A stretch of DNA of 64,000 bases from Metallosphaera sedula DSM 5348 (GTDB lineage: Archaea > Thermoproteota > Thermoprotei_A > Sulfolobales > Sulfolobaceae), in contig NC_009440.1 of the NCBI RefSeq assembly GCF_000016605.1, positions 868,001 to 932,000 on the forward strand, given 5' to 3'. The position numbers and the translations under genes are program-made. This document shows positions 1 to 64,000 of the stretch, one piece after another (position 1 is the first letter of the stretch; each line of letters starts with the position of its first letter). The notes below the pieces were generated by a model that saw only the letters and a list, made by a program, of their open reading frames with translations, ran no database searches and was not told the origin of the DNA.

Positions 1-2
1 AT

Positions 3-473
3 TTGATATCCATCATCCTCGGTCAAGTAATATTTACACTTGAAGTCACATTGATCCTGTTTTATCCAAACATATTTGTTTCATTTTTTCAGTATTTCTC
101 CTTCATTAACTATTTACTTGCATTTTTTATAGACATGATTGTTATTTTAAATTTCTTGCAATTTATCTCATCTAGATTAAAGTATCTACTGATTTTGCTC
201 TTTGTACCAATATTGGGTCAGTTAACCGAGGCAGGACTGATATATTATTTATCTAAACAGAGAAAAATTGCCCTTACTGCCATATATCTAGCCCTTTTTA
301 CTGCTGGATTCCTTTCATCCACGTTCCTGCAGGTTCCTCAATCGCTATACGATGTACCTATTTTGAAATCCTTTACTCTAGGCTTGTCCATATCCGATGT
401 CCTTAACGTACTCCCGTTAATCTATGTTTTCCTTCTCTTCAGAAAATGGAGTAAAGAAGAAATCAAGAGATGA
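3..473 (+). CDS. Polytopic membrane protein, possibly 5'-truncated
   Basis: I do not recognise this family. The 156-residue product is almost entirely hydrophobic, with about four or five predicted membrane spans broken by short charged loops (SSRLKY near residue 57, SKQRK near 85) and a basic end, RKWSKEEIKR. The first available start is TTG at position 3, at the window edge, so the true start may lie outside. It ends 7 nt before the CPBP-protease gene, which suggests co-transcription. Reading as a membrane protein is certain; function is unknown. Confidence 0.6.
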   Translation: MISIILGQVIFTLEVTLILFYPNIFVSFFQYFSFINYLLAFFIDMIVILNFLQFISSRLKYLLILLFVPILGQLTEAGLIYYLSKQRKIALTAIYLALFTAGFLSSTFLQVPQSLYDVPILKSFTLGLSISDVLNVLPLIYVFLLFRKWSKEEIKR

Positions 474-480
474 AGTAGGG

Positions 481-999
481 ATGAGGGTCTCGTCTATATT
501 TGCGGGATTGGTTTTACCATTAGCTGTAATTCCTTGGGAACTCCTCGCATACTCATTCTCAAGAAGCTTATACGCAGGAGCCATAGTTGTCGTGATAGGG
601 GAAATGGTTGGTCTTTATGTTGCTAGGCTGATAACTCGCAGGAAAGCTAATCTTCGTATAAATAAGGGAATGACACTTTCCATTCCAGTTATATTACTCA
701 TGATCGCGTTTCCTCCTCCCTTACCAATAGGATTCAGGTATCCTCTCCTTGTAACCCCGGCAGTTATCGGAGGAATATGTGAGGAGCTTATCTATAGAGA
801 CTACATATTGGAGACTGGGAAGTATGATAACTATATTCAGGCCTTTCTATGGTCCCTAAATCACGCTCTCGATGGACCAGTGTTCGTTGCTTATACCTTT
901 ATACTAGGAATATTTCTTGGAATTATATCTAAAAGATTCGGTGTATTTCCATGCATAATAGCCCATGTTTCGTCCAACGTTCTAAGGTTATTTTTATGA
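481..999 (+). CDS. CPBP-family intramembrane metalloprotease (CAAX/Abi type)
   Basis: A 172-residue integral membrane protein of the CPBP (Rce1-like) glutamic intramembrane protease family. The family signature is present in order: EELIYR (Glu101, Glu102, Arg106), then FLWSLNHALDG with His128, and a final HVSSN (His162, Asn166). In the family these residues form the in-membrane catalytic centre. Substrates are unknown; bacterial relatives act in prenyl-protein processing or bacteriocin immunity. The reading frame extends upstream to 424, but ATG at 481 is preferred because it lies just after the previous stop and gives a normal hydrophobic N-terminus. Confidence 0.75.
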   Translation: MRVSSIFAGLVLPLAVIPWELLAYSFSRSLYAGAIVVVIGEMVGLYVARLITRRKANLRINKGMTLSIPVILLMIAFPPPLPIGFRYPLLVTPAVIGGICEELIYRDYILETGKYDNYIQAFLWSLNHALDGPVFVAYTFILGIFLGIISKRFGVFPCIIAHVSSNVLRLFL

Positions 1000-1064
1000 T
1001 AAGCCGAAAATCATCTCCTTTTAGCCTGTGAAGATAGAATAAAACAGGCTATCTGATTAGCTTC

Positions 1065-1583
1065 TTACTCTATTTCCATTTCAGAAATTGAGTGGTCCAT
1101 GATATTTAGTAATTGTTTAGTCTTATTCTTCATCAATTCTAAGCACTCGCGACCCCAAGCGCTCAATTCAAATCCTTCGGTATTATTCACTTCGCACTCA
1201 ACTACAGTAACCATATCAGGAAGCACTCCGAGCGAGCTTCCCACCTTAAGGAACGAATTTATATCCATATAATACCCCTTGACATTGGAATATATCTCTA
1301 GCCAAGTTTCCATAGCTCCCTTAGCTATTCTTGGTCTATAGACTCTCAATTCCTGTTTGCCTCTCTTTTCTGCGGCCATTAAAATAAGAGAACCTGGATT
1401 AAGGAACCCTAACTCAGAACTACCCTTTAGTGCACCGAGACTGAGGTCTAGGACATCTATTCCCTCTTTTCTCAGTTCCTCCATTGCCAAGATAGGTATT
1501 GCATAATCCCCTTGGTATAGATATCCCACAGCGGCTACCTTAGGAGGAGGGACTAACCTATTTCCCAATCCATTTAACGTCAA
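1065..1583 (-). CDS. Divergent hydrogenase-maturation-protease-like protein
   Basis: The 172-residue product matches the layout of HyaD/HycI-type endopeptidases that trim the C-terminus of [NiFe] hydrogenase large subunits. It has an N-terminal strand-loop VAAVGYLYQGDYA (family: G-N-x-L-x-x-D-E/D-G), a mid strand VLDLSLGAL (family: DGGTxGL), and a late VVECEVNNTEGFELSAWGRE (family: ExxxxxxGLS-E). Two of the three nickel-binding positions look lost: the Glu of the first motif is Tyr, and the His expected in S-L-H-x-V-G is Leu (SFLKVG). It overlaps the upstream gene by 26 nt and lies divergent from the hydrogenase operon. Likely role: a dedicated or altered processing factor for HynL. The family match is by eye. 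Confidence 0.5.
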   Translation of the reverse strand: MTLNGLGNRLVPPPKVAAVGYLYQGDYAIPILAMEELRKEGIDVLDLSLGALKGSSELGFLNPGSLILMAAEKRGKQELRVYRPRIAKGAMETWLEIYSNVKGYYMDINSFLKVGSSLGVLPDMVTVVECEVNNTEGFELSAWGRECLELMKNKTKQLLNIMDHSISEMEIE

Positions 1584-2262
1584 AGGACTTGGTGACCTCC
1601 ATCATCTCTTCTGAGAAGAGTAGATTAAATGCCTTCATGGACATCTCGTCAGCACCCTTTATTACACCTACCTCCATCGTTATTCCCTTTTCTAGAGTTC
1701 TCCTGCTTAACTCCAAGCTCATGTTATCATGCGACCATATGACTCCCATTTCCGCCACTCCTTCGTAAATTGCTCTCGGTATCTCCCTGTAATCCTTTGC
1801 TATTATTACGTCCACGCTATCTTGGCATTTCCTTTTGATGTAATCAATTCCTACTTTTCCTAGAACATAATACTCTGGGTCAGGAATCATGAACTTCCCA
1901 CATTTTTCAACATGTTTAAACACAAGTGCAGGTTTCACTTCCATGAAGGTTTTCCTAACAAGCAAGATATCCCATTCCTTGAGCACCTTCATATCCACAG
2001 AGGGGAGGGACACCATAGTGGGGCTTTTATCCAGTACCAGTCTTCCAATAGATATCTTCTCGTTGAGAATCTGTCGAAGCAATATTCCTGAGGGGAAACA
2101 TTCTATGAATGCCTTCACATAGTTGCGTTTTAAAATATCAAGATATTTATCCATGAATGGATGGAAAAATGAATCAAATAATATAACAGCTCTAGCCCCA
2201 ATCTCACCCGCTATATCAGAGAGTCTATTCCATTCTGATGTCACGTCCATTATAAGGCCCAT
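1558..2262 (-). CDS. Cytoplasmic solute-binding-protein-like protein, hydrogenase-linked
   Basis: A 234-residue protein with no signal peptide or membrane span. The alternation of short beta strands and helices, and the late block VDVIIAKDYREIPRAIYEG followed by AEMGVIWSHD, resemble the second lobe of type-2 periplasmic-binding proteins of the molybdate/tungstate (ModA) kind. With no export signal it would act inside the cell, perhaps as a sensor or metal/anion carrier. It is the first gene of the minus-strand pair facing hynS. Because it shares a locus with a protease-like gene, a role in hydrogenase maturation or regulation is plausible but inferred. Confidence 0.4.
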   Translation of the reverse strand: MGLIMDVTSEWNRLSDIAGEIGARAVILFDSFFHPFMDKYLDILKRNYVKAFIECFPSGILLRQILNEKISIGRLVLDKSPTMVSLPSVDMKVLKEWDILLVRKTFMEVKPALVFKHVEKCGKFMIPDPEYYVLGKVGIDYIKRKCQDSVDVIIAKDYREIPRAIYEGVAEMGVIWSHDNMSLELSRRTLEKGITMEVGVIKGADEMSMKAFNLLFSEEMMEVTKSFDVKWIGK

Positions 2263-2385
2263 GTTACATAAGGGGTTGATTCTTTATATCTCTTTCATTA
2301 ATTTTGCTATAATGTTGATCTCGTTGTACACATGATTATCTTAATTACCATGTAAAAGATCTATTGAGAAGTTTAATGAAAAAAG

Positions 2386-2429
2386 TTTATAAATATGGTA
2401 TAACAAACTATACCAGATAAAGTGGTATA
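2386..2429 (+). promoter_or_regulatory. Hydrogenase promoter with inverted repeat
   Basis: TTTATAAATA at 2386-2395 is a good archaeal TATA box. It is followed by a perfect inverted repeat, GGTATA (2397-2402), 6-nt spacer, TATACC (2409-2414), and another GGTATA at 2424-2429 just before the ATG at 2431. The dyad sits between the TATA box and the expected transcription start, where a bound repressor would block RNA polymerase. Confidence 0.55.
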
Positions 2430-2430
2430 T

Positions 2431-3729
2431 ATGGGTCTAACAAGAAGGGACTTCCTAAAAGTTTCGGGCGTGACAGCCCTAGGTACAAGTCTAGCCCTAT
2501 CCGGCCTCTCATACGAAGAACTATTGTCTAAGGCTCAGGAAGCGGATCAACCAATAAACATAGTATGGACGGGTAATGGGTGGTGCGGAGGTAATACTAT
2601 AGCTTTCATAGATGCAATGAACCCATCAGTGGAGGATGTGGTAACAGGAGTGTACTTCAACGGCAAGCCCATAACATTAAGGCAGCCAAGCATTCCGGAT
2701 CTGGGAATGATAAACCTGGTTTATCACCCCATACTAATGCCTCAGGATAACATGGCATATGCAACCATGGAGATGGCATTAAATGGGGAGTTAGATCCAT
2801 TCGTCCTGGTAGTCGAGGGGACTATGTTTGACGAATTCGGCGTTTACTATAAGAAGCCAAGTGGATCCTTCTGGTGTTCAGCGGGAAGGAAACCAGACGG
2901 AAGCGTTCTGCTATGCGACGAGTTTGTCTTCAATCTTATGAAGAAAGCTGCGGCTGTAGTAGCAACTGGGGCTTGCGCTACTTATGGTGGAATTCCAGCT
3001 ACTACAAATGGGTTAGGGCAGAGAAGTCCCACATATGCCATGGGAATGCTTGACGACCCGTACAGAGGGATCTATGGCTTTCCATACTATGTTCACCAAG
3101 TTTATACACAGGATTTAGCACCAGATATAATCGACCAAGACATATACTCAGTCACGAATTCCCCAGTTAACACTTCTTGGCCTGGGCCCAGCTATCACTG
3201 GCTTTCTACCGCGGGTCTACCAATAATTTCCATAGCTGCAGATCCTCCTGCCGGAGATTGGATTATGCGTACACTTGTCTCCGCAGTGCTTTATCTGAGA
3301 GGTTTAGGTCCTAATCCTGCCGATGATCTTGACGTGTTCAATAGACCAAAATTCTTCTATGGAAATGAGACCCATCAGAACTGCCCTAGGGCGGGATTCT
3401 TCGCACAGGGCATTTTTGCCTATGAATTTGGAGACCCTCAATGCACATACAGCCTTGGGTGTAAGGGTACTGAGGCCAATAGCCCAGCACCTCTACTAGG
3501 ATGGGTGGGTGGAGTTGGCGGATGTACTAGAGGCGGTGTATGTATCGCATGTACTGCTCCAGGATTTCCAGATCTATATGAACCATTCTATGCTCCACCA
3601 AACGCTCCCACAATTCCTAGTACTACGTTGTTCGCAGCTGCAGCAGCCGCAGGTATAATAGTAGGTGTGGGTAGTTATGCCTTCTCTAGGAGGAAGAGGC
3701 TACCTCAGATGCAAGGAGGCAAGAGGTGA
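2431..3729 (+). CDS. hynS: [NiFe] hydrogenase small subunit, Tat-exported, membrane-anchored
   Basis: The electron-transfer subunit of a group 1 uptake hydrogenase. It starts with a twin-arginine signal (TRRDFLK, residues 4-10) and ends with a membrane helix near 399-418 and a basic tail, so it is exported and anchored. Distal-cluster residues are present (His315, Cys318, Cys338, Cys344), and medial-cluster cysteines are 365, 371 and 374. The proximal site is unusual: the canonical C-x-G-C reads CGGN (Cys52, Asn55), Cys182 in GACATYGG is kept, and the fourth ligand, normally in GCP, is Asp271 in AADPP. Start ATG 2431 is preferred to in-frame GTG 2422 from promoter spacing and signal-peptide length. 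The stop overlaps the hynL GTG alternative. Confidence 0.92.
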   Translation: MGLTRRDFLKVSGVTALGTSLALSGLSYEELLSKAQEADQPINIVWTGNGWCGGNTIAFIDAMNPSVEDVVTGVYFNGKPITLRQPSIPDLGMINLVYHPILMPQDNMAYATMEMALNGELDPFVLVVEGTMFDEFGVYYKKPSGSFWCSAGRKPDGSVLLCDEFVFNLMKKAAAVVATGACATYGGIPATTNGLGQRSPTYAMGMLDDPYRGIYGFPYYVHQVYTQDLAPDIIDQDIYSVTNSPVNTSWPGPSYHWLSTAGLPIISIAADPPAGDWIMRTLVSAVLYLRGLGPNPADDLDVFNRPKFFYGNETHQNCPRAGFFAQGIFAYEFGDPQCTYSLGCKGTEANSPAPLLGWVGGVGGCTRGGVCIACTAPGFPDLYEPFYAPPNAPTIPSTTLFAAAAAAGIIVGVGSYAFSRRKRLPQMQGGKR

Positions 3730-3734
3730 GAGAT

Positions 3735-5972
3735 ATGGCAAGTAGTTCACCATATTATTTCACGTTTGATTGGACTAAACCAGTTCTCATAGAACCCATA
3801 GTGAGGATAAAGCCTGAGTTGGGAATACAAGTCACCTACGACTCCTCTAGTAACAGGGTTACGGACGCCTATGCAGCAGCAGGTATGTTCAGAGGTTTCG
3901 AGATATTCATGAGAAATAAGCCAGGACCAGACGTCATAATGCTTTCCAGTAGGGAGTGTGGAATATGTGGAGAACATCACCAATTCATTGAAAGAATTGC
4001 ACAGGAAATGGCTCAGGGCGGTAACGCTCCTCCACCATTAGGTCTTGAAACCATTATCCTGGCTAATGACGCAGCTATGACCTACGATGCCACAGCCCAT
4101 CTTACAGCTTTAGGAGGACCAGACTGGAGCTCCCTATTCTTCAAGGTTGCTGGGTATTTCCCAAGCCAAATTTACGAAATAGCTCAGCAGACACCTCTGA
4201 GTAAAGTGGCGCAAGAGTCTCAGGCATTCCCAATGGGCGCACCAACGCAACTGGAAATGGCCGGCGTCAAATTGAAGACTGTTTCGGATCTCATGGATGC
4301 GTTAGTTCCAATAATTGGCGCCTACTTCCTTGAGGGAGCCTATTCGTGGAGAATACTTCACGAGGCTGAATTGCTGTACTATCTCAGAGTACCTCATCCG
4401 ATAACAATGGTACCTGGAGGAATTGGTGTACCTGCCACTGTGGAGAACCTACAAAGATATTTCCAACGGATGGTTGACGGAACGGCTTGGTTAATGAAAC
4501 AGATGGCCGTCTATGAATATTTGACATTATTCCTTGCAGATTATAATAATACGTTCGGAATCCAGGCTCTATATGACAAATTGAATGGGACTCTTGGATT
4601 TGCTGAGGAGGGAAACAGACCTGGAAACTTCGTCTCCTATGGCCAGAGCGACGTTTCAGAAGCTCCCTCAGTTACGCCATCCAGTACATCGGTGATGCCT
4701 TATGATGGTACCTATGAGAATATGGGCGCTTGGGGTAGGGCTAGGGTCGTGAAACCAGGACTGGTTATTCAACCCAATTCCAATTCTCCTCCACAGCTTG
4801 TCACCAATAGCCTTATTGACATAAATCTCGGAATAAGGGAGTTCGTGGAGTCCTCTTTCTACACGCCGTGGTACGAAAATGGATCCTTCAATAGTGAAGT
4901 TCCGTCCTCAGTGAGCGGAATAGAGGAAGATCCAATCGGAAATAAGGTTAGTTACTACCATCCATGGAGAAAGTGGACTATGCCTAACCCGCAGCCTAGA
5001 CCGGTTCCAATGGCCTATCCTGCACCCTATTCATGGGCGGTTTCACCTAGAATAGTTCCGTACCAGAATCACAAACCAATTACCAATCTCTTCTACAACG
5101 TTGAAGCGGATCCCATGGCCGTGATGTATGCTCAAGTTCTTCAGCCACAGGCCCCTACCCCCATATATACTTCCAGCTATCCCTCAGGCTTTGAAGTCTC
5201 ATACAACAGCAACGAGATGAGTGCTACCTTCTACTTGCCCACTGTGAACAGTCCAAGGATATCACTGCCTCCTGAATTTCAGCAGGGGAGCGAAATAGAG
5301 TTTAAGTATGTGGCACCATACGCGCTTTCCGGTGGAAAGATAGTTACTAATGCCATAGAAAGGATGAGGGCCAGGGCATTTGAGGCGGGTCTAGATGGAA
5401 TGGGAATGTGGATAGCCTGGATGTCCGCTATCACGTACTTGAAGAAGGGTATGACGCAAGTGAGTAGTATGCCTCCATCGAGCTGGACCTACAAGTCCAA
5501 TACTAATACAGGGGTAGCATTAGGTGTGGGAATGAAGGAGGCCCCACGAGGTGCACAGTATCATTCAGAGGTGTTCGCCACTGGAACTGGCGTAAATGTC
5601 CCAGCAATTAACCCGCAACAAATGCAACCAACTACAGTGAACTCTGGTCCAAGGGTGAAGAATTCCTATGACGACGGCATTCAAACAATTAAACCTGCAT
5701 CTCCAACACACGGCGCAGGAACTTTTGAGGAAGTGCTGATGGGGAACCCCGATTATAATATGCCTGGTACTCCTAGGTTAACAGTTATTCCTACGGAGCA
5801 GTGGGATGGCTTCGAGTTTGCCCAAACCCTACGATCATTTGATCCATGTTTTGTATGCGGAGTGCATATGGTATTGCCAAATGGAAGGGCTAGATACATT
5901 ACCCTTGGAGCTCCCGTTGATTTAAGTAATGCGATTAAAGCATTCTACAGGTTTGCCATGAAGGTGAAGTAG
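3735..5972 (+). CDS. hynL: [NiFe] hydrogenase large (catalytic) subunit
   Basis: Carries the Ni-Fe active site that oxidises H2. The N-terminal ligand motif is RECGICGEHH (Cys75, Cys78) and the C-terminal one is SFDPCFVCGVH (Cys705, Cys708, His711). At about 745 residues it is longer than the usual 550-600. After His711 a 34-residue tail remains; in this family the tail is removed by a maturation protease once nickel is in place, and it is typically nearer 15 residues. It has no signal peptide of its own, so it should be exported with HynS through Tat. A GTG at 3726 overlapping the hynS stop is an alternative start. Confidence 0.93.
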   Translation: MASSSPYYFTFDWTKPVLIEPIVRIKPELGIQVTYDSSSNRVTDAYAAAGMFRGFEIFMRNKPGPDVIMLSSRECGICGEHHQFIERIAQEMAQGGNAPPPLGLETIILANDAAMTYDATAHLTALGGPDWSSLFFKVAGYFPSQIYEIAQQTPLSKVAQESQAFPMGAPTQLEMAGVKLKTVSDLMDALVPIIGAYFLEGAYSWRILHEAELLYYLRVPHPITMVPGGIGVPATVENLQRYFQRMVDGTAWLMKQMAVYEYLTLFLADYNNTFGIQALYDKLNGTLGFAEEGNRPGNFVSYGQSDVSEAPSVTPSSTSVMPYDGTYENMGAWGRARVVKPGLVIQPNSNSPPQLVTNSLIDINLGIREFVESSFYTPWYENGSFNSEVPSSVSGIEEDPIGNKVSYYHPWRKWTMPNPQPRPVPMAYPAPYSWAVSPRIVPYQNHKPITNLFYNVEADPMAVMYAQVLQPQAPTPIYTSSYPSGFEVSYNSNEMSATFYLPTVNSPRISLPPEFQQGSEIEFKYVAPYALSGGKIVTNAIERMRARAFEAGLDGMGMWIAWMSAITYLKKGMTQVSSMPPSSWTYKSNTNTGVALGVGMKEAPRGAQYHSEVFATGTGVNVPAINPQQMQPTTVNSGPRVKNSYDDGIQTIKPASPTHGAGTFEEVLMGNPDYNMPGTPRLTVIPTEQWDGFEFAQTLRSFDPCFVCGVHMVLPNGRARYITLGAPVDLSNAIKAFYRFAMKVK

Positions 5973-6851
5973 ATGCTACCAATAGTCCTTGCAATAGGTG
6001 CTTCGCTTAGCTCTGACTCCCTGTATTGGTGGGGACTAAATGTAATCTTCCCATTGGGATTGCTAATATTCGTGTTTGGTGCCATATATAGAATTTCTAG
6101 GTATTTTTGGGGAAGGAGAGTTCCAGCACCTACCATGGCCGGTTTCGGGACACAATTCAAGGAGGGAGTTTCAGCAATTCCCACACCCTTCGGAGCTGCC
6201 GCTAAGAGGGATCCCTTTATCATCGTTGAGACTATATTCTGGCATATTTTCATGTTAGGTGTAGTGGTCATCGTAGGTATACATATCCTAGCATGGAACT
6301 ACATATTTGGTCAGATATTTGGCGTCTCCAATCCGCTATGGTTCCTCTTAAAGATATCCACTCCAGAGCAGTTTACCTCAGCATACCAGCTAGGATTGCT
6401 GGGGAGCAACTCCTACTCGCATGGGGGAATACTAAATCCATTAGGCGCATGGAACTCCGCAGAGGTTTCAACTTCAACATTTGATCCTTGGAGTTTCTTG
6501 GCTGTCTTAGTTAATGGAACAGTAATGGGACTACTTGCCATGGCAGGGATTTTAGGATATTTGGTAACGAGGATAGTAGATGATGTTACTGGGCATAAGA
6601 GGCTGAGCTCATCCGGGGACTATGTGTTCTTGATTCTTCTAGCTGCTATTGTGATCACGGGCCTTGCAGCAATGTACGATTTCCAGGTACCATATCTGGG
6701 TGTGCCAAATCAAGCCAATTGGTACGGATTGCATATTGCGCTGGTCGGAGCATTCATAGGTTACGTTCCATTTAGCAAGGGATGGCATATGTTCGGATAC
6801 TATATTGGAAAGGGAATGAGGGGATACGGATACGGGAGAAAGAGAAAATAG
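5973..6851 (+). CDS. isp1: Isp1-like membrane subunit (cytochrome b type)
   Basis: A 292-residue integral membrane protein starting directly after the hynL stop. There are about five strongly hydrophobic spans. Several histidines lie in or near them (FWHIFMLG, VGIHILAW, WYGLHIAL, KGWHMFGYY), as expected for a b-type haem subunit of the NarI/DsrM/Isp1 kind. The C-terminus is rich in Gly, Tyr and basic residues. Likely role: pass electrons from the exported HynSL across the membrane to quinone or to the cytoplasmic Isp2. The identification rests on topology and gene order as known for Acidianus-type hydrogenases. Confidence 0.75.
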   Translation: MLPIVLAIGASLSSDSLYWWGLNVIFPLGLLIFVFGAIYRISRYFWGRRVPAPTMAGFGTQFKEGVSAIPTPFGAAAKRDPFIIVETIFWHIFMLGVVVIVGIHILAWNYIFGQIFGVSNPLWFLLKISTPEQFTSAYQLGLLGSNSYSHGGILNPLGAWNSAEVSTSTFDPWSFLAVLVNGTVMGLLAMAGILGYLVTRIVDDVTGHKRLSSSGDYVFLILLAAIVITGLAAMYDFQVPYLGVPNQANWYGLHIALVGAFIGYVPFSKGWHMFGYYIGKGMRGYGYGRKRK

Positions 6852-6870
6852 AGTTTGCGGGGGATTTAGG

Positions 6871-8106
6871 GTGGAAGGTAAGAATGTGAAAATGGAGAGA
6901 CGTATGGTATCCAGGGCACTGGATGAACTGTCTCCGTATGATGTATGGGGATTACAGGAATGTATGAGGTGTGGGATATGTAGATATGCATGTCCTTTCT
7001 GGCTGGATTCCCAAAAGGCAACCGATATACCCGCGTGGAGAACGTACGAGGTTAACAAAGTATACTCGATGTATTATACCGGGTATGGGAACGTCGCAAG
7101 ATTATTAAGATTAAGAAGAGTTAAGTCATCAGAATTTCTAAAATGGAGAGAATCGTCCTACAACTGCACAGCTTGCGGGGCATGTACTGATGTTTCTCCG
7201 CTCGAAATACCTAACTGGTACACGGCCATTCTTCTCAGGAGAATGTTACATCTGGCAGGAATGAACCTTGAGGAAGTCGAGGAGTGGGCGAATAATACTA
7301 AGAAACTTGGAAACCCTCTTGGAATTTCCACTGAACAGTGGGAAGAGACAGCTAAATCTGCGGGACTCCCACTGAATGAAAAAGCTGACATCTTGTATGT
7401 ACCGAGTGCTTTGGAATCAAGGGAAGGAGAGATCTTGCAACAGGTAGTTAACTCAATGATAGCTACTGGAGAGAAGTTCACTGCAAGTTCACAGATAAGT
7501 GATGTAGGATACTATTCCTACCTGGCAGGTGATTTCGAGACAGCCCGTGAGCACTTTACCAAGATCTTGGAGGTTGCCAAGCAGGTTGAAGCAAAGAAAA
7601 TAGTGGTCTCGGACGGAGCTGGTCTCTTCTTCCTCAGATGGCAAGCACCCAAGACCTTGGGACATAAAATTGATATACCCATCTATCATCTGACAGAAAT
7701 CATTTATGACGCTTACAAGAAGGGTAAGGTAAAAATAGAAGTTGCGGATTTCAAGGATCAAATTACAGTTCACGATTCAGAGTTCATGAGTAAACTGGGA
7801 GGCGTGGAAAAGCCTCCAAGGGAACTCATGAAAGCCTCAATATTCAATTACAGGGAACCAAAGTTCTCTCCGTCCTCCCATAACCTATTTACCTGCGGTC
7901 ATCACCTAGAGTTAATAAAGGAGAAATCGGATACAGTGAAAAGGGCTAGAGCGTATTCAATAAAGCAACTGGCAAGTTGGGGCGAGTCTGTGGTTACGTT
8001 CGATCCAAACTGCCTACTATCCATGAGGAATGGTATAAGGGACTCACAGGGAATTAAGAACGCGTATTATTATACCAACATCCTAGACAAGGCGATAAAA
8101 AGATGA
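6871..8106 (+). CDS. isp2: Isp2-like iron-sulfur protein (HdrC/HdrB type)
   Basis: A 411-residue cytoplasmic iron-sulfur protein related to heterodisulfide-reductase subunits. Cluster 1 is complete: Cys31, Cys34, Cys37 and Cys41 in CMRCGICRYACP. The second ferredoxin-like motif reads CTACGACTDVSP, so the expected fourth Cys is Ser. The C-terminal half carries only remnants of CCG motifs (FTCGHHLEL, FDPNCLLSM). It probably takes electrons from the cytochrome b subunit to an intracellular acceptor. Start is GTG at 6871 (ATG at 6892 also possible), 19 nt after isp1. Its stop overlaps the next gene as ATGA. Confidence 0.8.
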   Translation: MEGKNVKMERRMVSRALDELSPYDVWGLQECMRCGICRYACPFWLDSQKATDIPAWRTYEVNKVYSMYYTGYGNVARLLRLRRVKSSEFLKWRESSYNCTACGACTDVSPLEIPNWYTAILLRRMLHLAGMNLEEVEEWANNTKKLGNPLGISTEQWEETAKSAGLPLNEKADILYVPSALESREGEILQQVVNSMIATGEKFTASSQISDVGYYSYLAGDFETAREHFTKILEVAKQVEAKKIVVSDGAGLFFLRWQAPKTLGHKIDIPIYHLTEIIYDAYKKGKVKIEVADFKDQITVHDSEFMSKLGGVEKPPRELMKASIFNYREPKFSPSSHNLFTCGHHLELIKEKSDTVKRARAYSIKQLASWGESVVTFDPNCLLSMRNGIRDSQGIKNAYYYTNILDKAIKR

Positions 8107-8429
8107 ATCTCCTCAGATTCCTGATCAAGTACACGGGAATAGACTCTACAATAAAGGAGGCCATAAATGACGCTATAGGTTCCGATCCAGAGGCTCTTAA
8201 ATTATTGTATCCTAGAAGAGCCCCACCCATTGACGGCACTTCGGAAATGCTAAAGATCGCAGAAAACTTAGGAATTAAGGTACAAAAGAGTGAAAGAAGT
8301 CAAGTGGACCTTAGAAGGTTAGCAGCAGCACAGGCTGCCAACGTAACTCCAATAGAGGTGAAAAATCCTGAAGATGTATTATGGGAAATTGCTCAGAGGT
8401 TCAGGGTGAAAAGAAGTGGAAATCATTAA
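8103..8429 (+). CDS. Small hydrogenase-operon protein, unknown
   Basis: 108 residues, soluble and basic at the end (RFRVKRSGNH). I recognise no family. It has predicted helices at both ends and a Pro-rich centre (PRRAPP near 38-43), and no cysteine, so it is not a metal-cluster protein. The ATGA overlap with isp2 and the 14-nt overlap with the next gene place it firmly in the hydrogenase operon. Candidate chaperone or assembly factor by context only. Confidence 0.6.
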   Translation: MNLLRFLIKYTGIDSTIKEAINDAIGSDPEALKLLYPRRAPPIDGTSEMLKIAENLGIKVQKSERSQVDLRRLAAAQAANVTPIEVKNPEDVLWEIAQRFRVKRSGNH

Positions 8430-8961
8430 AAGTGCAGTTGGCATAATTTTCGTAAGGCCTTATCCTGAAGAATTGCTTAACCCCATTATCGAGGAATCGA
8501 GAAGGTCAGGAGTGGAGATCTCGTTAGAGGAAGACGAGAGAGTACAAAAATATATTAAGTCGATTATTTTTTCTAGCGAGAAGGATAAATGTCAGGAATC
8601 CTTTGATTTTTTTATAAGAAGATTATCCTTAAAATCAGACCTTAAGGAAGTAGTCTGGGCCTACCAAGTGGAATGCGCGCTTAAATCTAAGGCCTTAAGA
8701 CTGGGTATTCCATCTTCACTTCCCTTAGTGGGAAACGTATTACTTTCAGGACTAATATTTTCTAACGTGAAAAACATGGATTTGAATCAGAGGAAGTTAT
8801 GCGTAGTTCAGTTTGATGATCAGATCCGCGTAATAAAGAGGGATGACAAATACTTCAGTGTCGTGGATGTGGTAAGGGAGGCGGAGAAATTAGAAAAAGT
8901 AATAGAAGAATTGGGAATGATTAGTATTAAGACAATAAATTTATCATCAATAAGACTTTAG
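8416..8961 (+). CDS. Uncharacterised hydrogenase-operon protein
   Basis: 181 residues from a GTG start that overlaps the previous gene. No signal peptide or membrane span is visible and I recognise no family. The N-terminus VGIIFVRPYPEELLNPII suggests an alpha/beta fold; the C-terminal third (KLCVVQFDDQIRVIKRDDK) looks like a small beta domain. It stands between the small 108-residue gene and the ParA-like ATPase, 18 nt from the latter, so all three are probably one functional unit with the hydrogenase. Confidence 0.6.
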   Translation: MEIIKSAVGIIFVRPYPEELLNPIIEESRRSGVEISLEEDERVQKYIKSIIFSSEKDKCQESFDFFIRRLSLKSDLKEVVWAYQVECALKSKALRLGIPSSLPLVGNVLLSGLIFSNVKNMDLNQRKLCVVQFDDQIRVIKRDDKYFSVVDVVREAEKLEKVIEELGMISIKTINLSSIRL

Positions 8962-8979
8962 GGTGAGAGTCTGATCGCG

Positions 8980-9741
8980 TTGTCTGTGCACAGTTTAAAG
9001 GGTGGAGTAGGTAAATCGGTAATAGCTATATCTCTGGCTAAGATCTTGGCCTCAAGGGGCCATCAAGTACTTTTCGTTGATAAAGATATTGCAGGATATG
9101 CATCCTACTTGGCGGGCATCGACGGTCCAGGTCTTATTGAAAGTTTGATAAGCCCAATGAGCATGGATGTGATGAGGGAAGTATACACAGAAAACGGAGG
9201 CATTGCAATATTAAAATACCCTGGAGACGGACCAAGGTACGGAGTTGATCTCGAGATAATCCATCGTGACAGTGAGTTAAAGGAAAGGTGGAGGAAATAT
9301 TGTAACATTTTCCTATCTGGAAAGAAATACTCTTTTTTTATACTGGATAATCCACCTGCGGTAATACCAGATGAGGAAATAAAATACATGACGAAACAGG
9401 TCAGAGTAGGGCTATCTCAAATTTCAATGAAATGTATAGTTGTCTCCGATAGTATAGCTGATACAATAAGTAACAGCGTAACTTATGCCAAGCTGTTGGC
9501 ATCTAAGGGTTATGAGATTTTAGCATTTGTAATAAACATGATTAAACCGTATGACATGCTTTCCTATCGGAGTAGGATAGAGGAAATTATGTTAGAACTA
9601 AACTGCAAACTTGGAGTGCTTATAGCCTTCCAGGAAGAACTATTCCAATTTAGCGGCGAAATTAAGGACTTTCCAGTACCTCAACAATTGGAGGAGTTTG
9701 TTTCCAAGATGGAAAGAGGAGAGTCGGGTATAATAACTTAG
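8980..9741 (+). CDS. ParA/MinD-like ATPase (paralog A), end of hydrogenase operon
   Basis: A SIMIBI-class P-loop ATPase with a deviant Walker A, KGGVGKS, near the N-terminus and a Walker B-like strand FFILDNPP. Family relatives place proteins or DNA (ParA, MinD), insert nickel (CooC) or carry iron-sulfur clusters (Mrp/Nbp35). No CxC metal motif is visible. It shares GYASYLAGI-GPGL and the C-terminal EELFQFSG-I-DFPVPQQ with paralog B (14521-15291), and more weakly with paralog C (41053-41844). The start is TTG at 8980; paralog alignment also allows CTG at 8971. The Thr after the P-loop Ser is Val here (GKSV). Confidence 0.8.
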   Translation: MSVHSLKGGVGKSVIAISLAKILASRGHQVLFVDKDIAGYASYLAGIDGPGLIESLISPMSMDVMREVYTENGGIAILKYPGDGPRYGVDLEIIHRDSELKERWRKYCNIFLSGKKYSFFILDNPPAVIPDEEIKYMTKQVRVGLSQISMKCIVVSDSIADTISNSVTYAKLLASKGYEILAFVINMIKPYDMLSYRSRIEEIMLELNCKLGVLIAFQEELFQFSGEIKDFPVPQQLEEFVSKMERGESGIIT

Positions 9742-10160
9742 TTTTGTCTATAGTAATTCAATAATTTGAGTTCTATTTTAGTGTGTGGAGTCGAAAATTA
9801 ACGTTCTCCTGGTCAGAACAATTAGTAGAACTGGCGTTAAGTAATCAAATACAACACGCTAGTTCTATTTCTGAAATATCTAGAGGGTCAACCTCAAGCT
9901 AGCGTAATATCCACGTGATTATGTCATCGGAGGAAAGGAGATACACAAGGATTGATCAAAGTACCACAAGAACCTTGTGACGAGGTACGAGATAATGTTT
10001 CCTTTCATAGTGCGCAAGTAACTGGTACTAGCTTATTTGAATGAGAGAAAATTCAAGCAAGTTCAATAATAGATCTTTATACATAGCAAACCATATCATC
10101 AGAGCTGACTCCGAACATGGTTCTCCACCAAGTAACGTAAATTCCAACTCCTGTTCACCT
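9742..10160. other. Gene-free stretch
   Basis: About 420 nt with stops in all frames and no recognisable protein. It contains TCCACGTGATT at 9910-9920, repeated exactly at 15383-15393 upstream of paralog B, and a spaced inverted repeat CGCTAG/CTAGCG (9857-9862, 9899-9904). Nothing else seen. Confidence 0.4.
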
Positions 10161-11310
10161 TTATTTCTTCTCCATTAAGCTCTGGGGAAAAGAAGCTCTT
10201 GTGGAAAAGGGAACAGTCGACAGAATTAACCTTCCATTCGTGTTTACCTTGGCGGTGCTTTGTTCGAATACACATACGATCATTATTTTGCTTTTTTGAA
10301 TTGCAACAGAGATAGTATAGTAGACAAAGGAGATAAAATGGCTCATTGTTAAGATACTCTTTCCTCACCTTAATCATTTTATTTATATAAAGCAAATATC
10401 TCACCTTGGACATTTCATGTTAACTTTGATGAAGCAAAAGTGGTCTCTGACTGAGGATTCGTATTCTGAACGTTGTCATCCTTCTTCCTTCCCTGATGCC
10501 TCTACTAACTCAGGTTGAGAGAAGTTCGAGTAACAGTTGAAGAAGGTTTCTACTCCGTACTTTTCCCACATAAATATCATGGGAATGTAAGGAGAAAGGA
10601 AATAGAGAGCTGACACTATATTCAACATCTCTACGTCAATCAGTCTAGATAGCCCTTCACCTCACCCCTGTAACATGCCTGGTCATGGTTCTGAATATAA
10701 ACTATAAAGCTACAACCTAGAAGTTCTGTAGATCTTCAGTCAAATTTTCCCGAACTTAGAGTACCTACCGTCATATACAAACACGTCCCTTAGGCTCTTC
10801 ATAATGTCCTCTAGGTCACCAAAGTCTGAGTAATAACCCCCGTCTCTCGACTGCCACCTATGCATGAACTGCGTGATGAAAATCATCCACTCACTGTGCA
10901 TCTATTCCATAGCCGCGCCACTCCTTCGGATTAACTATCCTTGGATCATTAAGGTCGCTCTCCACTATTACTATCTTTCTGCGGCTGTGAACCAGCTCAG
11001 CTATCTTCTCCCAAAATGTGTTTTGGGATTGTATCCACAATAGCGTGTACTGCGTCCAGTCTAAATCCGTCAATGTGGAACTCTCTAATCCGGTATTCCA
11101 CGTTGTCTAATATGGACTTCCTTACCTCAACACTTCCATAGTCGTCATAATTGAAGGTCAAAACTCCAGGAAGTCCTGTACTTAGAGGAAAAATAGGGCC
11201 TAATGAGCCCCATTATTTCCTGTCCCAGTTTGAGCGAAACTCTAGAGCAGTGGGGTCCAAAGCATGAACTTGATTCCTTCCTCTGTGATTGTTGGGCCCA
11301 GACATAAAGA
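10160..11310 (-). pseudogene. treZ: Decayed treZ, maltooligosyltrehalose trehalohydrolase
   Basis: Reading the minus strand in shifting frames recovers TreZ in order. Near 11300 is an N-terminal GPTITEEGIKFMLW-like piece; then [11 protein letters not shown]; then [20 protein letters not shown]; the catalytic core [13 protein letters not shown] near 11050; [19 protein letters not shown] (about 10910-10970); [12 protein letters not shown] near 10760; IQNHDQ; SALYFLSPYIPMIFM near 10570-10610; and a C-terminal GRLILSTVPFST near 10215. Frameshifts and stops occur throughout, and the total span (about 1.15 kb) is shorter than an intact gene (about 1.7 kb), so internal deletions have occurred. The intact enzyme releases trehalose from maltooligosyltrehalose. 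No treX or treY is seen nearby. Confidence 0.85.
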
Positions 11311-11435
11311 AAAATGACAGAAAAGGGTAAAAAGCGGACTAACATAAAGTTTGTCTTAATTACCTCTCGTTCAGTCAAGCCATGAAAACCGCAACGGAAG
11401 TGAGCTCATATTAGGCTCAAGGCTTCGTTTCTCCA

Positions 11436-12182
11436 TCACTTCATCATAATCTTCTTGAGATCTGTGTAGTCGTTATATCCGTCAGTTAGAAATATTCCCT
11501 TCTCTTCACATTCCCTCTGAATGTACTTAGGTCTCATGGAGAATATCACTGGGATTATCTTTTTGCCCTCAAGTAGCTCTGGCCTATTTCTCCTGATTGA
11601 CTCTATCGTACTCTCCAACTGCCGTATAGCGCTAGGTTCTGCCTTAATCTTTACCTCCCCTATGAGAACGTAATTGTCGAATACGGCAAATAGATCAGCC
11701 TTAGCCAGGGAGGGAATCTCGAGTTCCTCAACCTTTACCGTGTAACCAAGGTTCTTGAGCTTCCACTCCAGTGCTGTTTTAGCCTCCTCTTCTAGGCTCA
11801 TGGAATATTTCATGATTACGCTCCTAATCTCAGCCTGCACAGCCTCAAATCTCCTCTTGAACTCCTCATTCCTCTTCTCGCTCTCTTCCCTCATCTTCCG
11901 GATCTCCTCCCAAAATTTCTTGCTCTTCTCCCTGAACTCCTCCTCCCTCTCCTCCCTCATCCCGTTCATCTCCTCCGTGATCGTCACTATCTACCTGGCT
12001 AACTGCTCTATCTTATTATCCCTCTCCTCCCCCTTCCTGATCTCTTCAACATCTCTAATAACTGTATTCATTTTTTCATTAAGTTGATTAATGTAGGAGA
12101 TCACTATGTTTTGGCTCACTGACTCCGCAACTCTCTTTATGAACTCAGGGTCATTCTTCAGCTTATCGACGATGTCACTCAT
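11436..12182 (-). pseudogene. DUF3782-like PD-(D/E)XK nuclease-fold protein, amber-interrupted
   Basis: One reading frame of about 248 codons is split by a single in-frame TAG at 11991-11993. The upstream 63 codons (MSDIVDKLKNDPEF...) and downstream 183+ codons form one continuous protein: an N-terminal helix, a long Glu/Arg/Lys-rich coiled coil, and a C-terminal nuclease-like fold with ADLFAVFDNYVLIGEVK (D...E-x-K) and YNDYTDL near the end. This arrangement is common in Sulfolobales. A GTG at 11987, right after the stop, could restart translation of the coiled coil and nuclease domain. No frameshift is visible, so the nonsense change looks recent. Function of the family is unknown. Confidence 0.7.
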
Positions 12183-12593
12183 ATGAGTAAATATGATCTT
12201 TCTAATAATAAATTTTTAATCATGTAGCAATAATCTTCTGTCATGAAGATCCACTGGATTTCACCGCTTGTTCCACATCCTTTTGTACCCAGATTTCAAG
12301 ATGCACGCGTGCAGTTAACCCTCAGACTAGTTGAGGTACTCTCGTACCTTGAAGGACTCCTTTCATCCCCGGGGAGGACCCTCTTTATCCCAGGGATGTT
12401 GAAGCCGATCAAGGACATATGTCCTACCCTTTCCCGAGCACTTTCTTAGAACCCCCACCCACACCTCCTGATAAGCAACACGACAAATGTTTTCTTAATA
12501 AAACAACTTTAGAATAATTATAAAAATTTTCTAGTTTAAAACAAAGCTTAAATTTTACCGAAATTAGCTTTTCCAGGCCTGAGGATGAAGTGA
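12183..12593. other. Gene-poor stretch with short open frame
   Basis: A 68-codon plus-strand frame (12243-12449) starting MKIHWISPLV has no recognisable family and no clear promoter; it may be a relic. The remainder is AT-rich just before the membrane-protein gene at 12594. Nothing else seen. Confidence 0.3.
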
Positions 12594-13124
12594 ATGGTGC
12601 CGATCTCAATCCTGCTTAACGTGGTTCACGGCTTCTCCTCACTCGTGTATTTCGGTGGAGTCATGTTGTTTGGAGCCGTCTTTGCACCCAAACTGGCGAA
12701 ACTGTCAAACTCCACGGTATTTGAGTTGATGAGGGATGTGTTCCCCTCAGTTCTGAGTTTCGCTGAGGCTGTAGGCTTGCTAACCATGGTCTTTGGTGCG
12801 GGAGAGTTCCTCTATTACATGCTGGAGTTCTACAGGTCAGGGGGACTCTCTGAGGTTTATCGTGTGCTGTTTTCCACACCGTGGGGGGCCAGCGTGTTCT
12901 CAGGAGCGTTGATTGGGCTGGTCGGGTTCCTCGTCGGAGTGAAGATTGCCTCAATCTTTGAGAGACTTTTCAGGTTGTATAGATCCGTGGATCCGTCTAA
13001 GATTGACGAGATCAGGGTCCTGGAGATGAAGCTCAGGCTTTACTCGCTGGTGGGGATGGTTTTACTCACCACAACGGTCCTCCTCATGGTGTTGGCGGTC
13101 TCCTTTTTACCCCTACCGAGGTAG
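12594..13124 (+). CDS. Four-helix membrane protein, DUF4149/CopD-like
   Basis: 176 residues with four clear membrane spans (about 5-25, 52-75, 98-122, 148-172) separated by an amphipathic, charged loop (SVDPSKIDEIRVLEMKLR). The general pattern fits the DUF4149/CopD group of small integral membrane proteins of unknown role. An early His (VVHGF) in the first span is typical of that group, where it may bind metal or haem. Start ATG 12594. It stands alone on the strand, with degraded sequence on both sides. Confidence 0.55.
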   Translation: MVPISILLNVVHGFSSLVYFGGVMLFGAVFAPKLAKLSNSTVFELMRDVFPSVLSFAEAVGLLTMVFGAGEFLYYMLEFYRSGGLSEVYRVLFSTPWGASVFSGALIGLVGFLVGVKIASIFERLFRLYRSVDPSKIDEIRVLEMKLRLYSLVGMVLLTTTVLLMVLAVSFLPLPR

Positions 13125-13442
13125 CTTCACGGCTCATGAAACAATTCATTTGGGATGTCTTGAGTTAGCGATGGATGAGCAGGGTAATATGTTCACGTTG
13201 AGGAGTTGGGGAGACCAACCGGAATTAGTGTGAGCACCTAACTCGGGCCAGGTCTGAGCTCGGTCTAGCTCCGCCACACCTCAGGGGAAGGGCGTGGAAC
13301 CGGTTCCTACACATTCAGGATTAAGATCAGCTCAAAGCAACTGAATAATCACATGATGGGACTGTCCACATCCCGGTCACGCTCACGGCCGTTTGAACCG
13401 CAGGGTGAAAGAAATATTTAACGCGACCCAACATTTCCTCTC
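13125..13442. other. Spacer with leaderless promoter at its end
   Basis: About 320 nt with no sound open frame. A TATA-like GAAATATTTA at 13411-13420 lies about 27 nt before the ATG at 13443, predicting a leaderless transcript for the HypE-like gene. Confidence 0.45.
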
Positions 13443-14441
13443 ATGCTAGGCAAAATAGATAGGAAGGTATTCGACGAGGTAATCTATCCCCATCTTGGGA
13501 AGAGATTGGACGAGGTTATAGTTCCCCCTCTGACAGGGGTCGACACGGGAGCGATAGACCTGGGGGACAGGGTGCTCGTTGTGAAGACCGACCCCGTGTT
13601 CATTGTCCCCCAATTTGGAATGAAAAAGGCCTCCTGGTTCGCTGTTCACATCCTTGCGAGTGACGTTATGACCTCAGGGATCCCTCCCAGGTACGCCTTG
13701 CTTGACCTTAACCTGCCACCCTCCATGACAGATGAGGAATTTAGGGAGATGTGGGTGGGGATACACGAGGCCCTCCTTGAGATTGGGGTAATGGTGGTGG
13801 GAGGTCACACCGGTAGATATGAGGGCGTTAACTACCCCATGGTTGGTGGGTTTACCATGATAGGTATAGGGGAGAAGGAGAAACTTGGTCATCCCTCCAA
13901 GGTAAAACCTGGAGATTACGTTATAGTCACTAAGGGACCTGCAATAGAGGCCACTGGCCTACTTACGAATCTCTACCCCGAGTTTTTCAGGGAGAGGATG
14001 AGGTCTGACCTCTTCAAGGAAGCCCTGGACATGTATTGGAAGATGTCATGCTGGAAGGATGGGTTGATAGCGAGCCAGGTGGGGATTCACATGATGCATG
14101 ATGCCACTGAAGGAGGCCTGTGGAACGCCCTCGTGGAGATCTCGGAGGTGACGGGTAAGAGGATAAACCTCGTCGGCGAGAGGCTCTTCATCAATCCAGC
14201 GGTGAGGGAGGTTACGAGGATTGTGGGGATCGACCCCTTCTCGTCAATAAGCGAGGGAACCATGGTCATTGTGACAGATAAGGAAAAGGTGAAGGAGGAG
14301 CTACTCAGAAACGGAATAGAGGCCGAGATAGTTGGAAGAGTGGAGAGCGGGGAAGGAGTGTATGTTGACGGAAAGAGGATCGAGAAGCCCAGCGAGGATC
14401 CCTTCTGGAGGGCATTCTTCGAGCTTGCCAACAGGAAATGA
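13443..14441 (+). CDS. AIR-synthase-related, HypE-like protein
   Basis: A 332-residue member of the PurM/HypE/SelD/ThiL ATP-binding superfamily. Visible motifs are the N-terminal [19 protein letters not shown] strand with a Gly/Asp phosphate-binding region, a [10 protein letters not shown] loop near 118, and [15 protein letters not shown] near 217, the superfamily signature. True HypE ends in a PRIC-type cysteine tail that carries the cyanide precursor; this protein ends FFELANRK with no Cys. It fits the archaeal HypE-like group of unknown substrate. A role in hydrogenase maturation is possible given hynSL 5 kb away, but the missing tail argues against classical HypE function. Confidence 0.75.
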
Positions 14442-14520
14442 TACGCTTGGAGGGGATTTGTGAGATATCTGTGACGCAGTGTCTATTTTGTATCCCTTCG
14501 CTCACATATCACGATTAAAA

Positions 14521-15291
14521 TTACGCTATAATGCCGTGCTCTTCGGTCTTTATACGCTTTGCCAGTTCCTTCATCTGCTGTGGAACTGGGAAATCTTCTA
14601 TACTACCGCTAAACTGAAAGAGCTCCTCGTTAAAGGGCATCAAGACTCCAATTCTACATTCTAGCTCATTTATTACTTTTCTTATAACGTCTTCATACTT
14701 TTTTAGATCCTGCGGTTTAATCATGTTTATGATGAAACCCAGGATCTGCTGTTCTGGAGACTCTATGGCCTTAGAGTATCTCACGTTATCCTCAATGGTC
14801 TGAGTTAAACTATCTGATACAATTAGATATCTCAGTGGAACGTTTGGAAACAAAGATCTAAACTGCCTATGTTCGTAGACATTAATCTCGTCATTGGGCA
14901 TGACCATGGGAGCATTATCAACTATAAAGCAGGAGTATTTCCTCCTAGTCAAAAATTCGTTGTAGTACTTCCATCCAAGATTCATCAAGTCCTTATCCTT
15001 ATGTATTTTCTCCAGATCTGGTCTAAACCTAGGCCCGTCCCCAAAGTACTTTAGAATTGTGATGCTCCCTCTCCCTATTGGGAATTCTCTGATGACGTCA
15101 ACGTCTTTACCATCCGCAAGGCTGGCTACTAACCCCGGCCCGTTTATCCCAGCAAGGTAGGACGCATAACCTACGATGTCCCTATCCATGAGAAGTACGT
15201 GATGTCCTTCAGACGCGAAGACCTTAGCAAGCGATATCGCAACAGTGGACTTACCAACTCCACCCTTTGAGCTACGTATTGAAAGCCTCAC
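14521..15291 (-). CDS. ParA/MinD-like ATPase (paralog B)
   Basis: 256 residues starting at GTG (MRLSIRSSKGGVGKST). Walker A is KGGVGKST; the Walker B-like strand is CFIVDNAP; a switch-like strand reads LIVSDS. It is the close sister of paralog A, sharing GYASYLAGI-GPGL, LKY-GDGPR and the C-terminal DFPVPQQ block. It is divergent from the 151-residue gene at 15519 and has no DNA-binding partner of the ParB type. The function is not known; MinD-like positioning or cofactor-delivery roles are options. Confidence 0.8.
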   Translation of the reverse strand: MRLSIRSSKGGVGKSTVAISLAKVFASEGHHVLLMDRDIVGYASYLAGINGPGLVASLADGKDVDVIREFPIGRGSITILKYFGDGPRFRPDLEKIHKDKDLMNLGWKYYNEFLTRRKYSCFIVDNAPMVMPNDEINVYEHRQFRSLFPNVPLRYLIVSDSLTQTIEDNVRYSKAIESPEQQILGFIINMIKPQDLKKYEDVIRKVINELECRIGVLMPFNEELFQFSGSIEDFPVPQQMKELAKRIKTEEHGIIA

Positions 15292-15518
15292 GAGTTACCT
15301 TTCTGATGTAAGTACTTAAATATTCTTTTTAAATTGGAAAGTAATGTAAGGGTTTACTTTCAAATTAGCGTTAAACTCGAAGTCCACGTGATTTTAGTAA
15401 TGTCTACTCCAGAGATCCTGTGATTTACGTTGTCTTACAAATATGTCTTTACTAATACCCTTATAGATAAGGGTACTTCCTTTTTTATGATGAAAGAGAG
15501 AGTTATTTGTGAACATAC

Positions 15519-15974
15519 ATGTCCGTTCAGATAATTGAAAAGAAATGGTTGCCCTTAGAGGAATTGAAGAGGGAAAAGGTGATAGGTAAATCCCTAGAAG
15601 TTCCAATAGGTGGTGTTACGTTCACTTTTGAGGTACCAGAAAATCCCATGGTTTACGTAAGTGAGACAGAAGGGGTTCTATACGTTAATGGTTCGGCCTA
15701 TTGGGAATCTGAACTATATATCCTGGAAGATCTAAAGACGGAGTTCTTAGAACAGGTAGAGGAATTGGCACATGTGTTAGGTGATAGCATAAGTAAGGTT
15801 AGTGATGAGCTTGTGAGTTTAGATAGAGACAAGGAAGTGGAAAGGAGAAACTTCCACATAAGAGTCAACAATATGGATGTTGGGTTCTATTACGACCTTT
15901 TCAGGCCCAATGGACTAAGGAACGGGCTAATTAGAATAATTCCCTATCTGAAGAACAAGGGTTTGGAACATTAA
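15519..15974 (+). CDS. Hypothetical soluble protein beside paralog B
   Basis: 151 residues, acidic, no membrane span and no cysteine. The N-terminal half (IGKSLEVPIGGVTFTFEVPEN) looks beta-rich and the middle (LEDLKTEFLEQVEELAHVL) helical. I do not recognise a family. It is transcribed divergently from the ParA-like gene across a 227-nt AT-rich spacer, so the two may share regulation. Start ATG 15519. Confidence 0.55.
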   Translation: MSVQIIEKKWLPLEELKREKVIGKSLEVPIGGVTFTFEVPENPMVYVSETEGVLYVNGSAYWESELYILEDLKTEFLEQVEELAHVLGDSISKVSDELVSLDRDKEVERRNFHIRVNNMDVGFYYDLFRPNGLRNGLIRIIPYLKNKGLEH

Positions 15975-16476
15975 TACCTTGTAAAGGTCTAGCTGTTAGG
16001 TTAACATGATGGCGTCAGATATAAAGGTGGTCTAACTTCGTGAGACGAGTAGCTGATCTGTTTGAAGTCTAGAGCTATCCTGATGTAAATGACCGTCCTA
16101 AGATCTCACTTGTCAGTATTAGGATAAAATATCCTCATGATACCAGCTTTCCCCTAACAAAATCCATGCCTATCTTAACTGGAATCTCTAATGGCATGGG
16201 TTTAACCTTATCATCTCTTGCATTTTCATCGCATAGCTTTCTAGCAGGAAGATACCGAGTCCCGTTACTTAGGGAGTAGCTGATCTTCTGCATAAGTGAG
16301 AGAGGTTGTCAGTCTTATTGCTTTAATTTGCCTTGTTTAGGTCGTTAAACTCCCTTCTATCCTCTTTAAGTCTTCTCAACAAGTAATTATTGGCGTTAGA
16401 GACATCACCTAGCCCAGGTTGAAAATACCAAGTTCATGGTCTCATAGTTAATAATCTTCTATTCCAACTGGTACTT
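15975..16476. other. 500-nt gene-poor spacer
   Basis: No long open frame. The only candidate is a 52-codon minus-strand frame at 16135-16293, listed separately. A short AT-rich stretch before 16477 may hold the nreA promoter. Confidence 0.35.
16135..16293 (-). CDS. Possible 52-residue protein
   Basis: ATG at 16293 opens 52 codons beginning MQKISYSLSNGTRYLPARKL and ending VRGKLVS. It is polar, has one Cys and resembles no family I know. No strong ribosome-binding site or TATA box is visible. It could be chance or a fragment of a decayed gene. Confidence 0.2.
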   Translation of the reverse strand: MQKISYSLSNGTRYLPARKLCDENARDDKVKPMPLEIPVKIGMDFVRGKLVS

Positions 16477-17676
16477 ATGTATGTGGATCCCCACCTATGT
16501 ATTGCCTGTAGGGGAGCCAAGTACCTTTGCGGTCTCAGTTATTGTCCTGTCCTAGTTAAGAACCTCTCCATGAAGGTAAAGGTGGGGAAGTTTGTCGAGG
16601 GAGATTCTCCTCCCTCCGTCTTCGTGGGAAGGTTTGGTTATCCCAAGATTACCGTATATCCTTCGACTCCCCCAGAGTTTGGAGACACTTCCATGTACGA
16701 GGATCCTAGAGCCTGGTTAGCCATGGACATCAACAGGTTCTTGGCCATGAGGATGTCCGTGGTACGAGGTGGAATTCAGTTCAAGGTCAGTGAGGCTAGA
16801 GCTCCTGGAAGGGAGTTGTACGACGTTCAGGTGGCCTCCCTCTCTCCTAGGCCTGTGGAAATGGAGCTTGACCTGGAGTCCGTTCCAAGGGGGAGAGTTC
16901 TAAGCGAGACGGTTCCCCCTCTAGGTCCCTCAGCTCCCCTGAAGAGGCTTAGGCTAGGCGCTCTACCCCCTCCTGAGAGGGTAGTGGAGAAAGTCTTCCA
17001 GGAGAGGGACATGAAGGCAGGAAAGGCAATAGAGAGGTTATACAGTGACGGTATTCCCGTGGAGAGGATAGCCCGCCTTCTCAGCGTGGGTAACCTAGGT
17101 GTGGAGAGGAAGCTTGTCCCCACCAGGTGGAGTATTACGGCAGTGGACAAGACTCTGTCGGACCTCCTCGTGAGGAAGATCAAGGAGTACCCCTCAATTG
17201 ACCAGATAGAGGTATACGTGAGGAAGTTCAGGCTTAACACCTTCGTGGCAATCCTGGTTCCTGGTGAGTGGGCATTTGAGTGGGGAGAGGCGTGGTTCCC
17301 ATCAACGACGTGGAACATGTGGGGGAGCTCGCCTCAGGTAGAGGTTGACTACGAGGGATATTTTGGGAGGAGAACATATCCTGATATAGGTGGATGTTAT
17401 TACTCCTCTAGGCTGGCCGTAGCTGAACACCTGGAAAGGAGGAGGAGACAGGCAATTCCGATCCTGTGGAGGGAGATCTATCCAGGTTTCTACTTCCCTG
17501 TTGGAGTGTGGTTCGTCAGAGAAAACGTCAGGGAATTGCTGAGGGGTGAGAGCGTGAAGTTCGACACACTGAGCGAAGCGTTGAAGTTCCTTGAGGGAGT
17601 ACTCAAGGTCAGTCCTCACGAGTGGGCTAAACATTCTGGATTGATTCCCATGATAAGGTCGAGGTTATTCCCATGA
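16477..17676 (+). CDS. nreA: DNA repair protein NreA
   Basis: 399 residues of the archaeal Nre family, which binds PCNA and protects against DNA-damaging agents. The N-terminal metal motif CIACRGAKYLCGLSYCP (Cys8, 11, 18, 23) and the following P-rich strand region (VFVGRFGYPKITVYP) are diagnostic. The central TRWSITAVDKTLSDLL block is also typical. The extreme C-terminus (IPMIRSRLFP) is where Nre proteins carry the PCNA-interacting peptide; a canonical Gln is not evident. The stop overlaps the radical-SAM gene start as ATGA, so the two are translationally coupled. Confidence 0.88.
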   Translation: MYVDPHLCIACRGAKYLCGLSYCPVLVKNLSMKVKVGKFVEGDSPPSVFVGRFGYPKITVYPSTPPEFGDTSMYEDPRAWLAMDINRFLAMRMSVVRGGIQFKVSEARAPGRELYDVQVASLSPRPVEMELDLESVPRGRVLSETVPPLGPSAPLKRLRLGALPPPERVVEKVFQERDMKAGKAIERLYSDGIPVERIARLLSVGNLGVERKLVPTRWSITAVDKTLSDLLVRKIKEYPSIDQIEVYVRKFRLNTFVAILVPGEWAFEWGEAWFPSTTWNMWGSSPQVEVDYEGYFGRRTYPDIGGCYYSSRLAVAEHLERRRRQAIPILWREIYPGFYFPVGVWFVRENVRELLRGESVKFDTLSEALKFLEGVLKVSPHEWAKHSGLIPMIRSRLFP

Positions 17677-18449
17677 TAAAGGAGATAGAGGTGAAAAGTG
17701 CTCTCAGTAAGTCCGGTTTAAGGGAACTTGACTACTCCCTGAATCCATACCTTGGATGCAGGTTTTCCTGTACCTACTGTTATGCCAGGTACTTTTCTCC
17801 TAAAGAGGTTGGGGATAGGTGGGGAGAGGTAATTCTAGTGAAGAAAAACCTTTTGGAGGTCCTCAGGAAGGAGGTAAAGGTGAAGAGGAAAGGCGTCGTG
17901 GGGATCTCCACAGTAACGGACCCCTACCAACCAGTGGAGAAGGACTTTGAACTAACTAGGAAATCCCTGGAACTGCTTCTAGAAAACGGTTTCAGGGTTT
18001 CCATACAGACCAAGTCTCCTCTGGTGTTAAGGGACCTAGACATACTCACCAGGTATAGGGAAAGAGTTGACGTCGGAATGACCGTGACTACCATGAATCC
18101 TGAAGAGGCGAGGCAGGTTGAACCCTTGGCTCCTCTGCCTCAAGCTAGGATTGAGACCTTGAAAAGGTTGAAGGAGAGCGGAGTGCAAGTTTGGATGTTC
18201 CTAGGTCCTGTTATACCTGGACACAACTTCTTGGGAGTACTCGAGGAGGCAGGGAAGATCGGGGTTAGGGTGATATATGACGTCTTAAACTATTATCCAG
18301 GCCTCCCGTTTAGGCCTGTTCCAAGGAACACGTGGAAAGTACTTGAAGACCAGATCAGGAGGAGGTGCGAGGAGCTAAGAGTCCAGTGTCACTCGGAGCA
18401 AGAAGACTGGATATACGAAACAAAAAGAAGATATAACACGTTATTTTAG
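17673..18449 (+). CDS. SplB-like radical SAM protein
   Basis: 258 residues with the radical-SAM cluster motif CRFSCTYCYARYF (Cys at about 29, 33, 36) after NPYLGC, the pattern of the spore-photoproduct-lyase-like COG1533 group. A conserved VGISTVTDPYQPVE segment follows. A [4Fe-4S]-AdoMet radical enzyme; the substrate is not known in archaea. Its 4-nt overlap with nreA suggests a role in DNA repair or nucleic-acid modification, but that is context only. It lacks the C-terminal Cys of true photoproduct lyases at an obvious position. Confidence 0.8.
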   Translation: MIKEIEVKSALSKSGLRELDYSLNPYLGCRFSCTYCYARYFSPKEVGDRWGEVILVKKNLLEVLRKEVKVKRKGVVGISTVTDPYQPVEKDFELTRKSLELLLENGFRVSIQTKSPLVLRDLDILTRYRERVDVGMTVTTMNPEEARQVEPLAPLPQARIETLKRLKESGVQVWMFLGPVIPGHNFLGVLEEAGKIGVRVIYDVLNYYPGLPFRPVPRNTWKVLEDQIRRRCEELRVQCHSEQEDWIYETKRRYNTLF

Positions 18450-18640
18450 ATATGATATGGAGATTTACTCTATATAGATTAGGTCCTCGTTTTAATAGGT
18501 GAAGATGATGTTACTTATTAGCATGTCTTAATCTTTCTACACGAATCATAATCGCTATGAAACTGGTTTCTAATATATTCCTAAAAAATCATATGTCTTT
18601 TAGTAAATTCTCCATAAGTCCATAGAGTAACGAGAAAATT

Positions 18641-18677
18641 AATTTATAATTTAGAGTATTTAATAATTTATAATTTA
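18641..18677. repeat. Direct repeat AATTTATAATTTA, two copies
   Basis: Exact 13-nt copies at 18641-18653 and 18665-18677, in an AT-rich 265-nt spacer between the radical-SAM gene and the convergent cobA. May be terminator or simple AT-rich sequence. Confidence 0.4.
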
Positions 18678-18714
18678 AATTAAATCTATAAAGTCTATTT
18701 AATGTAAAATGATA

Positions 18715-19398
18715 TTAAGGTTCGATGTGCACAGAATATATGTTTGCATACCTGATCGTTTCTCCAACAACAATTGTGATAGGAGGATCTAATCCCATAG
18801 CAATTAAGTCCAGATCCCTCAACTTACCTATCTTCATTTTCTCTTCCTCCATGGAGCCCTTGGAGATCACAGCAACAGGCTCATCTTCAGATCTCGCCTT
18901 CAGAAGTTCTCCTTTTAGTTTACTGATTACTTTTCCACCCATAACAATAACTAATGTCCCCTTTCTAGGAATAGCGTTGAAGTCAACTAGGTTTCCGTCC
19001 TTGGATATAGCGGTTATCACGGTAAACAGTGGAGTATCTGGGGAAGTGAGCGGAATCCCTGCACCAGAGGCTACTCCAGTCGAGCTAGATACGCCAGGAA
19101 CTACCTCACAACTAACTCCCAACTTGAATAGTTCAGAACATATTTCGATACTTCCACCGAACACGAGGGGATCCCCGTTCTTTAACCAAGCAATGGTCTT
19201 CCCCTTCTTACTCGCCTCAGTTACGAACTGAACCACATCATCTATCGTGGTAATCGATATGCCCCTAAAGCTCCTGCACATCTCGTCCGGGATGAGCCTA
19301 TCGCAGAGCACTATATCTGCTGATTGGGCAATTCTGTATCCCCTTAAGGTTAGGAGGTCAGGGTTTCCTGGGCCTGCTCCAATGAGATATACCTTCAA
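18715..19398 (-). CDS. cobA: Uroporphyrinogen-III C-methyltransferase
   Basis: 227 residues of the SUMT family, which methylates uroporphyrinogen III to precorrin-2, the precursor of sirohaem. Motifs: N-terminal VYLIGAGPGNPDLLTLRG, then DIVLCDRLIP, GDPLVFG (GDPxxFGR type, here GGS), and VVPGVSS near the AdoMet site. Overlap of 4 nt with the sulfite reductase gene upstream makes sense, since that enzyme needs sirohaem. Confidence 0.92.
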   Translation of the reverse strand: MKVYLIGAGPGNPDLLTLRGYRIAQSADIVLCDRLIPDEMCRSFRGISITTIDDVVQFVTEASKKGKTIAWLKNGDPLVFGGSIEICSELFKLGVSCEVVPGVSSSTGVASGAGIPLTSPDTPLFTVITAISKDGNLVDFNAIPRKGTLVIVMGGKVISKLKGELLKARSEDEPVAVISKGSMEEEKMKIGKLRDLDLIAMGLDPPITIVVGETIRYANIYSVHIEP

Positions 19399-21194
19399 TC
19401 CAAAGTCGCCCTTAGTTTTGATGGAGTCATAAGGTCAGATGTTTTGGGATTGTTCTTCAGATACTCTATGATTCTTTTATTTCCCAACTTCCTGAGGAAC
19501 TGACCCATTCCCTCCCCATTGCCATGGGTCGAGTAAAGCTCGAATAGCGCGTCAGTTACATCCGCCAACCTGTTTCCAGGTACATGGGTAAGGTATACAT
19601 CCCCTGTATCTGGATCAATTAGGGGATTCCCCTGGAATCTCCCCGACGAATCGCCTCCAACCTTGAGCATGTAGAGATTATATCCAGTCCCTACCCATCC
19701 TAAGGTCTTGGTCCCGGGCCTGGAACACTGAGCTAGACATCCTGAAATACCTATGGTTTCCTTCAGGTCTCCCCATCTCCTCTCGAGCTCCCCAATTAAC
19801 CTTGGGAGAAATCTCTCGCTGTCAGTATACGATAGCTTACAGGTGGGGAAGCCAACACACGCAGTAGCATGCATCCTTAGGTTGGTCGGCTTTTTCAGAA
19901 ATCTTGACATAAAGACCTCAAATTCCCTAAGGTCATCTATACCAGTCACAATAAGATGCTGGTTTGGCGTGATGAAAATCTTGGCATCTGGGTAGCTCCT
20001 CACCATCTCTAGGAGCCCAGTCTTATACTTGGAGTCTTCCCTATCTATTACTCTACCGTTTTCCACAAATATTCCGTAAGCCTCTACCTCTGTTCTAATA
20101 GGCCCCAGGTGAAGCATTCTATCCCCCACGTCTAGATCCAAGGGAGGCTCGGGTTCTAGACCTGTTTCCCTAATCTTTTCCCTCAACCACTCTATCCCCA
20201 TTTTGTAGACTAGGTACTTCATTCTCGCCCAATGCCTGTTTTTCCTATCACCCCACTCCTGTTGTATGTTCACTAGAACGTCCAGGGCCCTCACCAATTC
20301 CTCTCGGTTAAATACCCCCAGAGGCTTTCCGAGAGTGGAAAAAGTGGAGAATCCCTGGTTCTCCCCCTGTCCCCCTCCTACGTATAACTGAAAGAGCTTT
20401 CCATCCACCGGAACAATACCTATGTCATTGGTGGTAGCCTCTACGCAGTTGTCCCTCACCAACTTTCCCTCCATCAAATGGAGGGCAGAGATCGCAATCT
20501 TGAACTTCCTATTGAGAAGACTTGCCGAGTAACGGAATCTCCCCTCATGCGTAATTGAGGTATCTAGATGCGAAACTGAGTCTAGCTCAAAGACCTGGAT
20601 ATATGGTCCAGTGGGCAACCTAAAGTAGTTGGCTATTTCCTTTGCTAGAGAATTGGAGTTAAATATTGAGGAAAAGAAGGATAAGGGACAGGCCACAACG
20701 TTTCTAACGTTATCCCCGCAACCGTTTAGGGTGAAAAATCCAGATCTAACTATATCTTGAATTGCGTTGAGCAGGTCCCTCTTCTTAACATGATGGAGTT
20801 GAATATCCTGCCTCGTGGTGAGCCTCAATGAGGGTTTAGGGTCCTTTGTGTATGCGTCAGACACCGTATATCTGTTGCTTATCTCATCTAGGATTTCCCA
20901 CTGTTTCGCCGTTATTGGTCCTCCGCCCGGGATTACTATCCTTATCATGTAGATGTAGTCCTTCTCTCTGGTCTCCCTGAACTTATCCCTGTTGAACTCA
21001 AGGTATATTCCACATGACTTGGCTATAATCGAGGTTTCATAGCTCAACTCGTCCTTCTCGTCCTTCAATTCGTGGACGACCGAGTCAGGAATCTCGGTAA
21101 ATCCCCTTGTTTTATACTTGATTTTCTCTTCCTCACTCCACCTATCCGGGGAAGTCCTAAACTCAGGCTCTATTAGCCTATCCCTTAATATCAT
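19395..21194 (-). CDS. Sirohaem sulfite/nitrite reductase
   Basis: 599 residues of the ferredoxin-type sulfite/nitrite reductase family, reducing sulfite to sulfide with six electrons. The sirohaem-[4Fe-4S] signature is split as expected: CVGFPTC (C-x5-C) and, about 36 residues later, CLAQC (C-x3-C). Substrate-side basic residues occur in PSLRLTTRQDIQLHH. A TTG at 21203 opens the frame, but ATG at 21194 is better placed. The gene faces cysH-sat across 109 nt with two dyads, so the whole sulfate-to-sulfide path is one divergent unit. Sulfite is more likely than nitrite because of these neighbours. Confidence 0.9.
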   Translation of the reverse strand: MILRDRLIEPEFRTSPDRWSEEEKIKYKTRGFTEIPDSVVHELKDEKDELSYETSIIAKSCGIYLEFNRDKFRETREKDYIYMIRIVIPGGGPITAKQWEILDEISNRYTVSDAYTKDPKPSLRLTTRQDIQLHHVKKRDLLNAIQDIVRSGFFTLNGCGDNVRNVVACPLSFFSSIFNSNSLAKEIANYFRLPTGPYIQVFELDSVSHLDTSITHEGRFRYSASLLNRKFKIAISALHLMEGKLVRDNCVEATTNDIGIVPVDGKLFQLYVGGGQGENQGFSTFSTLGKPLGVFNREELVRALDVLVNIQQEWGDRKNRHWARMKYLVYKMGIEWLREKIRETGLEPEPPLDLDVGDRMLHLGPIRTEVEAYGIFVENGRVIDREDSKYKTGLLEMVRSYPDAKIFITPNQHLIVTGIDDLREFEVFMSRFLKKPTNLRMHATACVGFPTCKLSYTDSERFLPRLIGELERRWGDLKETIGISGCLAQCSRPGTKTLGWVGTGYNLYMLKVGGDSSGRFQGNPLIDPDTGDVYLTHVPGNRLADVTDALFELYSTHGNGEGMGQFLRKLGNKRIIEYLKNNPKTSDLMTPSKLRATLD

Positions 21195-21234
21195 AACCCA
21201 CAACTCTCATTATCTATAAAAAAGATACCTTTAC

Positions 21235-21262
21235 GTGCAATTTTTGCACTGCAAATTTTGCA
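21235..21262. promoter_or_regulatory. Tandem dyads between sulfite reductase and cysH
   Basis: GTGCAATTTTTGCAC at 21235-21249 is a perfect dyad (GTGCAA-TTT-TTGCAC). It is followed with no gap by TGCAAATTTTGCA at 21250-21262 (TGCAA-N3-TTGCA). Both share TGCAA-N3-TTGCA with centres 14 bp apart. A TATA-like TTTTAAG near 21274-21280 serves cysH, and a minus-strand TTTTTTATA near 21214-21222 serves the reductase. Likely operator for a sulfur-responsive regulator of both directions. Confidence 0.6.
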
Positions 21263-21303
21263 TATATCGCTAGATTTTAAGTTTTTCATCTTTCAATTAG
21301 CCT

Positions 21304-22020
21304 ATGTCTAGATTCAAGGAAGAGGAGATAGCCGTGCTTTCTCGCGAAATGGAGACCATGAGTGCAGAACGCATCATAGGGTGGGCAGTAGAGAACTTTC
21401 AGGACAGGTTAGCAATAGCCTCTAGCTTTCAGGTGGAGGATATGGTAATCTTAGACATAGCCTCAAGGTACGGGAAAGTTAGGGTTTTCACCATAGACAC
21501 GGGAAGGCTACCTCAGGAGACCTACGATCTTATCGATGTAGTCAGGGAAAGATATGGGATCAAAGTGGAGGTATTTTTCCCTAAACCTGAGGATGTAGAG
21601 AAGATGGTAAGGGAGCATGGGGTAAATCTGTTTTACAATAGCGTGAAGCTCAGGCAAATGTGCTGCTGGAATAGGAAGGTGAAGCCACTTAAGAGGGCCC
21701 TTGAGGGGATAGACGCGTGGATGACTGGTTTAAGAAGAGAACAGTGGGAGACTAGGAGTTCTGTGAGGAAGATTGAAGTGGACACAATTCACGGAAATAT
21801 CGTCAAGATCAATCCGCTTGCGGACTGGACTTGGGAACAGGTGTGGAAATACGTAAAAGAGAAAGACGTACCATATAACGCCCTTTATAATAAGGGCTAC
21901 ATGAGTATAGGCTGCCTTCCATGTACAAGACCGGTCAGGCCTGGAGAGCATCCCAGGGCTGGAAGGTGGTGGTGGGAGCAAGGGAACAAGGAATGCGGGA
22001 TTCATGTCGGAGGCGAGTGA
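21304..22020 (+). CDS. cysH: Adenylylsulfate/PAPS reductase, iron-sulfur type
   Basis: 238 residues of the thioredoxin-dependent APS/PAPS reductase family, making sulfite from activated sulfate. The double-cysteine motifs for a [4Fe-4S] cluster are present, Cys120-Cys121 (MCCWNRK) and Cys204/Cys207 (CLPC), which favours APS as substrate. The catalytic Cys231 lies in KECGIHV near the C-terminus. The N-terminal SFQVEDMVILD with IDTGRLPQETY is the nucleotide-binding PP-loop region. The promoter looks leaderless. The 3' end overlaps sat by 17 nt. Confidence 0.92.
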   Translation: MSRFKEEEIAVLSREMETMSAERIIGWAVENFQDRLAIASSFQVEDMVILDIASRYGKVRVFTIDTGRLPQETYDLIDVVRERYGIKVEVFFPKPEDVEKMVREHGVNLFYNSVKLRQMCCWNRKVKPLKRALEGIDAWMTGLRREQWETRSSVRKIEVDTIHGNIVKINPLADWTWEQVWKYVKEKDVPYNALYNKGYMSIGCLPCTRPVRPGEHPRAGRWWWEQGNKECGIHVGGE

Positions 22021-23131
22021 GATGGTCGCATCTCCATATGGGGGTAGGCTAATTCAGAACGTGATAGAGGAGCCGCACGAGGATCTTCCGATGCTGGAAA
22101 TTGGGAGAAGGTATGCATTGGATGCTGAAAAGATAGGTATTGGGGCATACTCTCCCCTGGAAGGTTTCATGGGATCCTCTGATTTAGAGAACGTGCTTTA
22201 TAAAAACGAGCTAAATAATGGCCTGCCGTGGACGATACCTATAATTCTTCCAGTCATGGCTCCTCCAGAGGAGGGGGAGAGGGTATATCTCAACCTTAAT
22301 GGGAACAGGTTTGGATTCCTTGAGGTCGAGGAAGTATTTCGTTTTAACAAGAAGGAGATAGCGGAGAAGGTATACTCAACCCTTTCTCCTGAACATCCGG
22401 GGGTAGCTCAGGTAATGAGTGAACCAGAAACGGCAGTCTCGGGCAAGGTGTGGATATTTAGAAGGGTTAGTAGAGATAAGACTCCTGCTGAAACTAGGGA
22501 GATCTTCAAGAAACTAGGATGGAGGGATGTTGCCGGTTACCAAACCAGAAATCCGCCTCATAGGGCACACGAGTATGTGATAAGGGTTGCCATGGAGTTT
22601 GTAGATGGAGTCTTTATTCATCCAGTGGTGGGGGAACTAAAGAATGACGACTTTCCACCAGAGGCAATTGTGGAGGCATATGACTACTTTGTGAAAAATT
22701 ACCTCCCCAAGAACAGAGCTCTCCTGGACACTCTGACAATACCCATGAGATATGCTGGCCCAAAGGCCGCAGTATTCTACGCCATCATAAGGAGAAACTA
22801 CGGCTGCACCCATTTCGTGGTGGGCAGGGATATGGCAGGTGTAGGCAACTTTTACGATCCCTATGGGGCACAGAAAATGTTAAGGGAGATGGATTTGGGA
22901 GTGGAGATAATACCTGTAGGAGAAGCATTTTATTGTGACATCTGCGAGGGAATTGTGAGTGAAAGGAGCTGCGACCATAACGCTCGCAAGAAGATATCCA
23001 TGACTCTCATAAGAAAACTACTAAGTCAGGGCGAAGAGCCTCCAAGGGAAATCATTAGGCCACAGATAGCTTCCATACTAAAAAGATATTACAAAAATAC
23101 TGAAAGCCTCGCCTCTTCGAGGCGAGGATGA
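22004..23131 (+). CDS. sat: Sulfate adenylyltransferase (ATP sulfurylase)
   Basis: 375 residues; forms APS from sulfate and ATP. Active-site motifs QTRNPPHRAH (180-189) and GRDMAGVG (274-281) are intact. A Cys-x2-Cys-x8-Cys-x2-His cluster (FYCDICEGIVSERSCDH) is the zinc site found in thermophile enzymes. ATG at 22004 overlaps cysH; ATG at 22022 is an alternative. The last codons (SLASSRRG) are encoded by a strong hairpin that borders insertion-element debris, so the native C-terminus may have been altered. Confidence 0.92.
   Translation: MSEASEMVASPYGGRLIQNVIEEPHEDLPMLEIGRRYALDAEKIGIGAYSPLEGFMGSSDLENVLYKNELNNGLPWTIPIILPVMAPPEEGERVYLNLNGNRFGFLEVEEVFRFNKKEIAEKVYSTLSPEHPGVAQVMSEPETAVSGKVWIFRRVSRDKTPAETREIFKKLGWRDVAGYQTRNPPHRAHEYVIRVAMEFVDGVFIHPVVGELKNDDFPPEAIVEAYDYFVKNYLPKNRALLDTLTIPMRYAGPKAAVFYAIIRRNYGCTHFVVGRDMAGVGNFYDPYGAQKMLREMDLGVEIIPVGEAFYCDICEGIVSERSCDHNARKKISMTLIRKLLSQGEEPPREIIRPQIASILKRYYKNTESLASSRRG
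23107..23127. repeat. Perfect hairpin across the sat stop region
   Basis: CCTCGCCTC-TTC-GAGGCGAGG: 9-bp stem, 3-nt loop, 4 nt before the end of sat. It is either the left terminal hairpin of the IS605-type element that follows or a terminator. A second stem GGCTCG-AGAG-CGAGCC sits at 23180-23195 inside the debris. Confidence 0.6.
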
Positions 23132-23219
23132 TATTCGCAATATTTTAAAACATGAATAGAAATTTTTCATCATGCCACGGGCTCGAGAGCGAGCCACCCG
23201 CGAGGGTAGTTCCATCACG

Positions 23220-24309
<1,090 letters not shown>

Positions 24310-24444
24310 GGGGAACCCTCGCCCTTTGGGGGAAGTCAGATGAGATAATAGTTATTTTGTTAGATTGTTAGAATGGCTACGATTACGGAGCTTAAGGATA
24401 CTACCTGTTAATGCGTAATAGCGATTCCAAGTTTATCTTCTAAA

Positions 24445-24768
24445 TTAGATTCTCTGACGCAGTGCGAGGATTCCAGATATTAAGAGAAGAATGAAAGAGA
24501 TAATTCCTATAAAACCTGCTATTAATGAAAACACCGAAGCCAGAATAAGAAGTATGCCTGCGGTGGTTTCGTCTGAAATTAGCGAGCCCACGACGCCCAG
24601 TGCGAACGGTATTACTAGGAAAAAGGCCATTCCGGGCATCATTCCAAACCCCATCATACCTCCGAACATCATGGCAGGAGCGTATCGTGGGTAGAAGAAG
24701 AGTGGAGTTACAATTGCCATGACTAGCAACATGGAACCTATTAGTCCTAGAATTTGATAGGTCTCCAT
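24445..24768 (-). CDS. Small Met/Gly-rich membrane protein
   Basis: 107 residues with three or four membrane spans and a Met/Gly-rich loop (MMFGGMMGFGMMPGM). Start ATG 24768 lies two nt after the stop of the blue-copper gene upstream; a longer frame would run into that gene. Met-rich loops like this can bind copper(I), and the neighbour is a copper protein, so a copper-related or quinol-oxidase-linked role is plausible but unproven. Confidence 0.65.
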   Translation of the reverse strand: METYQILGLIGSMLLVMAIVTPLFFYPRYAPAMMFGGMMGFGMMPGMAFFLVIPFALGVVGSLISDETTAGILLILASVFSLIAGFIGIISFILLLISGILALRQRI

Positions 24769-24770
24769 TT

Positions 24771-25526
24771 TTACGTCACCACGATCTCCCCGTACATTCC
24801 CATTTCGGCGTGACCAGGATACTCGCATACATAGTAATAGGTTCCAGGTTGAAGGGACACGCTGAAACTTGACTCATAAGCTTGCCCATCATTGTAATTC
24901 GCGTAGGGGATCATTGGCGTCATTCCCATCACATTCATTCTAATATACATCATGGAATAGTAGGGATATGGAGGAGGTACTGGAGTTATGGCTAGGTTAT
25001 GAAAATCTCCGGCATCTAGGTTTATGAGCTCTATGTTCAGGACTGACCTACCTGGCATAATTAAGGTAGGATTGATTAGTCCATCTATAACAAAGACGTT
25101 GTCCTGAGCATGGGCTGAGAGAGGTGCTGTATAATTGGTTAAATTGAATGCCCTTTGGTGTCCCATGGATAAGACAACTAGGTTGATCTGGGTTGAGTAG
25201 AATACTATTGTGTCGTTTTGTGGGAATACTCTGGCATATGGTTGGACGCTCCTTATTGCTTGCACTGCTTGAGGGATGGAGGTAGATCCAAGATATCCGT
25301 AAGCGTATCCCTCATGATATCCCATCATGCGATATCCACCCATCATTCCTCCCATCATCCCTTGTGAACCTTGAGGACCGTACCCCATCATGGATAGTTG
25401 TCCGTTATAGTACGCGACAGATTGCTGAGAGTAGTAATTGGGAAGGTAAATATTAGCGTACGTGTATGTGACTATACCGACCACCGCTATTATTCCAATA
25501 ATTAAAATTACAAGAACTCTCTTCAT
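24771..25526 (-). CDS. Sulfocyanin-like blue copper protein
   Basis: 251 residues from ATG 25526. One N-terminal membrane anchor (RVLVILIIGIIAVVGIVTYTY) is followed by a Met/Gly/Tyr-rich linker and a C-terminal cupredoxin domain. Type 1 copper ligands are visible: His in GDFHNLAI, then Cys, His and Met in YVCEYPGHAEMGM. Sulfocyanin and rusticyanin relatives carry electrons outside the membrane in terminal oxidase chains. The promoter is on the minus strand near 25550. It forms an operon with the small membrane protein downstream. Confidence 0.82.
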   Translation of the reverse strand: MKRVLVILIIGIIAVVGIVTYTYANIYLPNYYSQQSVAYYNGQLSMMGYGPQGSQGMMGGMMGGYRMMGYHEGYAYGYLGSTSIPQAVQAIRSVQPYARVFPQNDTIVFYSTQINLVVLSMGHQRAFNLTNYTAPLSAHAQDNVFVIDGLINPTLIMPGRSVLNIELINLDAGDFHNLAITPVPPPYPYYSMMYIRMNVMGMTPMIPYANYNDGQAYESSFSVSLQPGTYYYVCEYPGHAEMGMYGEIVVT

Positions 25527-25629
25527 GTGTATTATTTTAGTAAGGAAGTTATTAAGTATGGTATGTGCATTTACATGCAATTATGTGATGGTCAATGATA
25601 GGGAATGACGTAATCTCCCTTATATCTTA

Positions 25630-25655
25630 AAGGCCTCCTGTTAAGGCCTCCTGTT
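25630..25655. repeat. Tandem 13-mer AAGGCCTCCTGTT, two copies
   Basis: Perfect head-to-tail copies at 25630-25642 and 25643-25655, about 105 nt upstream of the blue-copper start codon, in the spacer it shares with SBP56. Each contains the palindrome AGGCCT. Possible regulator site. Confidence 0.5.
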
Positions 25656-25835
25656 ATAGTAGGAGTAATCTTGATAATATTATTATAAAGTGTGTAGAGA
25701 ATCTAGTACGAAGTATTTACTTATACATGGGAAAGAAAATTAAAATGCACGTTAGTCTCCATCAGTAGTATTTCGCGTCAACGAGAGAGGTGATCATTTC
25801 AATGCTAATCAAAAAGCTGAATTTTGTGCCCGGAC

Positions 25836-25865
25836 ACTCTCTCCGAGAGTTACATAATTTTATAA
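25836..25865 (+). promoter_or_regulatory. Dyad and TATA box upstream of SBP56
   Basis: ACTCTC-TCC-GAGAGT (25836-25850) is a perfect short dyad immediately before TTTTATAA (about 25858-25865). The TATA box is about 40 nt before ATG 25902, leaving a short leader. The dyad position just upstream of the TATA box suits a regulator. Confidence 0.4.
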
Positions 25866-25901
25866 CACATGTTTATTAGATAATGATATATACATCATTT
25901 A

Positions 25902-27290
25902 ATGGGAATACTGCCACCATTCAGGAGGGATCCAACGTTCTATCCATCCCCAAGGATGGCCATGAACTCTCCCCCAGAGGATTTGGCATACGTGGCATCA
26001 CTTTACACGGGTACTGGTATTAACAGGCCAGATTTTCTAGCTGTAGTAGATGTTAATCCGAAATCCGAAACTTACTCTAGGATTGTGGGTAAAGTGGAAA
26101 TGCCTAATCTCAACGATGAGCTCCACCATTTCGGCTGGAACGCGTGTAGTTCCTCTCTCTGTCCCAACGGCAGGACAGACTTGGAAAGAAGGTTCCTAAT
26201 AGTGCCAGGTCTGAGATCGTCAAGAATTCATGTCATAGACACAAAGGATAATCCCAGACAGCCCAAGATAGTAAAGGTTGTGGAACCGTCAGAGGTTAGT
26301 AAAGTAACAGGCTACACGAGGCTTCACACCGTACACTGCGGTCCAGATGGTATTTACATAAGCGCATTCGGGAACGAGATAGGTGAAGGGCCTGGAGGAA
26401 TACTTTTACTAGATCATTTCACCTTTGAACCCCTGGGAAAGTGGGAGATAAACAGAGGAGACCAATACTTCGCGTATGATTTTTGGTGGAATCTCCCCAA
26501 TGAGGTCATGGTCACCAGCGAATGGGCAGTTCCGAACACCATCGAGGATGGCCTAAGGTTGGAACATCTGGAGAAGGGCTACGGAAACAGAATTCACTTC
26601 TGGGACTTACGGAGAAGGAAAAGGGTAAGTTCCATAACCTTGGGGGAAGAAAACAGAATGGCATTGGAACTAAGACCTCTCCACGATCCCACAAAGTTGA
26701 TGGGTTTCATTAACATGGTTGTAAGCCTTAAGGATTTAAGTAGTTCCATATGGCTTTGGTATTTTGAAGATGGAAAGTGGAACGCCGAGAAGGTGATAGA
26801 GATTCCCGCTGAACCTGGTGAAGGATTACCCGAGATAATTAAGCAGTTTAAGGTTGTACCGCCTCTCGTGACCGATATCGATCTATCCCTTGACGATAAG
26901 TTCCTTTACGTAAGTATGTGGGGCATAGGAGAGGTTAGGCAATATGACGTTAGTGACCCATTTAGACCTAGACTCGCAGGAAAAGTTAGGCTAGGGGGAA
27001 TTCTTCATAGGGCCGATCATCCCTCAGGTTTCAGGTTAACTGGTGGACCGCAGATGCTCGAGGTAAGTAGGGATGGAAGAAGGATATACGTGACTAATTC
27101 CCTATATAGCACATGGGACAATCAGTTCTACCCTGAAGGGTTGAAGGGCTGGATGGTAAAGATAAATTCAAGTCAAGACGGTGGACTAGAAGTTGACAAG
27201 GAATTTTTAGTGGATTTCGGAGAAGCTAGGGCACACCAGGTGAGGCTTAAGGGTGGAGACGCTTCCTCTGATTCCTATTGTTATTCTTAG
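25902..27290 (+). CDS. SBP56-family protein, methanethiol oxidase type
   Basis: 462 residues of the selenium-binding-protein SBP56 family, beta-propeller copper enzymes that in bacteria and humans oxidise methanethiol to formaldehyde, sulfide and H2O2. Recognisable blocks: HHFGWNACSSSLC (Cys and His near 75-88), RLHTVHCGPDGIY near 142-155, VMVTSEWAVPN near 204, and LHRADHPSGFRLTGGPQMLEVS near 368-390. His-rich propeller-centre positions are present. Released sulfide would feed the nearby sulfur pathway. No signal peptide. The 3' end overlaps the next gene by 38 nt. Enzyme activity is inferred from the family. Confidence 0.88.
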   Translation: MGILPPFRRDPTFYPSPRMAMNSPPEDLAYVASLYTGTGINRPDFLAVVDVNPKSETYSRIVGKVEMPNLNDELHHFGWNACSSSLCPNGRTDLERRFLIVPGLRSSRIHVIDTKDNPRQPKIVKVVEPSEVSKVTGYTRLHTVHCGPDGIYISAFGNEIGEGPGGILLLDHFTFEPLGKWEINRGDQYFAYDFWWNLPNEVMVTSEWAVPNTIEDGLRLEHLEKGYGNRIHFWDLRRRKRVSSITLGEENRMALELRPLHDPTKLMGFINMVVSLKDLSSSIWLWYFEDGKWNAEKVIEIPAEPGEGLPEIIKQFKVVPPLVTDIDLSLDDKFLYVSMWGIGEVRQYDVSDPFRPRLAGKVRLGGILHRADHPSGFRLTGGPQMLEVSRDGRRIYVTNSLYSTWDNQFYPEGLKGWMVKINSSQDGGLEVDKEFLVDFGEARAHQVRLKGGDASSDSYCYS

Positions 27291-27807
27291 TCTAGTGGAG
27301 GGGATGGATCCACACAGGGGTATTCTTTTTTCATTGTTCTTCAGGTCCTTCGGAAGGGGAAAGCTGGCATTTGCACTGCCTCCTCTCGTGACCTTACTTT
27401 ACTACTCGATGGGTATGCCACTACTAGTAATACCACTAAATACAAATATTATAAAATATATTATCATTTACCTACTTATTGTTCACGCGTTTTTAAAGGT
27501 TATCATGGGAAGGTTTCTGCACTACTCTGGAAGCTTCAGGCCATCAATATTAGAGCTAAGCAAGTGGACAATTATTAACTCAATAACGCAAATGAGCTTC
27601 ATACTACCCATGGGTATTTACGCGGTGAATGTCATTGACATGATAATTTTTCTAATGATTTCGGTTGTAGTTAAGGAAATGGTGACAGTTCTGTGCTGTA
27701 GGAGTTCTAGGGTACTGCTGATGATTACGTCATATAACTTCGACTACATTTATATTATAGGTATATCGAGCTTGATTACTGCAATATTATTAAATACATT
27801 TTCTTGA
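27253..27807 (+). CDS. Polytopic membrane protein coupled to SBP56
   Basis: 184 residues with about five hydrophobic spans and short loops, starting at GTG 27253 inside the SBP56 gene. Notable residues are His in IVHAFLK and a Cys pair (VLCCRSS). I do not recognise the family. The overlap indicates coupled translation, so it may anchor or serve SBP56, for example in copper or substrate supply. Confidence 0.6.
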   Translation: METLPLIPIVILSLVEGMDPHRGILFSLFFRSFGRGKLAFALPPLVTLLYYSMGMPLLVIPLNTNIIKYIIIYLLIVHAFLKVIMGRFLHYSGSFRPSILELSKWTIINSITQMSFILPMGIYAVNVIDMIIFLMISVVVKEMVTVLCCRSSRVLLMITSYNFDYIYIIGISSLITAILLNTFS

Positions 27808-28003
27808 AACTTGATTAAAGTTTCCAAAATCTCGTCATGTCGTCATGGTAATACATCATGGGTCTGAAATTAAGTTTGCATCTCTTTTCTCGTAACCCTC
27901 ATTTACGATTTTTAGGTAGGCAAATCACCGGTTCGTCTAGGATGCCACAATTGACCTGAGGTAGCCCTCTGTCTTTTTATTCCTACTTCTCAACACATCT
28001 GGC

Positions 28004-28423
28004 ATGAATAAGGAAGTGGGAAGAAACGCGGAGAGGGAACTTGTCTCAATTTTCAGGGAGGCCGGATTTAACGCGGTGAGGATACCCACCTCCAACTCTT
28101 CGAGTAATCCCCTACCCGACCTATTTGCAACGAAGGGAAACCTACTGGTGGCAGTGGAGGCTAAGAGCACGTGGGAGAACAAGGTTAAGGTGAGATCTCT
28201 TCAAGTCGAGAAATTACTTAACTTTTTAGCAATGTTTCCCATGAAGGGTATTCCCATCATTGCCGTAAAATTCAAGGGAATAAGGGAATGGAGATATGTC
28301 GTGGTGGAGAAGGCAGGTGACGTAGTGGTGGACATTATAAATTCGAGACCAATAGAGGAAATCCTTAACATGTCCTTCCCTAGGGAAGTCTCAAGCCATA
28401 TACAGGAAGAGATTCAAGCCTAG
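28004..28423 (+). CDS. hjc: Holliday-junction resolvase Hjc/Hje type
   Basis: 139 residues of the archaeal resolvase family, which cuts four-way DNA junctions. The nuclease signature is complete: N-terminal [17 protein letters not shown] (Glu near 10), [10 protein letters not shown] (Asp near 44), and VAVEAKST (E-x-K near 55-57), with Ser/Thr-rich SNSSSNP before the Asp. A TATA-like CTTTTTATTC about 30 nt upstream predicts a near-leaderless transcript. Hjc and Hje cannot be separated with certainty by eye. Confidence 0.88.
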
Positions 28424-28553
28424 CCATTCGCTTGGAGGGCACGTCTGTCCTTACAACCTCAGCTCCTCTCTAGGCGAGACTCAAACTTGTTGCGCATTCC
28501 ATGCATTTCTAACGTCAATGCATTATCATCTTGATAGTCCCATCTAGGCCGTA

Positions 28554-28931
28554 CTAGGTTAAGGCCCTTTTCTGTATGGTGTAAAGTACGTCGTGGAGGG
28601 TGATGACACCATCTACCTTCTTTCCCCTCATCACTACTACGCAGTCAAGTTTGTTCTTAACAATCAAAGACAATAAGTCCAGGCAGTCTTCATTGCCCGT
28701 CACCGTGAGTATATTTGTGCTCATGATCTCCCTGACTGGTACGTCATGCCCCGTGGAAAGAGCCCTCTCTATCCTCTCCCTAGAGAGGCTCCCAATTACC
28801 CCCTTCTCCCCCATAACCAAGGCGATAGACTTGTTCTCCCTTTTCATACGCTCTAGTACGTTAGAGGCTAAAGTGACCTCCTTCACCATAATAGGCTTAG
28901 TAATCCTCACGTAGCTAACTTCAGAGGACAT
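28554..28931 (-). CDS. CBS-domain pair protein
   Basis: 125 residues forming two CBS repeats, a module that binds adenosyl ligands and acts as an energy or signal sensor. Repeat 1 includes IALVMGEKGVIGSLSRERI; repeat 2 includes VPVREIMSTNILTVTG and DCVVVMRGKKVDGVITLHDVL. No output domain is attached, so it must act on another protein. Convergent with the resolvase gene. Confidence 0.85.
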   Translation of the reverse strand: MSSEVSYVRITKPIMVKEVTLASNVLERMKRENKSIALVMGEKGVIGSLSRERIERALSTGHDVPVREIMSTNILTVTGNEDCLDLLSLIVKNKLDCVVVMRGKKVDGVITLHDVLYTIQKRALT

Positions 28932-29248
28932 AGATAGTTATCGTAATATTTGATTAAAGCCATTTCCCACTCTATTTGCGTAAAAACTAAACGAAGAACA
29001 AATTCAACAAATGAAACTCCTTTAAATAGTTGTATAAGGTTCTCATTATAGAAAAAGACATATAGAACTATAATGATAGTTACTGAATTCTATAACGGGG
29101 TTTATTGATTCATATAAAAATTCTGCTATTTAAGAGTAATCTATGATACTGAGTTAGTGTGTGTATGATCTGAATTCACTCTTGATAGATTATATATTTG
29201 CTTCACAAAATTTCGCCCAAATGATCTGATTCACAAAATCACTTCACG

Positions 29249-30120
29249 CCACGCGGTTCGCGTGGACCTCCCCCACAAGGAAGTCGGCCTTCCTTCTCAT
29301 GTGGTGATAGAGCCAGAACTTCTGGAAGGCAGCCAGGCCCTGGAAGACGCCCCTCGCCCCTATCCCGTCTGAACATCCTCTTGATCGCGGATATCACGAT
29401 CTCGACCCTCCACCTCTTGCCGTAACCCCTTTTCCTGCTCCAGTAGTGTGACTCCCCATACTCGAGAGATTGTCCCTCCTCTGCGGGTTCGTCTTATCGG
29501 CGTTGGCCGACTTCTTCGGCGGAATCACGACCTCAGGGACGAGGTCGTGGATCGCGTTTAAGTCTAGGCCTTGTCACCGTAAAACTTCGCGAGTGTCCAC
29601 CTTCCTCGCATCCTTGATAGCCTCCTCACGGAATCAAGCTCGGAGTTCTCAACCTCAGCCTTTACGAAAGGACTTAGCGTCAATGTGACGACCTTCAGGA
29701 ACCTCCCCCTCCACACTTGTCCTTATGTGCTCCCTGCTCCGCTTATTCCCATCGCTCACGAGCTCAATCTCTTTCTCGTCTCGAAATTCAGTGGCTTCCT
29801 CAACCTCAGGTCTGTAATCGAGGTAGACCGGTATCCCCATCCCGTGGAGCGCCCTATCCCCTCTCCCCTATACGTGAACGCGTAAAGGAAGGTGAGGAAC
29901 TCGTTGACGGGCGCCCTATACGGCCTCGTCTTCCCGTCCTGTCCTCCTCAAGAAGTACCAGTGCTCAAACATGTGAGGGGAATAATCTCGTACTGGTCAT
30001 GAGTTTCGTACTTCGCACAATCCCTGGTGTATCTCCTTATTCTCAGGGGAGATTCGTGGATATTATGTGGTCTCAAGGTTGACCTCGAGAAACTCCACAA
30101 TCTAGAGATAACGAAATATC
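29249..30120 (-). pseudogene. Decayed DDE transposase with terminal hairpin
   Basis: Minus-strand fragments in changing frames look like an IS4/IS5-type transposase: MGIPVYLDYR with DEKEIELVSDGNKRSREHIR (29655-29840), and a C-terminal part RWRVEIVISAIKRMFRRDRG then FQGLAAFQKFWLYHH near 29285-29420. Several stops and frameshifts make it dead. The 3' edge has a perfect hairpin CCACGCG-GTT-CGCGTGG at 29249-29265, and TTCACAAAAT occurs twice just outside (29202-29211, 29230-29239). Exact IS family not determined. Confidence 0.65.
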
Positions 30121-30178
30121 AAGCAATATTTGCAAGAACCGCCTCGACGCTTCGTCTCAAGCTTACGAGAATCCAGTT

Positions 30179-31342
30179 TCACTCTCGATCCGACCTGTAG
30201 TTGGAAAGGTTTCCACTAAGGATCTTACTCAAGACCACCAGTGACGCTATTCCTATGGCGCAACCCGTGTCTAGCCCCAGAACCGAAAGCGTGAAGCTCT
30301 TGGTTAAATAGAGAATAATACCAATGAAGACTGGAGCTATCATGGTACCTACCTGGGAAACCGCGTTCGCGTAACCTATTGACGTTGCAGCACTTCCGCT
30401 CCCAGCTATTTTCATGATGAGGGAATCGGTGGGAGGTCTATATGAGAACGAGAATATGCCCAGAAGGAGTGCCTCTCCTATCACCGCTATCTCAGGGGAA
30501 AACACTATGGAAAGGCTTATGATGATGAATCCAACCAAACTGAGGAAGATCAAGTTTATGTCACCTATCCTCTTGACAGCCTTCTCCACTGAGATTATTC
30601 CTACCAGCTGACCTAAACCAAATAGTCCGAGGAAGAGCGTTGAAAGTGTTGAGGGAAAGTGCCTGTATAACACGAGCATGGAGAAAATCCAGGTGGTAGT
30701 TCCCCATGTGGCCCAGAGCTCACCAAGGCGAAGAAGCGTGGCCAGGAAGATTTCCCTTCTAAGTATTACCCTAAAGGATCTCCTTATCTCACTGGACTCG
30801 ATCTTCATTCTGAGGGACAGGGTCAGCCCTGCAAATACCAGGAACATCGCCGTCATCCCTAGGAAGAAAAATCTCCAGAAGTTCAGAAGGAGACCTGCCA
30901 CTAGACTTAGGACCAGTATGGTGATTGGAGATGCCGTCTCAAGTAGTGCCACGTAAAAGGTTAGTCTTTCATCCTTACTGTGAAGGATAGACACAATTTT
31001 CATGGCAGAGGGAAAGATAGCTGAAGCAATAAGCCCCTCCACGAGGTAGACGCCTAGCAGAATCGGATAACTCAGATAGAAGAAGAGGAAGAGATTCAAG
31101 ATTGCGAGCGGGAAGGAGGCGATTAGCATGGCCTTGACTGGGCCCACTTTGTCAATCATTAGCCCCCAAGGAACAGAGGAAGCAACGTAGCCCACATAGA
31201 AGAACGTGGCAACGAGCCCCATCTGCACAGGATTAAGGTGAAGGAGAGCCGAAATGGGTACCACGATGATCCCCCAGCTTAATCTTACCGTGAGTTGCAG
31301 GAAAGTTCCAAACCATCCCACCGCCGTCCCTTTCATAACCAT
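30179..31342 (-). CDS. MFS transporter
   Basis: 387 residues with about twelve membrane spans. The MFS loop 2-3 signature appears as GLMIDKVGPVKAML near 62-75. Substrate unknown; no antiporter motif C is evident. A minus-strand TATA-like TTTTAATT lies about 22 nt before ATG 31342, so the mRNA is probably leaderless. The neighbouring winged-helix gene reads the same way upstream and may regulate it. Confidence 0.8.
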   Translation of the reverse strand: MVMKGTAVGWFGTFLQLTVRLSWGIIVVPISALLHLNPVQMGLVATFFYVGYVASSVPWGLMIDKVGPVKAMLIASFPLAILNLFLFFYLSYPILLGVYLVEGLIASAIFPSAMKIVSILHSKDERLTFYVALLETASPITILVLSLVAGLLLNFWRFFFLGMTAMFLVFAGLTLSLRMKIESSEIRRSFRVILRREIFLATLLRLGELWATWGTTTWIFSMLVLYRHFPSTLSTLFLGLFGLGQLVGIISVEKAVKRIGDINLIFLSLVGFIIISLSIVFSPEIAVIGEALLLGIFSFSYRPPTDSLIMKIAGSGSAATSIGYANAVSQVGTMIAPVFIGIILYLTKSFTLSVLGLDTGCAIGIASLVVLSKILSGNLSNYRSDRE

Positions 31343-31664
31343 TGAGATAATACAGAATAATTAAAAGATTGTCTTAGGACGTCTAAACGAGGGGCTAAAC
31401 TGGTCAAGGTCGCCAATTCAGTTGTTAAAGCATGAGGATCTCGAAGATTGAGAGGACGTAGGCTATTTTACTTAGCGCTTCTGATACTGAGGAAGCAGAT
31501 CTTAAGGGATCATGTTGGCAGTGAGGAAAGATACTCCTTGATATTGACCATTTTCGCCGTAATAACCAAGGATGCAAGATAGCTAAATCTACCCGCTCTA
31601 GGAAGGTATTGAAGAGAGTCCTCAACAAAAGCACTGGCAGTCTCGCCTCTATGCGGGTAGGAAG
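31343..31664. other. 320-nt spacer
   Basis: Lies between the MFS gene and the winged-helix gene. A 69-codon minus-strand frame (31425-31634) has no family resemblance and is probably chance. The MFS promoter is at its low-coordinate end. Nothing else seen. Confidence 0.35.
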
Positions 31665-31922
31665 TCAGTCGTCTTTTCCCCGTTCAACTTCCCTGAGCCC
31701 TACACATACTTCGTTCAGCGAGTATATCCTGGATCTAGTATCGCCTAAACATGGTTCCACGCTAAGCAGTTCTGCATCTCTCAATATCCTTAAAGCCTCC
31801 CTTAAGGTCCTATCTGGCATGTACGTCTCAGTTTTTAACTCCTGGAAAGTGGCCTTTCCCTTCATCTCGAGTACCTTATACACTAACTTTGCGGAGCATG
31901 GAAGATCCTCTATTCTGGGCAT
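31665..31922 (-). CDS. Small winged-helix transcription regulator
   Basis: 85 residues, essentially one winged-helix domain: helices in SAKLVYKVLEMKG and TFQELKTET, the recognition helix in PDRTLREALRILRDAELL, and a wing in RSRIYSLNE. Resembles MarR/ArsR-like single-domain archaeal regulators. Two Cys (9 and 58) could be redox- or metal-sensitive. Likely targets are the flanking transporters. Confidence 0.75.
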   Translation of the reverse strand: MPRIEDLPCSAKLVYKVLEMKGKATFQELKTETYMPDRTLREALRILRDAELLSVEPCLGDTRSRIYSLNEVCVGLREVERGKDD

Positions 31923-32061
31923 ATGTCTCGTTAATATAGCAACCTTTTAACTTTTCTTTCCAAACGTGTAATAGGCTATCCCAAAACAATTTCAATTTGT
32001 AGTTGATTTTACGACATGGCGTAATCTTTTAAGCCTTCTAGCAATACTAGCTTGATAGAGC

Positions 32062-32796
32062 ATGAATCAGCTTCTTCAGCTACTATTGATGTCAGTACTA
32101 GTGGCATACTCCATTTTCCTCACATTCCCCATAGCGTTTAAGGGTTTGTCTCCAAGAGGAGTTCAACTGTTAACCGGAGTGGGACTTGGGATACTTATCT
32201 ACTTAATTATGGACATTTTCTCCGGAACATATCCTTTGGCTGAGGGTAACATTTCCCTTTCCCTTCTACTAGTAATGCCCTTTGTGCTCTCGTATCTCGG
32301 ATTCCATTTTTACTCAAACTTGAGACTTGGGAAAACAACGGAGGAGAGTTACGCTAGAACCCTATCCCTTGTCATCTCGTTAGGAATAGGTCTGCAGAAC
32401 TTCACCGAAGGGCTAGCGATCGGTGGATCCCTAAGAATAGGATTAAGTTCGGTGGTAATACCACTAGTGACAGGGTTAACGTTGCAGAACGTTACAGAGG
32501 GTTTTCCAATCCTCTCTCCCTTCCTGAGGAGCGGTAAGGTAAATTACTCCTACCTCTTCGCCATGTATATTCTAGGGGGGACACCAACTCTTGTGGGGTC
32601 GATGTTGTCGTATTTCGTGGCATCTATACCTCTAGTAATAGTTTTCAACTCCTTAGCTCTTGGAGGGATACTCTTCGTCAGTCTGGAAATGTACAAGGGT
32701 ATAGTGAGGCATGGAAATGTCTCTGGGAAGAACCTGGCAGAGTTGGGATTGGCTCTAGGTATAATCCTGGCATTTCTCGTTAACCTTCTTCCATAA
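32062..32796 (+). CDS. ZIP-family-like metal transporter with altered motifs
   Basis: 244 residues with about eight membrane spans and ZIP architecture. The paired metal motifs of spans 4 and 5, normally H-N-x-x-E-G and H-E-x-P-E, read QNFTEGLAIG and QNVTEGFPI here: both leading His are Gln, while Asn and Glu remain. Metal choice may therefore differ from zinc or iron. A Met/Asp segment (YLIMDIFSG) lies in span 2. Start ATG 32062; a GTAATCTTTTAAG promoter element precedes it by about 40 nt. Confidence 0.75.
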   Translation: MNQLLQLLLMSVLVAYSIFLTFPIAFKGLSPRGVQLLTGVGLGILIYLIMDIFSGTYPLAEGNISLSLLLVMPFVLSYLGFHFYSNLRLGKTTEESYARTLSLVISLGIGLQNFTEGLAIGGSLRIGLSSVVIPLVTGLTLQNVTEGFPILSPFLRSGKVNYSYLFAMYILGGTPTLVGSMLSYFVASIPLVIVFNSLALGGILFVSLEMYKGIVRHGNVSGKNLAELGLALGIILAFLVNLLP

Positions 32797-32868
32797 CTGA
32801 GACTTTAAGTTAGGCGAGGAACATGTATGGGCCGGAATGCTTTTAACTTGAATCCTTAACTCGATCCC

Positions 32869-33999
32869 ATGAACGGAAGGATAGTTTCCCTGGTACCGTA
32901 CTGGGTTCTACTCTTCGTTATAGGTTTCGGCTGGTTCATAATAGCTCCTTTGGTACCGTCTGTGATATCCACTTTCCACGCCTCATTATCAGGGGCAATA
33001 CTACTCATCTCCATTTACGGATACGCTGTCGTGATAGTAGGACTGATTGCCGGATTCATTTCAGCAAAGTTTTCAGTGAGGCTCTCCCTCTATATCTCTG
33101 CAATTCTCACGACACTAGGGTTCTTAGGTAGGATTTTCTCCACAAACTATCAAGAGCTACTAGTATTTCAAACAATATCTGCCATAGGCTATCCCATGGC
33201 CATAGCCCCAGTGGGCGGAGTGGTAGAGAGTGTCATGCAGGGAAGATCCCATACCCTCATAGGAATAAGCGTTGGAATCCTCTTTGGGGGAATGTCAGCT
33301 GGATCCCTGATTGGCCCATACTTCTCAGGACTGAGTCAAGCGTTCCTTGCGTCATTTATTCTCTCCATAATCTCCTTGATACTAGTGTTTACATTTGTAA
33401 GGAAATACGAGAACGTCAAGGTTCAAAGATCCTTGAGAGGTAGTTTCAATCCGAGAATGATAATGAATTGGTACATTGGACTTGCGGTCGCGTCACTCTC
33501 CGTAGGGTTGGGCGGAATAGCCTCTGCAGTGCTGGGTTCCCATCATCTGGCTAACTCAGAAGTTATTGGTGGAGAGGCTAGCAGTTTAACCTTCATTGGA
33601 TCTGCCCTAGGAGCCATAATACTACCCACGGTCTTCGAGAACTTGCACGCGGTCAGGATAGGGTTAATAGTTAATGGGTTTCTCACCATGCTTTCAGCTG
33701 TGCTTATTGCTTACACGTTAATCAATCCCTTTAACGTGATAATTCTCCTGGCTTCATACCTACTGTACGGTCTGTTCGGTAATGCCCTTTGGTCCATGGC
33801 CATGGCCTCTCTGAATAAGTATGTGAACGATCCTAGCAGGTCAGGTTTTGCTACTTCAATGTTCAGCGTGGTGTCAAACCTTGGTGTAGCGCTTATCCCA
33901 GGCTATCTCGGAGGATTATTCGTGGGAGGAGGAGAGGCAGGTCTAGCGTTCGTCGGCGTGGTTGAGGCTTTGGCTTTCATCTTATCATTTTTTATATAA
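32869..33999 (+). CDS. MFS transporter
   Basis: 376 residues, about twelve spans. Hydrophobic helices with Gly-rich packing (GISVGILFGGMSAGSLIGPY) and a short basic central loop (RKYENVKVQRSLRG) support MFS. The layout is like the cyanate/nitroimidazole-type exporters, but the substrate is unknown. TATA-like GCTTTTAACTT at 32839-32849 is about 25 nt before the ATG, so leaderless. Confidence 0.78.
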   Translation: MNGRIVSLVPYWVLLFVIGFGWFIIAPLVPSVISTFHASLSGAILLISIYGYAVVIVGLIAGFISAKFSVRLSLYISAILTTLGFLGRIFSTNYQELLVFQTISAIGYPMAIAPVGGVVESVMQGRSHTLIGISVGILFGGMSAGSLIGPYFSGLSQAFLASFILSIISLILVFTFVRKYENVKVQRSLRGSFNPRMIMNWYIGLAVASLSVGLGGIASAVLGSHHLANSEVIGGEASSLTFIGSALGAIILPTVFENLHAVRIGLIVNGFLTMLSAVLIAYTLINPFNVIILLASYLLYGLFGNALWSMAMASLNKYVNDPSRSGFATSMFSVVSNLGVALIPGYLGGLFVGGGEAGLAFVGVVEALAFILSFFI

Positions 34000-34195
34000 G
34001 ATTAAGTTATTGTTGGTTTTTGTATGAAGTTACCCAGTTGATTCAACACGAAAAAAATTACCAGTGGTAAACAGAGGTCAACAGGAATTGTTGAACATGA
34101 TGCGTGTTAGACCTTCTAAAATCAAAGGTCATTACGAGGTCCAATTGTTTATTGGCTTGAGAATTAACCAAACCAAGACAGTTCGAAAACTTGAG

Positions 34196-35008
34196 TCAAA
34201 GATCTAACCTTAAACCACTCCTTCTAAGCAAGTCCTTTAACACGTTAACTCCTATCTTATCACCAGTAAAATTACTCTCGTAGTTATTCTCTTCCACCCA
34301 TGTTCTTAGATCCCTGTAGCCAAGCCGCTTCAACGCTTCGTCTATCTCCTTGATATGGTCGCTTACGCTGACGAGCTCATCTCTCATGAACGTGGACTCC
34401 CACATGTTAACAAGCTCCTCCAATTTCCTCAATGGTTCAGGATCATCATCCACCCTTAGATCCACGTATCTCCCTACAGCCATGGGCCCTGTCTCCTCGT
34501 CGCTATTCTTCACCACCAGGATCGCTGCGCTCTGTTTACCTCTCCTATCACCACCCTTTGCCTCTCCAGCCTTTAGGGCTTCCAGCAGTCTCCTGTGAAT
34601 GGGGCCTCTCGACTCCGCTACCCTGGCCATGGCTTCCAGAACGTCCTCTCCCGTCAAGATATTTCCCTGGACAGTGAAATAGGTTCCAACTATGTGCCCA
34701 GCGTACTTATGACACTGCCTTCCCGTGAATGCGTAGGATCCACCCCTTGAGTCAATTACACCTAACTGTCTAACCTCCCTCTTTGAGTCGGCCTCGGTGA
34801 GCCTCCTCACCACTTCCTTCGCGTCGTACCTCTCCAGGAGGGAAAGGCCCTCTGGTCCATATCTCGTGTTCGCGAAAGCTTGAGTAGCTATAGCGCCAAC
34901 TCCAGGTCTAGCCCAGGGAACCACTGATCCTACCGCGAGGTATTTGCTCGCTACTCCTATTCCCCACGCTTCCAAGTTGGGATCGTAGAGGACTATGGAA
35001 AACGTCAT
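34196..35008 (-). CDS. DUF1028 protein, Ntn-hydrolase-like
   Basis: 270 residues. The N-terminal MTFSIVLYDPNLEAWGIGVASK, then VGSVVPWARPGVGAIATQA and GPEGLSLL, match the DUF1028 family, which resembles N-terminal-nucleophile hydrolases and often accompanies oligopeptide or amino-acid metabolism genes. The C-terminal 60 residues form a small helical extension. Divergent from proC over 69 nt. Catalytic activity has not been established for the family. Confidence 0.82.
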   Translation of the reverse strand: MTFSIVLYDPNLEAWGIGVASKYLAVGSVVPWARPGVGAIATQAFANTRYGPEGLSLLERYDAKEVVRRLTEADSKREVRQLGVIDSRGGSYAFTGRQCHKYAGHIVGTYFTVQGNILTGEDVLEAMARVAESRGPIHRRLLEALKAGEAKGGDRRGKQSAAILVVKNSDEETGPMAVGRYVDLRVDDDPEPLRKLEELVNMWESTFMRDELVSVSDHIKEIDEALKRLGYRDLRTWVEENNYESNFTGDKIGVNVLKDLLRRSGLRLDL

Positions 35009-35077
35009 GGGATAAACTGGATTCTATGCTTAAAAGCTAAGTGAGATCCTTTTAATCGAGATCGCGAAACTTCTTTC

Positions 35078-35893
35078 ATGGAAACTCTCAGTGTGCTCGG
35101 CGCGGGAACCATTGGATCACTTCTGGTGAAGGCAGGCCTATCTCAGGGTTATAGGGTAGTCGCCACGGGCCGTTCCGAGAGAACTCTACTAAGGGTGAAG
35201 GGACTGGGAGCAGAGGCCATCACTGACAACGCTAGCGCCGTGATGAGGAGTGACTTGGTTATGATCAGTGTGAAGCCCCAACATTTTCCTGAGCTAGCCA
35301 AGTCAATTCCAAGGGAGCTCTGGAGAGGTAAAACCGTGATCTCGGTCATGGCTGGAGTTAGGCTCGACACCTTGCGTAAGGTGATGGGTGGGGCGCAGGT
35401 GTTCAGGGCAATGCCCAACGTCAATGCAGTGGTTAACATGTCAACCACCGCGATCACCGGGGAGGGTGAGGCCAAGGAACTGGTGGATTCACTCTTCAGG
35501 TCCTTGGGGGTGACCTATTGGGTCAGCGAGGACATGATGGACGTGTGGACTGCCCTCATAGGGAGTGGACCTGCTTTCATCTCTGAAATTGTGGATGGGC
35601 TAGTGCTGGGCGCTGTATCCTCGGGTATGCCCAGGGATCTAGCTTACTCCTCAGTTCTAGACATGTTAAAGGGAACTGCCGAGAACCTCAAGAATCACAA
35701 GGGTCACCCCGTGGAAGTCAGGGATAACGTGACAACTCCCGCTGGAACAACAATCAGGGGACTCAAGGCCATGGAAGAGAGAGGAGTTAAGGCAGCGCTC
35801 ATAGAGACGGTAGAAAGCTCGAGCAGGAGAGCATCAGAGCTTGGTAAGCTAATTGACGAAAGAATTAGGAGGGAGTTAATTGGAGAGGATTAA
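35078..35893 (+). CDS. proC: Pyrroline-5-carboxylate reductase
   Basis: 271 residues; last step of proline synthesis, reducing P5C with NAD(P)H. Rossmann motif VLGAGTIGSLLVKAG near 5-19, DLVMISVKPQ near 59, AMPNVNAVVNMS near 111, and the C-terminal signature VEVRDNVTTPAGTTIRGL (family: LRxxVTSPGGTT). TATA-like CCTTTTAATC about 25 nt upstream of ATG 35078 suggests a leaderless mRNA. Confidence 0.93.
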   Translation: METLSVLGAGTIGSLLVKAGLSQGYRVVATGRSERTLLRVKGLGAEAITDNASAVMRSDLVMISVKPQHFPELAKSIPRELWRGKTVISVMAGVRLDTLRKVMGGAQVFRAMPNVNAVVNMSTTAITGEGEAKELVDSLFRSLGVTYWVSEDMMDVWTALIGSGPAFISEIVDGLVLGAVSSGMPRDLAYSSVLDMLKGTAENLKNHKGHPVEVRDNVTTPAGTTIRGLKAMEERGVKAALIETVESSSRRASELGKLIDERIRRELIGED

Positions 35894-35918
35894 GATGTCT
35901 CTCAACGATTGCCTCACT

Positions 35919-36569
35919 TTAAAACTGTGATAGCTTCTGCTTTATATGCCTAAACTCGTGATCAGACAGTAGGATCTCCCTTACCTCCATCCTCCCAATC
36001 TCCTTAATTCTGGAGACGTCCAGATTCAGCACGGGGATCTTCCCCTGGCATGCCTCCTGGGCCATTCTATCCCTTTCATTACCCATGGTTTTAACCAACT
36101 CCTTTAGGGAGTCGTTGAATATTCCCAAACTTTCTGCCAAAAATCTCGCCCTTCTCAACAATTTTCTAACTCCGTGGAAGTCGTTCACGAAGGGAATATC
36201 GCCATAAATTCTCATGAGGTTCTCAGCTACCAGGAACCTGGAACCGTAAAGCCTAGGTAATCTCCTTAGCCTAGGTAACCTTGCACTGACCCTCCTCAAC
36301 ACCTCTTCCCTATCTACCCGGGGACATCCGTGGACATCGTAATCCCTCACCTTCCCCAGGAGCTTTAGTATGCCCCTCGAGTTATCCAACAGGTCAAAAT
36401 CCATGTGAAGGGGGTATAGTGCCTCAACCACAACCGCGTATTTCCTTAACTCAACCCTTGCGTCATGGACCTGGTTCGGTGAAGTTCCAAACAACTTCTT
36501 GAACTCTTCCAACTTCTCGTTCGCGTAATCCTCAGGCCTTCTCAATTCGGTCCCCAACAATGGTAGCAA
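35919..36569 (-). CDS. CHAD-domain protein
   Basis: 216 residues. The conserved CHAD histidine and basic helix are seen in QVHDARVELRKYAVVVEAL near 33-51, followed by LLGKVRDYDVH near 70-80, plus Arg/Lys-rich helices (RRVSARLPRLRRLPRLYGSR). CHAD domains bind polyphosphate. It is the last gene of the Ppx operon and overlaps the kinase-like gene before it by 38 nt, supporting a polyphosphate role. Confidence 0.85.
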   Translation of the reverse strand: MLPLLGTELRRPEDYANEKLEEFKKLFGTSPNQVHDARVELRKYAVVVEALYPLHMDFDLLDNSRGILKLLGKVRDYDVHGCPRVDREEVLRRVSARLPRLRRLPRLYGSRFLVAENLMRIYGDIPFVNDFHGVRKLLRRARFLAESLGIFNDSLKELVKTMGNERDRMAQEACQGKIPVLNLDVSRIKEIGRMEVREILLSDHEFRHIKQKLSQF

Positions 36570-37164
36570 TTTCAGATTTTACCACCTCGAAATTTCGAGA
36601 TGTGTCAACTATTACACCGTTCTGTATGACTTTCCTGAGATAGTCCTGGAAGGTGTTAAGGTAAGTCTCGTACGACGAGAACAGTTCACCATTTATACAG
36701 ATGTCTATCCCTGAGCTAAGCGGATCCAGGACTCCCTTCTTTTTAAGGATTCTCCTCATTATCTCTCTCGGACTCGACACGAGTCCCAACGACAGATTAG
36801 CGTGGGGCAAGGCACTCAATACGTAGTTCATCCATTCCTCTTCTAGCCCTCTAGCTAATCCCCAAGCCTTCAGCGTGGAAACGTATCCGTCGGCGATAGC
36901 CAGGAATCCAGCCTTAACCATGGGTTTGACCTCATTCTCTATCTGATCAGCTAGGTCGGTGACATAGGCCAGGAACAGGGTTCTCCTCTGGAAGACTATG
37001 TCCCTCTTTTTCTTGGAAATGGGCTCCCCCATCAACCTGGACATTCCAAGACCGAAGGTAACCACGCCGTAACCCTGCTCCTCCAGATAAGTCTTCAGGG
37101 AGCTCACATGATATGTTCTGCCCGAACCCTCAGATCCCTCGAGAGCTATGATCTTTCCTTCCAT
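36532..37164 (-). CDS. Thymidylate-kinase-like protein with degenerate P-loop
   Basis: 210 residues of the dTMP-kinase-like P-loop family. The P-loop reads [11 protein letters not shown], so the catalytic Lys is Arg. The DR[YF] motif expected near residue 90 reads [12 protein letters not shown], with Arg lost. The lid region is basic (MRRILKKKG). It is sister to the gene before it and overlaps it by 19 nt. It may be a regulatory subunit or a kinase with a new phosphate donor or acceptor, for instance polyphosphate. Confidence 0.75.
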
Positions 37165-37787
37165 AATAATTCACCCACTCTCCTCCTAATGTCCATCTGG
37201 ATCTCCCTGGGGGATCTATTTCCGTCGAGAACCACAAAACCTTCCTCTTCAGCTAGTTTGTCGTATATCTCAAGGATCATCCCCTGATACTTGAGGAAGC
37301 CTTCCTCCGGTTCCAGGTCAGGAAAAACGTCTGCCCCTGCCTCCTGCGGTTTGATCCCCCTCTTGCTCTCCTTGAGGCGGGAAAGGGCCACCTCTGGTGT
37401 TACCCTGATGAAAAAGGTTATGTCCGGTTTCGGAGCGTAGGAGTAGAGCTTCTTTACCCATTCAAGGCTGACTCCCCTGACCGAGTCCCTCGCATAGGCC
37501 GTGTAGTAGTATCTGTCAGACACAACAACGAAGCCTGTGCGATACATGGGCAGGATTAGCCTTTCATACCTATCCGCGAAGTCGGTGGCGTGTATTAAGC
37601 TAAACGTCAGCGGAGTGAGCAGGTTCTTTTTCTTTGCCTCCTTTATTACCTCATGAATCCAGTCACTTGAGTTCCACTCGGTGAGGTATGCGTCAACCCT
37701 AGAGTCGAGCCAGTCCTTGAGAAGCTTAGCCTGACTAGATTTCCCTGACCCATCTATTCCCTCAAACGCGATTATTGAGCCTCCCAT
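37146..37787 (-). CDS. tmk: Thymidylate kinase or tmk-like phosphotransferase
   Basis: 213 residues. P-loop [15 protein letters not shown] (residues 9-23) and [13 protein letters not shown] (DRY, near 90) are intact and the lid has RLKESKRG. dTMP kinase makes dTDP. The setting is not nucleotide metabolism: the start ATG overlaps the ppx stop (TGATG) and a degenerate copy follows. PPK2-type polyphosphate kinases share this P-loop-kinase fold, so polyphosphate synthesis or use is a reasonable alternative. TTG at 37790 is a weaker start. Confidence 0.8.
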
Positions 37788-39049
37788 CAATAAACACCCA
37801 AGGGATATCTCTTGTTCAAGGTCTTGACTACCTTCGACATTTCAGCCACCTTATCTATTTTACCGTCAATACCCAGTTTAGTGAAGTCCTTCTTCCTCAA
37901 CTTCTTGTTGACCCCCTTACAGATGAGGGCGACAAGCGCTAAATCCCTCTTCATGAATCCAGGGAAAAGCGACTCAACTAAATACTCATAACACGCGGTG
38001 AAGGGATCCTCCCATCCTGACTCCATAAAGACGTGCGAAAGGAATGAGGCCATCCCTGCCAGTTCGCTTCCAGTTATTTTCTCCGTCTCCAGGAAGAGGT
38101 CAAAGGGGGGCCTAACTCCCATGAAACTGGAAAAGGCCTCAAGCCAGTTGTCCCTGAGCTTGGAGAGGGATAACTCTTCTGCCTTCATTACCCTCCCCTC
38201 CCTCATCCCAAACTCCGAGATAGTGAGAGTGGGGGCATCAAACAAGTTCACGAGCTCCTCAATGACTAGGATCGCCGATTTCACGGTGACGGACCTCTCC
38301 TGGCCTATCCCGGGGAGAGCTCCGATCTCCTTCTCGTCCATGGACCAGAAGGTCTTGTTAAGTGACCTAATCTGGGAAGAGGGTACCTGGAAACCGTGCA
38401 CGTGTTTGAACTTGATTCCGCCTATTTTCATGAGGAATCTCCCTATTGACCTAACGTTTCCACCAGAGCCGACCACTGTGGGGGGCAACCAGCTTGGCAA
38501 TGAGTAAAGGTAATTCCTGACCTCTTTCCTTATACTCTCCTGGTTCTTGAAAACCTTGGCTAGCCTAAGGGCACCCAGGGGAAAGTGGTAAACCTGTCCC
38601 ATCTCTCTTCCCCTCACGTAAACTAGTTCCAGTGAACCTCCTCCCAGCTCAAAGATCACGCCATCGGTGAAGGGTAGGGAGTTTATGGATCCTAGGGCTG
38701 CGAGTCTTCCCTCCTCTTCTCCTGGTATGATCCTAATATCGTGACCCAGGGACCTGGAAAGTCTCTTTGCAACTTCCTCGCCGTTCCTGGCAAGTCTGAA
38801 TGCGCTTGTACCTAGGGGGTAAACTTCCTCGATCCCTCTCCTTTCCAGGACAGACCTGAACTTGGATAGCACGTTCTCAGCCTCGGCGATTCTCTCCTCC
38901 TTGATCTCTCCCCCTTCATCTACACCGTCTCCCAGTCGTGTGAAGTCCTTCATGCTTCCTACTGTTCTAAAGGAGTTTTGAGATAACCTCTGGAAAACCG
39001 AAAGCCTAATGGAGTTGTAGCCCAGGTCTATGACTCCAACTTCCTCCAT
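37787..39049 (-). CDS. ppx: Exopolyphosphatase, Ppx/GppA family
   Basis: 420 residues of the ASKHA-fold Ppx/GppA phosphatases, removing terminal phosphate from polyphosphate or pppGpp. Motifs: [14 protein letters not shown] (phosphate-1), [26 protein letters not shown] (phosphate-2) and [14 protein letters not shown]. The C-terminal HD-like helical part (residues about 300-420) has [12 protein letters not shown]. Starts directly after the SixA-like stop with no gap and overlaps tmk downstream. Confidence 0.9.
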
Positions 39050-39520
39050 TTAGATCAGCTTCATGACCTTCTGGGTTAGAAGTAACTCCAATTTAGACGT
39101 TTTCTCGGTCGCGTCCACTTCCACTACCGCGAGTCCGCCCCTCTTTATCTCGACTTCCGCCGAAGTGAGGGCCTTCACTAGCTTAGAGAGATGAGGTTCG
39201 TGACCCACGATAAGGATCGTTCCCTGCAATTCCTTGAGTTTCTCTGCTAGGCTCGAGGGATCCTTGTCGGGAAGGAGATCCTCAAGGGTTTCAGCCTTAA
39301 TCTCAAGACCCATCTCGTCAAGTATAACTTCCGCTGACTGAACTGCCCTTAGCATGGGACTGACCATGACCTGATCGGGTTCGTATCCCATTTCCTCTAG
39401 GAAGTTGGCCACTCTCCTCATCTGTTTAACTCCCTTCTTAACTAGCTTTCTATCCTGATCATTTATACCTTCAGTTTGAGGTTCGCTCTCTCCGTGTCTT
39501 ACAATTAGTATGGTAGTCAT
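39050..39520 (-). CDS. sixA: SixA-like histidine phosphatase
   Basis: 156 residues of the histidine phosphatase superfamily: RHGESE (RHG motif, His9), MVSPMLRAVQSAEVIL and a distal catalytic His in LIVGHEPHLSKLV. SixA removes phosphate from phosphohistidine; small archaeal members have broad substrates. The open frame extends upstream to 39976 through unrelated sequence antisense to the next gene, so ATG 39520 is chosen. First gene of the ppx operon; a role in phosphate turnover is inferred. Confidence 0.87.
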   Translation of the reverse strand: MTTILIVRHGESEPQTEGINDQDRKLVKKGVKQMRRVANFLEEMGYEPDQVMVSPMLRAVQSAEVILDEMGLEIKAETLEDLLPDKDPSSLAEKLKELQGTILIVGHEPHLSKLVKALTSAEVEIKRGGLAVVEVDATEKTSKLELLLTQKVMKLI

Positions 39521-39624
39521 GTGAAGATTAGGCCTCTCCTCTATAAAAGCGTTTTTCGTGATGTGGTTTGGAGTATCAAGGTTAGTTAACGCATGAATTA
39601 ATCCCGCTAAACCAGGAGGATTCC

Positions 39625-40014
39625 ATGTTGTATGAGTTGGCCTTTGCGATTCACATGCTGGGATTGATAGGATGGGGAGGCCTAACCACAGGGGCGTATT
39701 ACCTACTGGAGGCGTCAGGAGTGAGGGAGAGGAAAATACTGTTGGGTTATCGCAAGTTGGTTTACGTGGAGTGGGTATCATTGCTAGCCATGACCCTTTC
39801 GGGCCTCTACATGTGGGATAGGTTGGGCATGCCTCCATGGGTCTACCCGGCCTTTGCTCTCTCGCCAGTGATAGCGCTGGGCGAGTACTATCACTGGAGA
39901 CTAACTTACGTAGGGGATATGGATATTTTCCTGAAGAGGATGAGGATCTTGTCGTTGTTCTATACCTTAGTGGCACTGTTCCTGATTTATGACATGGTTT
40001 TCAAACCAGCTTAA
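39625..40014 (+). CDS. Small four-helix membrane protein
   Basis: 129 residues, four spans. An N-terminal AFAIHMLGLIGWGG and EYYHWRLTY keep His residues typical of DUF2269/CopD-like integral proteins; these may bind haem or metal. Divergent from the ppx operon (spacer 104 nt), so regulation may be shared. Related in layout to the protein at 12594. Confidence 0.6.
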   Translation: MLYELAFAIHMLGLIGWGGLTTGAYYLLEASGVRERKILLGYRKLVYVEWVSLLAMTLSGLYMWDRLGMPPWVYPAFALSPVIALGEYYHWRLTYVGDMDIFLKRMRILSLFYTLVALFLIYDMVFKPA

Positions 40015-40144
40015 CTAACTTAGCTCTCTGCAATCTGCCTCTAATCACAAACTAGTTGACGCAATGCAAGGGGTCTTGGTGACCTTGCACGTGTTAGGAA
40101 CTGATATCCACTTCTAGATCTAGGTTCGATCAATGTGACCCTTT

Positions 40145-40951
40145 TCAACTAAGTCTAAGTACCCTCCTGGCGTTATCCCCCATTATTTTCCCACTATTTA
40201 ATTCCTGGTACACCTGCCACGCGTGAACTGCCAGATCCTGACCCCTAAACGCGGGGAAATCGCTCCCATAGAGAACCTTATCCTCTATCTCCAACAATCT
40301 GGGTAACGCCTTTAGGAGATTTCTGGGAGGAATAGACGAAATCTCTAGAAACACGTTAGAGTAATTCCTGGCAAGGTAGAATGCCGTATCATACCATAGG
40401 GGTCTCCCAGCATGAGCTAGGATCAGTGTAACATCAAAGTCCTTCACCACGTCATCCACAAGGATAGGATCGCCATACTTGTTCCTAGCCTTAACCCCAA
40501 TGCTAGTCCCCGTGTGGATCAGGATAGGGAGTTTCTTCTCCTCCGCAAACGAGTAAATGAACTCAAGCCTCCTGTCCCCATCCTCCTCTGGTCTATAGGC
40601 GTTGGGAGAAAAGCCGTGGTGAACTGGGTGTAACTTAATTCCCACAATGCCAAGGGAGTATTGCCTCTCAAGTTCCTGCTCCACGTTACAGGTCACAGGA
40701 TTCACCTCTCCCCACTGATGGAAAAGTTCGCTCCCCTTTCTGATCTCGTAATCAAGATCGAACCCGTCGGAACACTCCTCACTCCAGCAAGGATGAGAGG
40801 GAACTAGAAGTACTTTCTCCACAGTGACGTCCTTGAAGTTGAGCGTGAACTTCGTATCTTCCACGTTTTGAAGGAATTGTCTGCAATGATCCGGAAGTTT
40901 CCTAAGGAAAATATGGTAGTGCACGTGGACGTCAACTACCCGCATGGCCAT
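40145..40951 (-). CDS. Amidohydrolase 2 family metal-dependent hydrolase
   Basis: 268 residues, TIM-barrel hydrolase. Metal ligands in order: VDVHVHYH (HxH near 8-10), KLHPVHHG, LIHTGTS, LAHAGR, and YGSDFPAFRG (Asp). Members include decarboxylases of aromatic acids (ACMSD, gamma-resorcylate decarboxylase) and lactonases. Starts at ATG 40951 or 40945. The substrate is unknown; the aromatic locus lies 7 kb away, so a link is possible but unsupported by operon structure. Confidence 0.82.
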   Translation of the reverse strand: MAMRVVDVHVHYHIFLRKLPDHCRQFLQNVEDTKFTLNFKDVTVEKVLLVPSHPCWSEECSDGFDLDYEIRKGSELFHQWGEVNPVTCNVEQELERQYSLGIVGIKLHPVHHGFSPNAYRPEEDGDRRLEFIYSFAEEKKLPILIHTGTSIGVKARNKYGDPILVDDVVKDFDVTLILAHAGRPLWYDTAFYLARNYSNVFLEISSIPPRNLLKALPRLLEIEDKVLYGSDFPAFRGQDLAVHAWQVYQELNSGKIMGDNARRVLRLS

Positions 40952-41052
40952 AGATAACCCCTGTAACCTAATAAGCTAGTCCTTGACCCTAAAGGAAATT
41001 TGAAACGGAGTTCTGGCTCAGGTCGAGTACTGTTTAACTCCCCGGTTAATGT

Positions 41053-41844
41053 CTACTTATCGAGAATTATTTTAGTATCCAGTGATGGATTGGAAACTAT
41101 TAGCTCTGCTAACCTCCGAACCCTTGGAATTATCGGCATGTTTATCATCTCATCGGCATACTGGAATACCTCTTCAAAAAACGGGATAAGTATTCCCAGG
41201 TTAAAGTTAGTCGCTTTAAGTGCCTTGTCAAGCAGAGACTCAGCGTAAGATTCCATACCAGGTGCAATCATGTTGATGCAGAACCCAATGGCCTTTCCCA
41301 CCGTTGTCTTACTCTCTGCATTGCTAATGTAAGCAAGGGTTTCATCAACTGCTAGTTTGGAGTTATTGGATACATAGATTCTCCTCACCGGCATGTTGGG
41401 GTAGTTCTTCAGGTACTCCGTTGTCTCTAACCTCACCATATCGTGGTCAAAGGTGATGAGACTCGCATTATCAACTATTACGTAGTCATGCGGATAGGAT
41501 TTCAGGACATTGGTATAAAGATTGGAGAATCTCGTCCTGAGTTCGGGCTCATTCATTACCCGTTTAACGTCGCTATCATATCTGGGACCATCTCCCGTGA
41601 TCTTGACAACGGTGATGAACCCCTTCTTGAACTTGAAATGTTCAAAGAACCTCGATTCAACTCCATCAACCACGCTACTTAATAGGCCCAGGTCCTCAAT
41701 ACCAGCCAGCCTAGAGGAGTATCCCACGTTATCCCTATCAAGAAGCAAAACTCTAAAACCCCTCTCTGCTAAAGCCAAGGATAAATTCATGGAAATGGTC
41801 GATTTGCCTACTCCTCCTTTGGCGCTCTGAATGGATACTCTCAA
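41053..41844 (-). CDS. ParA/MinD-like ATPase (paralog C)
   Basis: 263 residues, MRVSIQSAKGGVGKST at the start. Walker A is canonical deviant KGGVGKST; Walker B-like YVIVDNAS. It shares GYSSRLAGIEDLGL, GDGPRY, FCINMIAPG and IPFFEEVFQYAD with paralogs A and B but is clearly more distant. It stands alone with no operon partner. The three form a local family with the same unusual Asp-Asn after the Walker B strand. Confidence 0.8.
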   Translation of the reverse strand: MRVSIQSAKGGVGKSTISMNLSLALAERGFRVLLLDRDNVGYSSRLAGIEDLGLLSSVVDGVESRFFEHFKFKKGFITVVKITGDGPRYDSDVKRVMNEPELRTRFSNLYTNVLKSYPHDYVIVDNASLITFDHDMVRLETTEYLKNYPNMPVRRIYVSNNSKLAVDETLAYISNAESKTTVGKAIGFCINMIAPGMESYAESLLDKALKATNFNLGILIPFFEEVFQYADEMINMPIIPRVRRLAELIVSNPSLDTKIILDK

Positions 41845-42227
41845 TTTCAGACAGTATTACCATTAGAAAGATTACATATAAAGTTATCATTAGCTAGAAA
41901 TTTGCATTCAAACTCCTTCCACTCGAGTTCGCATGTAAAGCTGATGTAAAATCTAAACGTATTCGTAATTTCAATCTTATATTTCAAGGTTTACTAGGAT
42001 TGAACTTCCTTACTAGCGCTTCTAGATTAGTACCAAATTAAATATGTCTCAGGGATATTTATCTTAAAAGAATTACGAACTATTGATATTACAGTTTCGT
42101 AGTTCAAAACACTAAAAGGTTACACTAGGGTTATAAAACCCAAATTAAGGCCTGATTAATTTGTTGATATTATAGTTAGATTTCACAAGGTGCGAGATAT
42201 CAACAGGAACCCATTCTCAGGGTAATA
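41845..42227. other. 383-nt AT-rich spacer
   Basis: No open frame of note. The ParA paralog C promoter should be near 41860-41885 on the minus strand (AT-rich TTATATG...). Nothing else recognised. Confidence 0.35.
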
Positions 42228-42461
42228 ATGCGAGGAAGATTAGGTACCTCCGCATTTTCCTTAGGTTCCGGATCGGTTTTCAGAATATCTGCCCTGAGAG
42301 GTGGTGTTTACTTCGCTGAGTTCAGCACAACTGAGAATGGGGCTATATCCGTGTTACTTCACGAGAAAGGGTATAAGACCGTATACGCGGATTCTGGCCT
42401 CATATGGTACGGTGAGCCTCCGGAAGACTTAGCCTCATATTTTACTCAACGAATCAGATAG
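42228..42461 (+). CDS. Small hypothetical protein
   Basis: 77 residues, soluble, starting ATG 42228 and ending DLASYFTQRIR. A beta-rich middle (VYFAEFSTTENGAISVLLHEK) followed by a helix. No family recognised. Moderately convincing as a gene because codon use resembles neighbours and the frame is clean. Could be a stand-alone regulator subunit. Confidence 0.4.
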   Translation: MRGRLGTSAFSLGSGSVFRISALRGGVYFAEFSTTENGAISVLLHEKGYKTVYADSGLIWYGEPPEDLASYFTQRIR

Positions 42462-42671
42462 AGTTTTGGATATTGTTAGTTAATTGGCAGATTATTGAGA
42501 AGTAATTTGGTATTGTTTTTGACTATCATTCAGGCTTCCTTTACTGGTTAAAGGAGGGAACAATTAGTCTCATGGAATTTTTAACCCCGTGATGTACTAG
42601 ATACTACAGGTTCGCGTAATTCCAGTTCATTATGAACATTTCTTTAAAATTGAGATTCACGAAAGAATATT

Positions 42672-43547
42672 ATGCCCATATGTCCCGCATGTGAGATTAA
42701 ACTTGAGTCTTGGGGGTCAGTCTCCAGTCATATGATTCAACAGGCTAGCAGGAGCGATCCGGGACACGTAATGTGGTTAAACAGGAACCTGTCGTTACGC
42801 GAGATGCCACAGGAGGAACTAGCGAAGAGACTTGAAACCTTCTTCTCGGGAGAGTTAAGGTCCTGGATAATCTCTAGATTTATTGAAAAGTTTTATGGTG
42901 ATAAACCACACCCCTTCATGATAGCCATGCAGAACCCGATCAGGGAAGTCCTTCTGGGTTACGTCTTGGAGCATCAGCACTTCCTAGTTAACTGGGTTAG
43001 GGTTCTCTCCAAGATTGTGTACGAGACCGACCAGGTAGACGTGATAAGATTCGAGTTGGAGAACATTACCACGGAGTTCGTAGGCACGGAGAGTTCTCCC
43101 TCACACTACGAGCTTCTCCTTAGAATGGGGGAGAGCATGGGGATGAAGAGGGAGGAAATCCTGTCTACACCGCCCCTCAAGGGGACAGTTGAGGCAATTA
43201 ACACGTGGAGAAAGTTGTCACAGAGGAACTGGGTTGAGGTTATGGCTGCAATGCATAGCTTAGAGCTAGTGGCGGACAAGAACCTTAGAAGGTATGGAGC
43301 AAAGATCCACTATTTTAACGAGAAGATTCTGGACTCAAACGATTTCCCAGAGGCGGTCAAGAACTTCCTTATGGAGGGTTATGAGGCAGACCAGTATCAC
43401 GCAGAAGAGGCCCTGGATCTGGTGGAAAGGTACGCTGTTGATCAAGAGAGAGTGAAAGTAACCGTCCTGAAGTCATTTGATACTTTCTCCAAGTATCTAC
43501 TCTCTAGGTTGGAGAGAGCCTTGTTGCTATCTGGGGTGATAGCGTGA
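42672..43547 (+). CDS. Haem-oxygenase-fold (TenA/PqqC-like) protein
   Basis: 291 residues. N-terminal CPAC with a later SSH and DPGH suggests a zinc finger (residues 4-36), unusual for this fold. The helical core keeps likely iron-binding residues: [10 protein letters not shown] near 98, SSPSHYELL near 139, [10 protein letters not shown] near 192 and [12 protein letters not shown] near 239. Diiron haem-oxygenase-like enzymes (HDO group) use this pattern for oxidative chemistry. Overlaps the Ta0938-like gene, so the pair is probably one unit. Exact chemistry unknown. Confidence 0.65.
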
Positions 43548-43870
43548 AGATAGTGGTAAATGGGGAGGAGGCTGGAACCAAGGAGAAGGGATGTGCCCTG
43601 TGCGGGGCAACCTGGGGAGGATGGTATGAGGACGTGGACGGTGAGAGGCTTTTCTTCTGTTGTGACGTATGCGCAAGGGAATTCCTCAACATGCTGAACA
43701 GGGTGAAGGAGATCACCGGTTGGGGGAAGGTAGACGAGCTAATCATTAACGGAGATTACTATAGGGGTAGGAACTGTGAGGCAAAATCCGAGGGAAAATC
43801 CCTTAGCTTTTACGTGAAGTTCGGCGAGGATGCCGAGATTACAACGTTCATAATAAAGGGGAATCATTGA
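43544..43870 (+). CDS. Ta0938-like zinc protein
   Basis: 108 residues from GTG 43544, overlapping the upstream stop. Zinc motif CALC near 17-20 and CCDVC near 44-48 followed by AREFLNML, with a C-terminal beta domain ([18 protein letters not shown]). This matches the Ta0938 family from Thermoplasma and Sulfolobales, whose function is unknown. Partner of the haem-oxygenase-fold enzyme. Confidence 0.72.
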
Positions 43871-45633
43871 CCTTCCTCGTCAGGAGCAACTGACTTGGCT
43901 TCAGCAAGTTCATTGAGTGCCAGTATCAAGTTAGATTGGGCAAAGGCCTGCGGGAAATTCCCCGTGAACACTTTCCTCTTAGGATCTATGTGCTCTCCCA
44001 CGAGGTATGTACCGCGAGTGGCCTCTAGGATACCCAATATGATCCTCTCAGCGTCCTCAATCCTCACCAGCTTTATGTAAACCCTAGCTAACCAAAGGCT
44101 AGCCAGCGTGAAGGGGTACTTTGCCTCCCCCAGAAAGTCCCTCCTATACCTTTTGGCCTGGCCGTCAACTACCAGGGTGTTCTCTATCTCCCTTAAGGTG
44201 TTCAGAAAGGTTGGATCGTCTGGTTCAACAAATCCGTAAAGCGGTAGGGTAAGTAATGCGGAGTCGACCTCATTGCTTCCAGGCCTCTTTACGAACTTCC
44301 CATCATTTACGCAGTTCTCCGTTATCCACTCCCTGATCTCATGTCTAGTATCTTTCCATCTGTTCTCCTTATCCACCACCTTCACTAGCTTTCCTGCCCT
44401 CTCCAGAGCTACCCACATCATAACCTTTGAGTGGGTATAGTGCGCCTGAACTCCCCTCTCCTCCCATATTCCTACGTCCTGAAGCTTCCAGTTCTCAGAT
44501 ACCCAATCAGCAATGTACTCTATTACGTCCAGATGTCCCCTCACGTAGGAGGAGTCCCCCGTGGCCACGTAGTACTTGTAAAGTGCATCCATGAAAAATC
44601 CCTCTAGATCTAGCTGAAGCTGAGCTGCCGCCGCGTTTCCGACCCTCACGGGCCTGGAGTTCATGAAACCAGAGAGCCAGGGGATCTCCACCTCCCTTGG
44701 GGGAACCGAACCGTCTATGGAATAGAGTGGGTAGAGGAACGGCTTCGTCGTGAACGACACCATCCTAGATAGGAACTCTATGATTCTCCTGGCGTCCATT
44801 GTGTGCCCAGCAGAGATGAGACCCTCAGCCACAATCGAGGAGTCCCTAACCCAGGCGAAGCGGTAGTCCCAGTTCCTCACACCGCCCTCTATCTCAGGAA
44901 GCGAAGTTGTGGGTGCAGCAACTATTGCCCCCGTGGGGTTATACATTAATCCCAAAAGCATACCTACAGACGTTTCATAGGCCGTTAGAAGGTCCTCTCC
45001 CTTAAATCCCGGTATCTCCATACGAGAGATCCTACCCCTTCCCTTCCCCCTCCTAATCAGGTTTCTCCAGTAATTTATGGTCCTCTCTACCCCAGTCTCC
45101 ACATCGAATTTGAGCTCCTTCCCAAATATGCCGAACCTCTCATCACTGAAATGACCAAGGAAGGCATATCCTTCTCCTGATACCACCCACCCCCTGCTAG
45201 TTTCTTGAATTGAGGGAAAGATGAGATGTAGTTCCAGGAATTCCGAGTTCTCAGGGTTAGCTAACTTGTAAATTCCCTTACTTAACCTGTAAACCTTAGC
45301 CCTTACTTTCCCGTAGTTGAACGTTGCATCAGCCCAGATCTCCAGGGGAGTCCTTGCATTGATTTTCCTAACTAGAGAGTGCTCTCCCCTTAGGAGGAGG
45401 TCAATCACCTCTGTTCCGTCCCTCAGAACAGTTTTCAATATGTTAGGAACTAGGTACTCCTGAGTTGCCACTTCCCCTGATATACCGAAGGAACCAGCCT
45501 TCTCGTCGAGAATCTTCGCGAAGACAGGGGAGGAATCGTATCTGGGAAAGGTCAACCATACGACCTCAGTTCCAGTTATAAGGGCCCCTGTGAATTCGTT
45601 GTTGAGGCAGAACAATCTTGAAGAGAAGTCCAT
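43864..45633 (-). CDS. GH15 glucoamylase/trehalase
   Basis: 589 residues of glycoside hydrolase family 15. The N-terminal beta domain (FTGALITGTEVVWLTFPRYD) is followed by an (alpha/alpha)6 barrel with NWDYRFAWVRDSS near 256, FEG-type FFMDALYKYY near 345, the likely catalytic IWEERGVQAHYTHSKVMMW near 393-411 (Glu pair) and LWLARVYI near 530. In Sulfolobales such proteins include trehalases, consistent with the trehalose theme of the nearby treZ remnant. Substrate (glucan or trehalose) cannot be fixed by eye. Convergent with Ta0938 gene, overlap 7 nt. Confidence 0.88.
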   Translation of the reverse strand: MDFSSRLFCLNNEFTGALITGTEVVWLTFPRYDSSPVFAKILDEKAGSFGISGEVATQEYLVPNILKTVLRDGTEVIDLLLRGEHSLVRKINARTPLEIWADATFNYGKVRAKVYRLSKGIYKLANPENSEFLELHLIFPSIQETSRGWVVSGEGYAFLGHFSDERFGIFGKELKFDVETGVERTINYWRNLIRRGKGRGRISRMEIPGFKGEDLLTAYETSVGMLLGLMYNPTGAIVAAPTTSLPEIEGGVRNWDYRFAWVRDSSIVAEGLISAGHTMDARRIIEFLSRMVSFTTKPFLYPLYSIDGSVPPREVEIPWLSGFMNSRPVRVGNAAAAQLQLDLEGFFMDALYKYYVATGDSSYVRGHLDVIEYIADWVSENWKLQDVGIWEERGVQAHYTHSKVMMWVALERAGKLVKVVDKENRWKDTRHEIREWITENCVNDGKFVKRPGSNEVDSALLTLPLYGFVEPDDPTFLNTLREIENTLVVDGQAKRYRRDFLGEAKYPFTLASLWLARVYIKLVRIEDAERIILGILEATRGTYLVGEHIDPKRKVFTGNFPQAFAQSNLILALNELAEAKSVAPDEEGQ

Positions 45634-45809
45634 GAATCTCTGGTCCAGGCGATGTAATTAAACTCTTGCATACCTGGGAAATTGGCAATACGATTTCCAA
45701 AGACGAGAACTATCATAAATGAGGGTCATCCCCAGATCCAAGCAGGTTGTCTCGCAAATTACTAAGTAATTTCGACAAAACTTAATAAGATCGCTATCAA
45801 GTTATATTT

Positions 45810-46643
45810 ATGGCATCACCACAGGAAGTGAATGGAATTTCCAGGCTTAGGGGTGGAATAGCCTTTGAGTTTTTAGCAGCAATCCTGTTGATTCTAGGCA
45901 TCGTCTTTTTTGCAGGAGGTATAGCTGGAGTTATTGTGGGTGTAATTATACTGGTGATAGCGATAGCCGTGGCAATTATAGCTCTAGTCAGGCTATACGG
46001 AGGATTCTCAGCCTTAGAGCCCTTCGTTCCCAACATGGTGCTTGGAAGGATTGGGGTTATTTTGTCGATCATACCATATCTTAATTTCATAGGTTACATC
46101 CTCATAGGAATAGCACTTTATTTCATAGGCGAGAGGTATAATAATGGTACCCTGAAAACTGGAGGAATAATCACCGCCATACCCTTCATAAACTTCATCG
46201 GCTTAATTATATCCTACATAGGACTAGGATCTATTAATTTCTCTGCGGTACCGCAACCCAGCTATCAACCAGGGTATGGACAAGGGCCAGGTTATCAACC
46301 TGGGTATGGACAAGGAACTGGGGTAGGACAAGGATATGGTCCTTCACAACAGGGTCAGCCAGTATCTGTTTACCAAGTGGGTCAAGGTACACTTAAGTAT
46401 AACACAGCTAACTTCACCCTTTACTCCTCCGGTCAGGTTAGGATTACTGGTGCTTCACTCGAGGGCGTTGACACGTATGCGGTTAGTATCAATCCCATGT
46501 TCTTGAGTCCTGGGAATAACAACGTCTCCGTAAACTTTTCCTCTCTCCCCCAGACCATGATTCCTGGAGGGGTCTACAGGATTAAGGTGAATCTAGACAA
46601 CAATACTTCAGTCTATGTATCTGTAATCTACTCACAGCAGTAA
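45810..46643 (+). CDS. DUF973-like membrane protein
   Basis: 277 residues: four or more spans in residues 20-145, then a Tyr/Gln/Pro/Gly linker with near-repeats of QPGYGQG (about 153-180) and an extracellular-looking beta domain (SVYQVGQGTLKYNT...VSVIYSQQ). The N-terminal half is the DUF973 type, widespread in Sulfolobales. Role unknown. TATA-like TTATATTTA lies unusually close to the ATG at 45810; the promoter proper may be CTTAATAAG upstream at 45781. Confidence 0.72.
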   Translation: MASPQEVNGISRLRGGIAFEFLAAILLILGIVFFAGGIAGVIVGVIILVIAIAVAIIALVRLYGGFSALEPFVPNMVLGRIGVILSIIPYLNFIGYILIGIALYFIGERYNNGTLKTGGIITAIPFINFIGLIISYIGLGSINFSAVPQPSYQPGYGQGPGYQPGYGQGTGVGQGYGPSQQGQPVSVYQVGQGTLKYNTANFTLYSSGQVRITGASLEGVDTYAVSINPMFLSPGNNNVSVNFSSLPQTMIPGGVYRIKVNLDNNTSVYVSVIYSQQ

Positions 46644-46681
46644 CAAACACAATGATAAACAAAAGGTCAAGAAAAAGCTTT

Positions 46682-47485
46682 TTACGCTACCCTTTCTAGC
46701 TGTCCTCTTACCTTGTCTAGGAGGACAGTCTTCGTTACCCTGAAGTAAAGGGTGTAGTAGTACCCACCATACACCTGATCCACGGATAGGACGTTAACCT
46801 CGTCGTTTACGTAACCTCCTAACTCTACCTCCGCAGTTCCCTTCCAGATTTCGCCATATCTACTCTCGTCCCTTAGCCTGCTTACAATCTCATACACGTC
46901 GTCTTCCCCTTCACCTCTTGAGGCAAATCTCCTCACATTTATGAAGGGTCCGAAGTTCTTCAGGGGAAGAGAGTCAGTCTTCTCCTCAAGTTCTACCCTC
47001 AATCTCAGCATCACTCCTCCTCCCCTCGTAACGTAACCTCCCATCTTGAGGCCGGTCTCAGGTCTGTTGTACTTGGGCAGAAGGGGGTGGAGTTTCGTCA
47101 TCCTGATGTTTGCAATCTTCTTGGGGTAGCCATCTAGCCAGCCTCTGACCAAGGCCCAATCCTTGTCTACCCACATGTAGGGGAAATACAGGTAGTTCTT
47201 TCCCTTGTACTCTACCTTCAGTCCTATTGCGCCCTCCATGTACTGAACCAGATCCGGCTCCTGGTACATATAATCCCAGTTCGACTCTGCCGTCGAAACA
47301 AATTCTGCTATGTACACCCATCCCTCTCCATCCGTCTTCATGAACTCTGGGATGATCTGTTCTGCCCCACTGAACTTTACGTGAGATGCTATGTACGTCA
47401 CGCCGTAATACCAGGGTGGTGGGAAAACTGTTTGCGATCTGCCCGTCCTGGTTATGGGCATTGTGAAATCCTTTTCGCTGGACAT
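46682..47485 (-). CDS. Acetoacetate decarboxylase-like enzyme
   Basis: 267 residues of the ADC family, Schiff-base enzymes that decarboxylate or act as aldolase/dehydratases on oxo acids. N-terminal [20 protein letters not shown], a central [17 protein letters not shown] and [12 protein letters not shown], where one Lys (GYPKK) is the presumed Schiff-base residue. It has its own promoter (minus-strand TTTTAAAA near 47508). Lies after the HTH_10 regulator and beside the aromatic operon, so it may process a ring-cleavage product. That link is inference. Confidence 0.75.
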
Positions 47486-47545
47486 GGAGGCAACTTGCTC
47501 CCTCCATTTTTAAAACATATCTCTAACAAGTTTCACGCTATCAAC

Positions 47546-48160
47546 TCAAAACGTCAGATGATCCGACACATACCTCAGAATCTTTCTCTGGACGTTCCTC
47601 CAGTGGTAGAGAAAGGTTACTTTGCTCACCCCCAAAACCTTGGCCAGTGCCTCAGCCTCAATCTCCCGTGGATAGTTGAGATATCCATGGTTGAGGGCCA
47701 TCCAAAACACCTTCCTTTCCATATCCGTGAGATAGGGATAACTGGGCGAAAAGTCCTCCACTTCGACGCGAACTATCTTTCCCAGGGATGAGAGTTCCTC
47801 CTTCAGTTCGCTGAGAGTTCCGCTTCCTGTAACGAAGGTCCAGAACTCCTTACCCATTTCGTTATAGTTACCCAGAATTAGAACCTCCCTCGAGTAAAGT
47901 AAACCTGCGATCGATCCCTCATATACGTTAAGGAAATCCAGAAGGGCGTCACTCCTATTCACGTAAACTCTATTCAACTTCTTCACTGATTTATGTGATG
48001 CCATCCTCCGCCCCAGTTCCTTAGATGGTGAAACGAGCCAACTCCTCAGGTAACCACGGTCAGGGTAAACCTCTAGGTTCATGGTAATAGCTCTCTCCTG
48101 AGCCTCTGATGTCCAACAACCCTCGTGAATTACCCCGACTGTCACTTTCTTAAGCACCAT
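47546..48160 (-). CDS. HTH_10 (Bat-type) transcription regulator
   Basis: 204 residues. A poorly conserved sensing part (1-140) precedes a C-terminal bacterioopsin-activator-type HTH: LTDMERKVFWMALNHGYLNYPREIEAEALAKVLGVSKVTFLYHWRNVQRKIL. This family often controls aromatic or redox genes in archaea. Divergent from the MFS/hpa operon across 92 nt containing an AAACTAGTTT palindrome, so it is the natural regulator of that operon. Confidence 0.85.
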   Translation of the reverse strand: MVLKKVTVGVIHEGCWTSEAQERAITMNLEVYPDRGYLRSWLVSPSKELGRRMASHKSVKKLNRVYVNRSDALLDFLNVYEGSIAGLLYSREVLILGNYNEMGKEFWTFVTGSGTLSELKEELSSLGKIVRVEVEDFSPSYPYLTDMERKVFWMALNHGYLNYPREIEAEALAKVLGVSKVTFLYHWRNVQRKILRYVSDHLTF

Positions 48161-48177
48161 TTTCCATCATCTATAAT

Positions 48178-48232
48178 CTAGTTTATACTGTAATAACCTT
48201 ATACTTATAATGTTTCAATATTAAACTAGTTT
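48178..48232. promoter_or_regulatory. Inverted repeats between HTH_10 gene and hpa operon
   Basis: CTAGTTTA at 48178-48185 and its complement TAAACTAG at 48222-48229 are 36 nt apart. The second lies in a perfect 10-bp palindrome AAACTAGTTT (48223-48232), 21 nt before the MFS start codon. Fits an operator for the divergent regulator. Confidence 0.55.
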
Positions 48233-48252
48233 GATATAACGGATTAATTACC

Positions 48253-49746
48253 ATGAACAATTCTCCAATTATGGCAGAAAAGTCTGTGAAAGCCGGGGAA
48301 ATAATCGCCCGGATGGACAGGTTACCCATCTGGTCACTCTCGTACATTTTCATTGGAATACTGGGGATGGGATTTCTCTTCACATTTTTTGATATTTTTG
48401 ACATTAACGTCTCATTTATCCAGACATCTCTCACCATATTTCACGTTAGTAGTCCATCCTCGCCAGAGATTGGGGTTCTACTGGGACCGGCAGTTCTCCT
48501 TAACCTGGTTGGATATATTGTGGGCTCCCTACTCCTTTCCCCTCTCTCGGATCGGATAGGCAGGAGGAACATGTTAATGATAACCATGGCCATCACGGGG
48601 CTCGGGAGTCTGTACAACGCACTTGTTAACGATTATTCTAACTTCCTCCTGGCTAGGACTATCACAGGAATAGGAGTCGGAGCAGACCTAGCAGTGGTCA
48701 ACACTTACATAGGCGAAGTTGCTCCACTAAATGGGAGGGCAAAGTACACCAGTTTCGTGTTCCTGTTCTCAACTCTTGGGGCTGGGTTGGGTCTCTGGTT
48801 AGGACTCCTGTTAACAACTCCACCTGCTCCATTTCCCCTAGGTTTACCCTTCGCTCTAGGAGGATCTGGCTTCCTTGCCGTAAACGGGTGGAGGGTGATG
48901 TACGGAATTGGCGCTCTCCTAGCCTTGATAGGCTTGCTCCTCAGGTTCAATCTTCCTGAATCTCCTAGATGGTTGATATCCCGCGGTAGGATAGCTGACG
49001 CCGAGGCCGTGGTAAAACAAATGGAAGAGAGAGCGTCGAGGAAGCTAAGGTCTCTTCCTCCACTTCCCGCGGTAATACCCCCTTACGTTGTGGAGAGATT
49101 GTCCTATCTCGACTCGTTAAAGGCAGTGATACTGGATAGGAGGTATGCGAGAAGGCTCGCGGTCCTAATCCCGATGTGGTTCTTTGGCTACATGACAGTT
49201 TACGTGTTAGCAGCAGGATTAACCACTATCCTGGCGTCCCTAGGATATCCTCCGCCCGAGGCCGGTATCATTGCCTCCTTTGGGGATATAGGGTTCATCC
49301 TATGCGCAGTAACCATCATGTTGGTTGGGGATAAGATGGAGAGGAGCAGGTGGACTGCAATCTCAGTTCTCTTTACCATAGTGGGGGGCGTGGTGATAGC
49401 GTTAGCGAAGACCAACTTACCGTTATCTTTCCTGGGATCGTCAATACTGTTCTACGGCTTCAATCTATGGGTTCCAGTGTCATATGCGTGGAGCGCTGAG
49501 AGTTTTCCAACAAGGGCTAGGGCGACAGGTTTCGCCCTCACCGACGGGCTGGGGCATATAGGAGGAGGAGTAGGGACAGTTGTTGTAGCGTCTTTTGTGG
49601 CGTCCCTAGTGTCCAGTGGTGTCACCACGGGATTGGCAATTGAGGTTTTCCTGCTCATAGCGTCCTTCCAGATAATCTCAACAGTGATTGCAGTATCCCT
49701 AGGACATAAAACAGCTAATAAAAGGTTGGACGAAATATCTCCGTGA
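48253..49746 (+). CDS. MFS transporter (aromatic acid/sugar porter type)
   Basis: 497 residues, twelve spans. Motif A DRIGRRNMLM near 98, span 4/5 motif ARTITGIGVGADLAVVNTYIGE near 134, FNLPESPRWLISRGR near 236 and SAESFPTRARATGF near 416 match the sugar/AAHS porter group. First gene of the aromatic operon, 5 nt ahead of the flavin reductase, so it probably imports the aromatic substrate. Confidence 0.87.
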   Translation: MNNSPIMAEKSVKAGEIIARMDRLPIWSLSYIFIGILGMGFLFTFFDIFDINVSFIQTSLTIFHVSSPSSPEIGVLLGPAVLLNLVGYIVGSLLLSPLSDRIGRRNMLMITMAITGLGSLYNALVNDYSNFLLARTITGIGVGADLAVVNTYIGEVAPLNGRAKYTSFVFLFSTLGAGLGLWLGLLLTTPPAPFPLGLPFALGGSGFLAVNGWRVMYGIGALLALIGLLLRFNLPESPRWLISRGRIADAEAVVKQMEERASRKLRSLPPLPAVIPPYVVERLSYLDSLKAVILDRRYARRLAVLIPMWFFGYMTVYVLAAGLTTILASLGYPPPEAGIIASFGDIGFILCAVTIMLVGDKMERSRWTAISVLFTIVGGVVIALAKTNLPLSFLGSSILFYGFNLWVPVSYAWSAESFPTRARATGFALTDGLGHIGGGVGTVVVASFVASLVSSGVTTGLAIEVFLLIASFQIISTVIAVSLGHKTANKRLDEISP

Positions 49747-49751
49747 GATAA

Positions 49752-50228
49752 ATGGAAATCAACCTGTCTGAAGGACTAAGGGATTTGATGAGAAGGTATC
49801 CACAGGGCGTAGCCGTGGTTACCACTACGTGGAAGGGTAAAATGGTCGGAATGACAGTGAACACGTTCAACTCGCTTTCCTTGAACCCTCCCCTGGTCCT
49901 CTTCATTGCCGATAGAACCAAGGGTAACGACGTCCCATTCAGGGAGACTTCAAGTTTCTCGGTAAACCTTGTGGACGATGCGAAGATCCTCGATGTTTTT
50001 GCAACCAAGCCAGTGGAGACCAGGTTTCAGGAAGTGAAGTTTCATCTCTCAAAGGAAGGGGTTCCTCTCCTGAGCGATGGTTATGCCTACTTACTAGCAA
50101 GTAGGAGCCAGGTGATAGATGTGGGGGATCACGCTATCATAGTGGGGGAGGTGAAGGAGGTTAAGGTGAACAGGGAACCCAATCCGCTGGTTTACTACAT
50201 GAGAAATTACAGGAACGTTTGTATTTAA
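49752..50228 (+). CDS. hpaC: Flavin reductase, HpaC-like
   Basis: 158 residues of the flavin-reductase-like domain: N-terminal LRDLMRRYPQGVAVVTTTW, VGMTVNTFNSLSLNPPLVLF and SFSVNLVDD are typical. Supplies reduced FAD to the two-component monooxygenase HpaB encoded two genes later. The usual C-terminal His-containing GDHAIIVGEV is present. Confidence 0.87.
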   Translation: MEINLSEGLRDLMRRYPQGVAVVTTTWKGKMVGMTVNTFNSLSLNPPLVLFIADRTKGNDVPFRETSSFSVNLVDDAKILDVFATKPVETRFQEVKFHLSKEGVPLLSDGYAYLLASRSQVIDVGDHAIIVGEVKEVKVNREPNPLVYYMRNYRNVCI

Positions 50229-50318
50229 CCTGAGAAGAGCTTACGTCAGACTTTTTGGTGCTTGTTCTTTAACTGGTTTGATGTAAACCTAATAAAATTC
50301 GTAAATTAAAATAGTCTC

Positions 50319-51245
50319 ATGACTAACTTAAACGTGCTCAGGCTTTCTCACGTGTGCGTGAGAGTAACAGACCTAGAGAGGGCTGAGAACTTCTATGTCA
50401 ATCTCCTTGGCTTCGTGGAGACGCAGAAGGATGGAGACTACCTCTATCTCAGGGGGATCGAGGAGGGACAACACCACAGTCTAGTTCTGAAGAAGGCAAG
50501 CTCTCCAGGCCTGTGCTATATTGCGTTCAGGGTTAGGGAGGGACTCGATAAGGTGAGGGAACTGGGTAACTCCACGAGATTCAAGGAGAAGGGGGTGGAG
50601 GACTCCATACTTGTGGAGTCGCCTGGAGGAGTTCCCCTCCTCTTCTATCAGGACATGGAGTATGTGGGTGATTTGAGGCTGAAGTTCTATCTTCATCGAG
50701 GCGTATCCCCGGTGAAGTTAGCCCACGTGAATTACGTGGTAGGTAACCTTGAGAGGGAGGAGAGATTTTTCAAGGACCTCGGGTTCGTGGAAACCGAACG
50801 TTTCCTGGACAAGACAGGGAGGAAAACAGTGGTCTGGCTCACAAGGAGGGGTAACTCCCACGAAGTGGCAATAGCTGAGTCCCAGAGGAAAGTTCCAGGC
50901 TTCCATCACGAGACCTTCTACGTACATGACGTAAGGGACGTGATTAGGGCAGCGGATTTGCTTGCATCCATGGGGTATTGGGACAACATAGAAAGGGGCC
51001 CGGGAAGGCATGGGGCCACAGAGGGGTACTACATCTATCTCAGGGACCTGGACATGAATAGGCTGGAGTTCTTTACTAACGATTATGAGGTGTTAGACCC
51101 AGATAAGTGGAAGACAGTGGAATGGACCCACGATCAGTTTAGGTTTAGGAGCGATTTCTGGGGAAGACCAATCCCAGATTCCTGGCTCAAGGAGTGGATG
51201 CCCGTGGAGAACCTTCACGGAGAGTTAAGGGGGTGGGAAGCATGA
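50319..51245 (+). CDS. Extradiol (catechol 2,3-type) dioxygenase
   Basis: 308 residues, two VOC domains. In the second, iron ligands are His (LAHVNYVV, near 137), His (GFHHETFYV, near 196) and Glu (RLEFFTND, near 248), the type I extradiol set. HpcB/HpaD-like or catechol 2,3-dioxygenase function; in this operon homoprotocatechuate or a related catechol is the likely substrate. Stop overlaps hpaB as ATGA. Confidence 0.88.
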
Positions 51246-52708
51246 TAAGGAAAGGGAGTGACTACATAGAGAGTATAAGCAAGAATCCGCCTGTGACCTA
51301 CTACGAAGGGGAAGTTGTGAGCGACGTTGTAAATCATCCCGCGTTCAGGATCCCGGTTAAGACTGTGGCCAGCTACTACGACCTTCACTGGAAAGTTGAC
51401 GGGTTGAGGGTCTACAACAGAGACGTCGGTGAGGAAACTAGCATAAGCTTAGTCAGACCCAGGAGCAAGGAGGACCTCCTGAAGTTAGGGGAGGGGCTGG
51501 TAAAGATCTACGAGTTCTATAGGGGTTTCTTCGGAAGAAGCCCAGATTACATGAACCTATGGACCATGGTCTTCTTCGCCCACGCTGAGGACTACTTCGG
51601 GAAACACTTCGGTTCGAGGTTCATGGAGAACGCCATGGAAATCTATCGGGAATCCACAAGAAAGGACCACTTTTACACACACGCCATAGTTGCCCCGATG
51701 TATGACAGATCTAGACCTCCGTCTCAGTGGGAAGATCCGTATATACAGATAGGTATCACAGAGGAGAGGCCAGAGGGGGTTGTGGTCAGGGGTGCAGCCA
51801 TGATTTGTACGGCAGGACCCTACGCCGAGATGCTGTGGTATCTTCCGAACATGAGGAGGGACTCTGACCCTAGGTATGCCCTCTACTTCTCAATTCCCAC
51901 AACTACCAAGGGAGTAAGGTTCATAGCGAGGAGAGGGTTCCAACCAAGGGAGGGTGGCGAGTTTGAGTATCCCATCTCCTCAAGGTGGGACGAGGCTGAT
52001 GCAATCCTGGTCTTGGATAACGTGTTAGTCCCGTGGGACAGGATCATATTCTTCAAGAAACCTGAGCTCATTGAGGACCTCATGTGGCATACTGTGGGGC
52101 TCAGGGGATGGTTTAACTGGCACTTCATGATACAGCACTACACCAGGCTTAAGTTTTTGGCAGGGCTAGCCATGACTATCACCGAGGCAGCCGGCACAAG
52201 TACCTTCATCAACGTTCAAGAGAAAATAGGCGAGATCCTCCTATACGTCGCACTTAACGAGGCTGCCCTCTACGGTTCCGTGGCCAGAGCCCAGGAATTA
52301 CCCAACATCGTGAGACCCGATCCCTATATCTCAATCTCAGCTAGTCACTTCAACATGAAGGCAGTACCACGGGCAAACGAGATCTTGAGGCTCATAAGTG
52401 CAGGTTCATCCATACCAATACCCGCCGGAGCAAAGGACTTCACGAACCCCGAGGAAAGGGCTTACCTAGAGAAGTACATGGCAATGAAGGGATTCGATGC
52501 TCTTGAGAGAGTCAAGACCTTCAACCTCCTTTGGGACGTGATAGGGTCGGAGGTAGGAATGAGATATGAGCAATACGACCGGTTCAGTAGGGGTGATCCC
52601 ACGATCAGGTGGGCCCAGACTTACACTGAGGTATTCAGGGATAGGAGAAACGAGTTCGTGAAACTGGTCAAGGAAATTCTGGATCAGATGCCCAATCCAA
52701 AGGCCTAA
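51242..52708 (+). CDS. hpaB: 4-hydroxyphenylacetate 3-monooxygenase, HpaB-like
   Basis: 488 residues of the FADH2-dependent two-component monooxygenase family, which hydroxylates 4-hydroxyphenylacetate, phenol-like or related aromatics to catechols. Typical features: [10 protein letters not shown] near 39, [16 protein letters not shown] near 141-156, [14 protein letters not shown] near 184-197, [16 protein letters not shown] near 256-271, and a flavin-binding C-terminal helix bundle. ATG 51242 overlaps the dioxygenase stop. A longer frame from 51194 is not needed. Confidence 0.9.
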
Positions 52709-52712
52709 AAAA

Positions 52713-53042
52713 CTACACGTCGACTTCTATCCAGCCACCATTATCCCTGACCTGATATGTCTTCAAGCCAAGTTTTTCCTTGGGTGCGTCCTTGGCTACG
52801 TATGGAGGCTCCAGCATTTCACCAGTCTTAAGGTTGAAGACTGCGTGATGGCAGGGACACTTCACTGTTAAGTTTCCGGAGTCAAGTTCACCCAGGATAC
52901 ACCTAGCGTGAGAGCAAACCGCATCCATTCCGTAAAGCGTTCCATTAACATTCGCAATGAAAATTACCTTATCATCTACCTTAACGGCAGCATGACCTGC
53001 CTTTTCCAGTGCCTTTGCACTTATGGTTCTTTTCCAAGTCAT
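52713..53042 (-). CDS. Rieske ferredoxin
   Basis: 109 residues with CSHARC (Cys-x-His) near 43-48 and CPCHHAVF (Cys-x2-His) near 61-68, binding a [2Fe-2S] cluster. Single-domain type, used as an electron carrier for oxygenases or dioxygenases. Convergent with hpaB (4 nt apart), so it may be expressed separately but belongs to the aromatic locus. Confidence 0.88.
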
Positions 53043-53204
53043 GGCAAAGATCTTTTTCTAGATCTCTTAAAGATTTCACTTTATAAAAATATAAATGTCT
53101 TAAAACAGACAAAAAATTAAAATGAAAATAGTGAAGAGGGTCTCCTGCACTGAATTGAAGGAGCCTTCATGAACGCTAAATACCCTTGAAAAGACCTATT
53201 CCTA

Positions 53205-53634
53205 ATGAGTGGGATCAGGATTCAACTGCTTAAGGCGAGGGCTTTACAGTTTCTTGAAAATGCTAGACTTAACGTGGAAAAGGGATATTATGATTTGGCC
53301 GTGTTTAACTGTGAACAATCACTTCAACTCTATCTAAAGGCGATATTACAGGAACCCTTTGCGTCCGAATTCAGATCTCATGAGCTTAAATCACTCCTGT
53401 CTCATCTCTCTAAGCTGTTGGGAGAGCGAGTTTCAGGAGGCACAGAGGGAAATAGATGCGTTGACTAGGTCAAAAAGGGATTTCTTAATTGATTTAGAAA
53501 ATGCGTATATCGATAGCAGATATGGTGACGTGGAGTACGATAGGTCTCATGCCGAGGAAATTTTGAAGTCCACCGAGGAGACCATAAATAAACTGGAGGT
53601 GATTGCTAGGAATGTCAAGCTGGGTAAGGGATAA
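53205..53634 (+). pseudogene. Frameshifted HEPN-domain gene
   Basis: Two overlapping frames give one HEPN protein. The first (53205-53468) encodes FLENARLNVEKGYYDLAVFNCEQSLQLYLKAIL and HELKSLLSHL; the second continues from about 53425 with EFQEAQREIDALTRSKRDFLIDLENAY and DRSHAEEILKST. A 1-nt shift near 53415-53430 (around TTGGGAGAGCGAG) breaks the gene. The 5' product ends in a short nonsense tail. HEPN proteins of this kind pair with a nucleotidyltransferase, which follows and overlaps. Confidence 0.78.
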
Positions 53635-53956
53635 GTTTGAGCACCTTTCCAAGTGGAGGGAGTATGCCAAGGCCATAGCGGATTCGGCAAGGGAGTTTGA
53701 TCCTGGGGTGAAGGTTTACGTTTTCGGGGGAGTGGCAGAGGATAGGATAACCGTGTTAAGCGATATAGATATACTTATCATTTTTCCTAGACTATTAAGT
53801 GACAGGGACATAATCAGGTTAAGGAGAGAAATACTTGTAAGGGCTATGGATGAGCACTCTCCTCCCTTTGACTCTCCGGTGGAGCTACACGTAGTTGACT
53901 CTGAAAGGGCAAAGGAGTATCTCGGTCGTGCAAGGAAGTTGATTGAGATAACGTAG
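53612..53956 (+). CDS. MNT-type nucleotidyltransferase
   Basis: 114 residues. Motif GGVAEDRITVLSDIDILII: normally GSxAxGxxxxxSDIDLL, so the first position GG replaces GS; SDID supplies the metal Asp pair. A third Asp/Glu lies in PVELHVVDSE. Antitoxin partner of HEPN RNases, acting by AMPylation or complex formation. Intact although the HEPN gene is broken. Start ATG 53612 (longer frame from 53603 possible). Confidence 0.82.
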   Translation: MSSWVRDKFEHLSKWREYAKAIADSAREFDPGVKVYVFGGVAEDRITVLSDIDILIIFPRLLSDRDIIRLRREILVRAMDEHSPPFDSPVELHVVDSERAKEYLGRARKLIEIT

Positions 53957-54162
53957 GCTCCACTAAGAGTTGAAGGATCCCAGTTATCACGGAATCCATG
54001 ATCTCATAAACTCTCCTCTCCTCGCGTTTAAGGTACCTTTCCGAGAAGAGTCTCTTCTCGTTTATGCGGAACCTGTTAAGTTCGATTCTCCAATGATCAG
54101 AACCAAGAGACTCAAGATCTTAGTCTTCTTGTCGGATGGGCCGTCCGCTATTAAACATGAAT

Positions 54163-54194
54163 TTCATGGGTACCCGAGATTCATGGGTACCCAT
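54163..54194. repeat. Two TTCATGGGTACCC repeats with palindrome
   Basis: TTCATGGGTACCC at 54163-54175 and 54180-54192. Each contains GGGTACCC; the second extends to ATGGGTACCCAT, a 12-bp palindrome (54183-54194). They lie about 90 nt before the MFS gene at 54284 in a 327-nt spacer (53957-54283) that has no other recognised feature. Possible operator. Confidence 0.5.
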
Positions 54195-54283
54195 ACAATG
54201 AAGGGACTAACGGTTCCCGTGGATCACATGGACCAGGGGCCCTCTGAGCAATCCTAATTAATCCTGTTATCGATATATCTAAT

Positions 54284-55696
54284 ATGAGGAGCGAGTTCTG
54301 GAAGTTCGTGCCCATCCTCGCCTTCATTTCCATTATGACCATGTATGTGGAGATGGTGGTGCTCCCCTCATTACCGAGGATAGAGTCGCAGTTCAATGTT
54401 ACGTCATCAGAGGGATCTTGGATACTTTCCTCGGAAACCCTCACAGGGATGGCACTCGCTCCCTTAGTGGGTAGACTTGCAGACTCTTGGGGGAGGAAGA
54501 GAGTGCTACTCTCAATCCTTTCAATTTACATCGTGTCCGTTGCCCTAACTTCCTTGTCCCCAAACTTTGCTGTACTCATAGCCTCAAGGTCTGTTCAAGG
54601 CATCGGGTTAAGTATTAACCCTCTAGCGTATACCCTTCTCAGGGAAAGGCTTAGCAACAGGGAACTTCCAGTTGCTCAGGGTGTGATAGCCTCCACTTTC
54701 GCTGTTGGTGCAGCAGTTGCTCTGCCTATTGGTAGTTTCATTTCTCAGTATTACTCCTGGCAGTTCGCTTACATAACCTCTCTCCCCTTCCTAGTGATGA
54801 GCGTAATACTGGTTTACCTTCTTTTTCCCAGCTCAACCGTGAGAACAGGAGAGAAGATTGACGTCGTGGGAGTTGGGTTGCTGTCATTGGGTTTCCTACT
54901 TGTGGGAATTGGTTTCACCGAGGCCCCTAGCTGGGGATGGACCTCTCCTGGGTTCTTCTCCCTTCTGGGTCTCGGAGGCCTCATCCTAGCCTACTTTGCC
55001 CTTCGTGAGAGGAGAGTCAACAACCCAGTCATCAATCCCGAGGACCTCAAGAACCCAAACATCTCCGTTCCTCTCCTTTCCTCGTTCATAACGGGTTTTG
55101 GGCTTTTCCTTACTTTCCAGTCCCTTGTGTTCATTTTCGAGTTACCTAGACCAGTGGGATACGGTTACAGCATCCTGCAGACCGGAGAGACAATGGCGCC
55201 CATATCCCTGGTGCTCCTAGTTGGTGGACCACTTTTCGGAAGTCTAGTGAACAAGGTAGGTTATAAGAGAGTGATCCTGTCTTCCTCAATGGCATCTACT
55301 GGGACCTTAGGTTTACTAGCCTGGGTCGTGGGCAAGGTAGGTGTGCCTGAACTCATGGGTGTCCTGGTACTCGTGTTGTTCTTCATTTCTGGGATGAATG
55401 TTACCAGGATCACACTTCTGCTGGCCTCATCCTCTAGGGAGAAAATGTCGTCAATCACGGGGACTAATACCTCAATGAGACTCATGGGTAACACGCTAGG
55501 GCCTATCATCAGTGGATCGCTTCAGGACACGTATAAGTTCCCCCTGTTCTCCGGCTTTCTGGGTAGTATCCCTCTCTTTACCTTCATACCCTCGATTCAG
55601 GCCTTTCAGTACTCCTTCCTCATCTCCATGGCATCAGTGATCTGCGTGGTAATACTTGCAACGAGGATAAGGGAAACGTCCATGTTGACTAGCTAG
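54284..55696 (+). CDS. MFS drug-exporter-like transporter (DHA2/EmrB type)
   Basis: 470 residues, about fourteen spans. Motif A GRLADSWGRKRVLL near 63-76 and motif C-like GVIASTFAVGAAVALPIGSFIS near 131-152 support an antiporter. DHA2 members expel hydrophobic compounds. Two repeated palindromes upstream may control it. Stop overlaps the convergent gene by 8 nt. Substrate unknown. Confidence 0.82.
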   Translation: MRSEFWKFVPILAFISIMTMYVEMVVLPSLPRIESQFNVTSSEGSWILSSETLTGMALAPLVGRLADSWGRKRVLLSILSIYIVSVALTSLSPNFAVLIASRSVQGIGLSINPLAYTLLRERLSNRELPVAQGVIASTFAVGAAVALPIGSFISQYYSWQFAYITSLPFLVMSVILVYLLFPSSTVRTGEKIDVVGVGLLSLGFLLVGIGFTEAPSWGWTSPGFFSLLGLGGLILAYFALRERRVNNPVINPEDLKNPNISVPLLSSFITGFGLFLTFQSLVFIFELPRPVGYGYSILQTGETMAPISLVLLVGGPLFGSLVNKVGYKRVILSSSMASTGTLGLLAWVVGKVGVPELMGVLVLVLFFISGMNVTRITLLLASSSREKMSSITGTNTSMRLMGNTLGPIISGSLQDTYKFPLFSGFLGSIPLFTFIPSIQAFQYSFLISMASVICVVILATRIRETSMLTS

Positions 55697-56117
55697 TTTT
55701 CCAGCTCCTCCAATCCCCGAACTTGTCGTACTCGGGGCAAGCTCTCCTGTAGTTTATACCCTGAACCCAGTCCACGTTGACGAAGGTATCGAAGAACTTC
55801 CTCTCCATGGTACTGGGCCTTTCAACTAGGGGAGAGATCTCGCTTACTACGGACTCCATCTCCTCTCTTGAGGAAAAGTACAAAACGATGACTCCCCTGC
55901 TCATTAACCTAAGTGGGAAGGGGAAGAAGGAGAACTTCCACGGAACGCCTAGCTCGTCCAGTAGGACTAGAACGTCATCCAGTTGAACCTTAAGGGAGGA
56001 GATGGGTATCCCTACCTTCCAGCAGTTGAGGGAGTTTGAATGTTGAACTCCCTTGAGGAACTCAGCGTAACATACCTCGCACTTCCCCCACTCCTTCCTC
56101 CCCTGAACCCACCTCAC
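55689..56117 (-). CDS. Hypothetical protein coupled to methyltransferase
   Basis: 142 residues from a GTG start whose GTGA overlaps the methyltransferase stop. Cys pairs (KCEVC near 12-16, Cys near 33, and ACPEYD near the end) could bind metal. The middle is helical and hydrophobic-aromatic (PWKFSFFPFPLR). Family not recognised. A longer frame to 56195 would overlap the methyltransferase by 82 nt and is less likely. Confidence 0.55.
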   Translation of the reverse strand: MRWVQGRKEWGKCEVCYAEFLKGVQHSNSLNCWKVGIPISSLKVQLDDVLVLLDELGVPWKFSFFPFPLRLMSRGVIVLYFSSREEMESVVSEISPLVERPSTMERKFFDTFVNVDWVQGINYRRACPEYDKFGDWRSWKTS

Positions 56118-56656
56118 TTTTCCACCAGGGCCCACCATTCCATGAATGAAGAACCGCTCCTTATCACCTTGAACTTGGAGAGTAATTCTTTCCACTCTTC
56201 CTCCTTCACGCTTCTCGGGTCCTTTCCTCTTCCCTTCCTTGAGCTCACGTAGGCCCTCGCAGATCTCCTCATGACCCTCCTCATTTCATCTACTGCCCCC
56301 TTGTGATCCACGAGACAACATAGCACAAGGTTTGAGAACACGAAGTCCACACTCTCGTCACCAAGAAAGCTCAGGGAACTTGCAGACCCCACCCTCGCCT
56401 CAACGTTGCTTAGACCCTTCCTCTTGATCCTATCTATTGCCCTTGGGTCAGGGTCAACTGCCCACACCTTTCCCTTCTCCCCCACCAACCTGGACAGGAG
56501 AGGGATGAAGAAACCTGGCCCAGACCCCACGTCCAGAACAGTCATCCCTGGGATAATCGAGTCCCTAAACCTATCCAAGATCCTGGTTGGGGGCGAGAAA
56601 GCCCTCCTCACTGGATTATCAAGTATGAACGGCGGTATTTTCCTATCCTGAACCAT
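56114..56656 (-). CDS. Class I SAM-dependent methyltransferase
   Basis: 180 residues. AdoMet motifs: VLDVGSGPGFFIPLLSR near 41-57, WAVDPDPRAIDRI near 69-81, GDESVDFVFSNLVLCCLVD near 103-121, and EEMRR-like DEMRRVMRRS. Resembles UbiE-type methyltransferases that act on small molecules or quinones. Target unknown. Coupled to the 142-residue protein. Confidence 0.82.
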   Translation of the reverse strand: MVQDRKIPPFILDNPVRRAFSPPTRILDRFRDSIIPGMTVLDVGSGPGFFIPLLSRLVGEKGKVWAVDPDPRAIDRIKRKGLSNVEARVGSASSLSFLGDESVDFVFSNLVLCCLVDHKGAVDEMRRVMRRSARAYVSSRKGRGKDPRSVKEEEWKELLSKFKVIRSGSSFMEWWALVEK

Positions 56657-56825
56657 AAGTCACGGTGGAATGATAGGTTAAATTTTTTCTCATTAGTGTA
56701 TTAAGTAGAAATATAAATCGGTTAATTCAACATAGGTTTAGGGCCGGTTTCTTTCGTATAATGAGCTCATGTTTAGAAGGAAAGTTAGGATTACTTAAGG
56801 CTGGATTGAGCAGACACTAGTCCTC

Positions 56826-57434
56826 CTACACTATACCGGGGATAAACCTCTTCTTGACGCGGTTCATGTAAGAAATATACTCCTCTCCCAGTTCTTGAGT
56901 CAAGAGCTTTTCCTCCAACTTTGCTCTACGACTGTACACCAGGAGAGACGCTGTTATGGAAAGAACTATTGCGAAGATGGACCTTGAGGCGATTGCCACT
57001 CCGGTCAGTATGATAATGGCCCCACCGTATGCTGGATGCCGAACATATGCGTAAGGGCCGGAGTCAACAACCCGGTGATTTTCTAGCAAAGTCACTACGG
57101 GAGAGAAGAATTTTCCTAAGGTCAAGATTGCCCATAACCTAAACCCTATCCCTACTAGCGCTAAAATAACTCCCAAATATACCAAGAGAAATGGTAACTC
57201 GCCTAATCCAGAGTAAAACGAGAAATATGTAAAGAAAATATCCACGAAGTATATTCCGAAAAGAGTAACTATCAGAACAATATAGGATCCGAACTCTCTC
57301 CTTCTTATTTTCCCTCTTTGCTCACCTCTTTTCCAAACTCTAGGGAGAAGATATGTAAGTAATAACTCTACTGAAAGGGTTCCATATGACAACGCAAAAA
57401 CAATTTCAACGGTCTCGGCAAAATTGTTAATCAT
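56826..57434 (-). CDS. Isoprenylcysteine methyltransferase-like membrane protein
   Basis: 202 residues of the ICMT/PEMT type. About four or five spans, with the signature RVVDSGPYAYVRHPAYGG near 121-138 and EEKLLTQELGEEYISYMNRVKKRFIPG at the C-terminus (family: R-H-P-x-Y, E-E-x-L). Members methylate lipids, polyprenyl-cysteines or others in the membrane. Archaeal role unknown. Stand-alone. Confidence 0.8.
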   Translation of the reverse strand: MINNFAETVEIVFALSYGTLSVELLLTYLLPRVWKRGEQRGKIRRREFGSYIVLIVTLFGIYFVDIFFTYFSFYSGLGELPFLLVYLGVILALVGIGFRLWAILTLGKFFSPVVTLLENHRVVDSGPYAYVRHPAYGGAIIILTGVAIASRSIFAIVLSITASLLVYSRRAKLEEKLLTQELGEEYISYMNRVKKRFIPGIV

Positions 57435-57667
57435 TAAAATAGTTACCTTATCATAGTATTAAGGTTATCTTAGTGGTTATGTGATTATATCTATTAATAG
57501 AAAATATATGAACTGATCTTACCATGATTGCTCCTTTCATCCTTCTAGCCGTTAAAGGGAAACTTCACTCATTCACGCGAAACGAGTCCGGGATAGTCAC
57601 GCACCTAGATCACGCTCTAGATTTTCAATGTAGGTATATTTTTAAGCGTAAACATGGATATTAATTC

Positions 57668-58018
57668 ATGGATAATAGACCGCTAATACTTGAACTTGAA
57701 TCCTTCTTTTCAGCGCTATCTGATGGAACGAGACTGGAGATAACCCTATACCTGAGGGATCACGAGGCAACTGTGCAGGAAATAGCTAACGCGCTTGGGA
57801 AGTCCCAATCGTTAATATCTCATCATCTCTCATGTCTCAGGAACTGCGGAGTTGTGAACGTTGAGAAGAGGGGGAAATACTCGGTCTATTCCCTTAACGG
57901 CGAGGCCGTGAGGAAGATAATAGATGAAGCAATAGGTCATGTTAGTAGGCATAGTAAATCGATTCTTTCCTGCGAGATAGTGAGGGAGGAAAAGGGAGAA
58001 CTCACTCAGACCCGTTGA
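57668..58018 (+). CDS. ArsR-family HTH regulator
   Basis: 116 residues. [60 protein letters not shown] is a classic ArsR winged helix. One Cys pair (CLRNC) lies in the recognition helix end and could sense metal. TATA-like TATTTTTAAG at 57637-57646 is about 27 nt before the ATG, so leaderless. Divergent from the ICMT-like gene. Convergent with the nucleoside hydrolase, overlapping 13 nt. Confidence 0.86.
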
Positions 58019-58944
58019 CCTCCCAGAAGATCTAGGAGCATGGCAATGAACTTGCCCCTATCTATTTCGTAGACCACGTTCACGTTGGGCTCCTTGCCCA
58101 GGACTCCTAGATAGTCAATCACCGTGGCACCCCTGGTAAGGCAATCGCAGTTCTCCACGTCGACGAACTGCCTCTCCACGCGGGTCGCCACACTCTGATC
58201 CAACGCAACAGCAGTTGTGATGAGGTCGGGGTGTGGGTTCCCCCTCATCTTCTGCCTGGTCATGGCGAAGTTCCTGTAGTGGGTATAGAAGTTGATGTAG
58301 AGCTGACTCATCTCGGTGTTCATCCTCTTAATCTCCTCCCACTCCTCATTCACGGTGTACTGTGTTATGAGGTCCCACGCAACCATGGTAATGTCGAATC
58401 CAGCGTTAAACACTAGCTTCGCGGCGTCGGGATCAACCCAGATATTGTACTCTGCGGCGGGCGTTATGTTGCCGTGACCGTTGATGGTACCACCCATGAC
58501 CCAGACCTTACCTATTTTTTCAGGGAGACTTTTGTCCTTGAGGTACGCCATGGCTAGGTTCGTGAGCGGAGAGATCGCTAGGAACTCGAGCTCTCCCGGA
58601 TAGCGATCCGCGGTCTCCAGGATGAAGTCGACGGCGTGCTTGGGCTCAGGTTTGGCGTTGGTCTCCAGGGCAGAGTCACCAATACCCCCCTTTCCATGAA
58701 CGTTCTCGACTGTCCTGAACCCCTTGATTAGGGGTCTCTCCATCCCTGGGTATACCTTCAAGTCCACCTTGAAATATCTACGGGCAAAATCAGAGGCCCA
58801 TAGCGCATTCCTCACCTCCACAGGGAATGAGACGTTGCCCTCGACCACGGTGATACCGTGTACCTTCATTCCCTTGTGCAGGAGAAGGAATAGACTAAAT
58901 ATATCATCCTCGGCCGTGTCGCAATCAATGATGAAATGTCTCAT
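58006..58944 (-). CDS. Inosine/uridine-preferring nucleoside hydrolase family
   Basis: 312 residues. The Ca-binding N-terminal DCDTAEDD replaces the usual DTDPGxDD, with aspartates kept. Further motifs: [10 protein letters not shown] near 31, VWVMGGT near 147, [16 protein letters not shown] near 163-178 and an [12 protein letters not shown] near 238. Hydrolyses ribonucleosides to base and ribose, serving salvage. The 3' end overlaps the ArsR gene end. Confidence 0.88.
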
Positions 58945-59259
58945 GAATGATAGTCTATAAACTCACTAAAGAAACTAAGCCTTAAGTTAACTAAAGTTTA
59001 TATGGAGATCATCCTGACTCTTCTCAAAGTTATTCGAATCGCCTAGAAAGGATAGCCCAAGTAAAGAGTCTCAATATAAATTTCCTGGTGCCGTATTCTC
59101 TGAATGTTATATAGTATAGTAAATCGATTAATCTTAGCTTGAGGCCGTTTACCAGTATGGACTTCCTGATTCATATAAAGAATAAATGGAGTCCGAGTAA
59201 GCTTCCCATCGATCTCAATAATGTTGAACGTTTTTTACCCGCGCTCTCAGGTCTATGGT
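58945..59259. other. 315-nt spacer with leaderless SDR promoter
   Basis: No coding signal. A TTTTTTAC element at 59231-59238 lies about 25 nt before ATG 59260, marking the promoter of the SDR/thiolase-like/DUF35 operon. AT-rich sequences near 59110-59130 may hold other control sites. Confidence 0.45.
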
Positions 59260-60003
59260 ATGGGAGTTCAACACGAGAATAGCCTCGCCCTGGTAACTGG
59301 AGCGGGGAGCGGAATAGGTTTGGCCATAGCACGTAAACTCGGGGAGAAGGGATTTAAGGTGGCCATAGGGGATCTCAAGAATTATGAGGAGAGTGCCGAG
59401 AACCTGAGAAAGCTTGGTCTCCACGTGGTGGGTCTACCACTGGACGTAACTAACTGGGACTCATGCAGTGAGTTCGTCGAGGCCTCCATGGCCCACTTTA
59501 AGACGGATCACGTTGACGTCCTGGTTAACAACGCTGGCATTATCCGTGACTCACTCTTCGTAAAGATGTCGAGGGAGGATTGGGACGCCGTTATCAAGGT
59601 TCACCTCTACGGGGCCTTTAACATGACCAAGCAGGTGGTTGAATCCATGATCTCCAAGGGACACGGTAGAATCATAAATATGTCGTCCCTGAGCTGGACC
59701 GGAAACGTGGGCCAGGCTAACTACTCTGCGGCGAAGGCTGGCCTCGTTGGTTTCACCAAGACCCTCTCCAAGGAACTTGGAAGATACAACATCACGGTTA
59801 ACGCCATTGCCCCAGGTTTCATTGATACCCCCATGACCAGGACTGTCCCAGACAAGATAAGGGAGAAGTTCATGGAAAGGCTCTCCATCAAGAGGATAGG
59901 CGAGCCAGAGGACGTGGCCAACCTAGTGGCGTTCCTGGCCAGTGATGAGGCCTCCTACATTACGGGAGAGTTAATTGGAGTTACGGGAGGACTCACCTTC
60001 TAG
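59260..60003 (+). CDS. SDR-family oxidoreductase, FabG-like
   Basis: 247 residues with a classical SDR fold. Cofactor motif VTGAGSGIGLAIA (TGxxxGxG) near 11-23, then VDVLVNNAGIIRDSLFVKMS (NNAG) and catalytic Ser/Tyr/Lys in MSSLSWTGNVGQANYSAAKAG; IDTPMT and TGELIGVTGG near the end. Likely a 3-hydroxyacyl-CoA/ACP or other beta-hydroxy dehydrogenase. First gene of the operon; the frame extends upstream to 59221 but the promoter supports 59260. Confidence 0.88.
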   Translation: MGVQHENSLALVTGAGSGIGLAIARKLGEKGFKVAIGDLKNYEESAENLRKLGLHVVGLPLDVTNWDSCSEFVEASMAHFKTDHVDVLVNNAGIIRDSLFVKMSREDWDAVIKVHLYGAFNMTKQVVESMISKGHGRIINMSSLSWTGNVGQANYSAAKAGLVGFTKTLSKELGRYNITVNAIAPGFIDTPMTRTVPDKIREKFMERLSIKRIGEPEDVANLVAFLASDEASYITGELIGVTGGLTF

Positions 60004-60011
60004 GTGATACC

Positions 60012-61169
60012 ATGATCTTAGGTTTCGGAAGTACGGTACAGAAAACCTACCCGGGCACCACCTTTGAGCTTCTCTCATCCACACTTGATAAGGCCCTCGA
60101 GATGGCCCACCTAGACAGAGGTAAGATAGACGGGCTAATTGCGACCTTCCTCCCAGGTACCTTTGACGGTAACTTGGCCCTGCATTTCTACACGGGACAG
60201 CTGGCCCAATACCTTGGAATAAGACCTAGGTTCCTAGATTACGTGGACTTTGGGGGAGCCTCTGCCCTAGCCATGCTCTATAGGGCAGAGAAGGCGATTT
60301 CTGCAGGTGACGCCGATAACGTTGTCATAATCGTGGGCGGGAAGGCGTCTCCCGTGAGGGAGAGGAAAGTGACTGCAGATTCGGTGGACAGGGCATATCA
60401 AGGTATAAGGCTCACTCCCTTCGACGAGGTGTTCAGGGTTTACGACGACCTGAACCCTGTCACGGACTACGCACTTGTGGCGACGAGGCACTCGCACCTC
60501 TTCGGGACCACGGACGAGCAGAGGGCGTCCATAGCCGTGAAACAGAGGTTTAATGCCCAGGGAAATCCCAAGGCTATGTACAAGGACCCCCTCAGATTAG
60601 AGGACGTGCTCTCCTCTAGGATGGTTAGTACTCCCCTTAGGTTGCTGGAGATCGTGTATCCAGTTGACGGCTTCCACGTGTTCGTCGTGGGGAAGTCAGG
60701 AGGTAAGTCAGACCTAAGACCCTTGTCCGTGAAGTACTTCGGGGAGGCCCACTGGCCGGAGATGCCTCCTGAGCTACCGGATATAGTGTCAACGCCCGCA
60801 GTCGAGAGTTCCAAGGGGGCCAGGCCACTCCTTGAGAAGATGGACTGCTTTGAACTTTATGACTCCTTCACCATCACGGTCCTCCTTCAGATAGAGGACA
60901 TAGGTCTCGCCGAGAAGGGAAAGGGAGGTAGGTTCGCCCAAGATGTCAACTTCACCTATCAAGGGGAGATCCCCATTAACACGGGAGGCGGATCGCTCAA
61001 CGTGGGTCAACCAGCCTACATGAGCGGTGGGGTGATCCTGGAGGAGGCGCTCATCCAGTTAAATGCCATGGGAGAGGGGAGACAGGTCAAGGGGGTAGAC
61101 ATGGTCCTGGTTAACGGGATAGGTGGATGGAACAGGGCTCACTCGACTACCCTAGTTCTAGGTGAGTGA
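60012..61169 (+). CDS. Thiolase-fold protein without catalytic Cys (possible aldolase)
   Basis: 385 residues of the thiolase superfamily, SCP2/lipid-transfer group. The nucleophile Cys is absent: the expected CASG segment reads DFGGASALAML. The usual His in E-x-H-D-C-F is Tyr (FELYDSF), and the usual G-H-P-L-G is GQPAYMSGG. Tyr at these places occurs in thiolase-fold retro-aldolases such as Ltp2 that work with a DUF35 partner, here encoded next. A C-C bond-cleaving or forming step after the SDR is thus plausible; the residues are seen, the function is inferred. Confidence 0.78.
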   Translation: MILGFGSTVQKTYPGTTFELLSSTLDKALEMAHLDRGKIDGLIATFLPGTFDGNLALHFYTGQLAQYLGIRPRFLDYVDFGGASALAMLYRAEKAISAGDADNVVIIVGGKASPVRERKVTADSVDRAYQGIRLTPFDEVFRVYDDLNPVTDYALVATRHSHLFGTTDEQRASIAVKQRFNAQGNPKAMYKDPLRLEDVLSSRMVSTPLRLLEIVYPVDGFHVFVVGKSGGKSDLRPLSVKYFGEAHWPEMPPELPDIVSTPAVESSKGARPLLEKMDCFELYDSFTITVLLQIEDIGLAEKGKGGRFAQDVNFTYQGEIPINTGGGSLNVGQPAYMSGGVILEEALIQLNAMGEGRQVKGVDMVLVNGIGGWNRAHSTTLVLGE

Positions 61170-61170
61170 G

Positions 61171-61464
61171 ATGGAGAGCTTCAAGGAAGGCAAGATCCCA
61201 TACCTTCACTGCCTCGACTGCGGGTATAACTTCTTTTATCCCAGGGATAGATGCCCTAGATGTCACGGGGGCAAACTGGAGTCCAGACTTAGCTCGGGGA
61301 GGGGAGTGATCTTCTCCTACACGGAATTCCAGGGAGGAATTTACGCCATAGTTGAGATGGAAGAAGGATTTAGGCTATACGCTAACGTTAGGGAGAAGGT
61401 GAGGATAGGCGATAGGGTTGTAGCTGTTCCGGGAAAGGGGAGGCCGGAGTTCGTCAAGGGATGA
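61171..61464 (+). CDS. DUF35 zinc-ribbon/OB-fold partner protein
   Basis: 97 residues. Zinc ribbon CLDCGYNFFYPRDRCPRCHG (Cys-x2-C...Cys-x2-C) followed by an OB-fold beta domain (GVIFSYTEFQGGIYAIVEM). DUF35 proteins bind thiolase-fold enzymes and handle CoA substrates. ATG 61171 follows the thiolase-like stop; GTG 61162 overlapping it is an alternative. Confidence 0.88.
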   Translation: MESFKEGKIPYLHCLDCGYNFFYPRDRCPRCHGGKLESRLSSGRGVIFSYTEFQGGIYAIVEMEEGFRLYANVREKVRIGDRVVAVPGKGRPEFVKG

Positions 61465-61477
61465 ACAACTCCCACAC

Positions 61478-61526
61478 AACTATATAGTACTACGTAGTCT
61501 ATATGTTACTCCATTTTTATATAGAC
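61478..61526. promoter_or_regulatory. Repeated TATATAG/GTCTATAT operator-like region
   Basis: AACTATATAG (61478-61487) then AGTCTATAT, with GTCTATAT at 61497-61504 facing ATATAGAC at 61519-61526. It lies just upstream of the phosphoesterase start codon 61560. The same AACTATATAG plus AGTCTAT pair recurs at 63158-63183 before uppP. Proposed shared regulator site. Confidence 0.5.
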
Positions 61527-61559
61527 AACGATTATATTTTCAAGTAAAAAGTTGAGCTC

Positions 61560-63158
61560 ATGAAGGCTCTAACTTGGATCGGAATAGTTCTCACGCTTCT
61601 CTCGGCTCTCTCTTTTCTTTCAATCGTGAGCTCTGGAGCGACTCAAGCCACAGCCACACCAATAAAACATGTCATATTCATAGAACTTGAGAACCACGCT
61701 TTCGACAGCATTTACGGCACTTATCCCTTTGGATACCCCGTGATCGTGAACAATATCACCATGTCAGTCATGAGGCCCGTGAATTACATTTACAACTTAT
61801 CCCTCCTAAACACCCTGTCTCAGTCCCACGGAAACGTAACCTGGATCTCAGTTCCCGCCGGAAAGGGCTACCTTCACCCCTATTACGCCAATTCAACCGT
61901 CCTAGTAAATCCCAAGGAAGGTTACACCAACTATCATGAGGACTGGAATTGGGGGCAAATGAACGGCTTCGTGAACGGATCTGGCCCTCAGTCACTGGCT
62001 TACGTCTCATATGAACAGGTACCGCTCCTCTGGGATTACGCCGAGGAATACGTACTCTTTGATAACTACTTCTCTCCCACCCTATCCGTGACTGTACCCA
62101 ACAGGATTGCATACATTACAGGTTTTCCCACTCAGGTTGAGAGCGACGCCCCTCAATTTGGGTTAATACCTCTTAACGAGTCTATCCTTTACCAGCTCAC
62201 GGAGAACAATGTAAGTTGGGGCTGGTACGAATACGGTTACTCCAAGGACTTTCAGATACTATCCCCTGATCTTTACCTTGGATACAACAACACGGCACCC
62301 CTGCCCGTTAGCCTCTTGAAGGGAGCGAATCAGTGGAACTCGCACTATCACGACCTTTCAGACTTTCTGGCTGAGGCTAGAAACGGGTCTCTTCCATCAG
62401 TCTCATACGTCATGTTCACGGGTCCCATGGGGTATGACGATCACGTGCCCGGTTACGATATGCATCCTCCCTACAATACCACACTCGCTATGCTCATGCT
62501 CTCCACAGTGATCAACGCCGTGATGACGGGGCCAGACTGGAACTCCACTGTGATTTTCATCACCTTCGACGAAGGCGGAGGATACTACGATCCAGTCCCT
62601 CCACCAATAGTTAATGGGTTCGGTCTCGCCAATACTCCAACAATATCCAAGATATTACCGGGTTACTTCACCCTAGGGCAGAGGATCCCGCTCCTTATGG
62701 TTTCGCCCTACTCCAAGGAGGGATTCGTGGACAACTACACCGCTTCGGGCTACTCAATCCTTGCCTTCATTGACTACAACTGGCATCTTCCCTACCTGAA
62801 CCCCATAGTGAAGGAGTTCGGACCAGAGTCAATCCTTTACGGGCTTAACTTCACTGCTCCAAGGCCTCCCCTGGTCCTGACCCCTGAGAACTGGAGTTAT
62901 CCGGTTCCCCTACAGTATCCAATTCACTACGGCTACGTGGCAACCATTAACAATAACTACAGCATCTACAACGCGATCTACCACGATAAGCAGATGGGCA
63001 ACTACACGCCCCCGCAGTACTTCCTTGAGGGCAACGTGGTGCAAGGCGGGGTTCAGGAAGCCACGGGCTCCTCGGCTGGTTTCCCAACCCTCCTCCTGTG
63101 GATTCCAGTCCTCCTCATCATCATAGCCGTGGGAGTCCTCCTGGAGAGGCGTAAGTGA
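61560..63158 (+). CDS. Secreted membrane-anchored phosphoesterase (phospholipase C/acid phosphatase family)
   Basis: 532 residues. N-terminal Sec signal (LTWIGIVLTLLSALSFLSIV) and a C-terminal anchor (LLLWIPVLLIIIAVGVLLERRK), so it faces outside. PF04185-type motifs: IKHVIFIELENHAFDSIYG, SPTLSVTVPNRIAYITG, DDHVPGYDMHPP and FITFDEGGGYYD. Many N-x-S/T sequons suggest glycosylation. Acts on phosphate esters outside the cell, likely for phosphate scavenging. Confidence 0.87.
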   Translation: MKALTWIGIVLTLLSALSFLSIVSSGATQATATPIKHVIFIELENHAFDSIYGTYPFGYPVIVNNITMSVMRPVNYIYNLSLLNTLSQSHGNVTWISVPAGKGYLHPYYANSTVLVNPKEGYTNYHEDWNWGQMNGFVNGSGPQSLAYVSYEQVPLLWDYAEEYVLFDNYFSPTLSVTVPNRIAYITGFPTQVESDAPQFGLIPLNESILYQLTENNVSWGWYEYGYSKDFQILSPDLYLGYNNTAPLPVSLLKGANQWNSHYHDLSDFLAEARNGSLPSVSYVMFTGPMGYDDHVPGYDMHPPYNTTLAMLMLSTVINAVMTGPDWNSTVIFITFDEGGGYYDPVPPPIVNGFGLANTPTISKILPGYFTLGQRIPLLMVSPYSKEGFVDNYTASGYSILAFIDYNWHLPYLNPIVKEFGPESILYGLNFTAPRPPLVLTPENWSYPVPLQYPIHYGYVATINNNYSIYNAIYHDKQMGNYTPPQYFLEGNVVQGGVQEATGSSAGFPTLLLWIPVLLIIIAVGVLLERRK

Positions 63159-63190
63159 ACTATATAGAGTATCGAGTCTATGTAGAACTA
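63158..63190. promoter_or_regulatory. Second copy of the TATATAG/AGTCTAT motif, upstream of uppP
   Basis: AACTATATAG at 63158-63167, then AGTATCG, then AGTCTATG, overlapping the phosphoesterase stop. It matches the pattern at 61478 and may couple expression of both genes. ACTATATTTTTTAC just downstream (63187-63200) is the probable TATA region. Confidence 0.45.
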
Positions 63191-63248
63191 TATTTTTTAC
63201 TAATTCTATATGTGCAAACCCTATTTTTCTGAACACGTCTTACCGCGC

Positions 63249-64000
63249 ATGAACTACGTCTTAGTTGGTATAGTTCTCGGTCTAGTTCAAGGAATCAGTG
63301 AGTGGTTGCCCATTAGCAGTAAAACCCAGGTCTTGATAGCCTCAACCTTTCTCCTGGGCTTACCCTTCTCCCTGGCATACGCCTTCGGCCTCTTCATGGA
63401 GATTGGAACCATTTTCGCTGCGGTGATATACTTCAGGCGAGAGATAGTTAGGCTGGTGAAGGCCCTGGTGGGTAGGGGAACATCGCAGGACGTCAAGTTG
63501 CTCAAGTTCGTCGTAGTCATTACGCTGATAACGGGGATGATCGGTGTTCCGCTCTACCTTTTCGTGATAAACTTGGTCACGTCTGCGGTCGTGGGAATTC
63601 CCATGACTGTCCTTGGGGTAATCCTAGTCTTGGATGGGATAGTGATCTACTTAACAAGGAAGAGATATGTTCCCAGAAGAGGGTTGAATGAACTCACGTG
63701 GAGAGACATGGTGATCGTGGGGATAGCTCAGGGGTTGGCAGCGCTCCCGGGAGTTAGCAGATCTGGGATGACCACCTCAGCCATGATCCTCCTAGGGGTA
63801 AAACCAGAGGAAGCGTTCAGGCTCTCCTTCCTTTCCTTGATTCCGGCTGCGCTCGGAGCAATAGGTGTCACCGTGATATTTAGTAAGGCTGAGGTAGTGC
63901 AAGCCGTCCACCTCATAAATGTGACAGGACTTGCCGTATCCATGATAGTTGCCACGGGAATTAGCTTGGTTCTCATTGACGCGCTCCTCAAGTTCGCGAG
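63249..64000 (+). CDS. uppP: Undecaprenyl-diphosphatase (BacA/UppP), 3'-truncated by window
   Basis: 250 codons visible from ATG 63249, open to the window end. Motifs: LVQGISEWLPISSKTQ near 13-28 (family E-x-x-x-I-S-S) and LPGVSRSGMTTSA (P-G-x-S-R-S). About six spans seen. The enzyme recycles polyprenyl (in archaea, dolichol-like) pyrophosphate for glycosylation. It shares an upstream motif with the phosphoesterase. Confidence 0.9.
   Translation, partial: MNYVLVGIVLGLVQGISEWLPISSKTQVLIASTFLLGLPFSLAYAFGLFMEIGTIFAAVIYFRREIVRLVKALVGRGTSQDVKLLKFVVVITLITGMIGVPLYLFVINLVTSAVVGIPMTVLGVILVLDGIVIYLTRKRYVPRRGLNELTWRDMVIVGIAQGLAALPGVSRSGMTTSAMILLGVKPEEAFRLSFLSLIPAALGAIGVTVIFSKAEVVQAVHLINVTGLAVSMIVATGISLVLIDALLKFA

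What the first reader, a model, noticed from the sequence alone, without database searches (positions are those of the whole stretch)
2431..3729. Hydrogenase small subunit with altered proximal cluster ligands
Canonical small subunits bind the proximal [4Fe-4S] with four Cys: two in C-x-G-C, one in G-x-C-A, one in G-C-P. Here the first motif is CGGN (Asn55) and the last is AADPP (Asp271), leaving Cys52 and Cys182. A one-Asp/three-Cys proximal cluster is known in actinobacterial-type oxygen-tolerant hydrogenases; a two-Cys set with Asn and Asp would be different again and could tune potential or oxygen tolerance. The medial site has three Cys (365, 371, 374).
Basis: partly seen in the sequence, partly recalled or inferred. 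Interest (0 to 1): 0.72.

Follow-up and report, generated by a model that had tools for sequence, protein, structure and literature searches.

The report
Archaeal hydrogenase with altered proximal-cluster ligands
This gene encodes the electron-relay subunit of an aerobic archaeal hydrogen-oxidising enzyme in which the iron-sulfur cluster next to the active site has lost two of its four usual cysteine anchors; one loss is common in related enzymes, but the other (cysteine to aspartate) was found only in this enzyme lineage, so it may be another natural way of tuning a hydrogenase to work in air.

Summary
ORF 2431-3729 is the small subunit of the 'SUL2' (Hsu2) [NiFe]-hydrogenase described in Sulfolobales in 2024. 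Mapped onto the crystallised C. necator HoxK, Cys52, Asn55, Cys182 and Asp271 sit at proximal ligands C17, C20, C115 and C149. The two substitutions differ in weight. Non-Cys at ligand 2 is common: Asn in groups 1g, 2e and in Huc (solved; [3Fe-4S] proximal cluster), Asp in group 1h. Asp at ligand 4 is unusual: 9 of 9 SUL2 sequences, 0 of 85 other small subunits surveyed. Cys149 aligns with HoxK Cys88, not a ligand. Cys162 is shared with most non-Sulfolobales group 1g enzymes and remains a possible substitute ligand or disulfide partner. The medial site is also altered: the first canonical Cys is gone and Cys365 occupies the usual Pro position. The large subunit keeps its Ni-Fe cysteines, and SUL2 was reported in active gel bands of A. 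brierleyi, so a proximal cluster is probably present. Most likely it is held by Cys52, Cys182 and Asp271 with the Asn55 corner open or O-ligated. This is a new variant of a known kind; cluster type and ligands are unproven.

The parts
2431..3729 (+). SUL2 (Hsu2) [NiFe]-hydrogenase small subunit, 432 aa, Tat signal at the N terminus, hydrophobic C-terminal segment
   Evidence: order small-large-Isp1-Isp2 as described for SUL2 in PMC11018855
2584..2586 (+). Cys52, canonical proximal ligand 1 (HoxK C17)
   Evidence: invariant in the 94-sequence survey
2593..2595 (+). Asn55 in place of proximal ligand 2 (HoxK C20; HofK D47; Huc Asn)
   Evidence: 9/9 SUL2, also group 1g and 2e
2815..2817 (+). Glu129, aligned with HoxK/Hyd-1 Glu76, a carboxylate that can ligate the proximal cluster in superoxidised Hyd-1; possible O-ligand
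   Evidence: PMC5811149
2875..2877 (+). Cys149, aligned with HoxK C88, which is not one of HoxK's six cluster cysteines
2914..2916 (+). Cys162, candidate substitute ligand or disulfide partner of Cys149
   Evidence: 57 of 94 sequences have it, all with Cys149; 56 of these 57 lack Cys at position 55
2974..2976 (+). Cys182, canonical proximal ligand 3 (HoxK C115)
3241..3243 (+). Asp271 in place of proximal ligand 4 (HoxK C149), in AADPP instead of PGCPP
   Evidence: 9/9 SUL2, 0/85 others
3373..3462 (+). Distal-cluster ligands His315, Cys318, Cys338, Cys344 (canonical set)
   Evidence: align with HoxK H187, C190, C215, C221
3481..3552 (+). Medial-cluster region: Ser351/Ala353 where the first canonical Cys is missing; Cys365 at the HoxK Pro242 position; Cys371, Cys374
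3726..5972 (+). Large (catalytic) subunit, 748 aa; RECGIC...H and DPCFVCGVH Ni-Fe motifs intact; RIKPEL replaces RIEGHL
5973..6851 (+). Isp1-like membrane cytochrome b (TmcC/HmcE-like)
   Evidence: PMC11018855
6871..8106 (+). Isp2-like iron-sulfur protein (DsrK-like)
   Evidence: PMC11018855

Best explanation
The small subunit belongs to the SUL2 aerobic H2-uptake hydrogenase, whose proximal cluster has a lineage-specific ligand set. Shown: two of four canonical ligand positions carry Cys (52, 182), the third is Asn55 as in Huc and group 1g, the fourth is Asp271; all are fixed under strong purifying selection; the rest of the enzyme looks intact. Inferred: the cluster is still built, because the gap from the active site to the medial cluster would otherwise be too long for electron transfer. 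It is held by Cys52, Cys182 and Asp271, leaving the Asn55 corner either without iron ([3Fe-4S]-like, as in Huc) or with an iron held by a non-thiolate (Glu129, Asn55, water). Inferred effect: hard O-ligation and/or loss of one iron raises the reduction potential, favouring H2 uptake towards quinone and resistance to O2, in line with H2 oxidation in air.
For: Residue map to HoxK, HofK and Huc. D271 in 9/9 SUL2 and 0/85 others, with all 85 keeping Cys there. Strong purifying selection with synonymous codon swaps at the ligands; synonymous sites largely saturated, dN at most about 0.23. SUL2 is one clade, SH-aLRT 100. Large subunit keeps both Ni-Fe Cys pairs. Huc has the same C-x-G-N loop and a [3Fe-4S] proximal cluster by cryo-EM and EPR (PMC10017518). 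SUL2 subunits predominate in hydrogenase-active gel bands of A. brierleyi, and M. sedula oxidises atmospheric H2 with SUL2 and 2e as its only hydrogenases (PMC11018855; both found here). Asp at another proximal ligand position occurs in group 1h (HofK D47; the 3Cys/1Asp cluster itself is from my own knowledge).
Against: No structure: the only AlphaFold model obtained had mean pLDDT 28 and is unusable. Cys162 (and Cys149) are invariant in SUL2 and could supply a third thiolate. A stable cluster on two thiolates would be rare. That the potential is raised, and that this matters for O2 or affinity, is not measured. A. brierleyi's own SUL2 sequence was not examined here.
Confidence: 0.5

Rival explanations
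1. Ligand migration: Cys162 (less likely Cys149), in the loop after the 'EG' strand, provides a replacement thiolate, so the cluster has three Cys (52, 162, 182) plus Asp271, a [4Fe-4S] cluster of 3Cys/1Asp type.
For: Cys162 is invariant in SUL2 and present in 48 other sequences, nearly all group 1g; 56 of 57 carriers lack Cys at position 55, whereas 12 of 37 non-carriers keep it. The adjoining Glu76 of Hyd-1/HoxK (Glu129 here) touches the proximal cluster (PMC5811149), so this loop starts at the cluster.
Against: One group 1g-like sequence (L117) has Cys55 and Cys162 together; Sulfolobales group 1g (6 sequences) has Asn55 without Cys162; the association is confounded by shared ancestry. Cys162 is never found without Cys149, which fits a disulfide. 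No structural distance could be obtained.
Confidence: 0.3
2. Cys149 and Cys162 form a structural disulfide in the exported enzyme and have nothing to do with the cluster; only Asn55 and Asp271 matter. (Compatible with the best explanation rather than exclusive of it.)
For: 57 of 57 Cys162 carriers also have Cys149, 9 sequences have Cys149 alone, none Cys162 alone; SUL2 carries a Tat signal.
Against: Sulfolobales group 1g enzymes with a twin-arginine N terminus lack both.
Confidence: 0.35
3. The proximal cluster has been lost or the gene is decaying.
For: Two canonical ligands are missing.
Against: Nine orthologues are under strong purifying selection, the partner subunits are intact and co-conserved, and SUL2 is reported as the dominant hydrogenase protein in active gel bands (PMC11018855).
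Confidence: 0.04

Closest known systems
SUL2 / Hsu2 [NiFe]-hydrogenase of Sulfolobales (Leung et al. 2024, PMC11018855)
   Same: Gene order small-large-isp1-isp2; Sulfolobales only; M. sedula stated to carry SUL2 and group 2e
   Different: Nothing: this is a member. The main text does not discuss proximal ligands; its Supplemental Note 1 could not be read here
Group 1g (crenarchaeal Isp-type) hydrogenases
   Same: C-x-G-N loop, Isp1/Isp2 partners; Cys149 and Cys162 in most non-Sulfolobales members
   Different: Keep Cys at ligand 4 and the canonical first medial Cys, with Pro at the Cys365 position in most; isp genes lie between the subunit genes
Group 1h actinobacterial-type (HofK, PDB 5AA5)
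   Same: One carboxylate at a proximal ligand; Cys at the Cys365 position; large-subunit motif lacking the usual Glu (RIVGSL)
   Different: Asp at ligand 2, Cys at ligand 4; four medial Cys; no Cys162
Huc, group 2a (PDB 7UUR/7UTD) and archaeal group 2e
   Same: C-x-G-N loop with Asn at ligand 2; [3Fe-4S] proximal cluster demonstrated in Huc
   Different: Three proximal Cys kept, including ligand 4; different partners

Membership tests
SUL2 [NiFe]-hydrogenase | Small and large genes immediately followed by isp1 and isp2 | tested here: met
SUL2 [NiFe]-hydrogenase | Distinct clade confined to Sulfolobales | tested here: met
   One clade, SH-aLRT 100; found only in the window's own family among the Thermoproteota genomes searched. 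Large-subunit tree not rebuilt
Group 1g | Isp genes between small and large genes; clusters with 1g | tested here: not met
   Gene order differs; SUL2 is a separate long branch outside 1g
Group 1h (3Cys/1Asp proximal cluster) | Asp at ligand 2 with Cys at the other three positions | tested here: not met
   Asn55 and Asp271
Group 2a/2e | Asn at ligand 2 with three proximal Cys | tested here: not met
   Ligand 4 is Asp; separate clade
[NiFe]-hydrogenase catalytic function | Two CxxC Ni-Fe motifs in the partner large subunit | tested here: met
   RECGIC and DPCFVC
Proximal cluster type | Iron content and ligand identity | not testable with these tools
   Needs structure or EPR/Moessbauer; model at pLDDT 28 unusable

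The most novel reading that the evidence does not exclude
An aerobic [NiFe]-hydrogenase runs on a proximal iron-sulfur cluster held by only two cysteines plus Asp271 (and possibly Asn55 or Glu129), together with a medial cluster on a rearranged cysteine set, as a further independent solution to H2 oxidation in air.
Probability: 0.4. Interest if true: 0.72.

Novelty: new variant of a known kind. Interest (0 to 1): 0.52.

Why it matters
Which features let some hydrogenases oxidise H2 in air is an open question. The proximal cluster is remodelled in HoxK/Hyd-1 types ([4Fe-3S]), in 1h (Asp) and in Huc ([3Fe-4S]). SUL2, reported as the main hydrogenase protein of an atmospheric-H2-oxidising archaeon, would add another solution, with single-residue predictions (D271, N55, C162) that can be tested directly.

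Tried and rejected
The idea that C149 and C162 are SUL2-specific compensating cysteines was dropped: both occur in most non-Sulfolobales group 1g enzymes. Asn55 as the novelty was dropped: Huc, 2e and 1g share it. Sequencing error or pseudogene: rejected. Centring a genome search on a bacterial plasmid was not possible, so bacteria are represented by plasmid records only. No held paper discussing SUL2 proximal ligands was found.

Full report
What it is. The window lies in a complete 2,191,517-bp Sulfolobales genome; the size equals my recollection of Metallosphaera sedula DSM 5348. The ORF at 2431-3729 encodes a Tat-exported [NiFe]-hydrogenase small subunit, followed by a large subunit (3726-5972), an Isp1-like membrane cytochrome (5973-6851) and an Isp2-like iron-sulfur protein (6871-8106). 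This small-large-isp1-isp2 order is that of the SUL2 (Hsu2) hydrogenase described by Leung et al. 2024 (PMC11018855), who report that SUL2 and group 2e are the only hydrogenases of M. sedula. The genome search finds the same two.

The observation. Alignment of SUL2 with C. necator HoxK, whose proximal ligands are C17, C20, C115 and C149 (plus C19 and C120 of the special six-Cys cluster), gives C52=C17, N55=C20, C182=C115 and D271=C149 without local gaps. phmmer against solved structures gives the same D271-to-Cys match in 5aa5.

How unusual is each change. I surveyed 94 distinct small subunits of at least 290 aa: Thermoproteota genomes drawn at family, phylum and class level, plus bacterial and haloarchaeal plasmid records. 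Ligand 2 is often not Cys: Asn in 41 group 1g sequences, in group 2e, in Thermus and Sulfobacillus relatives and in Sulfurimonas; Asp in group 1h and part of 1g; Glu in two. Huc, with the same C-x-G-N loop, has a [3Fe-4S] proximal cluster by cryo-EM and EPR (PMC10017518). Ligand 4 is Cys in all 85 non-SUL2 sequences and Asp in all 9 SUL2 sequences. Asp271 is therefore the rare event. The 1h Asp sits at ligand 2 (HofK D47), a different corner.

Selection. Across the nine SUL2 genes synonymous sites are largely saturated while dN is at most about 0.23; all ligand residues are invariant although codons change (N55 AAT/AAC, D271 GAT/GAC, C162 TGC/TGT). 271 of 360 core positions are invariant, so invariance alone is weak evidence for any one residue, but decay and sequencing error are excluded.

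Other cysteines. Cys149 aligns with HoxK C88, which is not among that enzyme's six cluster cysteines, and occurs in many enzymes with four normal ligands. Cys162 occurs in 57 of 94 sequences, always with Cys149; 56 of those 57 lack Cys at position 55, against 25 of 37 without Cys162. One sequence (L117) has both Cys55 and Cys162, and Sulfolobales group 1g has neither Cys149 nor Cys162 while keeping Asn55. This is compatible with Cys162 as a migrated ligand or with a Cys149-Cys162 disulfide, and ancestry confounds it. Glu129 aligns with Glu76 of HoxK and Hyd-1, which can ligate the proximal cluster in superoxidised Hyd-1 (PMC5811149), so an oxygen ligand near the open corner is at hand.

Rest of the relay. 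Distal ligands H315, C318, C338 and C344 are canonical. The medial site lacks the first canonical Cys (S351/A353 where HoxK has C230) and has C365 at HoxK Pro242, then C371 and C374: three Cys, but a different three. The relay is altered at two of three clusters.

Large subunit. Both Ni-Fe motifs are present. The RIEGH motif, whose Glu is a proton-transfer residue in standard enzymes (own knowledge), reads RIKPEL in all SUL2 sequences, RIVGSL in group 1h, and RVAGHL in the one Sulfolobales group 1g large subunit examined.

Phylogeny. With the ligand columns left out, SUL2 forms one clade (SH-aLRT 100) on a long branch outside 1g, 1h/1l and 2a/2e; its sister is unresolved (support 26).

Mechanism. 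Best supported: the cluster is retained and bound by C52, C182 and D271, with the Asn55 corner lacking iron or O-ligated, raising its potential. Shown: the residues, their conservation and an intact partner subunit. From the literature: SUL2 protein predominates in active gel bands of A. brierleyi, and M. sedula consumes atmospheric H2 (PMC11018855). Inferred: coordination, cluster type and effect. The main rival is Cys162 as a third thiolate.

Limits. No usable structure (pLDDT 28). Bacteria are thinly sampled. Supplemental Note 1 of PMC11018855 was not available and may already describe the ligands. A. brierleyi's own SUL2 sequence was not examined.

Noticed in passing
window 3726-5972 (large subunit N terminus): The RIEGH motif, whose Glu is the usual proton-transfer residue, reads RIKPEL in all SUL2 large subunits; group 1h has RIVGSL and the one Sulfolobales 1g large subunit examined has RVAGHL. 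How protons leave the active site in these enzymes is unclear.
   Followed up: partly
window 3481-3552: Medial-cluster cysteine set is rearranged: first canonical Cys lost, Cys365 gained at the Pro position.
   Followed up: partly
L117: A group 1g-like small subunit on a very long branch, in a genome with another 1g-like copy (L115, CAGE loop), carrying Cys at ligand 2 together with Cys149 and Cys162.
   Followed up: no
window 8980-9741: ParA/MinD/Mrp-like P-loop NTPase after the hydrogenase genes; among the loci compared it was found only in L005 (M. javensis, 53% identity), so not a general SUL2 partner.
   Followed up: partly
window 1065-2262 (- strand): Two small ORFs without Pfam or NCBIfam match, divergent from the hydrogenase operon. 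The 172-aa one recurs near SUL2 in four of the compared loci; the 234-aa one only in the two other Metallosphaera loci.
   Followed up: no
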